Positions 1 to 43,510 of a stretch of DNA of 43,510 bases are shown here, in pieces. A program made the translations under genes and the position numbers. The number at the start of each line of letters is the position of its first letter. The stretch's first letter is position 1. This DNA is from a virus. Under the pieces are notes generated by a model that was given only the letters and a program-made list of their open reading frames with translations, did not search any database and was not told the origin of the DNA. The stretch covers positions 1-43,510 of the IMG/VR virus record IMGVR_UViG_3300046557_000335. One strand, given 5' to 3'.

Positions 1-1
1 G

Positions 2-349
2 GCAAAAAAAGCCGCGCGCGAAATTGGGCATAGGGGGGGGCGAAATAGGACCAGGGGTACGCCCAGGGCGATTCAAGACGTAGCGGCGTCGTTCCGGCTG
101 CTACAACTCGCGCGTCGCGCCGCTGTCGCGATTGAGATTTTGAAAGTTTCCGGCGAGTGGGAGCGGGTGCCGGCGCACGCTCGGCTTCAAACCGCCGTGA
201 AAGTATTCCTCGAGTACGTGCGCAACTCGCGTGATTCGACCGGCGAGACCGACGCGCGCCTCGAGGCTGGTCTTTTGCTCGAGCTGCAGGAAGCGTTGCA
301 GATCTGCGAGGGGCAGCAAATCAACGCCGGCGCCGGACCACTGCTATGA
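2..349 (+). CDS. Small packaging-region protein, C-terminal part of an end-spanning ORF
   Basis: This frame is open from the left edge to the TGA at 347-349 and has no ATG or GTG before a weak internal TTG at 140, so its beginning is probably outside the edge. The product is rich in Arg and Ala at its N-terminus, then helical and Leu-rich (about 115 residues). Its stop overlaps the methyltransferase start as ATGA, which suggests translational coupling. If the window ends join, an ORF starting at 43444 crosses into position 81 in the neighbouring frame, and an A_AAA_AAG heptamer at 5-11 lies exactly where a -1 slip would enter this frame. Position before the terminase genes suggests a DNA-binding packaging accessory. 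I recognise no domain with confidence. Confidence 0.5.
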   Translation, partial: AKKAAREIGHRGGRNRTRGTPRAIQDVAASFRLLQLARRAAVAIEILKVSGEWERVPAHARLQTAVKVFLEYVRNSRDSTGETDARLEAGLLLELQEALQICEGQQINAGAGPLL

Positions 350-1950
350 ACTGGCCAGCAACTGCGGTCCAGCTGGTGCAGATCGACGAGCTCAAGCCGC
401 GAGTCAATAACGCGCGGCTGCATTCCGAAGAGCAACTCGAGGAAATCGCCGCGGCGATGCGTGAGTGGGGCTGGACGATTCCAATCCTCGCCGAAGAAGA
501 CAACACCATCATCGCCGGCCATGGCCGCTGGTTGAGTGCGAAGAAGAACGGGTACCGTGAAGCGCCGGTGATGTACGCCAAGGGTTGGACGCCGGAACAA
601 GTGCGCGCGTACGTGATCGCCGATAATAAGTTGGCGTTGAATGCGTCATGGGATGAAAAATTGTTGCGCCTCGAGCTCGAAGCACTCAGCGACGCCGACT
701 TCCAACTCGATTTGATCGGCTTCTCGGACGAAGAACTGAAGACATTGCTGAGCGATCCGGAACCGCCGCCGAACAATGACGGCCGTGACGACGTGCCGCC
801 GCAACTCGCGATCGCCATCACAGCTGTCGGCGAGGTGTGGATCTGCGGACGCCACCGGATAATGTGCGGCGACTCGCGTCTCTCCGATCAGATCGCGATC
901 TTGATGAACAGCGAGCAAGCGCGACTCATGCACGCCGACCCGCCATACGGTATGGGCAAGGAAGCCGACGGCGTGCTGAACGACAACCTGTACGGGAAGA
1001 AGCTCGACGATTTCCAGATGGCGTGGTGGGCGGCCTGGCGTCCATTCCTCGAGAGCAACGCGTCGGCCTATATATGGGGCAACGCTGTGGATCTGTGGAG
1101 GCTTTGGTGGCGCGGCCTCGAGCCGTCCGAAGCGCTCACATTTCGAAACGAAATCGTATGGGACAAGAAGTCGATCGCCGGCATGGCGTCGGAAGATCTC
1201 ACTCAGTATCCCGAAGCCACCGAACGCTGCTTGTTCTTCCAACTCGGGCGCCACGTGTTGCTGGTGAATCAAACCAAGGACGACTACTGGGAGGGCTGGG
1301 AACCGATACGCCGTTGGTTGTGCGAGGAACGCGACCGCGCCGGCTGGAAGCCTGGCGACGTGAAACGCATTTGCGAAAATCACATGTACGGCCACTGGTT
1401 CGGCAAGTCGCAGTGGGTCTTTATCTCGCGCGACAACTACGAACGGTTGCAACGCGCGGCCGCCGGCGCCGCATTCACCAGGCCGTACGAGGATCTCTTG
1501 CGCGAGTATCGAAGCGCGGCGTCCATCTTCAATGGCGAGATACGCGATCCGCGCGTGGCCGAATTCAGGGCGGCACGTCCGTTCTTCGACAACGCGCACA
1601 GCGTGATGCGTGACGTGTGGGAGTTCTCTCGGGTCTTCGGCGACGAACGATTCGATCATGCCACGCCGAAGCCGGCCGACATGATGGAGCGCGTGATGCG
1701 TTCGAGCGCGCGCGAGCACGAGATCGTCGTCGAGCCGTTCATCGGCAGTGGCTCGACGCTGATTGGCGCACACAAAGCGCAACGCCGATGCTTCGGGATG
1801 GAGCTCGAACCAAAGTGGGTGGACGTCACCGTTCGCCGCTGGCAATCGTACTCAGGATTGCAAGCGACGCTCGAGGGCGATGGCAGATGCTTCGACGAGA
1901 TCCAGGATGAAAGGACGAAAGCCAAAACCGTCGTACATGCGGGTACTTGA
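346..1950 (+). CDS. ParB-like domain plus DNA methyltransferase (N6-adenine/N4-cytosine type)
   Basis: A 534-residue protein. Residues about 8-110 resemble the ParB/Srx-type nuclease-like domain found in front of many phage methylases, with an IIAGHGR-type motif. The catalytic motif DPPY is at 198-201 and the SAM-binding motif PFIGSGST is near 464-471. DPPY before the FxGxG motif is the order of the beta class, and DPPY favours N6-adenine methylation. It probably methylates phage DNA during replication or before packaging, protecting it from host restriction; no cognate endonuclease is visible nearby. The ATG overlaps the upstream stop, and its own 3' end overlaps the small terminase by 44 bases. 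It is longer than most ParB-methylases, with a large central region that may hold the target recognition part. Confidence 0.88.
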   Translation: MNWPATAVQLVQIDELKPRVNNARLHSEEQLEEIAAAMREWGWTIPILAEEDNTIIAGHGRWLSAKKNGYREAPVMYAKGWTPEQVRAYVIADNKLALNASWDEKLLRLELEALSDADFQLDLIGFSDEELKTLLSDPEPPPNNDGRDDVPPQLAIAITAVGEVWICGRHRIMCGDSRLSDQIAILMNSEQARLMHADPPYGMGKEADGVLNDNLYGKKLDDFQMAWWAAWRPFLESNASAYIWGNAVDLWRLWWRGLEPSEALTFRNEIVWDKKSIAGMASEDLTQYPEATERCLFFQLGRHVLLVNQTKDDYWEGWEPIRRWLCEERDRAGWKPGDVKRICENHMYGHWFGKSQWVFISRDNYERLQRAAAGAAFTRPYEDLLREYRSAASIFNGEIRDPRVAEFRAARPFFDNAHSVMRDVWEFSRVFGDERFDHATPKPADMMERVMRSSAREHEIVVEPFIGSGSTLIGAHKAQRRCFGMELEPKWVDVTVRRWQSYSGLQATLEGDGRCFDEIQDERTKAKTVVHAGT

Positions 1951-2383
1951 CGGCAATGCAGGCCGCCGCCCTATCAATCCGGACGAACCGATCCCAGCTG
2001 GAAAGCTCGAGGATCGGCCGCCGCCCGATCATCTAAACGACGCTCAAAAACAGATATGGCGCGAGGCGATCAAGAGTTCGCCGGCCGGCATGCTGCGAGA
2101 CCTGGACGAGTCAGTGCTCGAAGTGTGGGTGGTCGCGCGCGAGCGTCACAGAGACGCCGCGAAGATTGTCGCGCAGCTAGGTTCGCTGCTGAAGGCGAAG
2201 GACGGCGGGGCGTATCAGAATCCGTACCTGTCGATCATGAACAAGCAGGCCATGCTCATGCTGAAGGCGGCCGCCGAGCTCGGCTTCAGTCCGTCAAGTC
2301 GAAGCCGTGTCAAAGTCGCTCCACCTAAAGGCGCCGGCGGCGGCAATCCGTTCGCCGATCTCAAATCCCTCGGCGACGACTGA
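1907..2383 (+). CDS. terS: Terminase small subunit, P27 family
   Basis: A 158-residue protein beginning MKGRKPKPSYMRVLDGN and followed by AGRRP, the hallmark N-terminus of P27-family (Terminase_4) small subunits, which recognise phage DNA and load the large subunit. The ATG at 1907 was chosen because the family signature begins there, although the frame is open further upstream inside the methylase gene. A helical core (about 45-120) and a Gly-rich tail follow. It overlaps the methyltransferase upstream and the large terminase downstream, so the three are likely co-translated. Confidence 0.92.
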   Translation: MKGRKPKPSYMRVLDGNAGRRPINPDEPIPAGKLEDRPPPDHLNDAQKQIWREAIKSSPAGMLRDLDESVLEVWVVARERHRDAAKIVAQLGSLLKAKDGGAYQNPYLSIMNKQAMLMLKAAAELGFSPSSRSRVKVAPPKGAGGGNPFADLKSLGDD

Positions 2384-4088
2384 CTATGTTTTAATCGCGA
2401 TCGCGTACGCGGAAACCGTTCTAGAGGATCGCCGCGGCACGTGGACCGGAAAACTTTTGCGCCGCGCCGCGCGCCGCTTCCTGAATGATCTCAACCGTTC
2501 GCTCGGGAAGCGGCCACCCTTCACATTCTCGGCGCGCAAAGCCAACGCGCACTGCCGATTCATTGAAGAGCTGCCGCACGTTGAAGGCAAGTGGGCGACG
2601 GAAAATATCGTCCTGCAGCCGCCGCAGATCTTCCTCGTCGTGCAGTTGTTCGGCTTCCGCAAGTTGAACGGCGCGCGCCGCTTCACTGAGTGTCTCTACG
2701 CGACCGCTCGCAAAAACGCGAAGACAACTATCGCCGCGGCCATCCTGCTGTCGTGCTTCTGTCTCGAGAAGGAACCAGGCGCGCAGGTAATCAGCGCGGC
2801 GACGACTGGCGACCAGGCGCGCATTGTGTGGGGCGTCGCCAAGAAGATGATCGAGCGGCGGCCCGCGCTGCGCGAAACCTTCGACATCGAGGCGTTTGCG
2901 AATTCGATCGCGCGTTACGAAACCCAGGGCGCCTTCAAGCCGATCAACTCAAAGGCCAGCACGCAGGACGGCCTGAACCCCTCGCAAGTCAACCTCGACG
3001 AGGTTCACGCGCACAAGACGCACGATCTTCTCAACGTGCTGCGATCCGCCGCCGGCGCGCGCGACAACCCGCTGTGGCTTTACACCACGACCGAAGGATA
3101 TGAATCGCCGGGGCCGTGGCCGGAGCTCCGGTCATTCGCCAAGAACGTGCTGAACGGCGTGGTCAACGCCGACCACTTTCTTTGCGTGCTCTTCATGCTC
3201 GACGACAACGATGACGAGCTCGACGAGAGCAATTGGCCGAAGGCGAACCCGCTAATTTTCGTCAACCCGTATCTGCTCGAGGAGATGCGCCGGCTAGCGA
3301 TCAACGCGCGGCAGATGCCTGGCACGCTCGCCGAGTTCCGAATCAAGCGGTGCAATCTGCCGGCCGCCTCGAGCCGGGCATGGGTGAACTTGCGCAAATG
3401 GAACGCATGCGGCGGCGCCGTCGATATCGACTTCCTGATTCGAGTTGGAGCGCCGTGCTGGGGCGCGATCGACTTGGCGTCGACCACGGACATGGCCGCG
3501 CTTCGCTGGCTGTGGAAATGGGAGGAGCGCTACTTCACCGCGGGCCGCTTCTTCGTGCCATCGGAGGCGGTCAAATATCGGACCGAGTCCAACCGCGTAC
3601 CCTATGGCGGCTGGGTGAGCAGCGGATTCATCACGCAAACCGAAGGCGACGTGACCGACTACGCAGTGATCGAGCGGGTTGTCACCGCGGACGCCGTTCG
3701 CTACTCGCCGCGCAAAATCGGTTACGATCCCTGGAATGCGGCCGATCTAGTGAATCGGCTGGTCGATGCGGGTCTGCCCCTCGAGCTTTTCGTGCAGGGA
3801 TTCAAGAGTTACAACCCGGCGATGAAGGAGTGCGAGCGGTCTTACATGAGCGGCGCTCTGAGTCATGGCGGCGACCCGGTGCTTCGCTGGAATCTGGCGA
3901 ACGTGGTGCCGCGGTTCGACGCAAATCTGAACGTGGCACCCGATCGCAAGCGCAGCGCCGATAAGATCGACGGCGCCACCACGCTGTTTATGTGTTACGG
4001 CCTGGCGTTGGCGGCGGAAGTCGACGGCGATCCGGACGGTTTCTTCAACGCTCCAATCCGAAGCACGGGACAAGGCGCGAGGGCATAG
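2307..4088 (+). CDS. terL: Terminase large subunit (ATPase/nuclease)
   Basis: A 593-residue Terminase_1-type packaging motor. The family-typical beginning, DYVLIAIAYAE, is at about residues 26-36. The Walker A-like motif ARKNAKTT is near 134-141 and the Walker B motif LDEVH near 230-234. The C-terminal nuclease domain shows its first acidic motif in AIDLASTTD (near 390) and another in IGYDPWNA (near 471). The only bacterial start ahead of the conserved region is GTG at 2307, which gives a 77-base overlap with the small subunit. The motor translocates DNA into the prohead through the portal and cuts at the packaging site. Length is slightly above the usual 520-570. Confidence 0.93.
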   Translation: MSKSLHLKAPAAAIRSPISNPSATTDYVLIAIAYAETVLEDRRGTWTGKLLRRAARRFLNDLNRSLGKRPPFTFSARKANAHCRFIEELPHVEGKWATENIVLQPPQIFLVVQLFGFRKLNGARRFTECLYATARKNAKTTIAAAILLSCFCLEKEPGAQVISAATTGDQARIVWGVAKKMIERRPALRETFDIEAFANSIARYETQGAFKPINSKASTQDGLNPSQVNLDEVHAHKTHDLLNVLRSAAGARDNPLWLYTTTEGYESPGPWPELRSFAKNVLNGVVNADHFLCVLFMLDDNDDELDESNWPKANPLIFVNPYLLEEMRRLAINARQMPGTLAEFRIKRCNLPAASSRAWVNLRKWNACGGAVDIDFLIRVGAPCWGAIDLASTTDMAALRWLWKWEERYFTAGRFFVPSEAVKYRTESNRVPYGGWVSSGFITQTEGDVTDYAVIERVVTADAVRYSPRKIGYDPWNAADLVNRLVDAGLPLELFVQGFKSYNPAMKECERSYMSGALSHGGDPVLRWNLANVVPRFDANLNVAPDRKRSADKIDGATTLFMCYGLALAAEVDGDPDGFFNAPIRSTGQGARA

Positions 4089-4091
4089 GTT

Positions 4092-5498
4092 GTGCTAATC
4101 CGTCCAAGACTCACCTCGAGCGAGCTCAAGGCCGCGCGCCAGGCTGGTTACCTGGTGCCAGGCGCCACGAAGGGCAGCTTCTTCGGCTCAATGTTTTCTT
4201 GGTTTCCGAGCATCCGCACGGGACTCTCGACATTCTGGCCGGTATCCGGGGCGTCGAAGCCGCCGGTAAACCAGGCGCGCTCGGATTCTGGCGTCACGGT
4301 CTCCCCGGCGACAGCGCTCACCTTGTCGGCGGCCTGGGCATGTGTGTGGCTGACGGCTCGCACCATGGCGTCCATGCCGCTCGAGCTCAAGCGCTACGAC
4401 AAAAGCGGAATGGGCCTGCCGCTCGAGAGCGATCCGCTGTACGAGGTGCTCCGCTGGCGGCCGAACTCGAAGATGACGGCTTACGATTTTTGGACGGCGC
4501 AGTGGGCGCAGGTGCTTCTGTGGGGCGCCAGCTATGCGGTGAAGCTACGCAACGGCGCGCGCGTGATCGGCCTCGAGCCGAAGTTGTCGGAATGGATGAC
4601 GCCGTACCAGCTGGACACCGGCGAGGTGCGATACAAATATCTCGACCCGCGCGATCCCGGCGACTATTCGGCCGACGACATCTTCATGCTGCGCGAACGC
4701 ACGCTCGACGGCCTCACTGGTGCCAGCGTGATCGAGTTCGCGCGCAACAGCATGGGGCTGGCTCAGTCTGGCGAGTCGGCGGCGTCCAAGACGTTCAAGC
4801 GAGGGCTCAACGCGTCGGGCTTCGTGAAGACGAATAATTTCCTCAAGGAAGATCAACGCGCTATTTTTCGAAAGTCGATCAACGATTTCACCGGCGAGGG
4901 ACCGAACGCCGGCGGCACGATGGTGCTCGAGGGCGGAACCGATTACACGCAGATGTCCATGAAGCCGCAGGACGCCGAGTTGCTTCAGTCGCGGCAATTC
5001 TCTGTTGAGGATATCTGCCGGTGGTTCGGCACGCCGCCGATTCTGATCGGGCATTCCGCGCAGGGTCAAACCATGTGGGGATCCGGCCTCGAGCAGATCT
5101 TTCGCGGCTGGCTGAACCTATCGCTGCGGCCCTACATTACGTGCGCCACGCAGGCGATCCGCGCCAGCTTGATCCTTCCGGGCGATCGCTCGAGCGTGTA
5201 CGCCGAGTACGATCTCGACGACCTATTGGCCGCCGATAGCCAGTCCCGTGCGCAGCTGTATTCCATGCTCTCGCAGAACGGCATCAAGACGCGCAACGAG
5301 CTGCGAAAAAAGGAGGGAGACGCTCCGCTTCCTGGCGGCGACGTGCTCACCGTGCAGTCGAATTTGGTGCCGTTGGCCACGCTGGGAGCCGCCGGTCAGA
5401 ACGCGACGGCGACCGCAGCCTCTCAAAAGTTGCGCGACGCTCTGATAGAGTTCATGGACCTGAAGTCCGAAACACCTGCCGAGGGCGAGCAAAAATGA
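4092..5498 (+). CDS. Portal protein, HK97 family
   Basis: A 468-residue protein matching HK97-type portals, the dodecameric ring at the capsid vertex that docks the terminase and later the connector. Typical features are the AWACVWLTARTMASMPLEL helix near 78-96, the region LYEVLRWRPN near 115-124, and the C-terminal stretch with EDICRWFGTPPILIG and LSLRPYI. The GTG start lies three bases after the large terminase stop. An internal ATG at 4192 is an alternative that would remove a poorly conserved N-terminus. The stop overlaps the protease start as ATGA. Confidence 0.92.
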   Translation: MLIRPRLTSSELKAARQAGYLVPGATKGSFFGSMFSWFPSIRTGLSTFWPVSGASKPPVNQARSDSGVTVSPATALTLSAAWACVWLTARTMASMPLELKRYDKSGMGLPLESDPLYEVLRWRPNSKMTAYDFWTAQWAQVLLWGASYAVKLRNGARVIGLEPKLSEWMTPYQLDTGEVRYKYLDPRDPGDYSADDIFMLRERTLDGLTGASVIEFARNSMGLAQSGESAASKTFKRGLNASGFVKTNNFLKEDQRAIFRKSINDFTGEGPNAGGTMVLEGGTDYTQMSMKPQDAELLQSRQFSVEDICRWFGTPPILIGHSAQGQTMWGSGLEQIFRGWLNLSLRPYITCATQAIRASLILPGDRSSVYAEYDLDDLLAADSQSRAQLYSMLSQNGIKTRNELRKKEGDAPLPGGDVLTVQSNLVPLATLGAAGQNATATAASQKLRDALIEFMDLKSETPAEGEQK

Positions 5499-6208
5499 GC
5501 GCAGTACTAGCGCCGGGACAGCGAAGGCGATCGGTGCCATTCCGTCTCGACAAGCTCGAGACCAGCGGCGAGTTTACTGGCTACGCGTCGGTATTCGACA
5601 ACATGGACTGGTACGGCGACGTCGTGCGTCCCGGCGCGTTCACCAAGTCGATCGCGAAGTGGAAGGCGCAGGGCAAACTGCCGCCTCTGCTGTGGCAGCA
5701 CAACTCGCAATGCCCGATTGGCCCGCACCTCGATATGTACGAAGACGCCAAGGGGCTATACGTGCACGCGAAGCTGCTGGTCGACGACATCCAGTTGGCG
5801 AAGGAAGCCTACGCGCTGCTGAAGGCAAAGGTGATTTCCGGCATGTCGATAGGCTACGACGTGGCGGCGAACGGCGCGAACTACGACGGCAAGACGAACG
5901 TGTGGAATCTCGTCGAGTTGGACCTATGGGAGAACAGTCTCGCGACGTTCCCAGCCAACGAAGAGGCACAGGTCGACGAGGTGAAAAATTTACTGGCGGG
6001 CGGCCGTTTGCCGACGCCATCCGAGTTCGAGAAGTTCCTGCGAGACGCAGGATTTTCGCGAAAGCAGGCCACGCGCATTGCGTCCTGCGGTTATACGAGC
6101 CTGCGAGATGCAGCGCTCCCTCTGCGAGATGCTGAGGACGACGACGAAGTGAAAGCGATCGACAGCTCTTTGACAGAGCTGGTCCAATATCTCAACAAGA
6201 GGGCTTAA
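5495..6208 (+). CDS. Prohead maturation protease, HK97 type (peptidase S78)
   Basis: A 237-residue serine protease that cleaves the scaffold-like delta domain from the major capsid protein during head maturation. The family pattern is clear: FTGYASVFDNMDWYGDVVRPGAF at the start of the domain, the catalytic His in LWQHN (H69) and the catalytic Ser in SGMSIGY (S118). The C-terminal 60 residues are acidic and less conserved, as is usual. ATGA overlap with the portal gene and a two-base gap to the capsid gene place it in the standard portal-protease-capsid operon. Confidence 0.92.
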   Translation: MSAVLAPGQRRRSVPFRLDKLETSGEFTGYASVFDNMDWYGDVVRPGAFTKSIAKWKAQGKLPPLLWQHNSQCPIGPHLDMYEDAKGLYVHAKLLVDDIQLAKEAYALLKAKVISGMSIGYDVAANGANYDGKTNVWNLVELDLWENSLATFPANEEAQVDEVKNLLAGGRLPTPSEFEKFLRDAGFSRKQATRIASCGYTSLRDAALPLRDAEDDDEVKAIDSSLTELVQYLNKRA

Positions 6209-6210
6209 CC

Positions 6211-7419
6211 GTGGAAGACCAGACTCAGGTACTCAGGGATCAGATCAAAGCGATCCTCGAGGGAATGAAAAAGCGCGATACCGAACTCGACACGGTGCTG
6301 CGTAAGTTCGAAGACGAGGCGAAAAAGCGCGGCGACGGCGAAGATGGCACGAAGGAAGCCATCGCGCAGCTGACGACGAAGGGTCAGGAACTGCATGGCC
6401 GAATGCATGACATCGAGCTCAAGGTGGCGGAGAGCGTGAAGGCGGCGACGCCGGCGCGTGATCTCTCGCCGGGCGAGCGACTTGTTGCGGATGCCAAGTT
6501 CAAGGAATATCTGAGCATCGCGAAGAGTGCGGGACGCACGTCGTTCCGCCTTCCGATGAAGACGATCACAAGCATCGCCGGCAGTGCAGGCCAGGGCATC
6601 TGGTCGACGCGATTGCCGGAGGTGATCGAAGAGCCGCTGCGTCCGCTTAGCATCCGAGCATTGCTCGACCAGGGCGGCACGGAGAGCAATCTCATCGAGT
6701 GGGTACGTGAGAACGTGTTCACGAACAACGCCGACGTGGTGTCGGAAGGCCAGATCAAGCCGCAGTCGAACATCACGTACGAGCGCGTGGACGTGCCGGT
6801 TCGCACGCTCGCGCACTGGATCCGCGCTTCGAAGCAAGTGCTCGCCGACTTCAAGATGTTGCAGACGCTCATCAACGGTCGGCTACGTCTCGGCCTGCAA
6901 ATCACGGAAGAGGATCAGATCCTTTTCGGCGATGGCACGGGCGAGAATCTGTTGGGTCTGGTGCCGCAGGCCACGCCCTACAGCACTGGCTTCAACAAGT
7001 CGGGCGACACGATGATTGACACCCTGCGCCACGCCATCTTGCAGGTGCGCCTGGCGTTCTATCCGGCGTCGGGCATCGTTGTCTCGCCGACGGATTGGCA
7101 CGACATCGAGCTGACCAAGGACAGCCAGAACCGCTATCTCATCGCGGCGCCGACGGCACGTACGCCGCCGATGTTGTGGGGCTTGCCGGTGGTGGAATCC
7201 GACGGCATGGGCCATGGCGGCGAATTCCTGGTGGGTGCGTTCCGGCTGGCCGCGACGTTGTTCGATCGCGAGGAGGCGGCGTTGCTGCTGTCGACCGAAG
7301 ATCAGGACAACTTCGTGCGCAACCTGGTGACCATCTTGGCGGAAGAGCGGCTCGCGCTCGCCGTCACGCGTCCGAAGTCGTTCGTACACGGTGCGTTCCC
7401 GGCCGGCGTCACGACCTGA
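6211..7419 (+). CDS. Major capsid protein, HK97 fold
   Basis: A 402-residue phage capsid protein. Residues 1 to about 90 are charged and coiled-coil-like and match the cleavable delta domain. The mature part includes the E-loop and spine-helix style segment RTLAHWIRASKQVLADFKMLQ near 197-217 and the axial-domain style ending with VTILAEERLALAVTRPKSFV. The GTG at 6211 follows the protease stop directly. A strong intrinsic terminator lies 60 bases downstream, as expected for the most heavily expressed head gene. The exact protease cleavage site cannot be set from sequence alone. Confidence 0.93.
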   Translation: MEDQTQVLRDQIKAILEGMKKRDTELDTVLRKFEDEAKKRGDGEDGTKEAIAQLTTKGQELHGRMHDIELKVAESVKAATPARDLSPGERLVADAKFKEYLSIAKSAGRTSFRLPMKTITSIAGSAGQGIWSTRLPEVIEEPLRPLSIRALLDQGGTESNLIEWVRENVFTNNADVVSEGQIKPQSNITYERVDVPVRTLAHWIRASKQVLADFKMLQTLINGRLRLGLQITEEDQILFGDGTGENLLGLVPQATPYSTGFNKSGDTMIDTLRHAILQVRLAFYPASGIVVSPTDWHDIELTKDSQNRYLIAAPTARTPPMLWGLPVVESDGMGHGGEFLVGAFRLAATLFDREEAALLLSTEDQDNFVRNLVTILAEERLALAVTRPKSFVHGAFPAGVTT

Positions 7420-7480
7420 AGTCTGCAAGGGGGCGTTAGCCCCAGGAATCGCGCGGAGGCGGAAGGGCCGCACGATTGGA

Positions 7481-7515
7481 TGGGCCGGTGTGCTAACGTG
7501 CACCGGCCCATTTTT
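7481..7515 (+). terminator. Intrinsic terminator after the capsid gene
   Basis: A perfect 10-base stem, TGGGCCGGTG (7481-7490) with CACCGGCCCA (7501-7510), encloses a 10-base loop and is followed by TTTTT. It separates the capsid gene from the glycosyltransferase island, which would then be expressed at lower level by read-through or from a separate start. Confidence 0.85.
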
Positions 7516-7537
7516 CATTTACTGCGGAGGTCGCTGC

Positions 7538-7957
7538 ATGTGGGTCCGAGCGCTGAAGACATTCAAGGGGCGGCACGGAAAGATCCGCGCCGGCGAGAAG
7601 TTCAACGCGGAGCCGGGCTACGTCGCGCAACTCGTGCGTAACAAGCTCGTGCAGCCGACCGAGCCGCCAAACCAGGATGCGCCGGGTCCGAAGAAGAATC
7701 GCCGGATCCCAGCGGCGCCGCACGAGAAGGAACAGGACGCTCCCCAGGGAAACGCGGAGGCCGGAGTGAAGCCGGCGAGCGATTCGGCCGAGCCTGGGGC
7801 CGCTGGCAAGGCGATCACGTCTGCATCATTGGGTCGGGACCAAGCCTCCAAACCGACGACGTCGAAGCCGTTAAACGTTGGCGGGCGGGTGGGCAAGCCG
7901 ACACCGCGGCAGAAGAAGAAAGCGGACCGATCTCGAGACCAGCACGCCGCGTCGTAG
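7538..7957 (+). CDS. Small head-region protein; zero-frame product of a candidate frameshift pair
   Basis: The ATG at 7538 has a good GCGGAGG Shine-Dalgarno sequence and lies just after the capsid terminator. Residues 1-45 (MWVRALKTFKGRHGKIRAGE and on) form a compact domain often seen next to phage capsid genes. From about residue 55 the product is low-complexity, rich in Pro, Lys, Ala and Ser. That second half lies opposite real coding in the -1 frame (the start of a DUF115-like domain), so the zero-frame tail after residue 72 may be partly a by-product. The slippery heptamer at 7747-7753 is in register. Function unknown; it may be a minor head protein or a domain delivered to the downstream enzyme. 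Confidence 0.7.
   Translation: MWVRALKTFKGRHGKIRAGEKFNAEPGYVAQLVRNKLVQPTEPPNQDAPGPKKNRRIPAAPHEKEQDAPQGNAEAGVKPASDSAEPGAAGKAITSASLGRDQASKPTTSKPLNVGGRVGKPTPRQKKKADRSRDQHAAS
7747..7776 (+). promoter_or_regulatory. Candidate -1 programmed ribosomal frameshift signal
   Basis: The heptamer G_GGA_AAC (7747-7753) is placed in the exact X_XXY_YYZ register of the gene starting at 7538. Six bases downstream begins a GC stem-loop: GCCGG at 7760-7764 pairs with CCGGC at 7772-7776 around a seven-base loop. A -1 slip puts ribosomes into the frame encoding the DUF115-like domain. That frame opens at 7642 and has no ATG, GTG or TTG before 8026, which lies inside the conserved domain. Confidence 0.55.
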
Positions 7958-8514
7958 TCATCAACACGACGTTCCGCGCCGCTCCATGGGCGGACGTCCT
8001 GTATGCATGCGATGAAGTCTGGTGGTTGCGTTATTTTTCGGACGTAGCCACCGGATTCAAGGGCGAGTGCTGGACGGTATCCGAGGGCGCGCGCGAACGC
8101 TTCGGCCTCAACTGGGTGTTTGGCCGGGATCAACCCGGCCTGAGCTCGCAGCCGGATTCAATCCATACCGGCAAGAGCTCTGGCTACCAGGCAATAGGCC
8201 TGTCATACATCTTCGGGGCGTCGCGCATCATCCTTTTGGGCTATGACTGCCAGGACAGCGGCGGGCGGCGTCACTGGCACGGCGACCATCCTCCAGGACT
8301 GGCGAATGGCGGGGAGGGGCGTTACGGCAAGTGGGCGCGGGAGTTCGCGCGGCTCGCCGTTGGGCTGGCCGGCACGCAATGCAAAGTCTTGAACGCCAGC
8401 CGGCGGACTGCGCTACGATGTTTCCAGCGCGTCACGCTGGAAACCGCACTATATGAAAACGAAAAACGAACTCAGGTCGAGGCATTGGATCAGCTGCGAG
8501 GACCGAAAGCCTGA
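7753..8514 (+). CDS. DUF115/MptE-like putative glycosyltransferase, probably made by -1 frameshift
   Basis: This frame encodes a phage DUF115/MptE-like domain. The nucleotide-binding motif IIGSGPSL lies at about 7837-7860, followed by VVVINTTFRAAPWADVLYACDEVWW, then HTGKSSGYQAIGLSYIFGASRIILLGYD and a closing NASRRTALRCFQRVTLE segment. The frame is open from 7642 but has no standard start codon until a TTG at 8026, which would delete the nucleotide-binding half. The GGGAAAC site would yield a 325-residue fusion with the 7538 product. The alternatives are a non-standard ATT/ATC start or a sequencing indel. A 25-residue low-complexity insertion separates the first motif from the next strand. A paralogue lies at 12459. 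Family members are linked to sugar or nucleotide transfer; the substrate here is unknown. Confidence 0.72.
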   Translation, partial: RGGRSEAGERFGRAWGRWQGDHVCIIGSGPSLQTDDVEAVKRWRAGGQADTAAEEESGPISRPARRVVVINTTFRAAPWADVLYACDEVWWLRYFSDVATGFKGECWTVSEGARERFGLNWVFGRDQPGLSSQPDSIHTGKSSGYQAIGLSYIFGASRIILLGYDCQDSGGRRHWHGDHPPGLANGGEGRYGKWAREFARLAVGLAGTQCKVLNASRRTALRCFQRVTLETALYENEKRTQVEALDQLRGPKA

Positions 8515-9241
8515 GAAAATCCGCAGCGTTTTGATGTGGATCGTCGGCTACGATCCGCCCCGACCTGGCGGCTACGAGGCGGGCGCCGAGGTTGGCATAT
8601 GGAATGACGTTCGGGGCCGTTGGCAGGTATCCGCCGGCGACGAGGATACGGACGTCCAGGTCACCCACTGGATGGAAGTTCCGGATCCGCCGGCGAGCTC
8701 GAGCGACGAGCTGCCACGGCTAAACGCTTTGATGGCCGTCGACCCGTTCGCGGTCGCTCTCGCGTTGGCGATGGGTTATTGCCCGAACTGCGATGCCGAC
8801 GAACTGCACAGCGCCTCGCTCGAGCAAGTCGCAGGCCGCGGCAAGGAAGGCGTTTCGTGCTGTGCATGCAACTGGTCGATCGCCTACGACACATTGAGGG
8901 CTGCGGGTGCTGCGCATCACGAACTCTTGGTCGCAACTCAGGTTGGCCGAGCTGCGGACGTAGGTTCTTTACGTCTCTTCGGCGACGACAGGTCAACGTC
9001 CAAACAATCGATCGAGCTCAAACTGCGCGTCGACGCCCGCGAAGTGATCGCGGCACTCGAGAGAATAAAATCGCATCTCGAGCCGCTATGCGATCCGACG
9101 CCGATTGGATATGTCGCGCGCGAGGTGGCGTCGGGCCACGTCGTTCGTGACTTCGCATTGCCTGGCCAACAGCACGAACTCGCCGAAGGATTCGAGTGGA
9201 TGGCGGTCTATGTGGTCGCAAGATCGGAACAGCGGGGCTAA
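8453..9241 (+). CDS. DUF551-like protein with zinc-ribbon-like cysteines
   Basis: A 262-residue protein. The N-terminal part (about 30-85) fits the DUF551 pattern of phage proteins: WIVGYDPPRPG, then a strand, ending VTHWMEVPDPP. A middle segment holds CPNC (near 106-109) and CCAC (near 135-138), likely a zinc ribbon. The rest is a mixed helix/strand region without a recognised family. The ATG lies inside the end of the DUF115 frame (62-base overlap). Its place among sugar-transfer genes may be incidental, because DUF551 proteins are usually early phage genes. Function unknown. Confidence 0.72.
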   Translation: MKTKNELRSRHWISCEDRKPEKIRSVLMWIVGYDPPRPGGYEAGAEVGIWNDVRGRWQVSAGDEDTDVQVTHWMEVPDPPASSSDELPRLNALMAVDPFAVALALAMGYCPNCDADELHSASLEQVAGRGKEGVSCCACNWSIAYDTLRAAGAAHHELLVATQVGRAADVGSLRLFGDDRSTSKQSIELKLRVDAREVIAALERIKSHLEPLCDPTPIGYVAREVASGHVVRDFALPGQQHELAEGFEWMAVYVVARSEQRG

Positions 9242-9244
9242 GTT

Positions 9245-9496
9245 ATGAGCGTGTACCTGGTGCGCGTCACTCATCAAGACGACGATCCCAAGAGCGCCTG
9301 GTCATACTTTGTTCAAGCTGCGAGCATCGCGAACGCCTGCAAAGGTGCGATCGATGCGCACTGTAAAATCAAAAACGCTGAGTGGGAGGAGGATGATCGG
9401 CTTGACGCCGCCGACTTCGAGGTTACTTTCATCGAAGTGCAGCGTGAAGTCGTGGCATTGGTAGTGGTCGATGAGCCGGCGCCGGGTGGTTCATGA
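9245..9496 (+). CDS. Small acidic protein of unknown function
   Basis: An 83-residue acidic protein (MSVYLVRVTHQDDD start) predicted by eye as beta-alpha-beta with a conserved-looking WSYFVQAASIANACKGAI helix. It starts three bases after the previous stop, and its own stop overlaps the next ATG, so it sits in a coupled chain. Nothing points to a specific activity. Confidence 0.65.
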   Translation: MSVYLVRVTHQDDDPKSAWSYFVQAASIANACKGAIDAHCKIKNAEWEEDDRLDAADFEVTFIEVQREVVALVVVDEPAPGGS

Positions 9497-10116
9497 CGTT
9501 GGCGGTCGAGGGAATTAGTTACCGGGAAGATCTCGAAGCGTGGTGGCCGCTCTATGATCATGCGCCAGTGAAATGCATGCAGTTCGTGCGACGTGGCTTG
9601 CCTGCGATCGATGTCGTCGCAGGCTTATGCAAGCGACGTCGCGAATGCGTGCAGGCCGGCGGGCATGCCGGCTTTTGGCCGAAGTCGCTCGCGAAATATT
9701 TTCAGCACGTCCACACGTTCGAGCCGGAGGCCGCGCTATTCCAATGCATGCGCCTCAACTGTAAGCAGGCGAACGTTGCGATGTATCAGATCGGGTTGGG
9801 CGCGGCGGCCGGTACCGCTCGTTTTCGCTCACATATCAGCGCAGGCAGTTGGCGCGTGGACGATGCCGGCGATCGTGAGATCAGCATGACGACGATCGAC
9901 TCACTCAACCTGACGCGATGCGATGCCATTCTTCTGGATATCGAAGGCCACGAGGTTCACGCACTCGAAGGCGCTCGGCAAACCGTCGATAGATCGTCGC
10001 CGATTATTCTCTGCGAACTCTTGCCGCGATCGCGCGATGCAATCGAGGCCTGGCTGCTCGCCGCCGGATATCGACGGGCGTCGACGTTTGGCCGCGACGG
10101 CGTTTACGCGCGATGA
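9493..10116 (+). CDS. FkbM-family methyltransferase
   Basis: A 207-residue protein matching the FkbM/Methyltransf_21 family of SAM-dependent O-methyltransferases, which often act on sugars or glycans. Visible marks are the glycine motif region AGGHAGFWPKSLAKYF (about 55-70), HTFEPEAALFQCMRLNC with the acidic residue that binds the SAM ribose, AGSWRV, and the characteristic MTTIDSL followed by DAILLDIEGHEVHALEGA. Its neighbours are glycosyltransferase-like genes, which supports glycan O-methylation as its role. ATGA overlaps on both sides imply coupled translation. Confidence 0.82.
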   Translation: MTLAVEGISYREDLEAWWPLYDHAPVKCMQFVRRGLPAIDVVAGLCKRRRECVQAGGHAGFWPKSLAKYFQHVHTFEPEAALFQCMRLNCKQANVAMYQIGLGAAAGTARFRSHISAGSWRVDDAGDREISMTTIDSLNLTRCDAILLDIEGHEVHALEGARQTVDRSSPIILCELLPRSRDAIEAWLLAAGYRRASTFGRDGVYAR

Positions 10117-11261
10117 GAACGCCAGCGACATTGAGTGAAGCAGAGACGCTCGGGCATGCCGCCGGTGGGAGAAGCATCGCGCGGTTCGGCGACGGCGAGT
10201 TGCGCCTGGCCGTCGGTTCCGGTTGCTCGAGCCAGGTCGCAGATAAGGATCTGGCCGCCGAGCTCGTGGGGATTCTCACGCGACCAAGCAACGTGCTGCC
10301 GTGTATCCCAAACTTTCAGAAGACGCCGAACAGAAAGACCTGGGACCGCTACGCCGCGGGCAACTTCGCGCGGCTCTATGCGCTGAAGATCTACGGCAGT
10401 TCGTTTATCACCAGGCCGGACAATGCGCCGTGGATCGATAACGACGAGTACTGGCGATCGGTCGAACGATTGTGGGAAGGCAAGGACGTCGTGCTGGTGT
10501 CGGGCGATTCGAAGAGCTTGCGCGCCGAGCAGATTGCGGAGACGGCGCGATCCGTGCGAGTGGTCACCGGGCCGCGCACGAATGCGTATGCCGTCGTCGA
10601 TAGGCTGGAGGAGGAGATTGCCGCGCCGGCGGGCGTGGTGATTCTCTGTCTCGGCGCGGCCGCCACCGTGCTGGCGGCGCGCCTAGCGCATTGTGGTGTG
10701 CACGCCCTCGACCTGGGCCATATCGGCATGTTTATGCGTCACGCCGGCGCCTTCAGGTTTTCGCGCGATGATTTGGCGAGCGAACTTTTCCGCCGCAGCG
10801 CTCTTCCGTGGAGAAAATTTAGCACGCCGATCGGGGCCGACGAGACCGCGAACACTATTGCCAGTTTCGCCGTGTATCAGCTGGGCGCGACTTCGATTCT
10901 GGACTACGGCGCCGGTTCCGGCTGGCTGGCTCACAATTTTGGCGTGAAATTTCCGTCGGCCGGGCCGCGTGTGATCAACTTCGATCTGCTCGACGAGCTC
11001 ATGCCGAAGCCGGCGGATGTAGTTGTCGGCGTCGACTTGCTGAACTACTGCGAGCCGGACAAGCGCGCGGCCGTATTCCAGCACATGTGTTTGCTCGCGA
11101 AGCGCGGCGTCTATCTCGAGCACTATGACCAATTCGGCCGCATCGCTGAAATTGTGATGCACTACGTACGTGGACAGTCCGAAAAATGGGAAGCACGGAT
11201 CTCCACGGAAACAACAAACAGGCAGAGAATATGGCTCACAAGACGAGGCGGGACGCGCTGA
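10113..11261 (+). CDS. GT-D-fold glycosyltransferase fused to a SAM methyltransferase domain
   Basis: A 382-residue, two-domain protein. Residues 15 to about 215 resemble the GT-D (DUF1792-like) glycosyltransferase fold. They show ARFGDGE with the putative metal/nucleotide-sugar acidic residues at 27-29, the PWIDNDEYW segment and a closing LDLGHIGMF. Residues about 250-375 are a class I methyltransferase with SAM motif LDYGAGSGWL (263-272) and a GVDLLNY motif. One chain could transfer and then methylate a sugar. It overlaps the preceding gene as ATGA and the next methyltransferase by 31 bases. Confidence 0.78.
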   Translation: MRTPATLSEAETLGHAAGGRSIARFGDGELRLAVGSGCSSQVADKDLAAELVGILTRPSNVLPCIPNFQKTPNRKTWDRYAAGNFARLYALKIYGSSFITRPDNAPWIDNDEYWRSVERLWEGKDVVLVSGDSKSLRAEQIAETARSVRVVTGPRTNAYAVVDRLEEEIAAPAGVVILCLGAAATVLAARLAHCGVHALDLGHIGMFMRHAGAFRFSRDDLASELFRRSALPWRKFSTPIGADETANTIASFAVYQLGATSILDYGAGSGWLAHNFGVKFPSAGPRVINFDLLDELMPKPADVVVGVDLLNYCEPDKRAAVFQHMCLLAKRGVYLEHYDQFGRIAEIVMHYVRGQSEKWEARISTETTNRQRIWLTRRGGTR

Positions 11262-11797
11262 TTTCACCGGGGAACGTTGAGCAATACCGACAGCTACACG
11301 CCAGGCCGAAAGGCTTCGGCCGCGACGGCGCCAAGCACGCCATGCAGATCATCGGCTGGGCGTACGAACTCAAAGCGCGGTCGATCCTGGACTACGGCTG
11401 CGGTGCCGGCGCGCTGAAGCCGGAACTCCGGCGGCTCGGTTGGCGCGGCCAGGTTCACGAATACGATCCCGCGGTACCAGGCAAGGAAGGCAGGCCGCCG
11501 GCATGTGATGTAGTTGCGTGCACCGACGTGCTCGAGCACGTCGAAGCGGACAAATTAAACGCAGTGCTGCGCGACATCGAGATCTTGAGTTCGCGCGGCG
11601 CGTACCTGGCGATCGCTACGCGGCCGGCGAATGCTCGGCTACCGGATGGGCGCAACGCTCACCTCATCGTCGAACCGCCGGCGTGGTGGTCGACCAAGCT
11701 CTGGTTCCGCGGCTGGGTAATCAATAACGAAAAGTCGATCGAAGGGCGCGAGGTGTGCTTCTGGCTGCTACCGCCTAATTTTCCGGAGGCGGCATGA
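11231..11797 (+). CDS. Class I SAM-dependent methyltransferase
   Basis: A 188-residue protein with SAM motif LDYGCGAGAL at about 53-62, followed by VHEYDPAVPGKEGRPPACDVVACTDVLEHVE, the acidic and post-motif pattern of small phage methyltransferases. The ATG at 11231 was chosen over an upstream GTG at 11186 because it has a nearby AGGCAGAG and because similar proteins start close to this point. It sits between other methyltransferases in a coupled run. The substrate is unknown; a glycan intermediate is the contextual guess. Confidence 0.8.
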   Translation: MAHKTRRDALISPGNVEQYRQLHARPKGFGRDGAKHAMQIIGWAYELKARSILDYGCGAGALKPELRRLGWRGQVHEYDPAVPGKEGRPPACDVVACTDVLEHVEADKLNAVLRDIEILSSRGAYLAIATRPANARLPDGRNAHLIVEPPAWWSTKLWFRGWVINNEKSIEGREVCFWLLPPNFPEAA

Positions 11798-12462
11798 ACT
11801 TCAAGATCGAAGTCGACGACGACGCATTTCAATACCTGCGCCTGCAGCGGGGAAGCCTGGACAAGTTCGCCGGCGATCGCGGGCTCTGGCACAACCGTTA
11901 CGAGAGCGATTTGCGCCGCAACTTCGAGAACATCGCGCCGTTCCTTCCGGAGCGTTGCTGGGGCATGCTCGATATTGGAAGCGGTCTCGGCGGAATCGAC
12001 GTACTGCTGAGCCGTCATTATTCGTCGAAACAAGCGCCGGTCGATCGCGTGCACAACGGCTGGCCGTACGTCCATCTTCTCGACGGCGTTGACGATCCAC
12101 CCGAAATGAAGCTGCATCGCGAAACCTTCAACAGCATGAAGGTCGCCAAGGATTTCCAGCTGGTGAACGGCTTGCCGTCCGTTCGCTTCGGTTACTTCGC
12201 GCCGAGCAGTCACTTCTTCCCGCGGCCTTACGATCTGGTGCTGAGCTTCGGCAGCTGGTGTTTTCACTACGAGCCGGATATCTATTTGCCGCGCCTGCTG
12301 AGCGCCGGCGGGTTGCACGGTGAATCCGTGGTCATCGTCGACGTGCGCGACAGCAAGACGGAATGGTTCGAACAACTCGAGCGCCGCTTTCAGCGTGTGG
12401 CCACGATCGCGACGAAGCCGAAGTGGACGCGTTGCGTATACCAGCTGCGCACGGATACATGA
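11794..12462 (+). CDS. Class I SAM-dependent methyltransferase-like protein
   Basis: A 222-residue protein with the SAM-binding motif LDIGSGLGGID at about 59-69 and the later DLVLSFGSWCFHYEP segment typical of motif IV/V in phage methyltransferases of this type. It is the third methyltransferase in the island, after the FkbM gene and the one at 11231, or the fourth counting the fused domain. ATGA overlaps occur at both ends. Substrate unknown. Confidence 0.78.
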   Translation: MNFKIEVDDDAFQYLRLQRGSLDKFAGDRGLWHNRYESDLRRNFENIAPFLPERCWGMLDIGSGLGGIDVLLSRHYSSKQAPVDRVHNGWPYVHLLDGVDDPPEMKLHRETFNSMKVAKDFQLVNGLPSVRFGYFAPSSHFFPRPYDLVLSFGSWCFHYEPDIYLPRLLSAGGLHGESVVIVDVRDSKTEWFEQLERRFQRVATIATKPKWTRCVYQLRTDT

Positions 12463-13094
12463 ACGCGGCCGCCGCCGAGCTCGAGCTCACGATCGTCGCC
12501 GGCGGCTGGTCAGTGCGAGCGGTCGACCTGACTCGATTGCGCGGCCAGGTGATCGCAGTCAACGAAGCCGCCGTGCTTTTGCCGCGTTGGGATTACGCGG
12601 TGTCGATGGACCGGCTATGGACCGAGCACCGAATTGACCACGTGATATCGCGCAGCGCCGAGCATCTGCCGCGGCCCGAGATCTGGTTGCGTCGTTCGGC
12701 TGTGCAAAATCTCAACGTTACGAGCTGGCCGTGGGTGAAGGTGTTCGCCTGCGATCATCTGTCGTCGATCTTCACGTCGAAGCCTCTGGCGCTCAACGGT
12801 CGAAATTCGGGATTCTGCGCGCTCAACCTGGCGTGGAAGCTCAGGCCACGTCGGCTCTATTTGCTCGGCTTCGATATGGTGCGATCGCCTAGAGGCGAGA
12901 CCTACTGGCACGAGCCGTATTCGTGGGGTTCACCTACCGGCGGCACCAGCGACGGCAAATACGAGTCCTGGGCCGCTAGCTTCAAAGGTGCGTCGACGTC
13001 GTTCCGCCGTATCTCTTGCGAGGTAATGAACGTCTCGCCGGCGTCGGCGATCGCCGAGTTCAAAAAAATCACTCCGGAGGAGTACTACCGATGA
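12459..13094 (+). CDS. DUF115/MptE-like putative glycosyltransferase, second copy
   Basis: A 211-residue protein with the same architecture as the domain at 7753: TIVAGGWSVRAVDLTRLRG at the nucleotide-binding position, a strand VIAVNEAAVLLPRWDYAVSMDRLW, NGRNSGFCALNLAWKLRPRRLYLLGFDM, and a short closing region. The usual GSGPS loop is replaced by AGGWS, so the binding loop has diverged. It starts ATGA-coupled to the preceding methyltransferase, unlike the first copy, which has no normal start. Probably a sugar- or nucleotide-transferring enzyme; the function is inferred from family and neighbours only. Confidence 0.75.
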   Translation: MNAAAAELELTIVAGGWSVRAVDLTRLRGQVIAVNEAAVLLPRWDYAVSMDRLWTEHRIDHVISRSAEHLPRPEIWLRRSAVQNLNVTSWPWVKVFACDHLSSIFTSKPLALNGRNSGFCALNLAWKLRPRRLYLLGFDMVRSPRGETYWHEPYSWGSPTGGTSDGKYESWAASFKGASTSFRRISCEVMNVSPASAIAEFKKITPEEYYR

Positions 13095-13831
13095 CGGCGC
13101 GACAGTTCACGCTGGTGATGGCCTATTACGAAAACCCGTGCATGCTGGTCGAACAGTTTGCGCACCTTCGCCGACTAGGCGACAACTTGGGTCCCAATCT
13201 ACACGTACGGATCGTCGACGACGGTTCGCCAGAATCGCCGGCCATCGATCAATGCTGCGGAATGTTCACTCGAAACTACGGATTGGGCGGCCTGGGTTCC
13301 TTCGAGACGTGGCGCATGCAAGTCGACGTGCGATGGAACCAGGACGCGTGCCGCAATGTGGGCGTGCGCGAATCGCCGACCGACTGGATCTTGCTCACCG
13401 ACATGGACCATGTAGTACCGCCGGAGACGTGGCGCGCCTTGATGTTGGGCAAGCTGCGCGAGGACACCGTCTATCGCTTCTCGAGGAAGACGGCGCCTGA
13501 GCTCGAGGAGTACAAGCCGCATCCCAACAGCTGGGCGTTGACGAAGGAGATGTACTGGCGGATCGGCGGCTATGACGAAGCGCTCGCCGGCCACTATGGA
13601 ACGGACGGCGACTTCCTCGTGCGTGCTCGACGCGTCGCCGGCGAGCCGGTGCAATTGAAGGAATGGCTGGTGCGCTATCCCCGCGAGGTGATCTCGGACG
13701 CGAGCACGCGCACGCTCGAGCGGAAGACGCCGGAAGACAAGAGCGCGGTGGCGAAGATCATCGCGGCGCGCTCGAGCATCCCGGATTGGGCGCCGATCCA
13801 CTTCAGTTTTCCGTGCGTCAGGGTGCTGTGA
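13091..13831 (+). CDS. GT-A-fold (GT2-like) glycosyltransferase
   Basis: A 246-residue protein with family 2-like features: a first strand QFTLVMAYYENP, RIVDDGSPE near 39-47, the metal-binding DxD in TDMDH (D104, D106), and IGGYDEALAGHYGTDGDFLVRA, which places the catalytic acidic residue. The ATG at 13091 has GGAGG 11-17 bases upstream and overlaps the previous stop as ATGA; the longer frame from 13016 is not needed. It likely uses a nucleotide-sugar donor in the cytoplasm. The acceptor could be a virion protein or a host or phage glycan. Confidence 0.85.
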   Translation: MTARQFTLVMAYYENPCMLVEQFAHLRRLGDNLGPNLHVRIVDDGSPESPAIDQCCGMFTRNYGLGGLGSFETWRMQVDVRWNQDACRNVGVRESPTDWILLTDMDHVVPPETWRALMLGKLREDTVYRFSRKTAPELEEYKPHPNSWALTKEMYWRIGGYDEALAGHYGTDGDFLVRARRVAGEPVQLKEWLVRYPREVISDASTRTLERKTPEDKSAVAKIIAARSSIPDWAPIHFSFPCVRVL

Positions 13832-14538
13832 TGCGCGAGTTCGTGACATTCAAGTGGAAGCCGGATCGAAACTATCGATCGACCTACGGCCCCGAGACTG
13901 TCAACACGCTCAACAGCATGCTCGGCCGCCATTTTCACGCGCCCTTCCGGCTCACCTGCATAACCGACGACCCGGCCGGTATCTCGAGCGAGGTGCGTGT
14001 GCTGCCGCTGTGGCTTGACCACAGCACGCTTCCCAGTCCGCACGGCAACGGCTATCCGTCCTGCTATCGCCGGCTGCGGCTCTTTGGCCATGACGCCGGC
14101 GAGATCATCGGGCCGTCGTTCGTGGTGCTCGACCTGGATACGGTGATCACCGCGGACATCACGGACACCGTCGCAGACAACTGCGACTTCCGAATTTGGG
14201 GAGACACGGCAAAGGGCACGCCATACAACGGAAGTCTCTGGCAACTGCGCGCCGGCGCCAGGCGCAAGGTATGGGACGACTTCGATCCCGTGGAGTCGCC
14301 GCGCAAGTCGCTGGCGTTCGGTTATATCGGTAGCGACCAGGGATGGATCGCCGCTTGTCTCGGTCCGAACGAGCTCAAGTGGGGTACGCGCGATGGTGTA
14401 TATTCCTTTCGAAACCATATCCAGCGGCAGGGCTATTTGCTGCCGGCAAATGCGCGAGTCGTGATCTTCCACGGCGCGGTCGATCCCTGGAGTCCGCAGG
14501 CGCAACGGTTGGGGTGGGTACGCAAGCACTATCGTTGA
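13831..14538 (+). CDS. Putative glycosyltransferase (GT-A fold, DxD)
   Basis: A 235-residue protein with an N-terminal beta-alpha start (REFVTFKWKPDRNY), LTCITDDP, YRRLRLFG and a DxD motif in VVLDLDTVI (D101, D103). The pattern resembles the glycosyltransferase-like proteins next to GT2 genes in many phages. It closes the island; its start overlaps the preceding stop by one base, and the connector gene follows 13 bases later. Metal-dependent sugar transfer is likely. Donor and acceptor are not deducible. Confidence 0.78.
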   Translation: MREFVTFKWKPDRNYRSTYGPETVNTLNSMLGRHFHAPFRLTCITDDPAGISSEVRVLPLWLDHSTLPSPHGNGYPSCYRRLRLFGHDAGEIIGPSFVVLDLDTVITADITDTVADNCDFRIWGDTAKGTPYNGSLWQLRAGARRKVWDDFDPVESPRKSLAFGYIGSDQGWIAACLGPNELKWGTRDGVYSFRNHIQRQGYLLPANARVVIFHGAVDPWSPQAQRLGWVRKHYR

Positions 14539-14551
14539 CGGCGGGCGCGCG

Positions 14552-14860
14552 ATGTACGTGACAACGGAAGAGGCCAAGAAGTACTGCGGCATCTATCACG
14601 CCGAGCGTGACCAGCAGATCGCATTGATGATTGACGCCGCCGAGCGGCACGCGCAGAACTTCCTCGACCACGATCTGAAAGAGTCGACGGTGCCGAGCTC
14701 CAACAGTCCACCGGATCTGGATCTCGAGTTGCTGCCGAACGTGAAGCTCTGCGTGCTCGAGCACATCGCGATGTGGCTGAAAGACCCTGGCGGCAAGCAT
14801 GAAGCCTCACCACAGATTTTGCAGATGTTGCATTTCGAGCGGACCGGCCTGGGCGTATGA
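14552..14860 (+). CDS. Head-tail connector, gp6-like (DNA packaging adaptor)
   Basis: A 102-residue protein resembling the HK97 gp6/phage_connect_1 family: MYVTTEEAKKYCGI with DQQIALMIDAAERHAQNFL, and a central helix LPNVKLCVLEHIAMWL. Such proteins form the ring under the portal that begins the neck. It marks the return of the standard structural order after the glycosyltransferase island. The stop overlaps the next small gene as ATGA. Confidence 0.85.
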   Translation: MYVTTEEAKKYCGIYHAERDQQIALMIDAAERHAQNFLDHDLKESTVPSSNSPPDLDLELLPNVKLCVLEHIAMWLKDPGGKHEASPQILQMLHFERTGLGV

Positions 14861-15012
14861 GTGACTTCGTGCCATGCCGGCCGTGCGCCAAGGCGCGGAG
14901 CGTGATGCCGAAGAAAGTGCGCGATCGGCTCGAGCAAGTCGAACGCGGAATCCAAGAGGCGAGAAAACGTCGTGCCCTTCAGCCTAAATCTCCCGCACGT
15001 CGTAACAATTGA
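14857..15012 (+). CDS. Small basic protein with a CxxC motif
   Basis: A 51-residue ORF, ATGA-coupled to the connector and overlapping the head-closure gene by 41 bases. It has CRPC at residues 7-10 and then a Lys/Arg-rich helix. Similar tiny basic proteins occur between connector genes in other phages. No function can be assigned. The overlap on both sides is compact, as real genes here are, but a chance ORF is possible. Confidence 0.5.
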   Translation: MSDFVPCRPCAKARSVMPKKVRDRLEQVERGIQEARKRRALQPKSPARRNN

Positions 15013-15358
15013 GCGCCGCTCGGTCGCTCAAGATCCTGACACCGGCCAGGAAACCGAAACGTGGGCGACGCTCAGCGGCTTCGCCAAGATCCCGGCCGAA
15101 GTGTTGCCAGGTCGCGCCGCCGAGTTTTTCGCCGCCGCCCAGGTGCAGTCGACCGGCGACGCCATGATCCGCATCTGGTATCAGCCGGGCCTGGACACCA
15201 AGATGCGCGTGGTTCATCACGTGCGGCCAGGGATCGACGAGTATTACGACGTCGTCGGCCTGGTGCCTTTCCAGTATCAGCAGCGTGAGTTGCGAATCAT
15301 GGCACTGCGCCGCGATGCCGAGGGCTTCCGCCGTGGCACCGATCTTGTGAACGCGTAA
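14972..15358 (+). CDS. Head closure / head-tail joining protein
   Basis: A 128-residue protein from a GTG at 14972. It fits the Phage_H_T_join family (SPP1 gp16-like head closure): VVTIERRSVAQDPDTGQETETW, FAKIPAEVLPGRAAEFFAAAQ, a RIWYQPGLDTKMRV strand and YYDVVGLVPFQYQQRELRIMA near the end. It would seal the packaged head and offer the tail attachment surface. It follows the connector in the expected order. Confidence 0.88.
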   Translation: MPFSLNLPHVVTIERRSVAQDPDTGQETETWATLSGFAKIPAEVLPGRAAEFFAAAQVQSTGDAMIRIWYQPGLDTKMRVVHHVRPGIDEYYDVVGLVPFQYQQRELRIMALRRDAEGFRRGTDLVNA

Positions 15359-15363
15359 CACCC

Positions 15364-15813
15364 ATGGCCAGCGAACTCGAAGGCGTCGCCGAGCTCACCG
15401 CGCAACTGTTGTCGCTTGGCGTCGCCGTCGCCACGCGCAACCTCAAGGCCACGGTGAAAGAGGCGATGCAGGAAGTCGAACACGGCGCGCGCTCGCGTAT
15501 CCCGATCGGTACGGTCGCACACCTGACCTATCGCGGCCGACTGGTCTCGCCTGGCTACGCCGCCGCGACGCTGCACATTGAGACCGGCTTGAGCAAGGTC
15601 GACGGTGCCGCATATGCGTTGCTTGGCGTCGGCCGTGAGGCGTTTTACGCGGTGCAGTTCGACGAGCTGGGCACCTCGAAGATGCAGGCGCAACCGTGGC
15701 TGCGGCCGGCCTTCGCAGAAGCCAAGGATCCGGCATTGCGCAAGCTCGCCGACTCATTGCGAAAGCGCGTCGAGCGCGCGGTCAAACGCCAGGCTGCGGC
15801 CGGCGGGGAGTAG
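15364..15813 (+). CDS. HK97 gp10-like neck/tail completion protein
   Basis: A 149-residue protein of the HK97-gp10 type: N-terminal LEGVAELTAQLLSLG with a helix ATVKEAMQEVEHGARSRIP, a central YALLGVGREAFYAVQFDELG and TSKMQAQPWLRPAFAEAKD, which is the diagnostic segment. These proteins join head and tail. It begins five bases after the head-closure stop and is followed by the DUF3168 gene, matching the usual order. Confidence 0.88.
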   Translation: MASELEGVAELTAQLLSLGVAVATRNLKATVKEAMQEVEHGARSRIPIGTVAHLTYRGRLVSPGYAAATLHIETGLSKVDGAAYALLGVGREAFYAVQFDELGTSKMQAQPWLRPAFAEAKDPALRKLADSLRKRVERAVKRQAAAGGE

Positions 15814-15816
15814 CGC

Positions 15817-16218
15817 GTGGAGCTCGAGCAGGCCGTCTTCAACTTGGCGTCGGAAAGCAGCGAAATTGCCGGCTTGATTGGCGAAGCCGATCGTCTGAAG
15901 TTCTTCCGCGGCAAGCTACCGCAGGGCATTAGCTTGCCGGCTTCGGTGATTCAGCGCGTGACGACGACGCGAGATAAGTTGCCCTGCGGCACCATCCGCC
16001 TGGTGTCCGCAGTCGTTCAGATCGACCACTACGCGCGAACGCCAGAAGTCGCTCAAGAGGTTGGCAACGCGTTTCGCCAACAGTTTCTCGACTTCAAGGG
16101 CATGGCGGGCGATGTTGAATTGCGCGATGTAACCTTGCAGAATGAGTTCCCGTTGGGCGACCCCGAGCCGGGAACGGAACGCTGGTCTCAAAGCTGGCTC
16201 ATCTTCTACGTGGAGTGA
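15817..16218 (+). CDS. Tail terminator/completion protein, DUF3168
   Basis: A 133-residue protein from a GTG at 15817. It fits DUF3168: ELEQAVFNLASESSEIAGLIG at the start, LPQGISLPASVIQRVTT, a strand-rich middle and a C-terminal SQSWLIFYVE strand. DUF3168 proteins cap the tail tube at the head-proximal end. Position between gp10-like and tail tube genes agrees. Confidence 0.85.
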   Translation: MELEQAVFNLASESSEIAGLIGEADRLKFFRGKLPQGISLPASVIQRVTTTRDKLPCGTIRLVSAVVQIDHYARTPEVAQEVGNAFRQQFLDFKGMAGDVELRDVTLQNEFPLGDPEPGTERWSQSWLIFYVE

Positions 16219-16224
16219 TCCGAC

Positions 16225-16659
16225 ATGTCGACGAGCGAAGACACCCTGCTTGGCAATGATCTCGTTCTCGCCATGGGCGACGGGCTCAGCCCGGAATCGT
16301 TCATCGACTTTTGCGCGATCGGCGATGTGGCCGGCCTCGGCGAACAGAAGCCGCTGGTCGACGTGACCACGCTATGCGACGACGCTCGCAAGTTCCGCAA
16401 CGGTTTGAAGGAAGGCGCGCAGATGACGCTCGCCGCCAATCTCATCCAGGGCGACGAGCAGACGCGCGACTTGTTCGAGTCGTACCAGGCTGACGATATC
16501 GTCAACTTTCGGTACCGGATGAAGGGCGTGAGTCCGGCAGAGTACTTCGCGTTTTCCGCCACAATTTTGGGCTGGTCGATCGCCGGCGGCGTTGGCGCGA
16601 AGGCGGTCATGACCTTCACCATGAAGATCAGCGGATCGGTCGATTGGGTCCACACCTGA
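16225..16659 (+). CDS. Major tail tube protein
   Basis: A 144-residue protein, next in line after tail completion and before the frameshifted chaperones, which is the tail tube slot. It is rich in strands, with FIDFCAIGDVAGLGEQKPLVDVTTL and a C-terminal AVMTFTMKISGSVDWV beta segment. This resembles short siphovirus tube proteins and GTA-like tube proteins. It has no C-terminal Ig-like extension. Many copies polymerise around the tape measure. Confidence 0.82.
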   Translation: MSTSEDTLLGNDLVLAMGDGLSPESFIDFCAIGDVAGLGEQKPLVDVTTLCDDARKFRNGLKEGAQMTLAANLIQGDEQTRDLFESYQADDIVNFRYRMKGVSPAEYFAFSATILGWSIAGGVGAKAVMTFTMKISGSVDWVHT

Positions 16660-16721
16660 CAGCAGGGCTCGGTTGATTGATCCCCGGCAAAATTTCAACG
16701 ACAAGGCCGAGGGACAGACAG

Positions 16722-17036
16722 ATGGCAAAGTGGAAGTATTCATCCGAGCTCGTGCAGGTAGGCGAGAACTCGGTCAATGTTCGACAGCTGACAGCGAAGC
16801 AGCGCACGACCTTCGCGACCTATTCAGCCGATGGCAAGCAGCCGGCCGAGCTTCCCTTCCTTGTCGTCCAACTCGGCAACGCCGACAACCTGACGAACGA
16901 CGAAATCGACGAGATGCCCCCTGAGCTTCTGGACGCCGCCTGGCACAAGATCCTCGAGCTCACCGGCCTCAGAGTCAAAGACGACGGCACCGCGTCGCTG
17001 GCCGCGGGCGACGACGGCGAAAAAAAAGCTGGCTGA
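16722..17036 (+). CDS. Tail assembly chaperone, short form (G-like)
   Basis: A 104-residue protein (MAKWKYSSELVQVGENSVNV) that ends just after an A-run. The ATG at 16722 is preceded by GAGGGAC; the frame is open further upstream but without support. It binds and delivers the tape measure during tail assembly. The run of As at 17020-17027 lets a fraction of ribosomes slip -1 and make the longer GT-like form. Confidence 0.85.
   Translation: MAKWKYSSELVQVGENSVNVRQLTAKQRTTFATYSADGKQPAELPFLVVQLGNADNLTNDEIDEMPPELLDAAWHKILELTGLRVKDDGTASLAAGDDGEKKAG
17021..17027 (+). promoter_or_regulatory. -1 frameshift site of the tail chaperone pair
   Basis: A_AAA_AAA lies in X_XXY_YYZ register with the gene starting at 16722, three codons before its stop. 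A -1 slip continues at AGC TGG CTG and enters the downstream chaperone frame. This is the classical arrangement of lambda G/GT-type genes. Confidence 0.85.
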
Positions 17037-17422
17037 CAGGGGAGGAGCTCTTCCGATGCCGCCTGGCGATCGCGCTGGGGTGTCTGCCGTCGGAGGTTGA
17101 GGACATCCCTTGCACCGACTACGACCTATTTCAGCGCTACTGGCGCGAGGAACCGTGGGGTTCGTGGCGCGACAACATGCACGCGGCTATTATCGCCAGG
17201 CAAGTCATGCTCGGGCGTCTCAAGCCTGGCGTGCCGGTGGGGCTGGACGAGTTCCTGTTGGTTCACCCTGAGAAGCGCGCGGCGGGCAACGTCCAGGGCT
17301 TCATCCAGACGCTGAAGATGATGGCCGGCGGCAAACCCAAGTCGGCGCCGACGAAGCGGCCGCCGTCCGGAAAGGCGAAGTACTCGCAGGCGCCGAAGGC
17401 GAAACCGAGAAAGAGGCGATAG
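17027..17422 (+). CDS. Tail assembly chaperone, frameshift extension (T-like)
   Basis: This -1 frame has no start of its own at the correct place and continues from the slip at 17021-17027. It encodes LTGEELFRCRLAIALGCLPSEVE and the diagnostic YWREEPWGSWRDNMHAAIIA segment of tail chaperone C-terminal parts, then a Lys-rich tail. The fusion would run from 16722 to 17422. The tape measure gene starts four bases downstream. Confidence 0.85.
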   Translation, partial: SWLTGEELFRCRLAIALGCLPSEVEDIPCTDYDLFQRYWREEPWGSWRDNMHAAIIARQVMLGRLKPGVPVGLDEFLLVHPEKRAAGNVQGFIQTLKMMAGGKPKSAPTKRPPSGKAKYSQAPKAKPRKRR

Positions 17423-17425
17423 CCG

Positions 17426-19702
17426 ATGGCCACTATTGATCTCGCCAAGCTCGTCGTCCGTCTCGAGGCGCAATCCGCGCAACTCATTTCCGAGCTCGAG
17501 CGCGCGCGAACAGAAATAACCAAGTTTCAGAAGCACACAAACGACGTCCTCACATCATTCCGCAACGTCGCGGTAGCGGCGTTCACGATCGACAAGATCA
17601 AAGATTTCGTCACGGGCATCCTCGACGCCCAGGACCATCTTGCCAAGTTCGCTCAGTCGGCGGGCGAGAGCGTCGAAGAGGTGAGCGCGCTCAGTTATGC
17701 CATGAAGTCGTCAGGTGTCGACGCCAGCGACATTGCAGGCGTGTTCAAGAACCTCAACGAGAAGATTTCCGAAGCCGCGAACAATGCAAAGTCGGAAGCC
17801 GCAGTGCAATTCAAGGCGCTCGGGATCAGCGTTCGCGACGCGTCCGGCCAGGTGAAGACAGGATCCGAGGTGATGAAGGAGGCGGCGGACCGCTTCAAGA
17901 CGTTCGGCGAAGGCGCGGTCAAATCCGCCGATGCCGTGGCGTTCTTCGGCAAGCAGGGCGCCACATTGCTGCCGTTCTTGAATCAGGGGTCCGAAGGCAT
18001 CGCCAAGCTCGAGGAGAAGGCGCGGCAGTTCGGCGCCACCGTCAGCGGTGAGACCGCAGCGGCCGCGGAAAAATTCAACGATAAGCTGAGCGAACTCAAA
18101 ACCCAGCTTGTCGACGGTCTCGGAAACCGAGTGGCGGCCGAGGTGCTGCCAGGCATGAACGCATTGGCTCAAGTGTGGGACGACGACAGAGGTCGCGCAC
18201 AGGCATTCGCGGATGTCGCCGGCGTGCTGGCGATAACGCTCAAAGGCATTGTTGCGGTCGGTATCGTCGTGGTCGATCTGTTTCAGAATCTCGGCCAAGC
18301 GATCTACACCACGTTCATCGCACTGAACGATATCCGCGAGTTCGATTTCAAAGGCGCGCTCGACGAACTGAAGGACGGCATAGCATCCATCCGCGACAAC
18401 GCGTCGAAGGACGTCGACAAGATCAAGGCGCTGTTCGATCCGGACAACGTGCTGCAGGAAGTGGTCATCACCGCGAAGAAGATGACGGACATCGCGCCGG
18501 ATCTCGTGGGTGGCAAAGCGCTGCAGGATGCGATAGACGCCGCCGTCAAAAAGTTGAAAGACTTGGACACGCAGCTTTCCGGCCAGGTCGCGACGTTCGG
18601 TCTAGGCGAAGGCGCCGCCATTAAATATCGGCTGACGCTCGGCGACCTAGCCGACGAAGTGAAGAAGGCGGGCGCCGCCGGCGCGAAATTCGCCGCCGAT
18701 ATCCAGAAGCAGGCAGACGCGTTGCAGCGACTCAAGGACCAGAAGGACGCCGCCCAGGGCATCGCCGATATCAATGCCGAGATCGCGAAACTGTCGGGCG
18801 ATGTTGGCGACGCCGCCGTGCTCGAGCTCGACAAGAAGTTTACGGACGTGATCACCAAGCTGCGCCGGCTCGGCGATGACGCCGCGTTGAGTCAGTACAA
18901 CCTGCTGGTGAAATTGACCGCCGCGCAGGCCGACTACAATGACGAGCTACAGAAGGGATCGGTGATTCAAGATGAGCTCTCGCGAGACGAGGAGCGCATC
19001 AATCGAGCGCAACAATCCGGGGCGCTCACCGAGTTGCAGGCGCAGAAGCAATTGGGTGACGCCAGGCGCAAGGCGGCCGAGGATTTAACCGCGATCGCCG
19101 ACGCCCAACAGAAGATTGCGGATCAGAGCGACAACGATAAGCAAAAACAGGGTGTCGCCAAGTTGCGCGGCGAGATTGAGAAGCTGAAGGAGACGTCGGA
19201 TCTCGTCGGGCAATCCATCCGCAACACGGTGCAGAAAGACTTCGAAGACTTCGGCGTCGCCGCGGTCAAAAATATTCGTGACGTCGGCGACGCGTTCGGC
19301 GGCCTCATCAATAACATTGCGGACATGCTCTTGCGTATGTCGGTGCAGTGGGCGGCGAACAAGTTTTTCAACTGGTTGGTAGGTTCCACCGAGAGCTCGG
19401 ACGGTAGCCAGGGCATCTTCTCGACCGTAGCGTCTCTCTTCACAGGCGGTGGCCGCGCGATGGGAGGTGCCATGAATCCCGGCATCGCCTACGATGTAAA
19501 CGAGGTGCAGCCGGAGAAGTGGGTGGCGGATCAGCCAGGCCGGGTCGAAGATACGCGTCCCTGGGCGGGTCGCGGCGGCATGAGTGTCACGCAGTACATC
19601 AGCGTGCAGGCGCCGAAAGGTACGGTCTCGAGGGGCACGTTGACTCAAACCGGCGCGGCCGCAGCGCGCCAACTGCAACAGGCGAACGCGCGGAACAATT
19701 AG
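17426..19702 (+). CDS. Tail tape measure protein
   Basis: A 758-residue, mostly helical protein. Residues 1 to about 120 carry the family-like start (LVVRLEAQSAQLISELERARTEI, then FAQSAGESVEEVSALSYAM), and a hydrophobic segment near 263-298 could enter the host membrane during DNA injection. Long coiled-coil regions follow. The C-terminus has AMGGAMNPGIAYDVNEVQPEKWV, common in tape measures of this type. By the usual scaling of about 0.15 nm per residue, the tail would be about 110 nm. It lies directly after the chaperones. Confidence 0.93.
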   Translation: MATIDLAKLVVRLEAQSAQLISELERARTEITKFQKHTNDVLTSFRNVAVAAFTIDKIKDFVTGILDAQDHLAKFAQSAGESVEEVSALSYAMKSSGVDASDIAGVFKNLNEKISEAANNAKSEAAVQFKALGISVRDASGQVKTGSEVMKEAADRFKTFGEGAVKSADAVAFFGKQGATLLPFLNQGSEGIAKLEEKARQFGATVSGETAAAAEKFNDKLSELKTQLVDGLGNRVAAEVLPGMNALAQVWDDDRGRAQAFADVAGVLAITLKGIVAVGIVVVDLFQNLGQAIYTTFIALNDIREFDFKGALDELKDGIASIRDNASKDVDKIKALFDPDNVLQEVVITAKKMTDIAPDLVGGKALQDAIDAAVKKLKDLDTQLSGQVATFGLGEGAAIKYRLTLGDLADEVKKAGAAGAKFAADIQKQADALQRLKDQKDAAQGIADINAEIAKLSGDVGDAAVLELDKKFTDVITKLRRLGDDAALSQYNLLVKLTAAQADYNDELQKGSVIQDELSRDEERINRAQQSGALTELQAQKQLGDARRKAAEDLTAIADAQQKIADQSDNDKQKQGVAKLRGEIEKLKETSDLVGQSIRNTVQKDFEDFGVAAVKNIRDVGDAFGGLINNIADMLLRMSVQWAANKFFNWLVGSTESSDGSQGIFSTVASLFTGGGRAMGGAMNPGIAYDVNEVQPEKWVADQPGRVEDTRPWAGRGGMSVTQYISVQAPKGTVSRGTLTQTGAAAARQLQQANARNN

Positions 19703-19703
19703 C

Positions 19704-20345
19704 GTGGCATTCCTAGAAGATCCTCCGTTTCCGGCGTGCCCGCGCTTGGGCTACCAGGCCAACCCGAATTATTCGGTGACGATCAGCACGGCGGCCTCCG
19801 GTATCGAGCATCGCAACCGCAACTGGCTGCGGCCGCTGTCGACGTACGCGTTCACCATTGGACCGTCCAGCGACGACGAGCTCGTCGAAGAGTTGATCGA
19901 GTTTTGGCATGCCATGGGCGGGACGGAATGCGGATTTAGGTTCCGCGACTACTCCGACTTCAAGAGCTGCCGCAAACTCAGGACGCCGACGCGGCTCGAC
20001 CAGCTGGTGATACCGAACCCGGACAGTCCGGGCGGCTACCAGCTGCAGAAGGCGTACACCTTCGGCACACGCACGCAAAGCCGCGATATCTTGAAGCCGA
20101 TCCAGGGAACGATTCTGGTCGCCGACAACGGCGTGCTCAAGACAGAGGGCGCGCACTACATGTTGGACTACGCCACCGGCTTGCTGACGCTGTCATTCTC
20201 GCCGGCCGGTTTGCTCACATGGGGCGGCGAGTTTGATGTGCCGGTGCGCTTCGACTCCGACTTCCCGGTTGAGATTCAACAGGCGCGCGTGGAGTCCGTG
20301 TCGTTCCAACTTCGCGAGCTCAGAGTCGCCGAGCTCGAGGACTAG
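19704..20345 (+). CDS. Distal tail protein, DUF2460 (GTA gp12-like)
   Basis: A 213-residue protein fitting DUF2460: FLEDPPFPACPRLGYQANPNYSVTI, an FWHAMGGTECGFRFRDYSDF core and VPVRFDSDFPVEIQQARVESV. It is the first of the four-gene baseplate set shared by gene transfer agents and many siphoviruses (gp12 to gp15). GTG start one base after the tape measure stop. Confidence 0.88.
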   Translation: MAFLEDPPFPACPRLGYQANPNYSVTISTAASGIEHRNRNWLRPLSTYAFTIGPSSDDELVEELIEFWHAMGGTECGFRFRDYSDFKSCRKLRTPTRLDQLVIPNPDSPGGYQLQKAYTFGTRTQSRDILKPIQGTILVADNGVLKTEGAHYMLDYATGLLTLSFSPAGLLTWGGEFDVPVRFDSDFPVEIQQARVESVSFQLRELRVAELED

Positions 20346-20348
20346 CCG

Positions 20349-21236
20349 GTGTCGCTGATACTTCCCGCTGCGGCAACGCTGCATCTCGGCCGCTACTCGC
20401 GCCGCCTGACAATCTGCGGAGTCATTGAGAAGAAAGACGGATCGATCGTTCGCTGTACTCAACACGATGACGACCTTGAGATAGATAGCGGGGATCTCGA
20501 GGGCGTGTATCTCACCACGGCGGCCATCACCGGCAGTGACTTGAAGAGCGGCTCGGACTTGTCGCCGGACAACATGGAGATCTCCGGCTTCATTAGCGAC
20601 GCGTCGGTGTTCACTGGTTTCTCGGTCGGCGATATCGAGGCCGGGTTGTTCGATCGCGCGCCGTTCCAAACCTTCCTGTGCCAATGGGATGACGCCGGCG
20701 CCTGGCAGAAGGTGCTGCGCCGTGGTTTCCTCGGCGAGATCAGCCGGACCGCGGAGGGCCAGTTCCAATGCGAGTGGCGCGGCCTCTTGCAGAACTACCA
20801 GCAACTCATTGGGCGCGTGTATGGCGAGCGTTGCGACGTCGTCGATTTTGGCGACGCGAGGTGCACGATCGACGTAGAAGCCATCACCGTCACCGCGACC
20901 GTCACGGCAGTCACCAGCCGCCGCCGCTTCGACGCCACGCTCTCGCCTGGCGATCCGCATGGCACTGACTATTTCGACCTAGGCCGCGCGACGTTCACGA
21001 CTGGCGCGAACGCCGGATACTTCCGCCAGGTCAAGCGCGGCGCAGTCGACGGCACGAACGGCCACATCGACGTGTGGGAGTCGTTCCCGTTCGATATCGA
21101 GATCGGCGATCAGTATCGATTGCGGCCGGGTTGCGATCGCACGAAAACGCGCTGCCAGTTCTTCGACAACATGCCGAACTTCAGGGGGCACGGACTGTGG
21201 ATTCCCGGAGTGCCGTCGATTATCCGCGCACCATAA
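20349..21236 (+). CDS. Baseplate hub protein, DUF2163/BR0599 (GTA gp13-like)
   Basis: A 295-residue protein with an N-terminal DUF2163 domain (LHLGRYSRRLTICGVIEKKDG and the GDIEAGLFDRAPFQTFLCQW region) and a C-terminal BR0599 domain that includes the conserved cysteines in RPGCDRTKTRCQFFDNMPNFRG, which in GTA structures hold an iron-sulphur cluster. Starts at GTG 20349 and overlaps the peptidase gene by 40 bases. Confidence 0.9.
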   Translation: MSLILPAAATLHLGRYSRRLTICGVIEKKDGSIVRCTQHDDDLEIDSGDLEGVYLTTAAITGSDLKSGSDLSPDNMEISGFISDASVFTGFSVGDIEAGLFDRAPFQTFLCQWDDAGAWQKVLRRGFLGEISRTAEGQFQCEWRGLLQNYQQLIGRVYGERCDVVDFGDARCTIDVEAITVTATVTAVTSRRRFDATLSPGDPHGTDYFDLGRATFTTGANAGYFRQVKRGAVDGTNGHIDVWESFPFDIEIGDQYRLRPGCDRTKTRCQFFDNMPNFRGHGLWIPGVPSIIRAP

Positions 21237-21649
21237 GCGGAGCCGAGATCATCGCGACGGCGCGGGAATTTCTAGGCACCGAGTACAGGCACCAAGGGCG
21301 CACGCGTTTTGCCGTCGATTGCATCGGCCTGGTGATCGTTGTTATGGAGCGCCACCGACTCTTGCCGGCGGACATTCAGCGCGCGAACTATGGTCGGCTT
21401 CCACGCGCCGAGCTCATCGACAAGTGCCGCCATTATTGCCAGCGGCTCGAGGTGGCAGAAGTTGGTTGCCTCGTGCTCATCCGGTGGCCAGGTGAGAAGC
21501 ACGCCGGACACGCTGCGCTTTTCACCGGGTGTAATCTCGTTCACGCTTATGCGCAGATCGGAGCCGTGGTGGAGCACGGCTACCGCGGGCCGTGGGTGAA
21601 ACGCACCGATAGTTTTTGGCGTCTGCCGGGAGTCATGCCGGGTGGGTAA
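21197..21649 (+). CDS. NlpC/P60-type tail peptidase (GTA gp14-like)
   Basis: A 150-residue cell-wall peptidase that would open host peptidoglycan during infection. The catalytic Cys is C42 in the VDCIGLV motif and the His is H105 in HAGHAALF; a third polar residue may be H in NLVHAY. The GTG at 21197 lies inside the end of the hub gene; a longer frame from 21074 adds non-conserved sequence. Its end overlaps the large hub gene by eight bases. Confidence 0.88.
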   Translation: MDSRSAVDYPRTISGAEIIATAREFLGTEYRHQGRTRFAVDCIGLVIVVMERHRLLPADIQRANYGRLPRAELIDKCRHYCQRLEVAEVGCLVLIRWPGEKHAGHAALFTGCNLVHAYAQIGAVVEHGYRGPWVKRTDSFWRLPGVMPGG

Positions 21650-24600
21650 GTACGGGCAAGCGATCCTCACCGTTGTGGGCACCATTGTTGGCGCCTACTT
21701 CGGTTTCCCTCAGCTGGGCGCGATCGTTGGATCGCTCGCCGGCGGCTATCTCTTTCCGCCGCAGCTGCCAACGGTCAGCGGTCCGCGTCTCTCCGACATC
21801 ACGAACACCAGCGCGAGTGTCGGACAACCCATCCCTCGAGGATGGGGCACGTTCCCCGCGGCCGGCTGCATCATCTGGCAAGGCGACGTCCGCGAGGTGA
21901 TCGAATCCGACGACGTTGGCGGCAAGGGATCGCCGAGTCAAACCGTCAAGACGCCGACGTACTACCAAGACTTTGCGCTCGGTCTGAACGACGGCGTGAT
22001 CGCCGGCGTACGTCGCATCTGGGCGAACGGGAAGATCGTGTACGACCGCACGCCGCTTCAGCGGATCAGTCTCGGTGATCTCGCTGACGAAACTGAGGCG
22101 GCGTTCACGCAGCGCCTGGCGCAGACCGAAGTCATATCGCAACAGATGACGATTTACCTGGGCACTTCAACTCAGGATCCGGATCCGACGATTGAGGCGG
22201 CCGAGGGCGTGGGCGAGGTATCGGGGTTCCGCGACCTCGCGTACATCATGTTCACCAATTGGAAGTGCAAGCCGGAAGATGGCAACCGGATCCCGACACA
22301 ATGGAAGGTGGAGTGCTACACGGACGGCACTGAGAGCGACGCGAATCTCACGCTGTACGGCAATGAGGTGCTGTATCCCTGGATGACGGGTGACACCGAT
22401 CCGGTCGATGCGCGCAACACGAATACATGGGGCACGGACAGCGTGACGTATCCGTATTCCAGTTCGTCCGACGCGATCGCCGCTTACAACCTGGCGCTCG
22501 GCTCGGACCCGAATAAGGTGATCGAGGACAAGCGTTGGGGTTGGTACTCCAACGGCAATAACGACAAGATCATGCCGACGCTCGGAGACATTCCGAATTT
22601 CGAGGGCACCGCATGCCACATCTACTACGGCCGCTTCGACACTTCGGTGGAGAAGACGGTCGTCGGTTTGGTGCCGTGCGAGACGGTGTTCACCGGCGTG
22701 GAGCACATCATTTCCGGAAGCGGAGGAAATCCAGCGCCAGGCAATGACCACGCGACGTATCAAACCACGCCGGCCACGGATAACGCGTTCGGGTTCGCGC
22801 CCGGAACACAGTGGGGTCTATGCGGCGGTCCGCTCCATGCGATCTGGCGACTTGCCGACGCCGTAATTTATGTGCGCCGTGCACCGACAGCGCCGCCCGA
22901 TCCATGCTACGCGCCGCTGCCCGAGACAGATCTCTTCTGCCTGGACATCAACGGCAACCTCGTGCCGGCGGGCGATTGGGAACTGGACGGTTCGACGACA
23001 TACAAGGTGCTGCAGATTTACACGGAGAGCGGCGGCAACGTCTCGAAATATCCGCTCTCGCCGGCGCGGCCGCTCGGACACGCGGATTACAACGATCAAT
23101 ATTTTTGGGAAGACGCGTACGACGAAGCTGTGGCGCGCGGCGACATCGGTGCGGGCCTGGTCTATGGCGTCAACTATCCGGTGACTCAGGCGTTCGCTTG
23201 GCGTCGTCCGGCGGTATCCGGCGTCGTCGTAGTGAACCGCGTGTTGATCGCCGATATCATCACCGACTTGAGCATTGAAGCCGGTCTCACGCCGGCGGAT
23301 CTCGAGCTCTCAGACATCGCAGCGCTGACGGTGTTCGGCTTTGTCCGCACCAGGCCGATGAGCGCGCGGGCCGCGATCGAGCCGCTACGAGCGGTCGGGC
23401 TTTTCGACGGCTACGAGAGCAACGCCAAAATCAAGTTCACGCGGCGCGGGGCCGCGCCGAGCTTCGAGCTCACCGACGACGAGCTCGGCGTGGCGATCCA
23501 GGGTGAAGACGCGCCAAGCCGGATCACCACGCGCAAGCGACAGGAGTCTGAGCTTCCGCGCCGCGTGCGCGTGCATTACATCAGCCGCAGTCGTGACTAT
23601 GAGCCAGGCCAGCAGGACTCACCGACGCGGATCGAAGTCGACAGCGTGAACGACCTGGATGTCGAAATGCCTGTCGTGCTCGAGGATGACGAAGCCGCAC
23701 AGATCGCAACAATCGTGTGGGCCGATGCCTGGGCGTCGCGGCACCTTCACGACGTGGTAGTAGACGCCGAGCGGCACACCGTTGAGCCTACCGACGTCGG
23801 TCTGATACCAGTCGACGGTCGCGTTGAACGCATGCGCGTGGTGGATGTCACCGACACCTTCCCGTCGATTCGCAAGTTCTCAATGGTGCGCGACGATGAC
23901 GGCTCTTACGTGAGCACCGCAGTCGCCGAGCGGCCGCCGATTCGAATTCCGCCCTCGCTGCAACCGTTCTCGCCGCTCGAGTTCGTGCTGTTGGATTTGC
24001 CGGTACTGCGTGACGAAGACGACGACGCCGGCGTATATGCAGCCGCGCGGCCGCTAATGGCGGGCGCAACATTCCGCGGCGGTCAGATTCTGAGAAGCAC
24101 GGACGGCGGCGGAAACTACAGCGTGATCGCTCAGCTATCGAGCGAGACGACGATGGGGTACTTGAGTGCGGATGCGGGATCCGGACCGTCGACGACCTGG
24201 GATTGGAACACCGAAATTCTGGTAGAACTGCAAGGGGTGTCAACGCTCGAGAATCGAACCGAGGCTGCAGTCATCGCCGGCGCGAACTCCGCGGCGATCG
24301 GCGCGCACGGTCGCTGGGAGATCATCCAATTCCTCGACGCCGAGCAAGTCACCGCGAACCTTTATCGGTTGACCGGCTTGCTGCGCGGCCGACGCGGAAC
24401 TGAATGGGCGATCGGCACTGCGCTCGAGGGCGATCGCTTCGTGATGATCTCGACCGGCACGTTGTCACGCGTGCCGCTGGATCTCTCATTCGTGAATGCT
24501 GAGCTTCTGTACAAGGGCGTGGCGACGGGCGTGACGATCGACAGCGCGCCGGTGCTCACGTTTACCGGCGCCGGCGAAGCGCTCAAGCCGTTCTCGCCTG

Positions 24601-24911
24601 GCGGCGTCGGCGGCTATCGCAATACGAGCGGAGATCTGATCCTTCACTGGATCAGGCGCGGCCGCATCGGTCACACGCTAACCGCCGGAACGGATGTCGC
24701 GTTGAACGAAGAGCTGGAAGACTACGAGGCGGCGATAATCGATAGCGACGGCAATGAACGCCGCGTGATCAGTTCATTGACCACGGCCGCCACATACACC
24801 GGCGTCCAGCAGATCGTAGACTTCGGCTCGCTGCAAACCGCGATCAAGGTGCGAGTGTTTCAGATATCGGCGGCCGTCGGACGCGGCCACTACAGCGAGG
24901 CGACTCTGTGA
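21642..24911 (+). CDS. Large tail tip/hub protein (GTA gp15-like, J-like)
   Basis: A 1,089-residue protein. The N-terminus has a hydrophobic glycine-rich segment (ILTVVGTIVGAYFGFPQLGAIVGSL) followed by SDITNTSASVGQPIPRGWGT, typical of the tail-tip protein after an NlpC/P60 gene. The central part holds the RRVRVHYI and YEPGQQDSPTR region of phage tail TIM-barrel/gp27-like domains, and the C-terminal 300 residues are beta-rich with ENRTEAAVIAGANSAAIGAHGRWEIIQF. It forms the central hub and probably carries host contact regions. Confidence 0.88.
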   Translation: MGKYGQAILTVVGTIVGAYFGFPQLGAIVGSLAGGYLFPPQLPTVSGPRLSDITNTSASVGQPIPRGWGTFPAAGCIIWQGDVREVIESDDVGGKGSPSQTVKTPTYYQDFALGLNDGVIAGVRRIWANGKIVYDRTPLQRISLGDLADETEAAFTQRLAQTEVISQQMTIYLGTSTQDPDPTIEAAEGVGEVSGFRDLAYIMFTNWKCKPEDGNRIPTQWKVECYTDGTESDANLTLYGNEVLYPWMTGDTDPVDARNTNTWGTDSVTYPYSSSSDAIAAYNLALGSDPNKVIEDKRWGWYSNGNNDKIMPTLGDIPNFEGTACHIYYGRFDTSVEKTVVGLVPCETVFTGVEHIISGSGGNPAPGNDHATYQTTPATDNAFGFAPGTQWGLCGGPLHAIWRLADAVIYVRRAPTAPPDPCYAPLPETDLFCLDINGNLVPAGDWELDGSTTYKVLQIYTESGGNVSKYPLSPARPLGHADYNDQYFWEDAYDEAVARGDIGAGLVYGVNYPVTQAFAWRRPAVSGVVVVNRVLIADIITDLSIEAGLTPADLELSDIAALTVFGFVRTRPMSARAAIEPLRAVGLFDGYESNAKIKFTRRGAAPSFELTDDELGVAIQGEDAPSRITTRKRQESELPRRVRVHYISRSRDYEPGQQDSPTRIEVDSVNDLDVEMPVVLEDDEAAQIATIVWADAWASRHLHDVVVDAERHTVEPTDVGLIPVDGRVERMRVVDVTDTFPSIRKFSMVRDDDGSYVSTAVAERPPIRIPPSLQPFSPLEFVLLDLPVLRDEDDDAGVYAAARPLMAGATFRGGQILRSTDGGGNYSVIAQLSSETTMGYLSADAGSGPSTTWDWNTEILVELQGVSTLENRTEAAVIAGANSAAIGAHGRWEIIQFLDAEQVTANLYRLTGLLRGRRGTEWAIGTALEGDRFVMISTGTLSRVPLDLSFVNAELLYKGVATGVTIDSAPVLTFTGAGEALKPFSPGGVGGYRNTSGDLILHWIRRGRIGHTLTAGTDVALNEELEDYEAAIIDSDGNERRVISSLTTAATYTGVQQIVDFGSLQTAIKVRVFQISAAVGRGHYSEATL

Positions 24912-25930
24912 GCAATACCCCGAAGTTTTCCATCCCCGAGCTGCCGGCCTCGAGCAGTCAGCCGGAGGTGTATGTAGACACGGCGTCGCGCATTCTCGAG
25001 ATCATGGCGCAGGCGGTCATCAAAGATCGCACGCTCACCACGCCGCCAGGCACTCAGGTCGACGGCGATATGTTCTGGATCAACGGCACGGGCGCCGGCG
25101 ACTGGACCGGCCACAGCAATGTGCTCGCACTGTACGTCTCGACGTCGCTTGGTCCGTGGTTCTTCATCACGCCACAAACAGGATGGCGCGCGTACCTGTT
25201 GGCGGAGAGTCGCGCGGCCACTTACAACGGCACGGCTTTCACAACGGTCGCCGGCTTCATGTATGTGTACAAGAACGATTTCGATCGCACGGACCTGGCA
25301 ACGGTGGCCGATCCGGTGATCGCCGAGACTGTCAGCGGTGCCGGCGCCGCGTCGTCTCGGCTCGCCGGCGCGATCAGCGGCGCGCTCGGCGTCATCGATC
25401 TTTCAACCGGCACCACGAATACCGGCCGCACGTTCGTCTCGTCTCGAGCGGCCGATCTCACCAGCTTCGGTGATGGCGTCACGATCTTTCGAGCTCGCGT
25501 GCGTTTGCCGGTGCTATCCGATGGCACTGAGACGTACTCAATCCGCGTCGCGTTCGACGACTCAGCAACGAACACAGCGCCGACGGATGGCGCGTGGTTC
25601 AGCTACACGCACGCCACGAACTCGGGCAAGTGGGTGTGCAACACGGCGAGCAATAGCACGACGACCGCCACGAACGCCGCGACTGCGGCGCCTGTGGCGA
25701 ACACCTGGACTGCGCTCGAGGTGCGATCGAACGCCGCGGGCACGTCGATCGCGTTCTATGTCGACGGCGTGCTGGTCGCCACGAACACCACGAACATTCC
25801 GGTGACGTTCGGCACGCGCGACTTCGGCTTCGGCTTCGGCATCGTGAAGAGCGCGGGCACCACGGCGCGCAAGCTGCAGGCGGACTTTATGGAAGTTGAG
25901 AAAGACTTCACGACGGCACGCGCGGCATGA
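24908..25930 (+). CDS. Tail fibre-like protein with DUF2793 domain, copy 1
   Basis: A 340-residue protein. Residues 1 to about 110 fit DUF2793 (a GDWTGHSNVLALYVS stretch, then WFFITPQTGWRAYLLAES). The C-terminal half (about 180-335) is a beta-sandwich, lectin-like region with FRARVRLPVLSDGTETYSIR and AFYVDGVLVATNTTNIP. ATGA overlap with the hub gene. Probably a tail-surface protein used in host binding. The next gene is a diverged duplicate. Confidence 0.78.
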   Translation: MSNTPKFSIPELPASSSQPEVYVDTASRILEIMAQAVIKDRTLTTPPGTQVDGDMFWINGTGAGDWTGHSNVLALYVSTSLGPWFFITPQTGWRAYLLAESRAATYNGTAFTTVAGFMYVYKNDFDRTDLATVADPVIAETVSGAGAASSRLAGAISGALGVIDLSTGTTNTGRTFVSSRAADLTSFGDGVTIFRARVRLPVLSDGTETYSIRVAFDDSATNTAPTDGAWFSYTHATNSGKWVCNTASNSTTTATNAATAAPVANTWTALEVRSNAAGTSIAFYVDGVLVATNTTNIPVTFGTRDFGFGFGIVKSAGTTARKLQADFMEVEKDFTTARAA

Positions 25931-26964
25931 GTGACACGCCGAACCTTTTGCTGCCTGAGTTCGGAAGCGCCGGTGTGCCGTCCGGCCTCGAGCTCACGCG
26001 CGGGTTCCGCATTCTCGACGCGATCGTTCAACTCACGCCGAACGCGTTCGACAACGCGCCGCCAGGCTCACCTGCGCTCGGCTTCAAGACTATCGTCGGC
26101 ACATCGCCGACGGGCGCCTTCATCGGTCACAAGAATCACATCGCGTACTACACGCAGGACGGCTGGCAGTTCATCGTCCCGCGCAACAATTGGCTGGCGA
26201 TCTTCGGCGCGAATTCGTTGTGGGTGTTCAGTGAGTCGCTCAACGTTTGGGCACAGATCCCGCTGACCGGAGCGGCGGCGGGCGCGGCGAACATCACACC
26301 GGATAATCACCCGGTAACGCCTAACAACGCCGACGACGAGTTCGAGACGGGATCGGCGATTGACCTGGCAGGCACGCGTTTCAGCGGTGCGACGGCGTGG
26401 AGCTGGCTCAACCAGGGCACGCTGACTTCAGTGGTCGCACAAGGCGCGTTGACTGTAGTCAACACGAATCAGACGACGACGATCCGTGGAATCACGCAGG
26501 CGCCGTCCGGAGCGACCTATCGCTACCGTTCGAAGATGTCGTATTTCACGCCGACGAATAACACCGGCGCGACTGGCATGGTGCTAGCTCGAGGCGCGAA
26601 GCTGATCATCTTGGCGATCGGATATAACAATGGCGGCTTCGTCTTCATCCAGCGGTACACAAACGCAACGACGCTCGCGTCTTCGAGCTTCGGCACGGTT
26701 GGCGATGTGCCTGCGACGCGCACGAGTGGCGCCAGCACTGGATTGACGACGGAGGCGACCTATCTCGAAGTTGAGTACGACGCCACCAACGTGATCTTTC
26801 GCTCGAGCGGTAGCGGATACAACGGCACGTTTGGAACCTTTCTGTCCGAAGCCGCGGCGACATTCCTGGGAGGTGCCCCAGATGCCGTCGGCCTCATCAT
26901 TTCGGGCCAGGCTGTCGCCACGGCGTTCGCCGGAAACTGGGATTGGTTCAGGAAAGTGGCGTAG
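25927..26964 (+). CDS. Tail fibre-like protein with DUF2793 domain, copy 2
   Basis: A 345-residue paralogue of the preceding protein: the same start (MSDTP...), FRILDAIVQ, TGAFIGHKNHIAYYTQDGWQFIVPRNNWLAIF, then a beta-rich C-terminal half with SGATYRYRSKMSYF and EATYLEVEYDATNVIFRSSGSG. The two copies have clearly diverged after duplication. It is the last rightward late gene; the converging pilin unit ends just downstream. Confidence 0.77.
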   Translation: MSDTPNLLLPEFGSAGVPSGLELTRGFRILDAIVQLTPNAFDNAPPGSPALGFKTIVGTSPTGAFIGHKNHIAYYTQDGWQFIVPRNNWLAIFGANSLWVFSESLNVWAQIPLTGAAAGAANITPDNHPVTPNNADDEFETGSAIDLAGTRFSGATAWSWLNQGTLTSVVAQGALTVVNTNQTTTIRGITQAPSGATYRYRSKMSYFTPTNNTGATGMVLARGAKLIILAIGYNNGGFVFIQRYTNATTLASSSFGTVGDVPATRTSGASTGLTTEATYLEVEYDATNVIFRSSGSGYNGTFGTFLSEAAATFLGGAPDAVGLIISGQAVATAFAGNWDWFRKVA

Positions 26965-27006
26965 AAAAAAAGCGCGTCGACCGATTCGCAGATCAGCGGA
27001 CGCGCT
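26965..27006 (-). terminator. Intrinsic terminator of the leftward pilin unit
   Basis: Read leftward, AGCGCGTC (26999-27006) pairs with GACGCGCT (26971-26978), followed by a run of Ts formed by the A-run at 26965-26971. There is no T-run on the rightward side, so it serves the minus strand. Confidence 0.75.
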
Positions 27007-27021
27007 CAAGGGGGGAAACTT

Positions 27022-27270
27022 TCACGAGTCGCGACAACGAGGATTGGAGCAACGTCCTGTATCGTCGCAGCACTGGCACTGCAGCGAGTTCAGCGAGCCT
27101 CGCAAATCGACGCAGCAACACGGCCAATCGGTCGGGTCCGCCGGCGGAAAGTCAGCCGGTGGGCTATCTGAGAACATTAATGCGGGCCAACGCCAGGCGT
27201 CGCGCAACCTTGGATCCTCAGTGCACACCCAGTTCTCAAACAACCAATCGAAGCGGTAACGAGGTTTCAC
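27022..27270 (-). CDS. Small cysteine-rich protein, last gene of the pilin unit
   Basis: An 82-residue ORF from a GTG at 27270 that overlaps the previous stop as GTGA. The N-terminal half is aromatic (RYRFDWLFENWV, WRWPALMF), then Pro-rich, and the C-terminal third has nine cysteines counting the one near the start, in CCC, CQCC and single positions, suggesting metal binding or disulfides. No signal peptide is visible. It ends 16 bases before the terminator hairpin. Function unknown. Confidence 0.55.
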   Translation of the reverse strand: MKPRYRFDWLFENWVCTEDPRLRDAWRWPALMFSDSPPADFPPADPTDWPCCCVDLRGSLNSLQCQCCDDTGRCSNPRCRDS

Positions 27271-27500
27271 GCCGCGCCGTCTTTCACTTCGGTCTGCGGC
27301 GGCGGGACGTGCATGTAGTGGCTCACGTCGTCCGCATCGACAACGTCGCCGTCGACAGTCAAAAAGAATTGTGTTCCGAACTCGGTTAGGAGCTCGGCGA
27401 GCTCCACGTCGCGCCCATCCTTCCACACGCAATACAGCCCGGAGTAATCCTCGGGCATGCCATCGGCGTCGATCGTCTTCCAACCGCCGGTCTCACTCAT
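27267..27500 (-). CDS. Small DUF551-like protein
   Basis: A 77-residue protein starting at ATG 27500, with GGWKTIDADGMPEDYSGLYCVW at its start and VSHYMHVPPPQ near its end. These resemble the beginning and the HWMPLPEPP-like end of DUF551 phage proteins. A longer frame to 27557 adds a non-conserved stretch. It lies in the unit led by the pilin; DUF551 has no established function. Confidence 0.6.
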   Translation of the reverse strand: MSETGGWKTIDADGMPEDYSGLYCVWKDGRDVELAELLTEFGTQFFLTVDGDVVDADDVSHYMHVPPPQTEVKDGAA

Positions 27501-27519
27501 GACACGGGTCCTCGCATTG

Positions 27520-27750
27520 TCACGACGAAATTGATCGGGAGGCGCGCTCGCCAACAATCCATCCGCCGGCCGACTTGCAGATTGCTACGCGGTGTACGGT
27601 CTTTATCTTGCACACGTTTCCGTCGAACTCGAGGTCGATCGAGCAACCGGCAATCCACGCGATCGCGACGCGTTCGTCTTCCGTGAGCTGATCCGCTTCC
27701 TTGTCGATGGCACGCTCAGCAGCCAGTGCCAAGTCTTCGAAGATCTTCAC
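27520..27750 (-). CDS. Small protein coupled to the pilin gene
   Basis: A 76-residue protein from GTG 27750, which overlaps the pilin stop as GTGA (another GTG at 27756 is possible). It has an acidic helix (FEDLALAAERAIDKEADQL) followed by IAWIAGCSIDLEF and VHRVAICKSAGGWIV. Coupling to the pilin gene means the two are made together. No family recognised. Confidence 0.6.
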   Translation of the reverse strand: MKIFEDLALAAERAIDKEADQLTEDERVAIAWIAGCSIDLEFDGNVCKIKTVHRVAICKSAGGWIVGERASRSISS

Positions 27751-28280
27751 CTGCACGAGCTCGGCAAGAACTGCGGCCGCACGGTCGTGAGCTTGGCGGC
27801 GTCACCTTGCCAGGTGATCCCCTCGCGCTTCGGCTGTTTAGCTAGGCCGCATTGCCACACCACGTCGCCGGCGGCGTCGACACCAGGCGAGAGGGCCAGG
27901 ACGTTGTGCCCCTCGGCTTTCAAATCGTCCGACGCTCCCAGGCCGTACGTGATGACGATTACGCCGGCCTGCACGTTCACGCTGTCGACATATCGGCCGC
28001 CCGGCGTCTCGGCGCCGCCGGCTTCCTGGTAGGTTTCCGGCCAGTGTCCAGCGGTGGCGAAGCTCTCGGCCATCATCGTCTTCACGCCGGCGGCCAGGGT
28101 GAGACCTTCGGTCGCCTGCGCGCGCACCGTGTAGCTCTGGTAGGCCGGGATCGCCAGCGCCGCCAGGATGCCGATGATCGCGACGACGATCATGAGTTCG
28201 ATCAGGGTGAAGCCGCGCCGGCGGGCATGTGGCGGGTCGACTTTCGTTGAACGGGAGAACGGGGCGGAAAAGTTGCGCAT
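27747..28280 (-). CDS. Type IV pilin (PilA-like), phage-borne
   Basis: A 177-residue protein with an unmistakable class III prepilin signal: basic RRRG, cleavage before F24, then FTLIELMIVVAIIGILAALAIPAYQ with the invariant Glu at mature position 5. The mature part (about 154 residues) has the YTVRAQATEGLTLAAGVKT helix, a beta region, and a C-terminal pair of cysteines (WQCG and SSCR) that would form the disulfide-bonded D-region of type IVa major pilins. The leader is long (23 residues), but no nearer start exists. It opens a leftward operon, 32 bases downstream of a repeated phage promoter/operator element, so it belongs to the phage transcription plan. It could enter host pili and change phage adsorption or motility, which is inference. 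Confidence 0.9.
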   Translation of the reverse strand: MRNFSAPFSRSTKVDPPHARRRGFTLIELMIVVAIIGILAALAIPAYQSYTVRAQATEGLTLAAGVKTMMAESFATAGHWPETYQEAGGAETPGGRYVDSVNVQAGVIVITYGLGASDDLKAEGHNVLALSPGVDAAGDVVWQCGLAKQPKREGITWQGDAAKLTTVRPQFLPSSCR

Positions 28281-28311
28281 GGCGTGAGACTCCGAGCGGT
28301 TGGGGAAAGGC

Positions 28312-28342
28312 GGGCAAGAGTAGCGTGCCGCGCAGGTTCTAG
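28312..28342 (-). promoter_or_regulatory. Repeated promoter/operator element, copy a (pilin unit)
   Basis: Read leftward it is CTAGAACCTGCGCGGCACGC followed by TACTCT. It matches the palindromic element found at 31973, 33201, 33753, 38197, 40160 and 43384, and lies 32 bases before the pilin ATG. The TACTCT may serve as a -10 box. Confidence 0.6.
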
Positions 28343-28775
28343 TCCACGCGTACGAAAGTGCCGCGCGCGGTTTCCCTTCCGTTCCCAGCCAGCCGCGGTT
28401 GCGGCCAAACAACGGTCTGCAGGTGCGGCTGCTTTAGCTTCGGTGCGTCTTACGGACGCCACTCGCCCACGCGCAGGTTCAGGCCGCGCGCCCTATCCGT
28501 TGCCCCCTCTCAATCGCTCGAGGAAGGCGGGTCGTCCCAACCCCACGAAGGGGCAAGGGATAGGTCCGAAGTTGTCCAGGTATCGCCGCAGTGTCTCTGA
28601 GGGTCGGAAGTCGCGCTGCTCTGCTGTCTTTTTGGTTCGAGCTCGAGCGCGCGCGCAAAGTGCCCCGCATGGCGAGACGTTCGCCACGGACGGTTCGGTT
28701 TGCTGTGCGTCTGCCCCGTTCCGGGCTCGATACTTTCGCGGCACGCGCGGAGCGATCGAGTCCCTAGCGGTAGGG
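28343..28775 (+). other. Gene-poor stretch upstream of the pilin unit
   Basis: I see no convincing gene on either strand. The long open frames here are Arg/Ser-rich shadows without ribosome sites or family patterns. There is a possible partial copy of the AACCTGCGCG element near 28463-28475 (leftward) and only weak hairpins. The stretch may be leader DNA carried in with the pilin unit. Confidence 0.4.
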
Positions 28776-29021
28776 GTTGGTAGGCTGGTGCGGCACTGTA
28801 TGTTGTGCCATAGTTGCGCCGCGGCTCTTCCAGGAGTCGCGTGTTTCTTGCGCTGTTTTCTTGGCGCTTAGCTACGAGCGGCGGCGCGACGGTTTAGAAG
28901 CCATCTGGCCGTTCGCTGTCTCTCAAGTTCCAAGCTCTCGACCAGCTTCGAACCGATACGCTAAGGGTCTCGAAACCCTCAACGCCGGGCGGCTCCAACC
29001 GCGCCGGCGTTTTCTTTTCTA
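28776..29021 (+). ncRNA. Candidate structured non-coding RNA
   Basis: A possible promoter (TTGGTA, 16-base spacer, TATGTT at 28776-28803) precedes a stretch with no gene but clear base-pairing: GCGCCGC (28816-28822) with GCGGCGC (28881-28887), extendable to nine pairs; AGGGT (28964-28968) with ACCCT (28975-28979); and then a strong terminator. Expected length is about 200 bases. It matches no RNA family I recognise, and promoter strength is uncertain. Confidence 0.28.
28981..29021 (+). terminator. Strong rightward intrinsic terminator
   Basis: AACGCCGG (28981-28988) pairs with CCGGCGTT (29004-29011), extended by GCGG with CCGC inside, followed by TTTTCTTTTCT on the rightward strand. No rightward gene lies immediately upstream, which is why a non-coding transcript is suspected. 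Confidence 0.75.
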
Positions 29022-29049
29022 CAGGATAGCGAGCGCCCAGGGAACCCGA

Positions 29050-29078
29050 TTGAAAAGCGCGCTGACAATCGGTATGAG
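29050..29078 (+). promoter_or_regulatory. Sigma-70-type promoter for the small rightward genes
   Basis: TTGAAA (29050-29055), a spacer of exactly 17 bases and TATGAG (29073-29078). It would give a leader of about 140 bases to the ATG at 29225, with two possible hairpins: GCCTG with CAGGC, and GGAGC with GCTCC. Confidence 0.5.
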
Positions 29079-29224
29079 GAAGGCGCCGGGTCGGTCGGCG
29101 TTCTCCATATCGAGTTAGTCCAACTACTTTCCCCTCCCCGGAAGCCTGACGCTCCGCAGGCTGATAGGGGGAGCGCCGGCCGGCTCCGCATGTCCACTTT
29201 TCCCCTGTTATTGGAGGCGATGAA

Positions 29225-29473
29225 ATGTCGACGCGCGCAAAGTTGAAGCTGGTGCAGGTGATCGATTCGGCCTGGGCCAAGGGCGGCCCGGTGCAGAAGA
29301 CGCTGAAATTCTCGGCCGTCTATGACACCAGCATCCCGGAGGATCAGCGTTTCCAGAAGGCGACGCCGAGCGGCAGCTGCGAGTTGCAGATCGACAACCC
29401 GGAAGCGCTCAAGCAGTTCGAGATCGGCGCGGATTACTACGTCGACTTCACGCCTGCGCCGGATCAGAAGTAA
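29225..29473 (+). CDS. Conserved small phage protein of unknown function
   Basis: An 82-residue protein with a strong GGAGG site before the ATG. The segment LKFSAVYDTSIPEDQRFQKATPSG and the ending FEIGADYYVDFTP form a pattern that recurs in small proteins of many siphoviruses, so it is a genuine gene. It is beta-rich. It runs rightward between two leftward blocks and seems to have its own promoter at 29050. No biochemical role is known to me. Confidence 0.8.
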   Translation: MSTRAKLKLVQVIDSAWAKGGPVQKTLKFSAVYDTSIPEDQRFQKATPSGSCELQIDNPEALKQFEIGADYYVDFTPAPDQK

Positions 29474-29534
29474 CAGGCACGAACGCGGCCGAGCTTCCGA
29501 CAACGAACCATCATAGGCATAGGGCCGCAGCCGC

Positions 29535-29741
29535 ATGGTCGAAGGAAGCTCGAGCCGTCCGCTCTTTGAGCTCACGCCGGACGAACCGAGCGTGCAGGCT
29601 AACGTGGGTCGCCTGTGTCTTCTCTTCTGGTTTGGATCGTTGCGCGAATGGAAGATCGGACCGCGCGACAATCGCCGCAACCAGAATCCCCACTGGCAGA
29701 TCTATCTCGGGCCGCTCTCAGCGATTTGGTGGACGTACTGA
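29535..29741 (+). CDS. Small Trp-rich phage protein
   Basis: A 68-residue ORF following the 82-residue gene by 61 bases in the same direction. Its C-terminal half (FWFGSLREWKIGPRDN, then WQIYLGPLSAIWW) has the aromatic pattern of a real small phage protein, perhaps membrane-touching but without a full membrane span. It ends one base before the converging HNH gene. Function unknown. Confidence 0.6.
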   Translation: MVEGSSSRPLFELTPDEPSVQANVGRLCLLFWFGSLREWKIGPRDNRRNQNPHWQIYLGPLSAIWWTY

Positions 29742-29742
29742 T

Positions 29743-30087
29743 TCACGGATCGAACATGTCGATCGCCTTGCCTTCGCGCCTGGTGCGGTAACGCGTCTCG
29801 GCGTGATGGTCGCGGTCGTAGTGCAAGTGGCAACCCTGGCACATCGCTTTCAAGTTCGAGGGGTCGCAGTGTTCCGGCTGGTGATCGAGATGCGCGACAG
29901 TTAGAACGACGGTCGAGCCGGTGCCATAAGCTGCGCCGGCTTGAACGTTCGGACAGCGACCGGCATGTGTGCCGCGGCCGCACTCACCGTGACACTCGCA
30001 GCGATCGCCGGCGCGCTTCCTGATATCCGCGCTGATTTCCGGCCAGTTGTCCGGATAGCGCGCGCGGTTCTCAGGACGGATCGGCAT
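29743..30087 (-). CDS. HNH endonuclease (early-region copy)
   Basis: A 114-residue protein with the HNH pattern: cysteines in CECHGECG and RCPN, the catalytic LTVAHLDHQPEHCDPSNLKAMCQGCHLHYD segment with the DH pair, Asn and the CxxCH zinc ligands. It is the last gene of the leftward early unit and differs from the packaging-end HNH at 43051. It may be a homing-type nuclease or act on host DNA. Confidence 0.85.
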   Translation of the reverse strand: MPIRPENRARYPDNWPEISADIRKRAGDRCECHGECGRGTHAGRCPNVQAGAAYGTGSTVVLTVAHLDHQPEHCDPSNLKAMCQGCHLHYDRDHHAETRYRTRREGKAIDMFDP

Positions 30088-30334
30088 CTGGTTTCGCCGG
30101 TGGATCGGCGCGCTTCACATACAACATTTCGCGGGCGATATCTTCTTTCAACCAACGCTCGGCTGCGCCATTCTCGAGCGCCTTCACTAGCGGATAAACC
30201 CAGCTGAAGAGATACGGGTGAATCTCCTCGAGTGCCTTTTTAACTTCCCTAGAGGCGCGGAATGCTGGGTCGTTCGGATCGAGACGCGAACGAATGAGGC
30301 GTGCGGCGTCGGCGAGATATCTTGGTTGAGTCAT
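30071..30334 (-). CDS. Small protein of unknown function
   Basis: An 87-residue protein from ATG 30334 (MTQPRYLADAARLIRSRLDPNDPAF). It is helical and amphipathic with VKKALEEIHPYLFSWVYPLVKALE, resembling small host- or replication-interacting phage proteins. It overlaps the HNH gene by 17 bases and couples as ATGA to the gene upstream. Confidence 0.62.
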   Translation of the reverse strand: MTQPRYLADAARLIRSRLDPNDPAFRASREVKKALEEIHPYLFSWVYPLVKALENGAAERWLKEDIAREMLYVKRADPPAKPDADPS

Positions 30335-30888
30335 TGGAGTTGCGGCAACACGCCCGGATTGCAGATGCCGCACACGTCGCCGGCGAACGCGAGCTCGGTC
30401 CCACAAGTCGCGCAGCATTCCGCGTCGTCGTCTTCTTCGTCGACGAGCTCGGCCGCGAACGAGGTGAACTCGCGATTGATCGCCGCAGCGATCGGGTCCG
30501 CTTCCTCAAAGGCTTGGCCCATGTTTCGTAAGACGTTGCCGGCGAGCTCGGCGGGATGCCTGGACGTTTCATATTCTCGTTTGCGGATAGCGGTTAGCAT
30601 GTGCTCGTGTTCTAACCACTCGCTGGTTGCGCGCGCCTGGTCTAGCGCGTGCGGTGTGACGCCGAAGCGATGCGCCACGGCTTCGCAGATCTGATTGCTC
30701 CGGCGCAAGGCTTGCTGGTCGGCCGGCTGTCCGCCGCCGAACTCGCCGGCGTCGAACTGCGCGTCCGCGTGGCCGCACTGAAGTATTTCGCGGAACCAAT
30801 CTCGGTGTACGTGAAGCGCACGGCGGAAGGCGCGGAGCGCGCGTTGCATTTGCGCGCCGAACGGTGATCGCAAGTTGTACGACGTCAT
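30331..30888 (-). CDS. Early protein with C-terminal zinc-ribbon-like motif
   Basis: A 185-residue protein from ATG 30888 (MTSYNLRSPFGAQMQRALRAF); the open frame to 31008 adds unsupported sequence. It is helical for 140 residues, then acidic (ELVDEEDDDAE), and ends with CCATCGTELAFAGDVCGIC, two CxxC pairs that probably bind zinc. Contact with nucleic acid or a host protein is possible. No family recognised. Confidence 0.65.
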   Translation of the reverse strand: MTSYNLRSPFGAQMQRALRAFRRALHVHRDWFREILQCGHADAQFDAGEFGGGQPADQQALRRSNQICEAVAHRFGVTPHALDQARATSEWLEHEHMLTAIRKREYETSRHPAELAGNVLRNMGQAFEEADPIAAAINREFTSFAAELVDEEDDDAECCATCGTELAFAGDVCGICNPGVLPQLQ

Positions 30889-31178
30889 TTGCTGGACTCC
30901 TTTTGTGACTGTCTCGGAAGGAAGAGATTGGGTCGAAGCCGCCGGCGCATTTCGTGGCACTGACGCATTGCCTCGAGATCCGCTGCGACTCTCTCGAGGC
31001 TTGACCATTCGAAGCGGCGCTCAACGTAGTACGAGAACTCCAACGCCGCGCAGGCTTCCTCGTGATCTAGCCGCTGACCGAGACCGAAGTAGACCAGCCA
31101 GTTTTGTTGATCGGTCAGTTTCAGCGTGCGCGCATCCGCGGGCAGTCGCGGCGCCGACAAGTACGCGCGAGAGCTCAT
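30885..31178 (-). CDS. Small helical early protein
   Basis: A 97-residue protein, ATGA-coupled to its neighbours on both sides. The sequence LTDQQNWLVYFGLGQRLDHEEACAALEFSYYVERRFEWSSLERVA looks like a compact helical bundle, and the C-terminus is basic. Unknown function, but codon-level structure and coupling support a real gene. Confidence 0.65.
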   Translation of the reverse strand: MSSRAYLSAPRLPADARTLKLTDQQNWLVYFGLGQRLDHEEACAALEFSYYVERRFEWSSLERVAADLEAMRQCHEMRRRLRPNLFLPRQSQKESSK

Positions 31179-31579
31179 GCTCCCGCCCTGAGTTCGGCAA
31201 GCCGCATCGCTCCGTCATCGGCGGCGTCCTGCACCTGGCGTTCGTACGCTTTGCGGTGCTCCGGCGAGAGTCGATTGACGGCGACAACACGAACGGTCGT
31301 GCGGCCGCGGCATTTGTTGCAGACGGTGTCGTAAACGCCGCCGGCGTAGTCTTCCGCGAACTCCGGGTCGTTGGCGAAATCTTCGGCCGACAAGCCGCTG
31401 GCGTCGATCGACGGGTTGACGTGCGAACCCTTGCCGTCGCACACGTCGCAGACCCCCCAGGTTGTGGGCAGCGGAAATTCTGTGCCGTCTTCGAGATAAA
31501 GAATCGGGATCGCGTCGGCAGCACAGTTGCGGCGATCCGTGGCGAAGTTGATCTCCTCGAGATATGCGTCGTGGCTCAT
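31175..31579 (-). CDS. DnaJ-like zinc-finger early phage protein
   Basis: A 134-residue protein of a type frequent in phages. It has CDVCDGKGSHVNPSIDASGL, then LSAEDFANDPEFAEDYAGGVYDTVCNKCRGRTTV, giving two CxxCxGxG-like pairs related to the DnaJ zinc centre, and a C-terminal RLSPEHRKAYERQVQDAADD helix. The ATG at 31579 has AAGGAGC upstream. The role in infection is unknown. Confidence 0.8.
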   Translation of the reverse strand: MSHDAYLEEINFATDRRNCAADAIPILYLEDGTEFPLPTTWGVCDVCDGKGSHVNPSIDASGLSAEDFANDPEFAEDYAGGVYDTVCNKCRGRTTVRVVAVNRLSPEHRKAYERQVQDAADDGAMRLAELRAGA

Positions 31580-31591
31580 GCGCGTGCTCCT

Positions 31592-31735
31592 TCAATGTTT
31601 GGAAAAGAGGGCGCGAACGATGCGCGCCTTCTGTTGGGCGGTTGTGGTTCCTGCGTGTGGACCGCAGAGCTTCGAGAAGAGCCGGTTCTTTTGCTCGATA
31701 AGCTCGAGGACCGTCTTCGATCGTCTGAGGCTCAC
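31592..31735 (-). CDS. Very small basic protein
   Basis: A 47-residue ORF from GTG 31735, overlapping the previous stop as GTGA and ending 12 bases before the next gene's ATG. Basic and helical (SLRRSKTVLELIEQKNRLFSKL). It fills what would otherwise be a gap in a tightly packed operon, which is the main support. Function unknown. Confidence 0.5.
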   Translation of the reverse strand: MSLRRSKTVLELIEQKNRLFSKLCGPHAGTTTAQQKARIVRALFSKH

Positions 31736-31935
31736 GCCACACCTCGCACCGAGAGCTCAGGCAGCATGCGATCGCGCTGCGCATCCGTCCAAAGGCGGTC
31801 GATCACGCCGAGGGCGGCCTCCCGACTCTCAACCCACACGCGCGGAACGCCGCGACGGACTCGGACCAGAAAGCCGCCCCGCTGGTCCGTGCAGAACGTA
31901 AGCGGCGTGATGGCGACGAATGTGTTCGGGTTCAT
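31732..31935 (-). CDS. Small early protein, first gene after element b
   Basis: A 67-residue protein (MNPNTFVAITPLTFCTDQRGGFLVRVRRG), beta-rich at first and helical later (ESREAALGVIDRLWTDAQRD). It lies about 38 bases downstream of the repeated promoter/operator element at 31973-31998, so it probably starts an early transcript. Unknown function. Confidence 0.62.
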   Translation of the reverse strand: MNPNTFVAITPLTFCTDQRGGFLVRVRRGVPRVWVESREAALGVIDRLWTDAQRDRMLPELSVRGVA

Positions 31936-31956
31936 GATCTCGGCTCCGTGTTAGTG

Positions 31957-31998
31957 CTCAACCTGCGCGGCCATCATACTGCGCGGCGCGCAGGTTTT
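31957..31998 (-). promoter_or_regulatory. Repeated promoter/operator element, copy b
   Basis: Read leftward, CTAAAACCTGCGCGCCGCGCAG is followed by TATGAT at a -10-like place. A second, rightward half (CTCAACCTGCGCGG at 31957-31970) faces it, forming a larger inverted repeat. It precedes the leftward gene starting at 31935. Confidence 0.65.
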
Positions 31999-32019
31999 AG
32001 CGTGCTGGTGTTCACGGTT

Positions 32020-32631
32020 TCAGCAGATCAAATCCGCTCGCAGGTTAACTCCGGGCCGGTAGCTATTCACAAAATGAGAAACAGAATCGACCGGAAACCT
32101 GAGAAGAGAAAAAAGTAAGTCGCCGGCGAGTGAGCGAACCTGCACGTCGACTACTTCACATTTCAGCGATGGCAATCGCGTGGTGCTGCCGTGTTCATTG
32201 ATTCGGAAATCTATGCCGGCGAGGTTCACCTCGAGAGCCTGACCGCCGACGGTGTCTATGATCTGGACGGCGACGCCGAAGTTGTCGAAGTAGTCGCGTT
32301 CGAACTCCTGGCGCGGATCGCGTTGTTCTTCGACTGCGGCGGGCATCGCCGGCGGCACGTCGCGCGTCGGCTTGATCGGTCCGCAGGCATCGTCTTCGAA
32401 AATCGCTTTGCAGAGATCAAGAGCCGCCGTCATCGCGTTGCTCAGCGCAAGCGGTCCGCCCTCGAACTTGTGCGAAGCTTCGCCAGTGGGCAAGTCGCCG
32501 CCGTTGACGAAGAGCTCGTAAGTGCCGTCGCCGTTGTCTTCGATACAGACGGCGCCGATGCCATCGTTGATTGCTTCCGCGCCGATTGCGAACTGTGCGA
32601 TCAGGTTGGGGCGAGTGGTCTTAGTGTTCAT
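32020..32631 (-). CDS. Early protein of unknown function
   Basis: A 203-residue acidic protein. The first 60 residues look like a strand-rich domain (AINDGIGAVCIEDNGDGTYELFVNGGDLP) with a helix ALSNAMTAALDLCKAIF; the later part has DYFDNFGVAVQIIDTVGGQALEVNLAGIDFRI. It is one of the largest early products here, but I recognise no family. It is the third gene of the leftward unit beginning at element c. Confidence 0.65.
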   Translation of the reverse strand: MNTKTTRPNLIAQFAIGAEAINDGIGAVCIEDNGDGTYELFVNGGDLPTGEASHKFEGGPLALSNAMTAALDLCKAIFEDDACGPIKPTRDVPPAMPAAVEEQRDPRQEFERDYFDNFGVAVQIIDTVGGQALEVNLAGIDFRINEHGSTTRLPSLKCEVVDVQVRSLAGDLLFSLLRFPVDSVSHFVNSYRPGVNLRADLIC

Positions 32632-32659
32632 GGCTGTCTTCCGTGGGTGGCGTTGTGGG

Positions 32660-32884
32660 TTAGCGATTCGCTTTGTGAAGCTCGAGCACCGCGGTGAGCT
32701 GCGCGGAGAGCGCCGGCACCTTGTCGGCGACGCACATGAGCGCGCCGACGGTGCCGTTGAATTCGCCGACTGTCGCCGCTTCTTCCGCCTGCGTGGCGAC
32801 CGCGCTCATTGCTTCGAGATGAACCGCAATGCTGCGCGCGAGTGCGACGATCGCCAGGTTGGCCGACGTGGATGTGGTTTGCAT
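32660..32884 (-). CDS. Small helical early protein
   Basis: A 74-residue Ala-rich helical protein (NLAIVALARSIAVHLEAMSAVATQAEEAATVGEFNG). It is followed 28 bases later by the 203-residue gene and preceded by 18 bases from the gene at 32903. There is no clear signal peptide or DNA-binding motif. Unknown function. Confidence 0.58.
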   Translation of the reverse strand: MQTTSTSANLAIVALARSIAVHLEAMSAVATQAEEAATVGEFNGTVGALMCVADKVPALSAQLTAVLELHKANR

Positions 32885-32902
32885 GGTGAGAGCTCCGATT
32901 AA

Positions 32903-33172
32903 TTAGCGGGAAGGGACGAACATCACAACGGCGCGGCCGTCGCGGTTGAAAGAGACACCGACCGGGATGACTTCGCCGTTCGCAGAATTCCAAACGGTGA
33001 AGTTGGTATCCGACGGGTGTTTAGCGAGCGTGCCGCGAATGAAGGCCGGAACATTTCGCAGATCCAGGCCGCGCACCTTCTCGTCGGTGAAGAGTCCGGC
33101 CAGGCGGCCTTCGGTGTGAACTCGCGTCCAGGTGATGGCGCAGGTAATCGCGGCGGTTTGTGTTGTGCTCAT
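32903..33172 (-). CDS. Small early protein, first gene after element c
   Basis: An 89-residue protein from ATG 33172 (MSTTQTAAITCAITWTRVHTEG), with GLDLRNVPAFIRGTLAKHPSD and a beta ending VGVSFNRDGRAVVMFVPS. It starts 29 bases from the repeated element at 33201-33226. The longer frame to 33241 would overlap that element and is rejected. Unknown function. Confidence 0.62.
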   Translation of the reverse strand: MSTTQTAAITCAITWTRVHTEGRLAGLFTDEKVRGLDLRNVPAFIRGTLAKHPSDTNFTVWNSANGEVIPVGVSFNRDGRAVVMFVPSR

Positions 33173-33200
33173 TGCTTCGGCCTTGTCTTGGTGTGTGGCC

Positions 33201-33226
33201 AATATAGCGTGACACGCAGGTTTTAG
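33201..33226 (-). promoter_or_regulatory. Repeated promoter/operator element, copy c
   Basis: Read leftward, CTAAAACCTGCGTGTCACGC then TATATT. The core GCGTGTCACGC is a perfect palindrome around its central base. It lies just before the leftward gene starting at 33172, and TATATT is a likely -10 box. Confidence 0.65.
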
Positions 33227-33241
33227 CGCGACGCCGGTCAC

Positions 33242-33273
33242 AAAAAAGAGAGGCGGGACGCTCGAGCGGCGCC
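33242..33273 (-). terminator. Terminator of the regulator operon
   Basis: Read leftward, GGCG (33270-33273) and CGCTC pair with GAGCG and CGCC (33252-33255) around a CGCTCGAGCG palindrome, followed by TTTTTT (33242-33247). It would end the transcript carrying the XRE gene before the next promoter. Confidence 0.5.
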
Positions 33274-33287
33274 CAGGTTATTGTCAA

Positions 33288-33497
33288 TTACAGCAGCGAG
33301 ACTTGCTGCGGGCCGTCCGGCTCTCCTGGTACGCGGGCCGCCACGATCGCGGCGACGACGGCCTTGGGTGCGGGGTGAGTGAGCGGAGCGCCTAGCGCCT
33401 GGTAATGCTCGAGAATGCGCCGGCGCATTTCGGCGTTCGAGATCTCGGCCGGATCGCCGGGCCGGCGGAAGTCTAGGACTCCGGAAGGCGCGGCCAT
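33288..33497 (-). CDS. Small protein downstream of the XRE regulator
   Basis: A 69-residue protein from ATG 33497, directly behind the XRE gene. Contains PAEISNAEMRRRILEHYQALGAPLTHPAPKAVVAAIVAARV, helical and basic, possibly DNA-associated. The frame is open further upstream inside the XRE gene but reads there as a shadow. It may be a partner of the regulator; no family identified. Confidence 0.6.
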   Translation of the reverse strand: MAAPSGVLDFRRPGDPAEISNAEMRRRILEHYQALGAPLTHPAPKAVVAAIVAARVPGEPDGPQQVSLL

Positions 33498-33498
33498 G

Positions 33499-33735
33499 TC
33501 AGCCGCGCGCGGCTTCGGGTTTCTCGGCGAAGTACTGGGGGTCGTAGATCGCCGCGAGTGGAACGCGGCCGTCATAGAACTCAAAGATGGACCGGGCGAG
33601 CTCGCGCTTCGGCGACTGGTCGCCCTTCTCAACGCGCGACAGGTTCGTCGGATCGGTGCCAACGATGCGCGCCACGGCTTCGAGTGAGAGGCCGCGCGAC
33701 TTGCGGGTTTGTGTCAAAAGCGATTGGAATTGCAT
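33499..33735 (-). CDS. XRE-family transcriptional regulator (Cro/CI-like)
   Basis: A 78-residue single-domain regulator with a clear HTH_3 fold: LLTQTRKSRGLSLEAVARIVGTDPTNLSRVEKGDQSPKRELA at about 5-46, and then a short helical tail. There is no C-terminal peptidase or dimerisation domain, so it is closer to Cro than to a full CI repressor. The ATG at 33735 was chosen over a long upstream frame. It lies 17 bases from copy d of the repeated operator, between divergent transcripts, and is therefore the leading candidate to bind all copies of that element. Confidence 0.85.
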   Translation of the reverse strand: MQFQSLLTQTRKSRGLSLEAVARIVGTDPTNLSRVEKGDQSPKRELARSIFEFYDGRVPLAAIYDPQYFAEKPEAARG

Positions 33736-33752
33736 GGCGCCCCGATCTTTGC

Positions 33753-33777
33753 CCAAACCTGCGCGTCTCGCAAGCGC
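33753..33777 (+). promoter_or_regulatory. Repeated promoter/operator element, copy d (divergent)
   Basis: CCAAACCTGCGCGTCTCGCAAGC read rightward, between the leftward XRE gene and the rightward early operon beginning at 33862. The palindromic core allows action on both directions, fitting a Cro/CI-type switch. Confidence 0.6.
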
Positions 33778-33861
33778 GGCCGCGCTAGTCGTGACGGCCG
33801 TCAAGACTTGACTCCTATTCCGAAAACTGCACAGCATGCAGCCGCAACACAGGGGAAGATC

Positions 33862-34170
33862 ATGCGCAGGGGCGGATATCAACCGGTCGCCGAACTCGCG
33901 ACCGTCGTAATTGACGGCGACAGCTGGGCGGTCCGTCTGTCACCGCAAGCCACGGTCGTCGAACTCGCTTGCCTACTCTTCACGCTCGGCGGCGGCGAGC
34001 GCGTGAAGGTTCAGGCCGTCGACATGGGCAGGGGCGCGTTCGCCGTGGTGCCGATCGACGCCGGCATGAAGGCGCCGACGACGGCCGACATCGCGCAGGC
34101 GATGGAACACTGGACGGGACCCGTGCCGTCGCTAGTCGCGATCGGGGGGAGCAGCCGTGCAACTGTTTGA
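33862..34170 (+). CDS. First protein of the rightward early operon
   Basis: A 102-residue protein from ATG 33862 with AGGGGAAG upstream. It has beta-rich VIDGDSWAVRLSPQATVVELACLLFTLGGGERVKVQAV and ends TADIAQAMEHWTGPVPSLV. Its position right after the regulator switch suggests an immediate-early role. No family recognised. Confidence 0.65.
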   Translation: MRRGGYQPVAELATVVIDGDSWAVRLSPQATVVELACLLFTLGGGERVKVQAVDMGRGAFAVVPIDAGMKAPTTADIAQAMEHWTGPVPSLVAIGGSSRATV

Positions 34171-34390
34171 AAACTTCTGGTTTCGCATGGGGCTCGGCGA
34201 GGGCCGGCGGCGGCTTCGAGCTCAGAAGGCGGGGCGACCGTACGGGCGGAATGTTTCACGTGGAACATTGCGCGCTATCCGTAGCGCCCAGGCAACCTGC
34301 ACGCACCGATTGCCCAACGGCTCGAGCGCCTGGGGCGTCGAAGTCGACGGCATTTCGGAGAGCTGCGGGCGTTGCGGGTTGTCGCGATGA
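34157..34390 (+). CDS. Small basic protein with C-terminal CxxC
   Basis: A 77-residue protein from GTG 34157, overlapping the previous gene by 14 bases and the next as ATGA. Arg-rich (MGLGEGRRRLRAQKAGRPYGRNVSR) and ending SCGRCGLSR. It could bind nucleic acid, but nothing specific is visible. Confidence 0.55.
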   Translation: MQLFENFWFRMGLGEGRRRLRAQKAGRPYGRNVSRGTLRAIRSAQATCTHRLPNGSSAWGVEVDGISESCGRCGLSR

Positions 34391-34611
34391 AGTGCCGCGA
34401 GCTCCTTCACTGGTCGGCGTTCGCCATCGCGTTGCGCTGCAGACTCGGCGCGCTCGCCGTGGTGTGTTACTCGACCGTCATAGTCATCATCGCCGGCGCG
34501 CTGCTGGTTTGGGAAAACCTTCTGCCGCTTGCCGCCATTCTGCTGGCCGCGCTGTGCGTGATCGCAATTCGATATATCTGCCAGCACGGCTGGCCATGGG
34601 AGCCGAAGTGA
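34387..34611 (+). CDS. Small inner-membrane protein
   Basis: A 74-residue protein with two hydrophobic spans, LGALAVVCYSTVIVIIAGALLV (about 22-43) and LLPLAAILLAALCVIAIRYI (about 46-65), joined by a short acidic-polar turn. Start at ATG 34387 in ATGA overlap. It lies in the early operon, far from the lysis genes, so a role in exclusion or host membrane change is as likely as lysis. Confidence 0.68.
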   Translation: MKCRELLHWSAFAIALRCRLGALAVVCYSTVIVIIAGALLVWENLLPLAAILLAALCVIAIRYICQHGWPWEPK

Positions 34612-35069
34612 ACGAACCCAAAGCGAATCACCCATCCGCGTTCGGCAAGGTGAAGTGCTCGGCGTGCGGATTTGACGCCGACGTCTCGCTAGAGATCGCC
34701 GGCGCGTTGGAGATTAGCAAGCTGTGGATTGAGGGGCGGCCGGTAAAGTTTGCCAACGCGCGTGGCGTGGTGCTCGACGAGATACATTCCGAGCGCCAGC
34801 GACAGATCGAGGAAAAGGGTCACAACGAAAACTGCGACGACTTGTATCGAGTGCCCGAACTCGCCGCCGCGGCAAGCGCGTACGCCTGGCCTGTCTTCAT
34901 TTCCCAGGGTGAGCCGGAGCAAGGCAACAAGATCATGCCGTGGCAGTGGCCGTGGGATGAGGAGACATATAAGCCACGATCGCCACGCCGCAACCTGGTG
35001 CGCGCGGCCGCGCTCATCGTCGCCGAGATCGAGCGCCTTGACCGCTTGGCATTGAAGAGGCCGCGATGA
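34608..35069 (+). CDS. Conserved phage protein with N-terminal CxxC finger
   Basis: A 153-residue protein from GTG 34608 (GTGA overlap; ATG 34596 possible). CSAC near residue 17 is followed by the widespread phage domain VLDEIHSERQRQIEEKGHNENCDDLYRVPELAAAASAYA and PWDEETYKPRSPRRNLVRAAALIVAEIERLDRL. This domain occurs in many unrelated phages, but its activity is not established. Confidence 0.75.
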   Translation: MNEPKANHPSAFGKVKCSACGFDADVSLEIAGALEISKLWIEGRPVKFANARGVVLDEIHSERQRQIEEKGHNENCDDLYRVPELAAAASAYAWPVFISQGEPEQGNKIMPWQWPWDEETYKPRSPRRNLVRAAALIVAEIERLDRLALKRPR

Positions 35070-35311
35070 CGAATACGAGCCAGCCGATCGCAGTGGAGCA
35101 ATTGCCGACGGTTCCTCAGCAGGTGATGGAGCGCTTCGACTTTCAGCACATGGCCACGACTCAGGGCACGATCATTAACGCCATCTTTCAATTGATCGAG
35201 CAAACCAGCGTCGGAAGGCGATTGAACACGCGCCACCGGATCGCGATCGCTAATTATCTTCGTGAGCACTACACGCTTGTGCTCGAGGAACAGGAACTCG
35301 AGGGCACGTGA
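35066..35311 (+). CDS. Small helical early protein
   Basis: An 81-residue protein in ATGA overlap with the preceding gene. Predicted by eye as a helical bundle (QGTIINAIFQLIEQTSVGRRLNTRHRIAIANYLREHYTLVLEE). No motif recognised; real-gene status rests on coupling and composition. Confidence 0.6.
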   Translation: MTNTSQPIAVEQLPTVPQQVMERFDFQHMATTQGTIINAIFQLIEQTSVGRRLNTRHRIAIANYLREHYTLVLEEQELEGT

Positions 35312-35550
35312 GCAAAAAGAAAACAGCGGCTGCAGAGCCGCCAGCCGTCGCGCTTCCGGTCGAAGCGAAAATCCTGCGAGCGTTCAAGCCTGGCGACATC
35401 GTCTTTATCGAGTGCGCCGAGAAGATGAACCTCGCGCAGATGTTGCATTACCAGCGACAGCTGAAGGCGATGGTGCCGGACGTGCGGATCATTGTGTTGC
35501 AAGCAGGCTTACGCGTTGTGGCCATGCCTGACGAGGAGGAGGACGATTGA
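35308..35550 (+). CDS. Small early protein
   Basis: An 80-residue protein from GTG 35308. Lys-rich start, then AFKPGDIVFIECAEKMNLAQMLHYQRQLKAMVPDVRIIVLQAGLRVVAM and an acidic tail, a beta-alpha-beta pattern. Overlaps neighbours by four bases on both sides. Unknown function. Confidence 0.6.
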   Translation: MSKKKTAAAEPPAVALPVEAKILRAFKPGDIVFIECAEKMNLAQMLHYQRQLKAMVPDVRIIVLQAGLRVVAMPDEEEDD

Positions 35551-36116
35551 GCGACGTGAATGTAGGGCCGATTCTTTTTAGGCGTCCCATGATCGAGGCC
35601 ATTAACGCGGACGACAAAGACCGAACGCGGCGAATCGTCTCGCCAAAGAATTGCCGGGTCTCCAACGGCGGCTCGCTATCCGACGTGGATCTGTCGACTG
35701 GCCGAGCTCGGCGGACGGGTTCGATCCCCGAGATACGCGCGCAGGCCGGCGTTCATCATCGCGTTGTCAGTGTCACGCCCCGCGTCGAAGTCGGCGACCT
35801 GTTGTGGATTCGCCGCGGCACCTTCGAGAGTCGAAAGAAGTCGCGCGGCGTGCTCGTGGTGCTGGCGGTTGATGTTGCGCGCGTTCAGGACATGACGGAG
35901 ACCGAGGCGCTCCGTGAGGGTATCGACCACGTGCCGCGCAAGCGTGGGCATCCCGACAACCCGCGCGATCGCTTCGCGCTGCTGTGGGATTCGATCAATG
36001 GTGCCGGCGCCTGGCGTCGCAACGATTGGACGTGGATCTATGTGTTCAAGCACCACGCAGTGAACGTGGAGACGTTATGCGAAGAGCGCGGCATCGAGTT
36101 GGGGAAAAAGAAGTGA
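35547..36116 (+). CDS. ASCH/PUA-like conserved phage protein
   Basis: A 189-residue protein from a TTG at 35547. It fits a common phage family: ILFRRPMIEAINADDKDRTRRIVSP at the start (others read Q/K-TQTRR-V-KP), VEVGDLLWIRRGTFES in the middle, and RVQDMTETEALREGI then RDRFALLWDSINGAGAWRRNDWTWIYVFK at the end. The fold resembles the ASCH/PUA RNA- or base-binding domain. The exact ligand is unknown. Confidence 0.75.
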   Translation: MSDVNVGPILFRRPMIEAINADDKDRTRRIVSPKNCRVSNGGSLSDVDLSTGRARRTGSIPEIRAQAGVHHRVVSVTPRVEVGDLLWIRRGTFESRKKSRGVLVVLAVDVARVQDMTETEALREGIDHVPRKRGHPDNPRDRFALLWDSINGAGAWRRNDWTWIYVFKHHAVNVETLCEERGIELGKKK

Positions 36117-36448
36117 AGATAGGCGACCGCTTTCAAAAGATTTTCCTGGGCCGGCGCATTGGCCAGGCTATGGAACGAGCGTCCGCTTCTGCGGACGTTG
36201 TCCATCTTCCGCCGCAGGCGATATCGCCACTTATTCGCGGCCGCGTTTCGAGGGTGTCCGTGATTCGCGGCGGCGAGGTGTCTGTAGTCATGCGGTTCGG
36301 TCTCGAGGAGAAGCACCAGGCGCTGACGTTTCAGGTCGGCGAGCTGGTCGGCATCGCTCGGAGCTCGAGCGCTGTCGTTCAACCTGGCCAGTTAATGACG
36401 CTCGGTCCCGATGACAAGCCGGTACACGATCAAGTCATTGATGGATGA
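36113..36448 (+). CDS. Small early protein
   Basis: A 111-residue protein from GTG 36113 (GTGA overlap). Begins KIGDRFQKIFLGRRIGQAME, followed by a strand-rich part (GRVSRVSVIRGGEVSVVMRFGLEEKHQALTFQVG). Not recognised. The longer frame from 35984 overlaps the ASCH-like gene and is rejected. Confidence 0.58.
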   Translation: MKIGDRFQKIFLGRRIGQAMERASASADVVHLPPQAISPLIRGRVSRVSVIRGGEVSVVMRFGLEEKHQALTFQVGELVGIARSSSAVVQPGQLMTLGPDDKPVHDQVIDG

Positions 36449-36674
36449 ACTGCGCGACGGCTGGCGGCTCGTGCAGGTGCACGAACCGCTGTGGCCCGGT
36501 GGACGGCTGCAGGATCTGTTTGTACTCGAGAAGGACGGTCGTCGCGTGATGCCGCCACGGCGGGCGGTATCTCAGGCACAGCGCCGCGGCATTGTGACGA
36601 TCAAAGACGGTCAGATGCTCGGCGGCTTGACGCCGATCGAATGGATCGAAGTGAAGCGCGAGGCGAAAAAATGA
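36411..36674 (+). CDS. Small early protein
   Basis: An 87-residue protein starting at ATG 36411 or at 36441 (MDELRDGW). It has WRLVQVHEPLWPGGRLQDLFVLEKDGRRVMPPRRAVSQAQRRGIV, a beta-hairpin and basic helix. The stop is followed by a short stretch (36661-36731) that still reads like coding in the +1 frame, so this gene may have lost or shed a C-terminal part. Confidence 0.58.
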   Translation: MTSRYTIKSLMDELRDGWRLVQVHEPLWPGGRLQDLFVLEKDGRRVMPPRRAVSQAQRRGIVTIKDGQMLGGLTPIEWIEVKREAKK

Positions 36675-36745
36675 ACGAACCGAGGCGATTGCGAGTGTGG
36701 TCGAGGATTTTCTGAAGGAGAAGTTGGACGGATGAAGGAGGACGA

Positions 36746-37024
36746 ATGTTTACCGCAGTGGTGGCGCGCGTTGAAGTGATCCGCGCGCTCAAGAAGCTAG
36801 TCGACAAGGCGATCCTCACTGAGGATCCGGACGACTGGTTCCGCGACGATCAGGTGAATTGCCGAAAGGCGATCCAGGCGATCAACCACGCGCTGGGTGA
36901 TGACAAGCCGCCGACGCGTGACGGAACCGTAGGGGCGCTGCTAGACGGCTTGCTGGCGGACGACGAGGAGGACGGCGATGATTTACATCATGACGATGTG
37001 GCTCCGACTGTGCGTCGGCAGTGA
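36746..37024 (+). CDS. Small acidic early protein
   Basis: A 92-residue protein with GAAGGAGG before the ATG at 36746. Helical N-terminus (VVARVEVIRALKKLVDKAILT), KAIQAINHALGD, then a strongly acidic Asp/Glu tail that overlaps the next gene. An acidic C-terminus may mimic nucleic acid or bind a host protein, which is speculation. Confidence 0.6.
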   Translation: MFTAVVARVEVIRALKKLVDKAILTEDPDDWFRDDQVNCRKAIQAINHALGDDKPPTRDGTVGALLDGLLADDEEDGDDLHHDDVAPTVRRQ

Positions 37025-37181
37025 GTGCGAGATGGTCGCGGTCTATGACTCACCCGTGCCAACGCTCGAGATGTGCATGGCACTGGGCAAGCGAGAGGTT
37101 GAGCGCCTGGCGAAATTTCACCCCGATCCGATCTGCAATGCGGTGAAGCTAGTCGACGACAAGAAAGAGCAACGCAAATGA
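36978..37181 (+). CDS. Small protein with hydrophobic N-terminus
   Basis: A 67-residue ORF overlapping the previous gene by 47 bases and the next by four. The N-terminus MIYIMTMWLRLCVG is hydrophobic but too short for a clear signal peptide. Then ECEMVAVYDSPVPTLEMCMALGKREVERLAKFH, a pattern with three cysteines. Probably real, because it bridges the coupled chain. Confidence 0.5.
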   Translation: MIYIMTMWLRLCVGSECEMVAVYDSPVPTLEMCMALGKREVERLAKFHPDPICNAVKLVDDKKEQRK

Positions 37182-37450
37182 ACGACCGGAAGGCGCGGTT
37201 GAAAGAGTCGGTGCGCTTCTGGTTGTTTCCGGATCGCGATGACGTGCAATTGATGATGCCGCATTGGGTGGCGCGGTTATGCACCTTCAATGGCGATGAC
37301 GGTTTCGACATCACTCTCACCGAAGAAGCCGGCCGCGAGTGGAAGCTCGAGCGCGGCGAGTATGTGGTGGAATGGCCGACCGGTCAGGTTGCTGTGCTCT
37401 CGCGGGATGAATTCGAGGGCATGTTCCTCGAGCTCGAACCGCCGCCGTGA
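37178..37450 (+). CDS. Small early protein
   Basis: A 90-residue protein (ATGA overlap upstream, GTGA overlap downstream). Contains RFWLFPDRDDVQLMMPHWVARLCTFNGDDGFDITLTEEAGREWKLERGEYVVEW, beta-rich. No family identified; position directly before the nuclease-like gene may hint at a partner. Confidence 0.6.
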   Translation: MNDRKARLKESVRFWLFPDRDDVQLMMPHWVARLCTFNGDDGFDITLTEEAGREWKLERGEYVVEWPTGQVAVLSRDEFEGMFLELEPPP

Positions 37451-38016
37451 AGCCGAAGATCGAGTGGAACGAAGGCAGCATCGCGCGCGTTCTCGCGCGC
37501 AACACGTTCGATGGCATGCTATGCGTTCTACCGAACACCACGTGGACGGGTTGCGAGATCGACCTGCTGGTTGTCGGGCCAGGTCTTCGAATGATCGACG
37601 TCGAGATCAAAATCACTCGGGCGGATCTGCGGGCGGATAAGCACAAGGACAAGTGGTGGCACTATCCCAACTGGGACCGCCGTATTCACCTCGAGCGGCC
37701 CGCACGCCAGCCTCGAGCCTGGCCGCTGCGTACCTGGAAACATTACTACGCCATGCCGGCGCAGCTATGGAACGACGAGATGCACGCCGAGGTGCAGGCG
37801 ATCAGTGGTGTGCTTCTGGTTCATGACAGCAACCGCGCGGGCGGAAAGCTGGGGCGCGTTGAATGCGTCAAGCGCGCGAAGCCGTGCCGGGATGCGCCCG
37901 TGCTCAGCCACTCGCAGGTGATCAACCTCGCGCGCCTGGCCAGCGTTCGAATGTGGGACGCCTATTTCAAATTAGAAAGGTGCGGCGATGCCGGTGCAGC
38001 TGATACCGGGACGTAA
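37447..38016 (+). CDS. PD-(D/E)XK nuclease-like protein (MmcB-like)
   Basis: A 189-residue protein from GTG 37447. The arrangement EIDLLVVGPGLRMIDVEIKITRADLRADKHKDKWWHY has Asp in EIDLL, and Glu and Lys in the EIK motif, matching the D-ExK core of MmcB-like or related DNA repair nucleases. A further helix with RTWKHYYAMPAQLW follows. It probably processes phage or host DNA. It is the only recognisable DNA enzyme in the rightward early operon. Confidence 0.72.
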   Translation: MKPKIEWNEGSIARVLARNTFDGMLCVLPNTTWTGCEIDLLVVGPGLRMIDVEIKITRADLRADKHKDKWWHYPNWDRRIHLERPARQPRAWPLRTWKHYYAMPAQLWNDEMHAEVQAISGVLLVHDSNRAGGKLGRVECVKRAKPCRDAPVLSHSQVINLARLASVRMWDAYFKLERCGDAGAADTGT

Positions 38017-38200
38017 CATTCTCAACGCCAAGCACGGACACAAATGCCGCTGCGGCGAGCTGGTGATTCTCGGTCAACTCAAGGACGCCATCGGCACGAT
38101 CAGGTGGCACAATTTCGAGAGCAAGCCGGTGCCGGACGGACCATGTAACTCATACCGGCGCCACATCTGCGCGGAACCGGCGAAAGCCAGCAGCCGTTAA
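37988..38200 (+). CDS. Small Cys/His-rich protein
   Basis: A 70-residue protein overlapping the nuclease-like gene by 29 bases. HGHKCRCGELVILG, CNSYRRHIC and several His residues suggest a small zinc-binding fold. It closes the first rightward early operon; the next repeated promoter element begins at its stop codon. Confidence 0.58.
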   Translation: MPVQLIPGRNILNAKHGHKCRCGELVILGQLKDAIGTIRWHNFESKPVPDGPCNSYRRHICAEPAKASSR

Positions 38201-38226
38201 AAGTTGCGCCGCATGCAGTAGCGCGG
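38197..38226 (+). promoter_or_regulatory. Repeated promoter/operator element, copy e
   Basis: Read rightward, TTAAAAGTTGCGCCGCATGCAG then TAGCGC. It agrees at 19 of 30 positions with copy b and lies 16 bases before the ATG at 38243. Confidence 0.5.
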
Positions 38227-38242
38227 CACACTTCGCGCCGAG

Positions 38243-38485
38243 ATGTCAACGGCGGCACACATGGTTTCCCGGCCTTTCACCACGAGCGAGACGCGCGCGT
38301 TCGTTGCAGATATGCAGCGACGGCGGTACTGCGCCTGGCGTAAGCAGCTGGAATTATTCCAGGTAGCCGCGGGCGTTCGGCGCGACCTGGTGCACGTGCC
38401 GGACGTTAGTTGGGTGCAGCGGTATGCAGCCAACGAGGATGCGTTTTCCGCGGTGCTCGACGAGCTCGAGCGTTTCGACTGCTGA
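38243..38485 (+). CDS. Small early protein after element e
   Basis: An 80-residue protein with RPFTTSETRAFVADMQRRRYCAWRKQLELFQVAAGVRRDLVHVPD and an acidic end. It stands alone between element e and the convergent hairpin at 38564, so it may be a single-gene unit. An opposite-strand frame of similar length exists here but has no ribosome site. Unknown function. Confidence 0.55.
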   Translation: MSTAAHMVSRPFTTSETRAFVADMQRRRYCAWRKQLELFQVAAGVRRDLVHVPDVSWVQRYAANEDAFSAVLDELERFDC

Positions 38486-38563
38486 ATTGTATGCGTGAAG
38501 AGCGGGCGGGGCCGAGTCAGTGCGCCGACTGGCGATAGGCCATGAGTAGCACGTCAAGGCGTG

Positions 38564-38595
38564 GCCGGCCGGGATCGGCATTCATCCCGGCCGGC
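38564..38595. terminator. Perfect 12-base hairpin between converging units
   Basis: GCCGGCCGGGAT (38564-38575) pairs perfectly with ATCCCGGCCGGC (38584-38595) around an 8-base loop. It lies between the rightward gene ending at 38485 and the leftward lysis unit ending at 38609. There is no T-run on either side, so termination is plausible but not certain. Confidence 0.45.
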
Positions 38596-38608
38596 TCAAC
38601 TCGAGATG

Positions 38609-38863
38609 TTACGCTCCCTGCAGTCGCGCGCTGTCGGCTTCAATGCGCGCCGTCACGTCTGCCCAATCTTCATCGGTCGCGCTGCGATCCTTGAGCTTAT
38701 CGGCGACGGCCTGCATATGCTCGTCGACGTTCTTGCCGGCTTCGATCGCATCCGACAACGTGTACAGCGACGTCGCCGTCTTTCCCTGTCCCTGGAGCTC
38801 GAGGCCGAGCGCGGCCGATCGCAATCCGATCAGCACGAGAGTTACCGGGTTTGCTGTGATCAT
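38609..38863 (-). CDS. Small protein at the end of the lysis unit
   Basis: An 84-residue protein whose N-terminus (NPVTLVLIGLRSAALGLELQ) is mildly hydrophobic, followed by a charged helix (EHMQAVADKLKDRSATDEDWADVTARIEADSARLQ). It lies four bases after the holin-like/lipoprotein gene. Possibly membrane-associated and lysis-linked; not recognised. Confidence 0.6.
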   Translation of the reverse strand: MITANPVTLVLIGLRSAALGLELQGQGKTATSLYTLSDAIEAGKNVDEHMQAVADKLKDRSATDEDWADVTARIEADSARLQGA

Positions 38864-38867
38864 GGTC

Positions 38868-39557
38868 TTACCTACTCCTTGCCGCCTTGACGGCGTTGAT
38901 GAAGTTGCTGAGCGCTGTCACCGCTTGGTTGACGGCTTCCTGTAGTTGCGATTGAGTCTGCGCGCTCTCTGTCGCGCGATACGCGTTTGCCAGGTCGCGC
39001 AACCCTGGCGAGTGAGATACCGGATCGCCGACGACGAACGGCTTCACAGCTGCGTCGGCCTTCTTCAGCGCGTCTCGTACCTCGGCGGGCGTGCCGGGAT
39101 TCTGTGCGAGATCTGCGGCCTCCTTCACCACGATCGAGTAGTGCTCCGCGATGACGTACGCTTCATCCGGCAACGTCTTCGCCGCCTTGTAAGCTGCCTG
39201 CGTGCCGACGCACGCTGTCAGGCTGAGGCCAGTGATGCCGAGCACGAAGAGCAAGGCGAGCCGAGCGAATCCCTGTTGTTTGTCGCCGGCTTGTCTCTTC
39301 GCCAAGTCCTGGTTTGCTTCCACGGCGGCGTTGGTGAGTGGCGGACTCGCGCGCGTGGCTCGAGCGTGGCCCGCATATACAAGACTCGCTAGAGTGAAGA
39401 GGGTCATGAATGCGTCGATCAACTTCGCGCCGTCCTGATTGAAAAGTTTTTCGTCCACGTGGAACAGTAGAGAAGCGGCAACGCCGAGGAACGCGACGAG
39501 TGCTACTAGCAAGCCGCGCATAGTGTGCGACTCGAGCAGACCTATTTTTTCGAGCAT
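38868..39557 (-). CDS. Holin-like domain fused to a lipoprotein (spanin-like) domain
   Basis: A 229-residue protein. Residues 1 to about 75 look like a holin: spans MRGLLVALVAFLGVAASLLF and LIDAFMTLFTLASLVYAGHA. Residues about 100-115 form a second export signal, LALLFVLGITGLSLTAC, whose LTAC is a lipobox with Cys as lipid site; a periplasmic helical part follows (DEAYVIAEHYSIVVKEAADLAQNPGTP). An in-frame TTG about ten codons before the lipoprotein signal could give a separate outer-membrane product. It directly follows the endolysin gene. Confidence 0.72.
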   Translation of the reverse strand: MLEKIGLLESHTMRGLLVALVAFLGVAASLLFHVDEKLFNQDGAKLIDAFMTLFTLASLVYAGHARATRASPPLTNAAVEANQDLAKRQAGDKQQGFARLALLFVLGITGLSLTACVGTQAAYKAAKTLPDEAYVIAEHYSIVVKEAADLAQNPGTPAEVRDALKKADAAVKPFVVGDPVSHSPGLRDLANAYRATESAQTQSQLQEAVNQAVTALSNFINAVKAARSR

Positions 39558-39561
39558 GGGG

Positions 39562-40137
39562 TCAATCTCCTGACTGATTGGAAAACGCCGCCGTTTGGCG
39601 GATGAACTCAGCTAGGCGCCGCGCCCAGCCGTGTGCATTCTCTGCTTGCAAGCGAAAGCCGGCCGCCTGCGCCGCCTCTCGCACATGATCGTGCGTGATG
39701 ATCTCGCCGTAGAACTCGCATCTGCGGGCGAGAAAGTCGGCGTAGATTTTCCTGGAGGGCTGCGCGTTGATTGCTGCGATGAGCGCCGGCGCGCCGAGCT
39801 TCGGATCGACTTGCACTAAAGTTGCCAGCCACGCCTGAGCGCGGCCTGGTCCATGCTGCACGCCGGAGTCGATGACGAGCTCGCGCAATATGTCGTCGTC
39901 AATGAGCGAGAAACCGGGCTCGCGAACGAAGAGAAGCGCGTAGACCTGTCGCGCTGTATCTTCGGTGAGAGCTGCCACGTCTTCAACCGTGGCCGGACGT
40001 TTAAGAAAGCTCGAGAGTGTCCGGATGGTCACGCCGAATTTGGTCGGGCCGCCGATATCGGCCGGGTGGTTGCTGAAGACCGAACCCTCGCGTTCGATTA
40101 AGTTGTCGATCACCTGCGACGCGGTTAAATCTGCCAT
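39562..40137 (-). CDS. Endolysin, GH108 muramidase with C-terminal PG-binding-3 domain
   Basis: A 191-residue lysis enzyme. The N-terminus fits GH108: LIEREGSVFSNHPADIGGPTKFGVTI, with the catalytic Glu in EREG (E15 or E17). The C-terminal part IYADFLARRCEFYGEIITHD with AENAHGWARRLAEFI fits the PG_binding_3 domain usually paired with GH108. There is no signal peptide, so release depends on the holin-like partner downstream. AAGGGGA precedes the ATG. First gene of the leftward lysis unit. Confidence 0.92.
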   Translation of the reverse strand: MADLTASQVIDNLIEREGSVFSNHPADIGGPTKFGVTIRTLSSFLKRPATVEDVAALTEDTARQVYALLFVREPGFSLIDDDILRELVIDSGVQHGPGRAQAWLATLVQVDPKLGAPALIAAINAQPSRKIYADFLARRCEFYGEIITHDHVREAAQAAGFRLQAENAHGWARRLAEFIRQTAAFSNQSGD

Positions 40138-40159
40138 GCGTTGTCCCCTTGTGGTGTGC

Positions 40160-40187
40160 TATATCTTGCGCGGCGTGCAGTAAATCG
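40160..40187. promoter_or_regulatory. Repeated promoter/operator element, copy f (divergent, lysis)
   Basis: Contains TTGCGCGGCGTGCAGTAAAT rightward; leftward it reads ACTGCACGCCGCGCAAGATATAG. It lies between the leftward endolysin (start 40137) and the rightward gene at 40223, and matches the consensus in both directions, so it may drive both. Confidence 0.55.
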
Positions 40188-40222
40188 CACGGCGTCGGCA
40201 AGATAACACGAGGCACCTCAAG

Positions 40223-41149
40223 ATGGCTGAAGCTCCCGCACCTGCGCGCAACAACGCGGAGGACTCACTCTCAATTTCGCGCGACTCACTCGGTCACGAC
40301 ATTCTGGCCGCACTCGTCAACGAGTTGAGGACTCTCCCGGACCACTTCTCGAGATTGAACGAGGAGAACCAACAGAAGTGTATCGAACGATTAAAGGACA
40401 AAATTCGCGGCGGCATTGACAAGGCCATACGAATCATCGTGCACGGCGAGCTCGCCGCGGTGCCGGCCAAGCTCGAGCACGTCAACTGGAAGGATGGGCT
40501 GACGTGTGGTCTCAAGATTCAACGCGACGCGATGTATCGACACGCACTCTCAGACGCTCAGGGCACAACAGTGCTGCTCGTAGTGACGGACGCCACGCGA
40601 TGGGTAGCGCGCATGGACGAAGTCAAGGCGAAGAGCGATCAGATTGATCTATTCGACGGCACGTACGACGGTAAGCGTGATCAGCCGGGATATCGCCGCG
40701 ACACAGAAGACCGTATTACGCCTGGTACCAGCTGGGACGATCTGAAGAAGTCGCTGAACACGCCCAAGCCTGGCGCCGCTGAGACGAAACCGCCGGAAGG
40801 TGAATCGAAATCGACCGAAGGTGATACGCCGCCTGCATCGAGCGAGACGACGGCGTCGGATTCAGGTCCTGACACTCAGGAACCCCCGCTGCTTTTTGGT
40901 AGTGCGTCGCGTGAGATCGACGATCGCGCCGAGGTGACATTCATCCAAGAGAAGCTCGCCCAGGCAGGTGCGCCGATGTCGCGTGGCGCATTGCTGGCGC
41001 TGACAAAAGAGCAACTGGACTGCACGCGCATTTGGGCTGTCGCATACGTTCGACCAGGCTGTACGATTGCGCGTCCGCTATGGGTTCCGATTCCAACACC
41101 GCCAGATGCATCGGCGGGAACTTCCAACGATGAAGGAGACAAGCAATGA
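40223..41149 (+). CDS. Conserved phage protein of unknown function
   Basis: A 308-residue protein. Residues 1 to about 130 form a helical/strand domain (LGHDILAALVNELRTLPDHF, IDKAIRIIVHGELAAVPAKLEHVNWKDGLTCGLKIQRDA) resembling proteins of several proteobacterial siphoviruses with no assigned role. A disordered Pro/Glu/Thr/Ser-rich linker (about 165-220) and a second small domain follow. It opens the last rightward block and couples to the secreted protein downstream. Confidence 0.7.
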   Translation: MAEAPAPARNNAEDSLSISRDSLGHDILAALVNELRTLPDHFSRLNEENQQKCIERLKDKIRGGIDKAIRIIVHGELAAVPAKLEHVNWKDGLTCGLKIQRDAMYRHALSDAQGTTVLLVVTDATRWVARMDEVKAKSDQIDLFDGTYDGKRDQPGYRRDTEDRITPGTSWDDLKKSLNTPKPGAAETKPPEGESKSTEGDTPPASSETTASDSGPDTQEPPLLFGSASREIDDRAEVTFIQEKLAQAGAPMSRGALLALTKEQLDCTRIWAVAYVRPGCTIARPLWVPIPTPPDASAGTSNDEGDKQ

Positions 41150-41787
41150 AGAGACTGCACGTTCTACGACTAGTCGGAGTGGCGGCGACGCTTATTTGCT
41201 CGGCTGCATTCATGTGTTCGTCTGCGATAGCAGCGCAAAACACAGGTAGCCTAACGCTTGCAACGAAAGTTAACGGCGATGGCACATTGACGCCGACCCT
41301 AACGTGGGAAACGACGCCGGCGGCGCCTTCGTGCCAGGGATCAGGCAACGCTTCATGGAGCGGTGCAAAGGCAGGCGCTGGTACTGTGACGCTAGCAGCT
41401 GTGCCCGCGAATCAACCGCAGGCGTATGCGTTGGTGTGCAGCTGGCCAGGCGACACGCAGGCGATGCTGACGTGGACCGCTCCCACGGAGAACACTGACG
41501 GATCCGCGCTCACCAATCTTGCCGGCTTTCGCGTGAAGTATGGAACCGCACAGGCCGCGCTAGACAAGATGGTCGACGTCGCCGGCGCGGGCGTCACCAA
41601 ATATACGGTCACCGGCTTGAACACCAGCGGCACGTATTTCTTCGGAGTCATGGCCTACACAGATCAGGGCGCCGAGTCCGCGCTTTCAAATTTGGTGAGC
41701 AAGGCGATCAACGCGCAGGCGTTGCAATGGTCACAGCAGACCGGCTTCAAGGTGCCGAAGGCGCCGGCGACGAGCGACCCGCAGTAA
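41146..41787 (+). CDS. Secreted fibronectin type III domain protein
   Basis: A 213-residue protein with a signal peptide (MKRLHVLRLVGVAATLICSAAF, likely cleavage after AIA) and a C-terminal fibronectin-III-like domain: LTWTAPTENTDGSALTNLAGFRVKYGT, then YTVTGLNTSGTYFFGVMAYTDQGAESALSN. The region between has two cysteines that could form a disulfide. Export to the periplasm or beyond is unusual for a phage protein made late. It may alter the host envelope or mediate binding there. Confidence 0.8.
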   Translation: MKRLHVLRLVGVAATLICSAAFMCSSAIAAQNTGSLTLATKVNGDGTLTPTLTWETTPAAPSCQGSGNASWSGAKAGAGTVTLAAVPANQPQAYALVCSWPGDTQAMLTWTAPTENTDGSALTNLAGFRVKYGTAQAALDKMVDVAGAGVTKYTVTGLNTSGTYFFGVMAYTDQGAESALSNLVSKAINAQALQWSQQTGFKVPKAPATSDPQ

Positions 41788-41828
41788 CATGCCGAGGACG
41801 CGCACATAGGAAAAACGGGGTGTACAGC

Positions 41829-42173
41829 ATGTCGCCGCAGATCATCACTATGGTGCTCATCGCTCTCTTCTCTCTGGTGTTCATTCCGGGCACTGTCGCA
41901 GTGACCAAGCAATTCCTAATCGCTCGCCGCGAGGCGAAGCGCGCCGCGATCGAATCGCTCGTCGACACCAAACTCTCGAACTATGTGAGCGCCAAGCAGC
42001 ACGAGGAGAAGTTCACGCAGGTTCGCGACTATCTGGACACCATTAGAAGCGAAGCCTACAGACGCGAAGGCGCGTTGATGGCAGCAATCAAGTCGAGCGC
42101 TGAACAAGTCTCGCGCGTCGAAGATAGGCTGACGTCTAGACTCGACGCGCTAATTGGATCGAAGGCGGGATGA
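41829..42173 (+). CDS. Membrane-anchored coiled-coil protein (spanin- or holin-like candidate)
   Basis: A 114-residue protein from ATG 41829 (GTG 41820 possible). N-terminal span IITMVLIALFSLVFIPGTVAV (about 5-25), then a long charged helix (ARREAKRAAIESLVDTKLSNYV, VRDYLDTIRSEAYRREGALMAAIKSSAEQVSRVEDRLTSRLDAL). A single span plus coiled coil is the layout of inner-membrane spanins, but it lies on the opposite strand from the lysis unit, so the role is open. Confidence 0.65.
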   Translation: MSPQIITMVLIALFSLVFIPGTVAVTKQFLIARREAKRAAIESLVDTKLSNYVSAKQHEEKFTQVRDYLDTIRSEAYRREGALMAAIKSSAEQVSRVEDRLTSRLDALIGSKAG

Positions 42174-42427
42174 TGATAACGGCGAACCAATATCGGGCGA
42201 TGCGGTTGCTGTCTGTGCCGACGAGCTCGGCCTTCATGGACCGAAATTCTATGTTTGCCAAAGAGGAACCGCAGGTCGATCACGTCGACGTATCGTTCGC
42301 CGATTCAAATGCGGCGAGTTTGTGCGTTGACGAATTCTCGAAGCTCAGCAACGCCGAGCAAGACGAGATTCGAAACGCTGGCGTGTCTGTCACCGCGCCG
42401 ACGCTATCGGATTTCCAGTGCTTGTAA
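42170..42427 (+). CDS. Small acidic protein
   Basis: An 85-residue protein, ATGA-coupled upstream and overlapping the RuvC-like gene by ten bases. Contains QVDHVDVSFADSNAASLCVDEFSKLSNAEQDEIRNAGVSVTAPTL. Acidic and probably partly helical; no family recognised. Confidence 0.58.
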   Translation: MMITANQYRAMRLLSVPTSSAFMDRNSMFAKEEPQVDHVDVSFADSNAASLCVDEFSKLSNAEQDEIRNAGVSVTAPTLSDFQCL

Positions 42428-42978
42428 TAGGCATCGATCCAGGCGTGACGACCGGCTTGTCTGTGTGGAACGCACAGTCGCGCGCGCTCATTGTCGTCAC
42501 GTCTTACGGTATCGTTCGAGCGATGCGCGAGGTGCAAGCGTTGCTTCCGCAGACCCCGCTGGTGATCTTCGAGGATGCGCGCAAGCGGACGTGGTTCGGC
42601 AATCGCGACGAAAATCAGCAAAAATATGGATCCGGTGTACGTGAGGGCGCGGGCTCAGTGAAGCGCGACTCATCGATATGGGAAGAGTTCCTCACGGACT
42701 GCGGTGTGCCGTTCAAGTCGAAGACGCCAGGCACTAAGCGTAATGCTCCTTACTTTGAGCGGCTGACCGGATGGCAAGGTCAGACGAACCAACACGCACG
42801 CGACGCCGCGTTGATTGTCTATGGCCTGAACATGCCGATGTGCAGCGGGATAGTATCCGCCTGGGTGAGTGATGCGGAGAGACGATGCGGGCCGAAGACA
42901 GGCAGATCCTCAAGGAGTCGTCCGACCGCTGCTACGACACAGCCGTCGCCCTCTTCGACTCTGAACGGCGGATCGTAG
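42418..42978 (+). CDS. RuvC-like Holliday junction resolvase/nuclease
   Basis: A 186-residue protein from GTG 42418. RNase H-fold marks: IGIDPGVTTGLSVW (Asp 7), VIFEDAR with the second acidic residue, GAGSVKRDSSIWEEFL, and QHARDAALIVYG with the last catalytic acid. Phage RuvC-like enzymes resolve branched DNA before packaging, which agrees with its place just ahead of the HNH and terminase genes. The last 40 residues overlap the next gene and are low complexity. Confidence 0.82.
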   Translation: MLVIGIDPGVTTGLSVWNAQSRALIVVTSYGIVRAMREVQALLPQTPLVIFEDARKRTWFGNRDENQQKYGSGVREGAGSVKRDSSIWEEFLTDCGVPFKSKTPGTKRNAPYFERLTGWQGQTNQHARDAALIVYGLNMPMCSGIVSAWVSDAERRCGPKTGRSSRSRPTAATTQPSPSSTLNGGS

Positions 42979-43088
42979 ATATGATGCTGCGCGCGCGCGT
43001 GAGATTGCTGGAGCATGAGTTGAAGGAAGTCGGCGAAGACTTGCGACGCCATGCCAATCAGGCCGAAAGCTCATCGCCCCGCGGGTAG
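42885..43088 (+). CDS. Small helical protein between RuvC-like and HNH genes
   Basis: A 67-residue helical, charged protein (DRCYDTAVALFDSERRIVDMMLRARVRLLEHELKEVGEDLRRHA) from ATG 42885, overlapping the RuvC-like gene by 94 bases and the HNH gene by 38. The helix pattern is much more regular than the RuvC-like tail in the other frame, so it is probably the selected product here. Function unknown. Confidence 0.55.
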   Translation: MRAEDRQILKESSDRCYDTAVALFDSERRIVDMMLRARVRLLEHELKEVGEDLRRHANQAESSSPRG

Positions 43089-43407
43089 CACGCTCGCACG
43101 TGCACAGCGCGCGAGACAGTACGCGCATGAGACGCGCCGAAGATCGCACCAGACTCTGTACGATTGGCAGTGGCGACACTACTCACGCAGGCGACTGATA
43201 GATCATCCCTTCTGCGCGGAGTGCGCGGCACGTGGCGTCATGCGTCGCGCTCGAGTCACTGACCACATACGCGACCATGATGGCGACGCCGAGCTCTTCC
43301 GTGATCCGTTGAACCATCAAAGTCTGTGCAAGACATGCCACGATAAGAAGACGCGGCGCGAACATCGGGGTGCAGATGCTGGCCAAGTACCTGCGCGCCG
43401 TGCATGA
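43051..43407 (+). CDS. HNH endonuclease, packaging type (HK97 gp74-like)
   Basis: A 118-residue HNH nuclease of the kind found beside cos sites, where it works with the terminase in genome cutting. It shows LYDWQWRHYSRRRLIDHPFCAEC with the first zinc pair (C55, C58), VTDHIRDHDGD with the DH pair at 71-72, LFRDPLNHQSLCKTCHDKKT with Asn and the second zinc pair. It lies at the right end of the window and faces the terminase genes at the left end, as in linear maps of cos phages. Confidence 0.9.
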   Translation: MPIRPKAHRPAGSTLARAQRARQYAHETRRRSHQTLYDWQWRHYSRRRLIDHPFCAECAARGVMRRARVTDHIRDHDGDAELFRDPLNHQSLCKTCHDKKTRREHRGADAGQVPARRA

Positions 43408-43410
43408 TTG
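43384..43410 (+). promoter_or_regulatory. Repeated promoter/operator element, copy g (late entry)
   Basis: CAAGTACCTGCGCGCCGTGC then ATGATT, read rightward, overlapping the end of the HNH gene. It agrees closely with copy b and would drive the end-spanning ORF and the packaging/structural genes. Confidence 0.5.
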
Positions 43411-43443
43411 CGAACGGTCGACAGCGCACAGCATGAGGAACAC

Positions 43444-43510
43444 ATGGCCACCAAGCCCAGGGGGGCCGCCAGGGGGCGGTCCAAAAGTCAGAAGAAAATC
43501 GCCCCGCGAG
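43444..43510 (+). CDS. N-terminal part of an end-spanning ORF (partial)
   Basis: The ATG at 43444 begins a Lys/Arg-rich frame (MATKPRGAARGRSKSQKKIA and on) that is still open at the right edge. If the ends join directly it continues to a stop at 81-83 as a 49-residue basic protein, or by a -1 slip at A_AAA_AAG (5-11) enters the frame ending at 349. Missing cos overhang bases could equally restore one continuous frame. Start placement before the terminase genes suggests a DNA-binding packaging protein. Confidence 0.45.
   Translation, partial: MATKPRGAARGRSKSQKKIAPR

Follow-up and report, generated by a model that had tools for sequence, protein, structure and literature searches.

Glycosylation of virions has been demonstrated in the mycobacteriophages Che8, Corndog and Myrna (Freeman et al. 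2023, as cited in PMC12363180). Phage glycosyltransferases are found there as at the locus described here, whereas modification of capsid or tail has been shown in those phages, which infect other hosts, and is proposed in our case; the PMC12363180 text consulted makes no mention of a frameshift fusion. Programmed frameshift extensions of phage structural proteins are represented by the tail chaperone G/GT, the A2 major head protein and the TpeX tail extensions of SPP1 and 936 (PMC10885494 and PMC6669499). In these systems, as in the arrangement we propose, some copies of a protein encoded in the structural operon gain a further domain through the slip. The difference is that the present locus would add a transferase-like enzyme, and that the carrier is a small post-capsid protein, g1. 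The main text of the PRFect paper (PMC10885494) mentions neither glycosyltransferases nor sialyltransferases.

Pseudomonas phage D3 (orf6.5/orf7), PMG1, D14Q, U7 and other D3-like phages share with our locus the succession of capsid gene, small protein, −1-frame ORF of family phrog_4603 and head-tail adaptor, and their in-frame CCCAAAG is likewise a slippery heptamer. They differ in annotation, the two frames being recorded as distinct genes and the transferase cut short after the SGPS motif, or g1 being left unannotated, and in that the capsid-adjacent transferase-like gene (DUF115a) occurs without the GT-D/MT3/GT2/GT1962 core. In ‘Tetraselmis viridis virus’ S20, the capsid gene and a g1/DUF115a pair with CCCTTTG stand at the head of the island, and GT-D, DUF115-like, methyltransferase, GT2, FkbM and phrog_1962 genes precede head closure; here, however, GT-D and methyltransferase are separate genes, and the order and the extra genes differ. 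The pmgO-pmgP-ppp-pmgQ cluster of phage P1 also groups phrog_4603, phrog_2111 and phrog_1962 members (pmgQ being phrog_1962), but it is not capsid-adjacent, has no GT-D or methyltransferases at that place, and pmgO has its own ATG. P1 does not need pmgO, pmgP or pmgQ for lytic growth under laboratory conditions (PMC10695390). A related enzyme set is also present in a Bradyrhizobium prophage-like locus. The enzyme set of the island is not unique, in that S20, P1 (pmgO/P/Q) and the Bradyrhizobium locus hold related sets.

The locus derives from IMG/VR record IMGVR_UViG_3300046557_000335, of which the whole stretch of 43,510 nt was analysed (the window); the island occupies positions 7538–14538. 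Its features and borders are as follows.

6211–7419, + strand: major capsid protein, upstream border (phrog_10 major head protein, 3.9e-71)
7478–7515, + strand: terminator-like hairpin and T tract dividing capsid from island (16-pair stem, then TTTTT)
7538–7957, + strand: g1, zero-frame product of 139 aa (phrog_2616, a family of unknown function, 3.6e-6)
7747–7753, + strand: slippery heptamer G_GGA_AAC in the g1 frame, putative −1 frameshift site
7753–8514, + strand: DUF115a, −1-frame ORF without a start codon (phrog_4603, 3.1e-46 over 7810–8514)
8453–9241, + strand: DUF551 protein, a window-specific insertion and not a glycan enzyme (PF04448, 3.2e-9)
9245–9496, + strand: 83-aa protein, insertion (no family above cut-off)
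9493–10116, + strand: FkbM-family methyltransferase (PF05050, 1.8e-12, and TIGR01444, both above cut-off)
10113–11261, + strand: GT-D glycosyltransferase fused to a class I methyltransferase domain (PF08759, 2.5e-25)
11186–11797, + strand: class I methyltransferase (PF13489, 2.3e-8)
11794–12462, + strand: MT3, putative class I methyltransferase (motif-I-like LDIGSG.GGI)
12459–13094, + strand: DUF115b, second phrog_4603-like protein (phrog_4603, 1.6e-21; phrog_2111, 4.7e-7)
13091–13831, + strand: GT2 (GT-A) glycosyltransferase (PF00535 and PF10111 above gathering score)
13831–14538, + strand: phrog_1962 glycosyltransferase, GT1962 (phrog_1962, 1.8e-11)
14552–14860, + strand: head-tail adaptor Ad1, downstream border (phrog_40, 2.7e-12)

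We read the island as a module for glycan modification among the late genes of an HK97-type siphovirus. It codes for two DUF115-like proteins, a GT-D::methyltransferase fusion, a GT2 enzyme, a phrog_1962 glycosyltransferase, an FkbM enzyme and two further methyltransferases, and every enzyme class named in the preliminary description is supported, by profile matches together with motif conservation in MT3. The GT-D domain scores 90 bits against a PF08759 cut-off of 27, retains the R.GDGE motif in 15 aligned sequences and matches the SP_1767 family of glycosyltransferases. MT3 gave no match in Pfam, PHROG or NCBIfam; it is 36–60% identical in 14 relatives, with LDIGSG.GGI conserved. The methyltransferase at 11186–11797 is a duplication, close to the methyltransferase domain that relatives carry joined to GT-D. 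DUF115b carries AGGWSV in place of the SGPSL motif. For the phrog_1962 gene the longest ORF begins at 13663, and the ATG at 13831 agrees with homologues. The account of the island as a set of glycan enzymes holds for most genes but not for g1, the 83-aa protein or the DUF551 gene, the last of which matched nothing in the related loci compared first. Most adjacent genes share roughly 4 to 100 nt, but one pair lies 3 nt apart.

The core set, consisting of DUF115a, GT-D::MT, MT3, DUF115b, GT2 and GT1962, recurs in synteny in about 15 uncultured phages, flanked by capsid and head-tail genes, and it keeps this capsid–connector slot even where capsid identity has fallen to about 50%. Chance assembly of the island is therefore ruled out by the syntenic copies, and the presence of a conserved module for glycan modification in the late head region is borne out. 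No similarity to the island DNA was detected in phage records. The location among head genes stands, whereas the idea of expression shared with them has to be tempered: the terminator-like hairpin (16-bp stem, RNA fold z −4.7), which resembles hairpins in three other loci and in S20, precedes g1 and argues against capsid-level expression of the island.

DUF115/Maf proteins are a family associated with protein glycosylation, and SP_1767-type GT-D enzymes have a role in the same process. Genes for sugar-nucleotide synthesis, a polymerase or a flippase were not seen among the scanned ORFs of the window, which fits the decoration of existing molecules with host donors. Furthermore, the glycosyltransferase genes are maintained amid structural genes, as is looked for in a virion glycosylation module. 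Decoration of virion proteins is the best reading of the purpose of the module, and we give it even odds; for this reading combined with the frameshift expression considered below, the probability is roughly 0.45. The module might instead modify the surface of the host cell (LPS, O-antigen or capsule), perhaps to keep out superinfecting phages or to prevent adsorption to debris, a reading that we consider unlikely. Phage glycosyltransferases often act in this way, and the phrog_1962 and phrog_1721 families are filed under moron/host takeover. However, acetyltransferase genes were not seen among the scanned ORFs, nor were those for a flippase and sugar nucleotides, the module lies within the late head region in relatives with flanking sequence, and its first enzyme is apparently fused to a capsid-adjacent protein.

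It is more doubtful still that the product of g1 and DUF115a works in head assembly or DNA packaging rather than in glycosyl transfer, with the other enzymes as passengers. Relatives in P1 and P7 bear morphogenetic names (pmg, hdm), and the D3-like phages retain their capsid-adjacent DUF115a without the remaining core, yet pmgO is non-essential in P1, and the invariant polar residues of DUF115a (SGPS, N, NSG, GxD and HWHG.H) look like an active site in the alignment. The protein belongs to phrog_4603, and its match to PF01973 (2.5e-5; 24.6 bits against a gathering score of 34.6) is below cut-off and indicates a distant resemblance. Its predicted fold is confident (AF2 pLDDT 92.5). Profile and fold searches of the PDB gave nothing significant, the best profile match being to GT42-type sialyltransferase chains (E approximately 0.8–1.4). 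With that profile value and no significant Foldseek match, we do not endorse the PHROG label ‘sialyltransferase’ (GT42 alpha-2,3) for DUF115a. A scan for close relatives with DUF115a alone as query returned none; an alignment query succeeded.

The DUF115a ORF lies in the −1 frame relative to g1 and has no start codon ahead of the conserved SGPS motif. In the window, ATG, GTG and TTG are absent from this frame between the stop at 7639 and position 8026, and initiation at 8026 would remove the SGPS and N50 motifs. Slippage at G_GGA_AAC is predicted to give a g1::DUF115a fusion of 325 aa, which the preliminary description did not include. An assembly error behind the startless ORF was rejected: D3 (CCCAAAG), S20 (CCCTTTG) and dozens of loci from uncultured phages or prophages share the layout.

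We surveyed 85 distinct homologous loci, the window and reference phages included; these loci are related, and the counts are not independent. A startless DUF115a-type ORF was found in 67 of the 85, and 48 of the 67 have an X_XXY_YYZ heptamer in phase with g1, compared with 9 and 4 in the other two phases. When codons were shuffled as a control, 13.7 ± 3.1 loci were expected to carry the heptamer by comparison with the 38 observed (56 non-redundant loci). The full canonical heptamer set was used, the ‘efficient heptamer’ subset having been picked partly after the sites were seen. Startlessness tracks capsid adjacency: 56 startless and 9 own-start ORFs are capsid-adjacent, compared with 3 and 10 elsewhere (Fisher p=1.4e-5). 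In addition, most loci have a conserved (G)RW.G stretch ahead of SGPS with no start codon before it, and therefore the −1 frame seems to be translated upstream of SGPS. Taken together, a conserved programmed −1 frameshift very probably produces a g1::glycosyltransferase fusion, as judged from comparative sequence analysis. A conserved downstream stem-loop that could act as a stimulator was not found (fold z +0.5 to −2.4), and Psp6 has the g1/DUF115 layout with no obvious canonical heptamer near the junction. Separate translation of DUF115a from a non-canonical start or by re-initiation, with the heptamers incidental and the module otherwise the same, would account for the 19 of 67 startless loci in which a canonical heptamer is missing and for the GTG or TTG that lies 60 nt ahead of the motif in D3-like loci. 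We regard it as very improbable, given the excess of in-phase heptamers over both the other phases and the codon shuffles, the lack of a usable start in the window, and the position of the ORF in the −1 frame of a g1-like protein at nearly all startless loci. The literature searched, outside which most subscription papers lie, contains no report of a g1/DUF115a frameshift.

The g1 protein comprises an N-terminal domain of about 42 residues followed by a linker. Residues 1–40 are modelled with an AF2 pLDDT of 91–94, and the best Foldseek matches of the predicted fold are the N-terminal domain of ribosomal protein L9 and YqbF; the L9 match has a probability of 1.0 and 34% identity over 44 columns, but an E value of 0.07. 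A profile search gave a sole match at E 0.5, and tblastn with the domain against phage records gave none. Ribosomal protein L9 restrains slippage, and with its L9-like fold, as modelled, g1 could conceivably compete with L9 and in this way promote the very slip that extends it, although we think this doubtful.

A mechanism can be proposed on the basis of what is well supported, namely the gene content, its synteny, the ORF without a start and the slippery sites specific to one phase. Most ribosomes on g1 would complete the 139-aa product, while a fraction would slip back one base at GGGAAAC (7747–7753), enter the DUF115a frame and make the 325-aa protein, in which the capsid-adjacent g1 domain is joined by a flexible linker to a DUF115/MptE/GT42-like transferase. 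Through its g1 domain the enzyme might be anchored to a component of the head. With nucleotide sugars supplied by the host, GT-D, GT2, GT1962 and DUF115b would assemble or lengthen a short glycan, which the methyltransferases would then cap; the acceptor would most likely be a virion protein. Virion DNA is the least probable target: glycosylated and methylated phage bases exist and a ParB/DNA methyltransferase fusion lies in the window at 346–1950, but the scanned ORFs showed no gene for base hydroxymethylation, dUMP modification or base replacement (many right-arm ORFs are unannotated), and the families to which the enzymes belong are small-molecule or protein-glycan ones. It is conceivable, though doubtful, that the frameshift determines a constant minority of capsid-bound g1 copies bearing an active glycosyltransferase, so that a head-assembled enzyme decorates the virion in situ or travels along with it.

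If the combined reading of frameshift expression and virion decoration is true, a conserved programmed frameshift in the structural operon, akin to that of the tail chaperones, has been overlooked in many tailed phages, the annotations of D3-like phages that were checked truncate or split the enzyme, and the dose and location of a glycosyltransferase are tied to a protein encoded beside the capsid. Virion glycosylation would then become directly accessible to study outside mycobacteriophages. D3 itself is a cultured temperate phage, hence direct testing of the frameshift is possible.

The structural genes of this 43,510-base IMG/VR virus record are in standard HK97-type order: ParB/DNA methyltransferase, terminase, portal, protease, capsid, island, head-tail adaptor, head closure and tail genes. 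The first of these (346-1950, upstream of terminase) joins a ParB-like nuclease to a DNA methyltransferase. The preliminary description had placed a glycan-modification island between capsid and connector genes, and its enzyme list was borne out by family matches for two phrog_4603 (DUF115-like) proteins, a GT-D::methyltransferase fusion, FkbM, GT2 and a phrog_1962 glycosyltransferase, with two further methyltransferases. Two genes within the island are non-glycan genes, encoding a DUF551 protein and an 83-aa protein of unknown function. The features are as follows.

7538-14538, the island
7478-7515, strong terminator-like hairpin and T tract, immediately after the capsid gene
7538-7957, g1, small post-capsid gene
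7747-7753, slippery heptamer, read in the g1 frame
7825-7848, conserved motif IIGSGPSL of DUF115a, the first phrog_4603 ORF
8453-9241, DUF551 gene
9493-10116, FkbM
10113-11261, GT-D::methyltransferase fusion
from 11186, free methyltransferase
11794-12462, MT3, putative methyltransferase
12459-13094, DUF115b, second phrog_4603-like protein
13091-13831, GT2
13831-14538, GT1962, phrog_1962 glycosyltransferase

The hairpin (fold z -4.7) suggests a lower level of expression for the island than for the capsid gene, which would suit enzymes. Similar hairpins occupy this position in L003, L007, L009 and phage S20.

DUF115a overlaps g1 in the -1 frame and has no ATG, GTG or TTG from the upstream stop at 7639 to codon 8026, a stretch that includes IIGSGPSL. 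The canonical heptamer in g1 is G_GGA_AAC; ribosomes slipping by one base at this site would read through into a single protein of 325 residues. The DUF551 gene is inserted straight after DUF115a, its start overlapping the DUF115a end. The same g1/DUF115a layout occurs in phages D3 (heptamer CCCAAAG) and S20 (CCCTTTG) and in syntenic relatives, where the heptamer is mostly GGGAAAA or CCCAAAA, ~60-105 nt ahead of DUF115 homology. In L037 and L077, the startless DUF115 frames stay open for >1,000 nt upstream, through overlapping genes in the -1 frame.

The DUF115a alignment as query retrieved 80 loci, mostly new, which pooled with earlier ones gave 85 distinct loci. Sixty-seven of the 85 are startless (the 60 nt ahead of the motif hold no start) and 48 of these 67 carry a canonical heptamer in the -1-slip phase, as against 9 and 4 in the other two phases (by number of sites, 73 versus 11 and 4); because the loci are kin by descent, heptamer and start counts are not fully independent, a concern lessened, but not removed, by locus divergence and by switching of heptamer type between lineages. 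With near-identical loci dropped, the heptamer was present in 38/56, compared with 13.7 ± 3.1 after shuffling of g1 codons (500 shuffles, maximum 23). Capsid-adjacent DUF115 genes are startless in 56 of 65 loci, whereas those elsewhere mostly begin with a start codon of their own (10 of 13; p = 1.4e-5). Six of the nine capsid-adjacent exceptions are D3-like, and their start, inside g1, likely arose by chance. A (G)RW.G stretch before the motif is kept in most startless loci, and the -1 frame therefore seems to be translated ahead of any usable start. Weaker sites may serve in the 19 startless loci that lack a canonical heptamer. A search for a conserved stem-loop downstream found none.

For the two halves of the predicted fusion, the DUF115a model is of high confidence (pLDDT 92.5). 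Its nearest profile matches among solved structures were GT42-type sialyltransferases and an MptE-type enzyme; since neither these nor any Foldseek match was significant, we do not endorse the PHROG name 'alpha-2,3-sialyltransferase'. DUF115b has AGGWSV at the position of SGPSL in DUF115a, so the donor site of one paralogue may be different or lost. The N-terminal domain of g1 (residues 1-40, pLDDT 91-94) is predicted to resemble that of ribosomal protein L9 and YqbF, which we take to be a Bacillus protein of a phage-like element. Small proteins resembling g1 are common in phages, and its gene position suggests that g1 may bind the head.

The GT-D::methyltransferase query returned 17 uncultured-phage loci, ~15 of which share the order capsid, g1/DUF115a, GT-D::methyltransferase, MT3, DUF115b, GT2, GT1962, then head-tail genes. 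FkbM, the DUF551 gene and the 83-aa gene are additions on the window side, FkbM being found also in S20, whose island is closely related, and in MAG contig L104. The free methyltransferase is similar to the domain joined to GT-D in relatives, and the fused and free copies seem to stem from a duplication, with stretches at 10893-10928 and 11381-11416 that are 83% identical. Of the two, the fused one is diverged, without the PDGRNAH stretch of most relatives, and that of L003 is likewise diverged. Phage P1 has a reduced set, pmgO (phrog_4603), pmgP (phrog_2111) and pmgQ (phrog_1962), all rated non-essential by a CRISPRi screen (PMC10695390). A bacterial contig of Bradyrhizobium sp. JYMT SZCCT0428 carries the module from GT-D::methyltransferase to GT1962, together with a DUF115a that is more distantly related; no capsid gene of the window's family was detected nearby. 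This copy hints at an alphaproteobacterial host range and does not fix the host of the window phage.

We favour virion proteins as candidate acceptor, given the place in the late head region, a first enzyme that seems to be fused to g1, and the match of GT-D to TIGR03728, a family linked to protein glycosylation. Modification of the host surface by the module is possible. The scanned ORFs yielded no base-modification pathway, which disfavours modification of DNA, but many right-arm ORFs are unannotated.

Phage virion glycosylation is already known (PMC12363180), as is phage frameshifting (PMC10885494; PMC6669499); in the literature searched we found no frameshift by which a capsid-adjacent protein is extended with a transferase-like enzyme. 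Annotations of D3, Psp6, U7, D14Q and 5399 have g1 and the transferase split or truncated. In L118 and L119, g1 is wholly unannotated, and in both, as in phage D3 (L020 2828-3546), the annotated transferase ORF begins downstream of the conserved SGPS motif.
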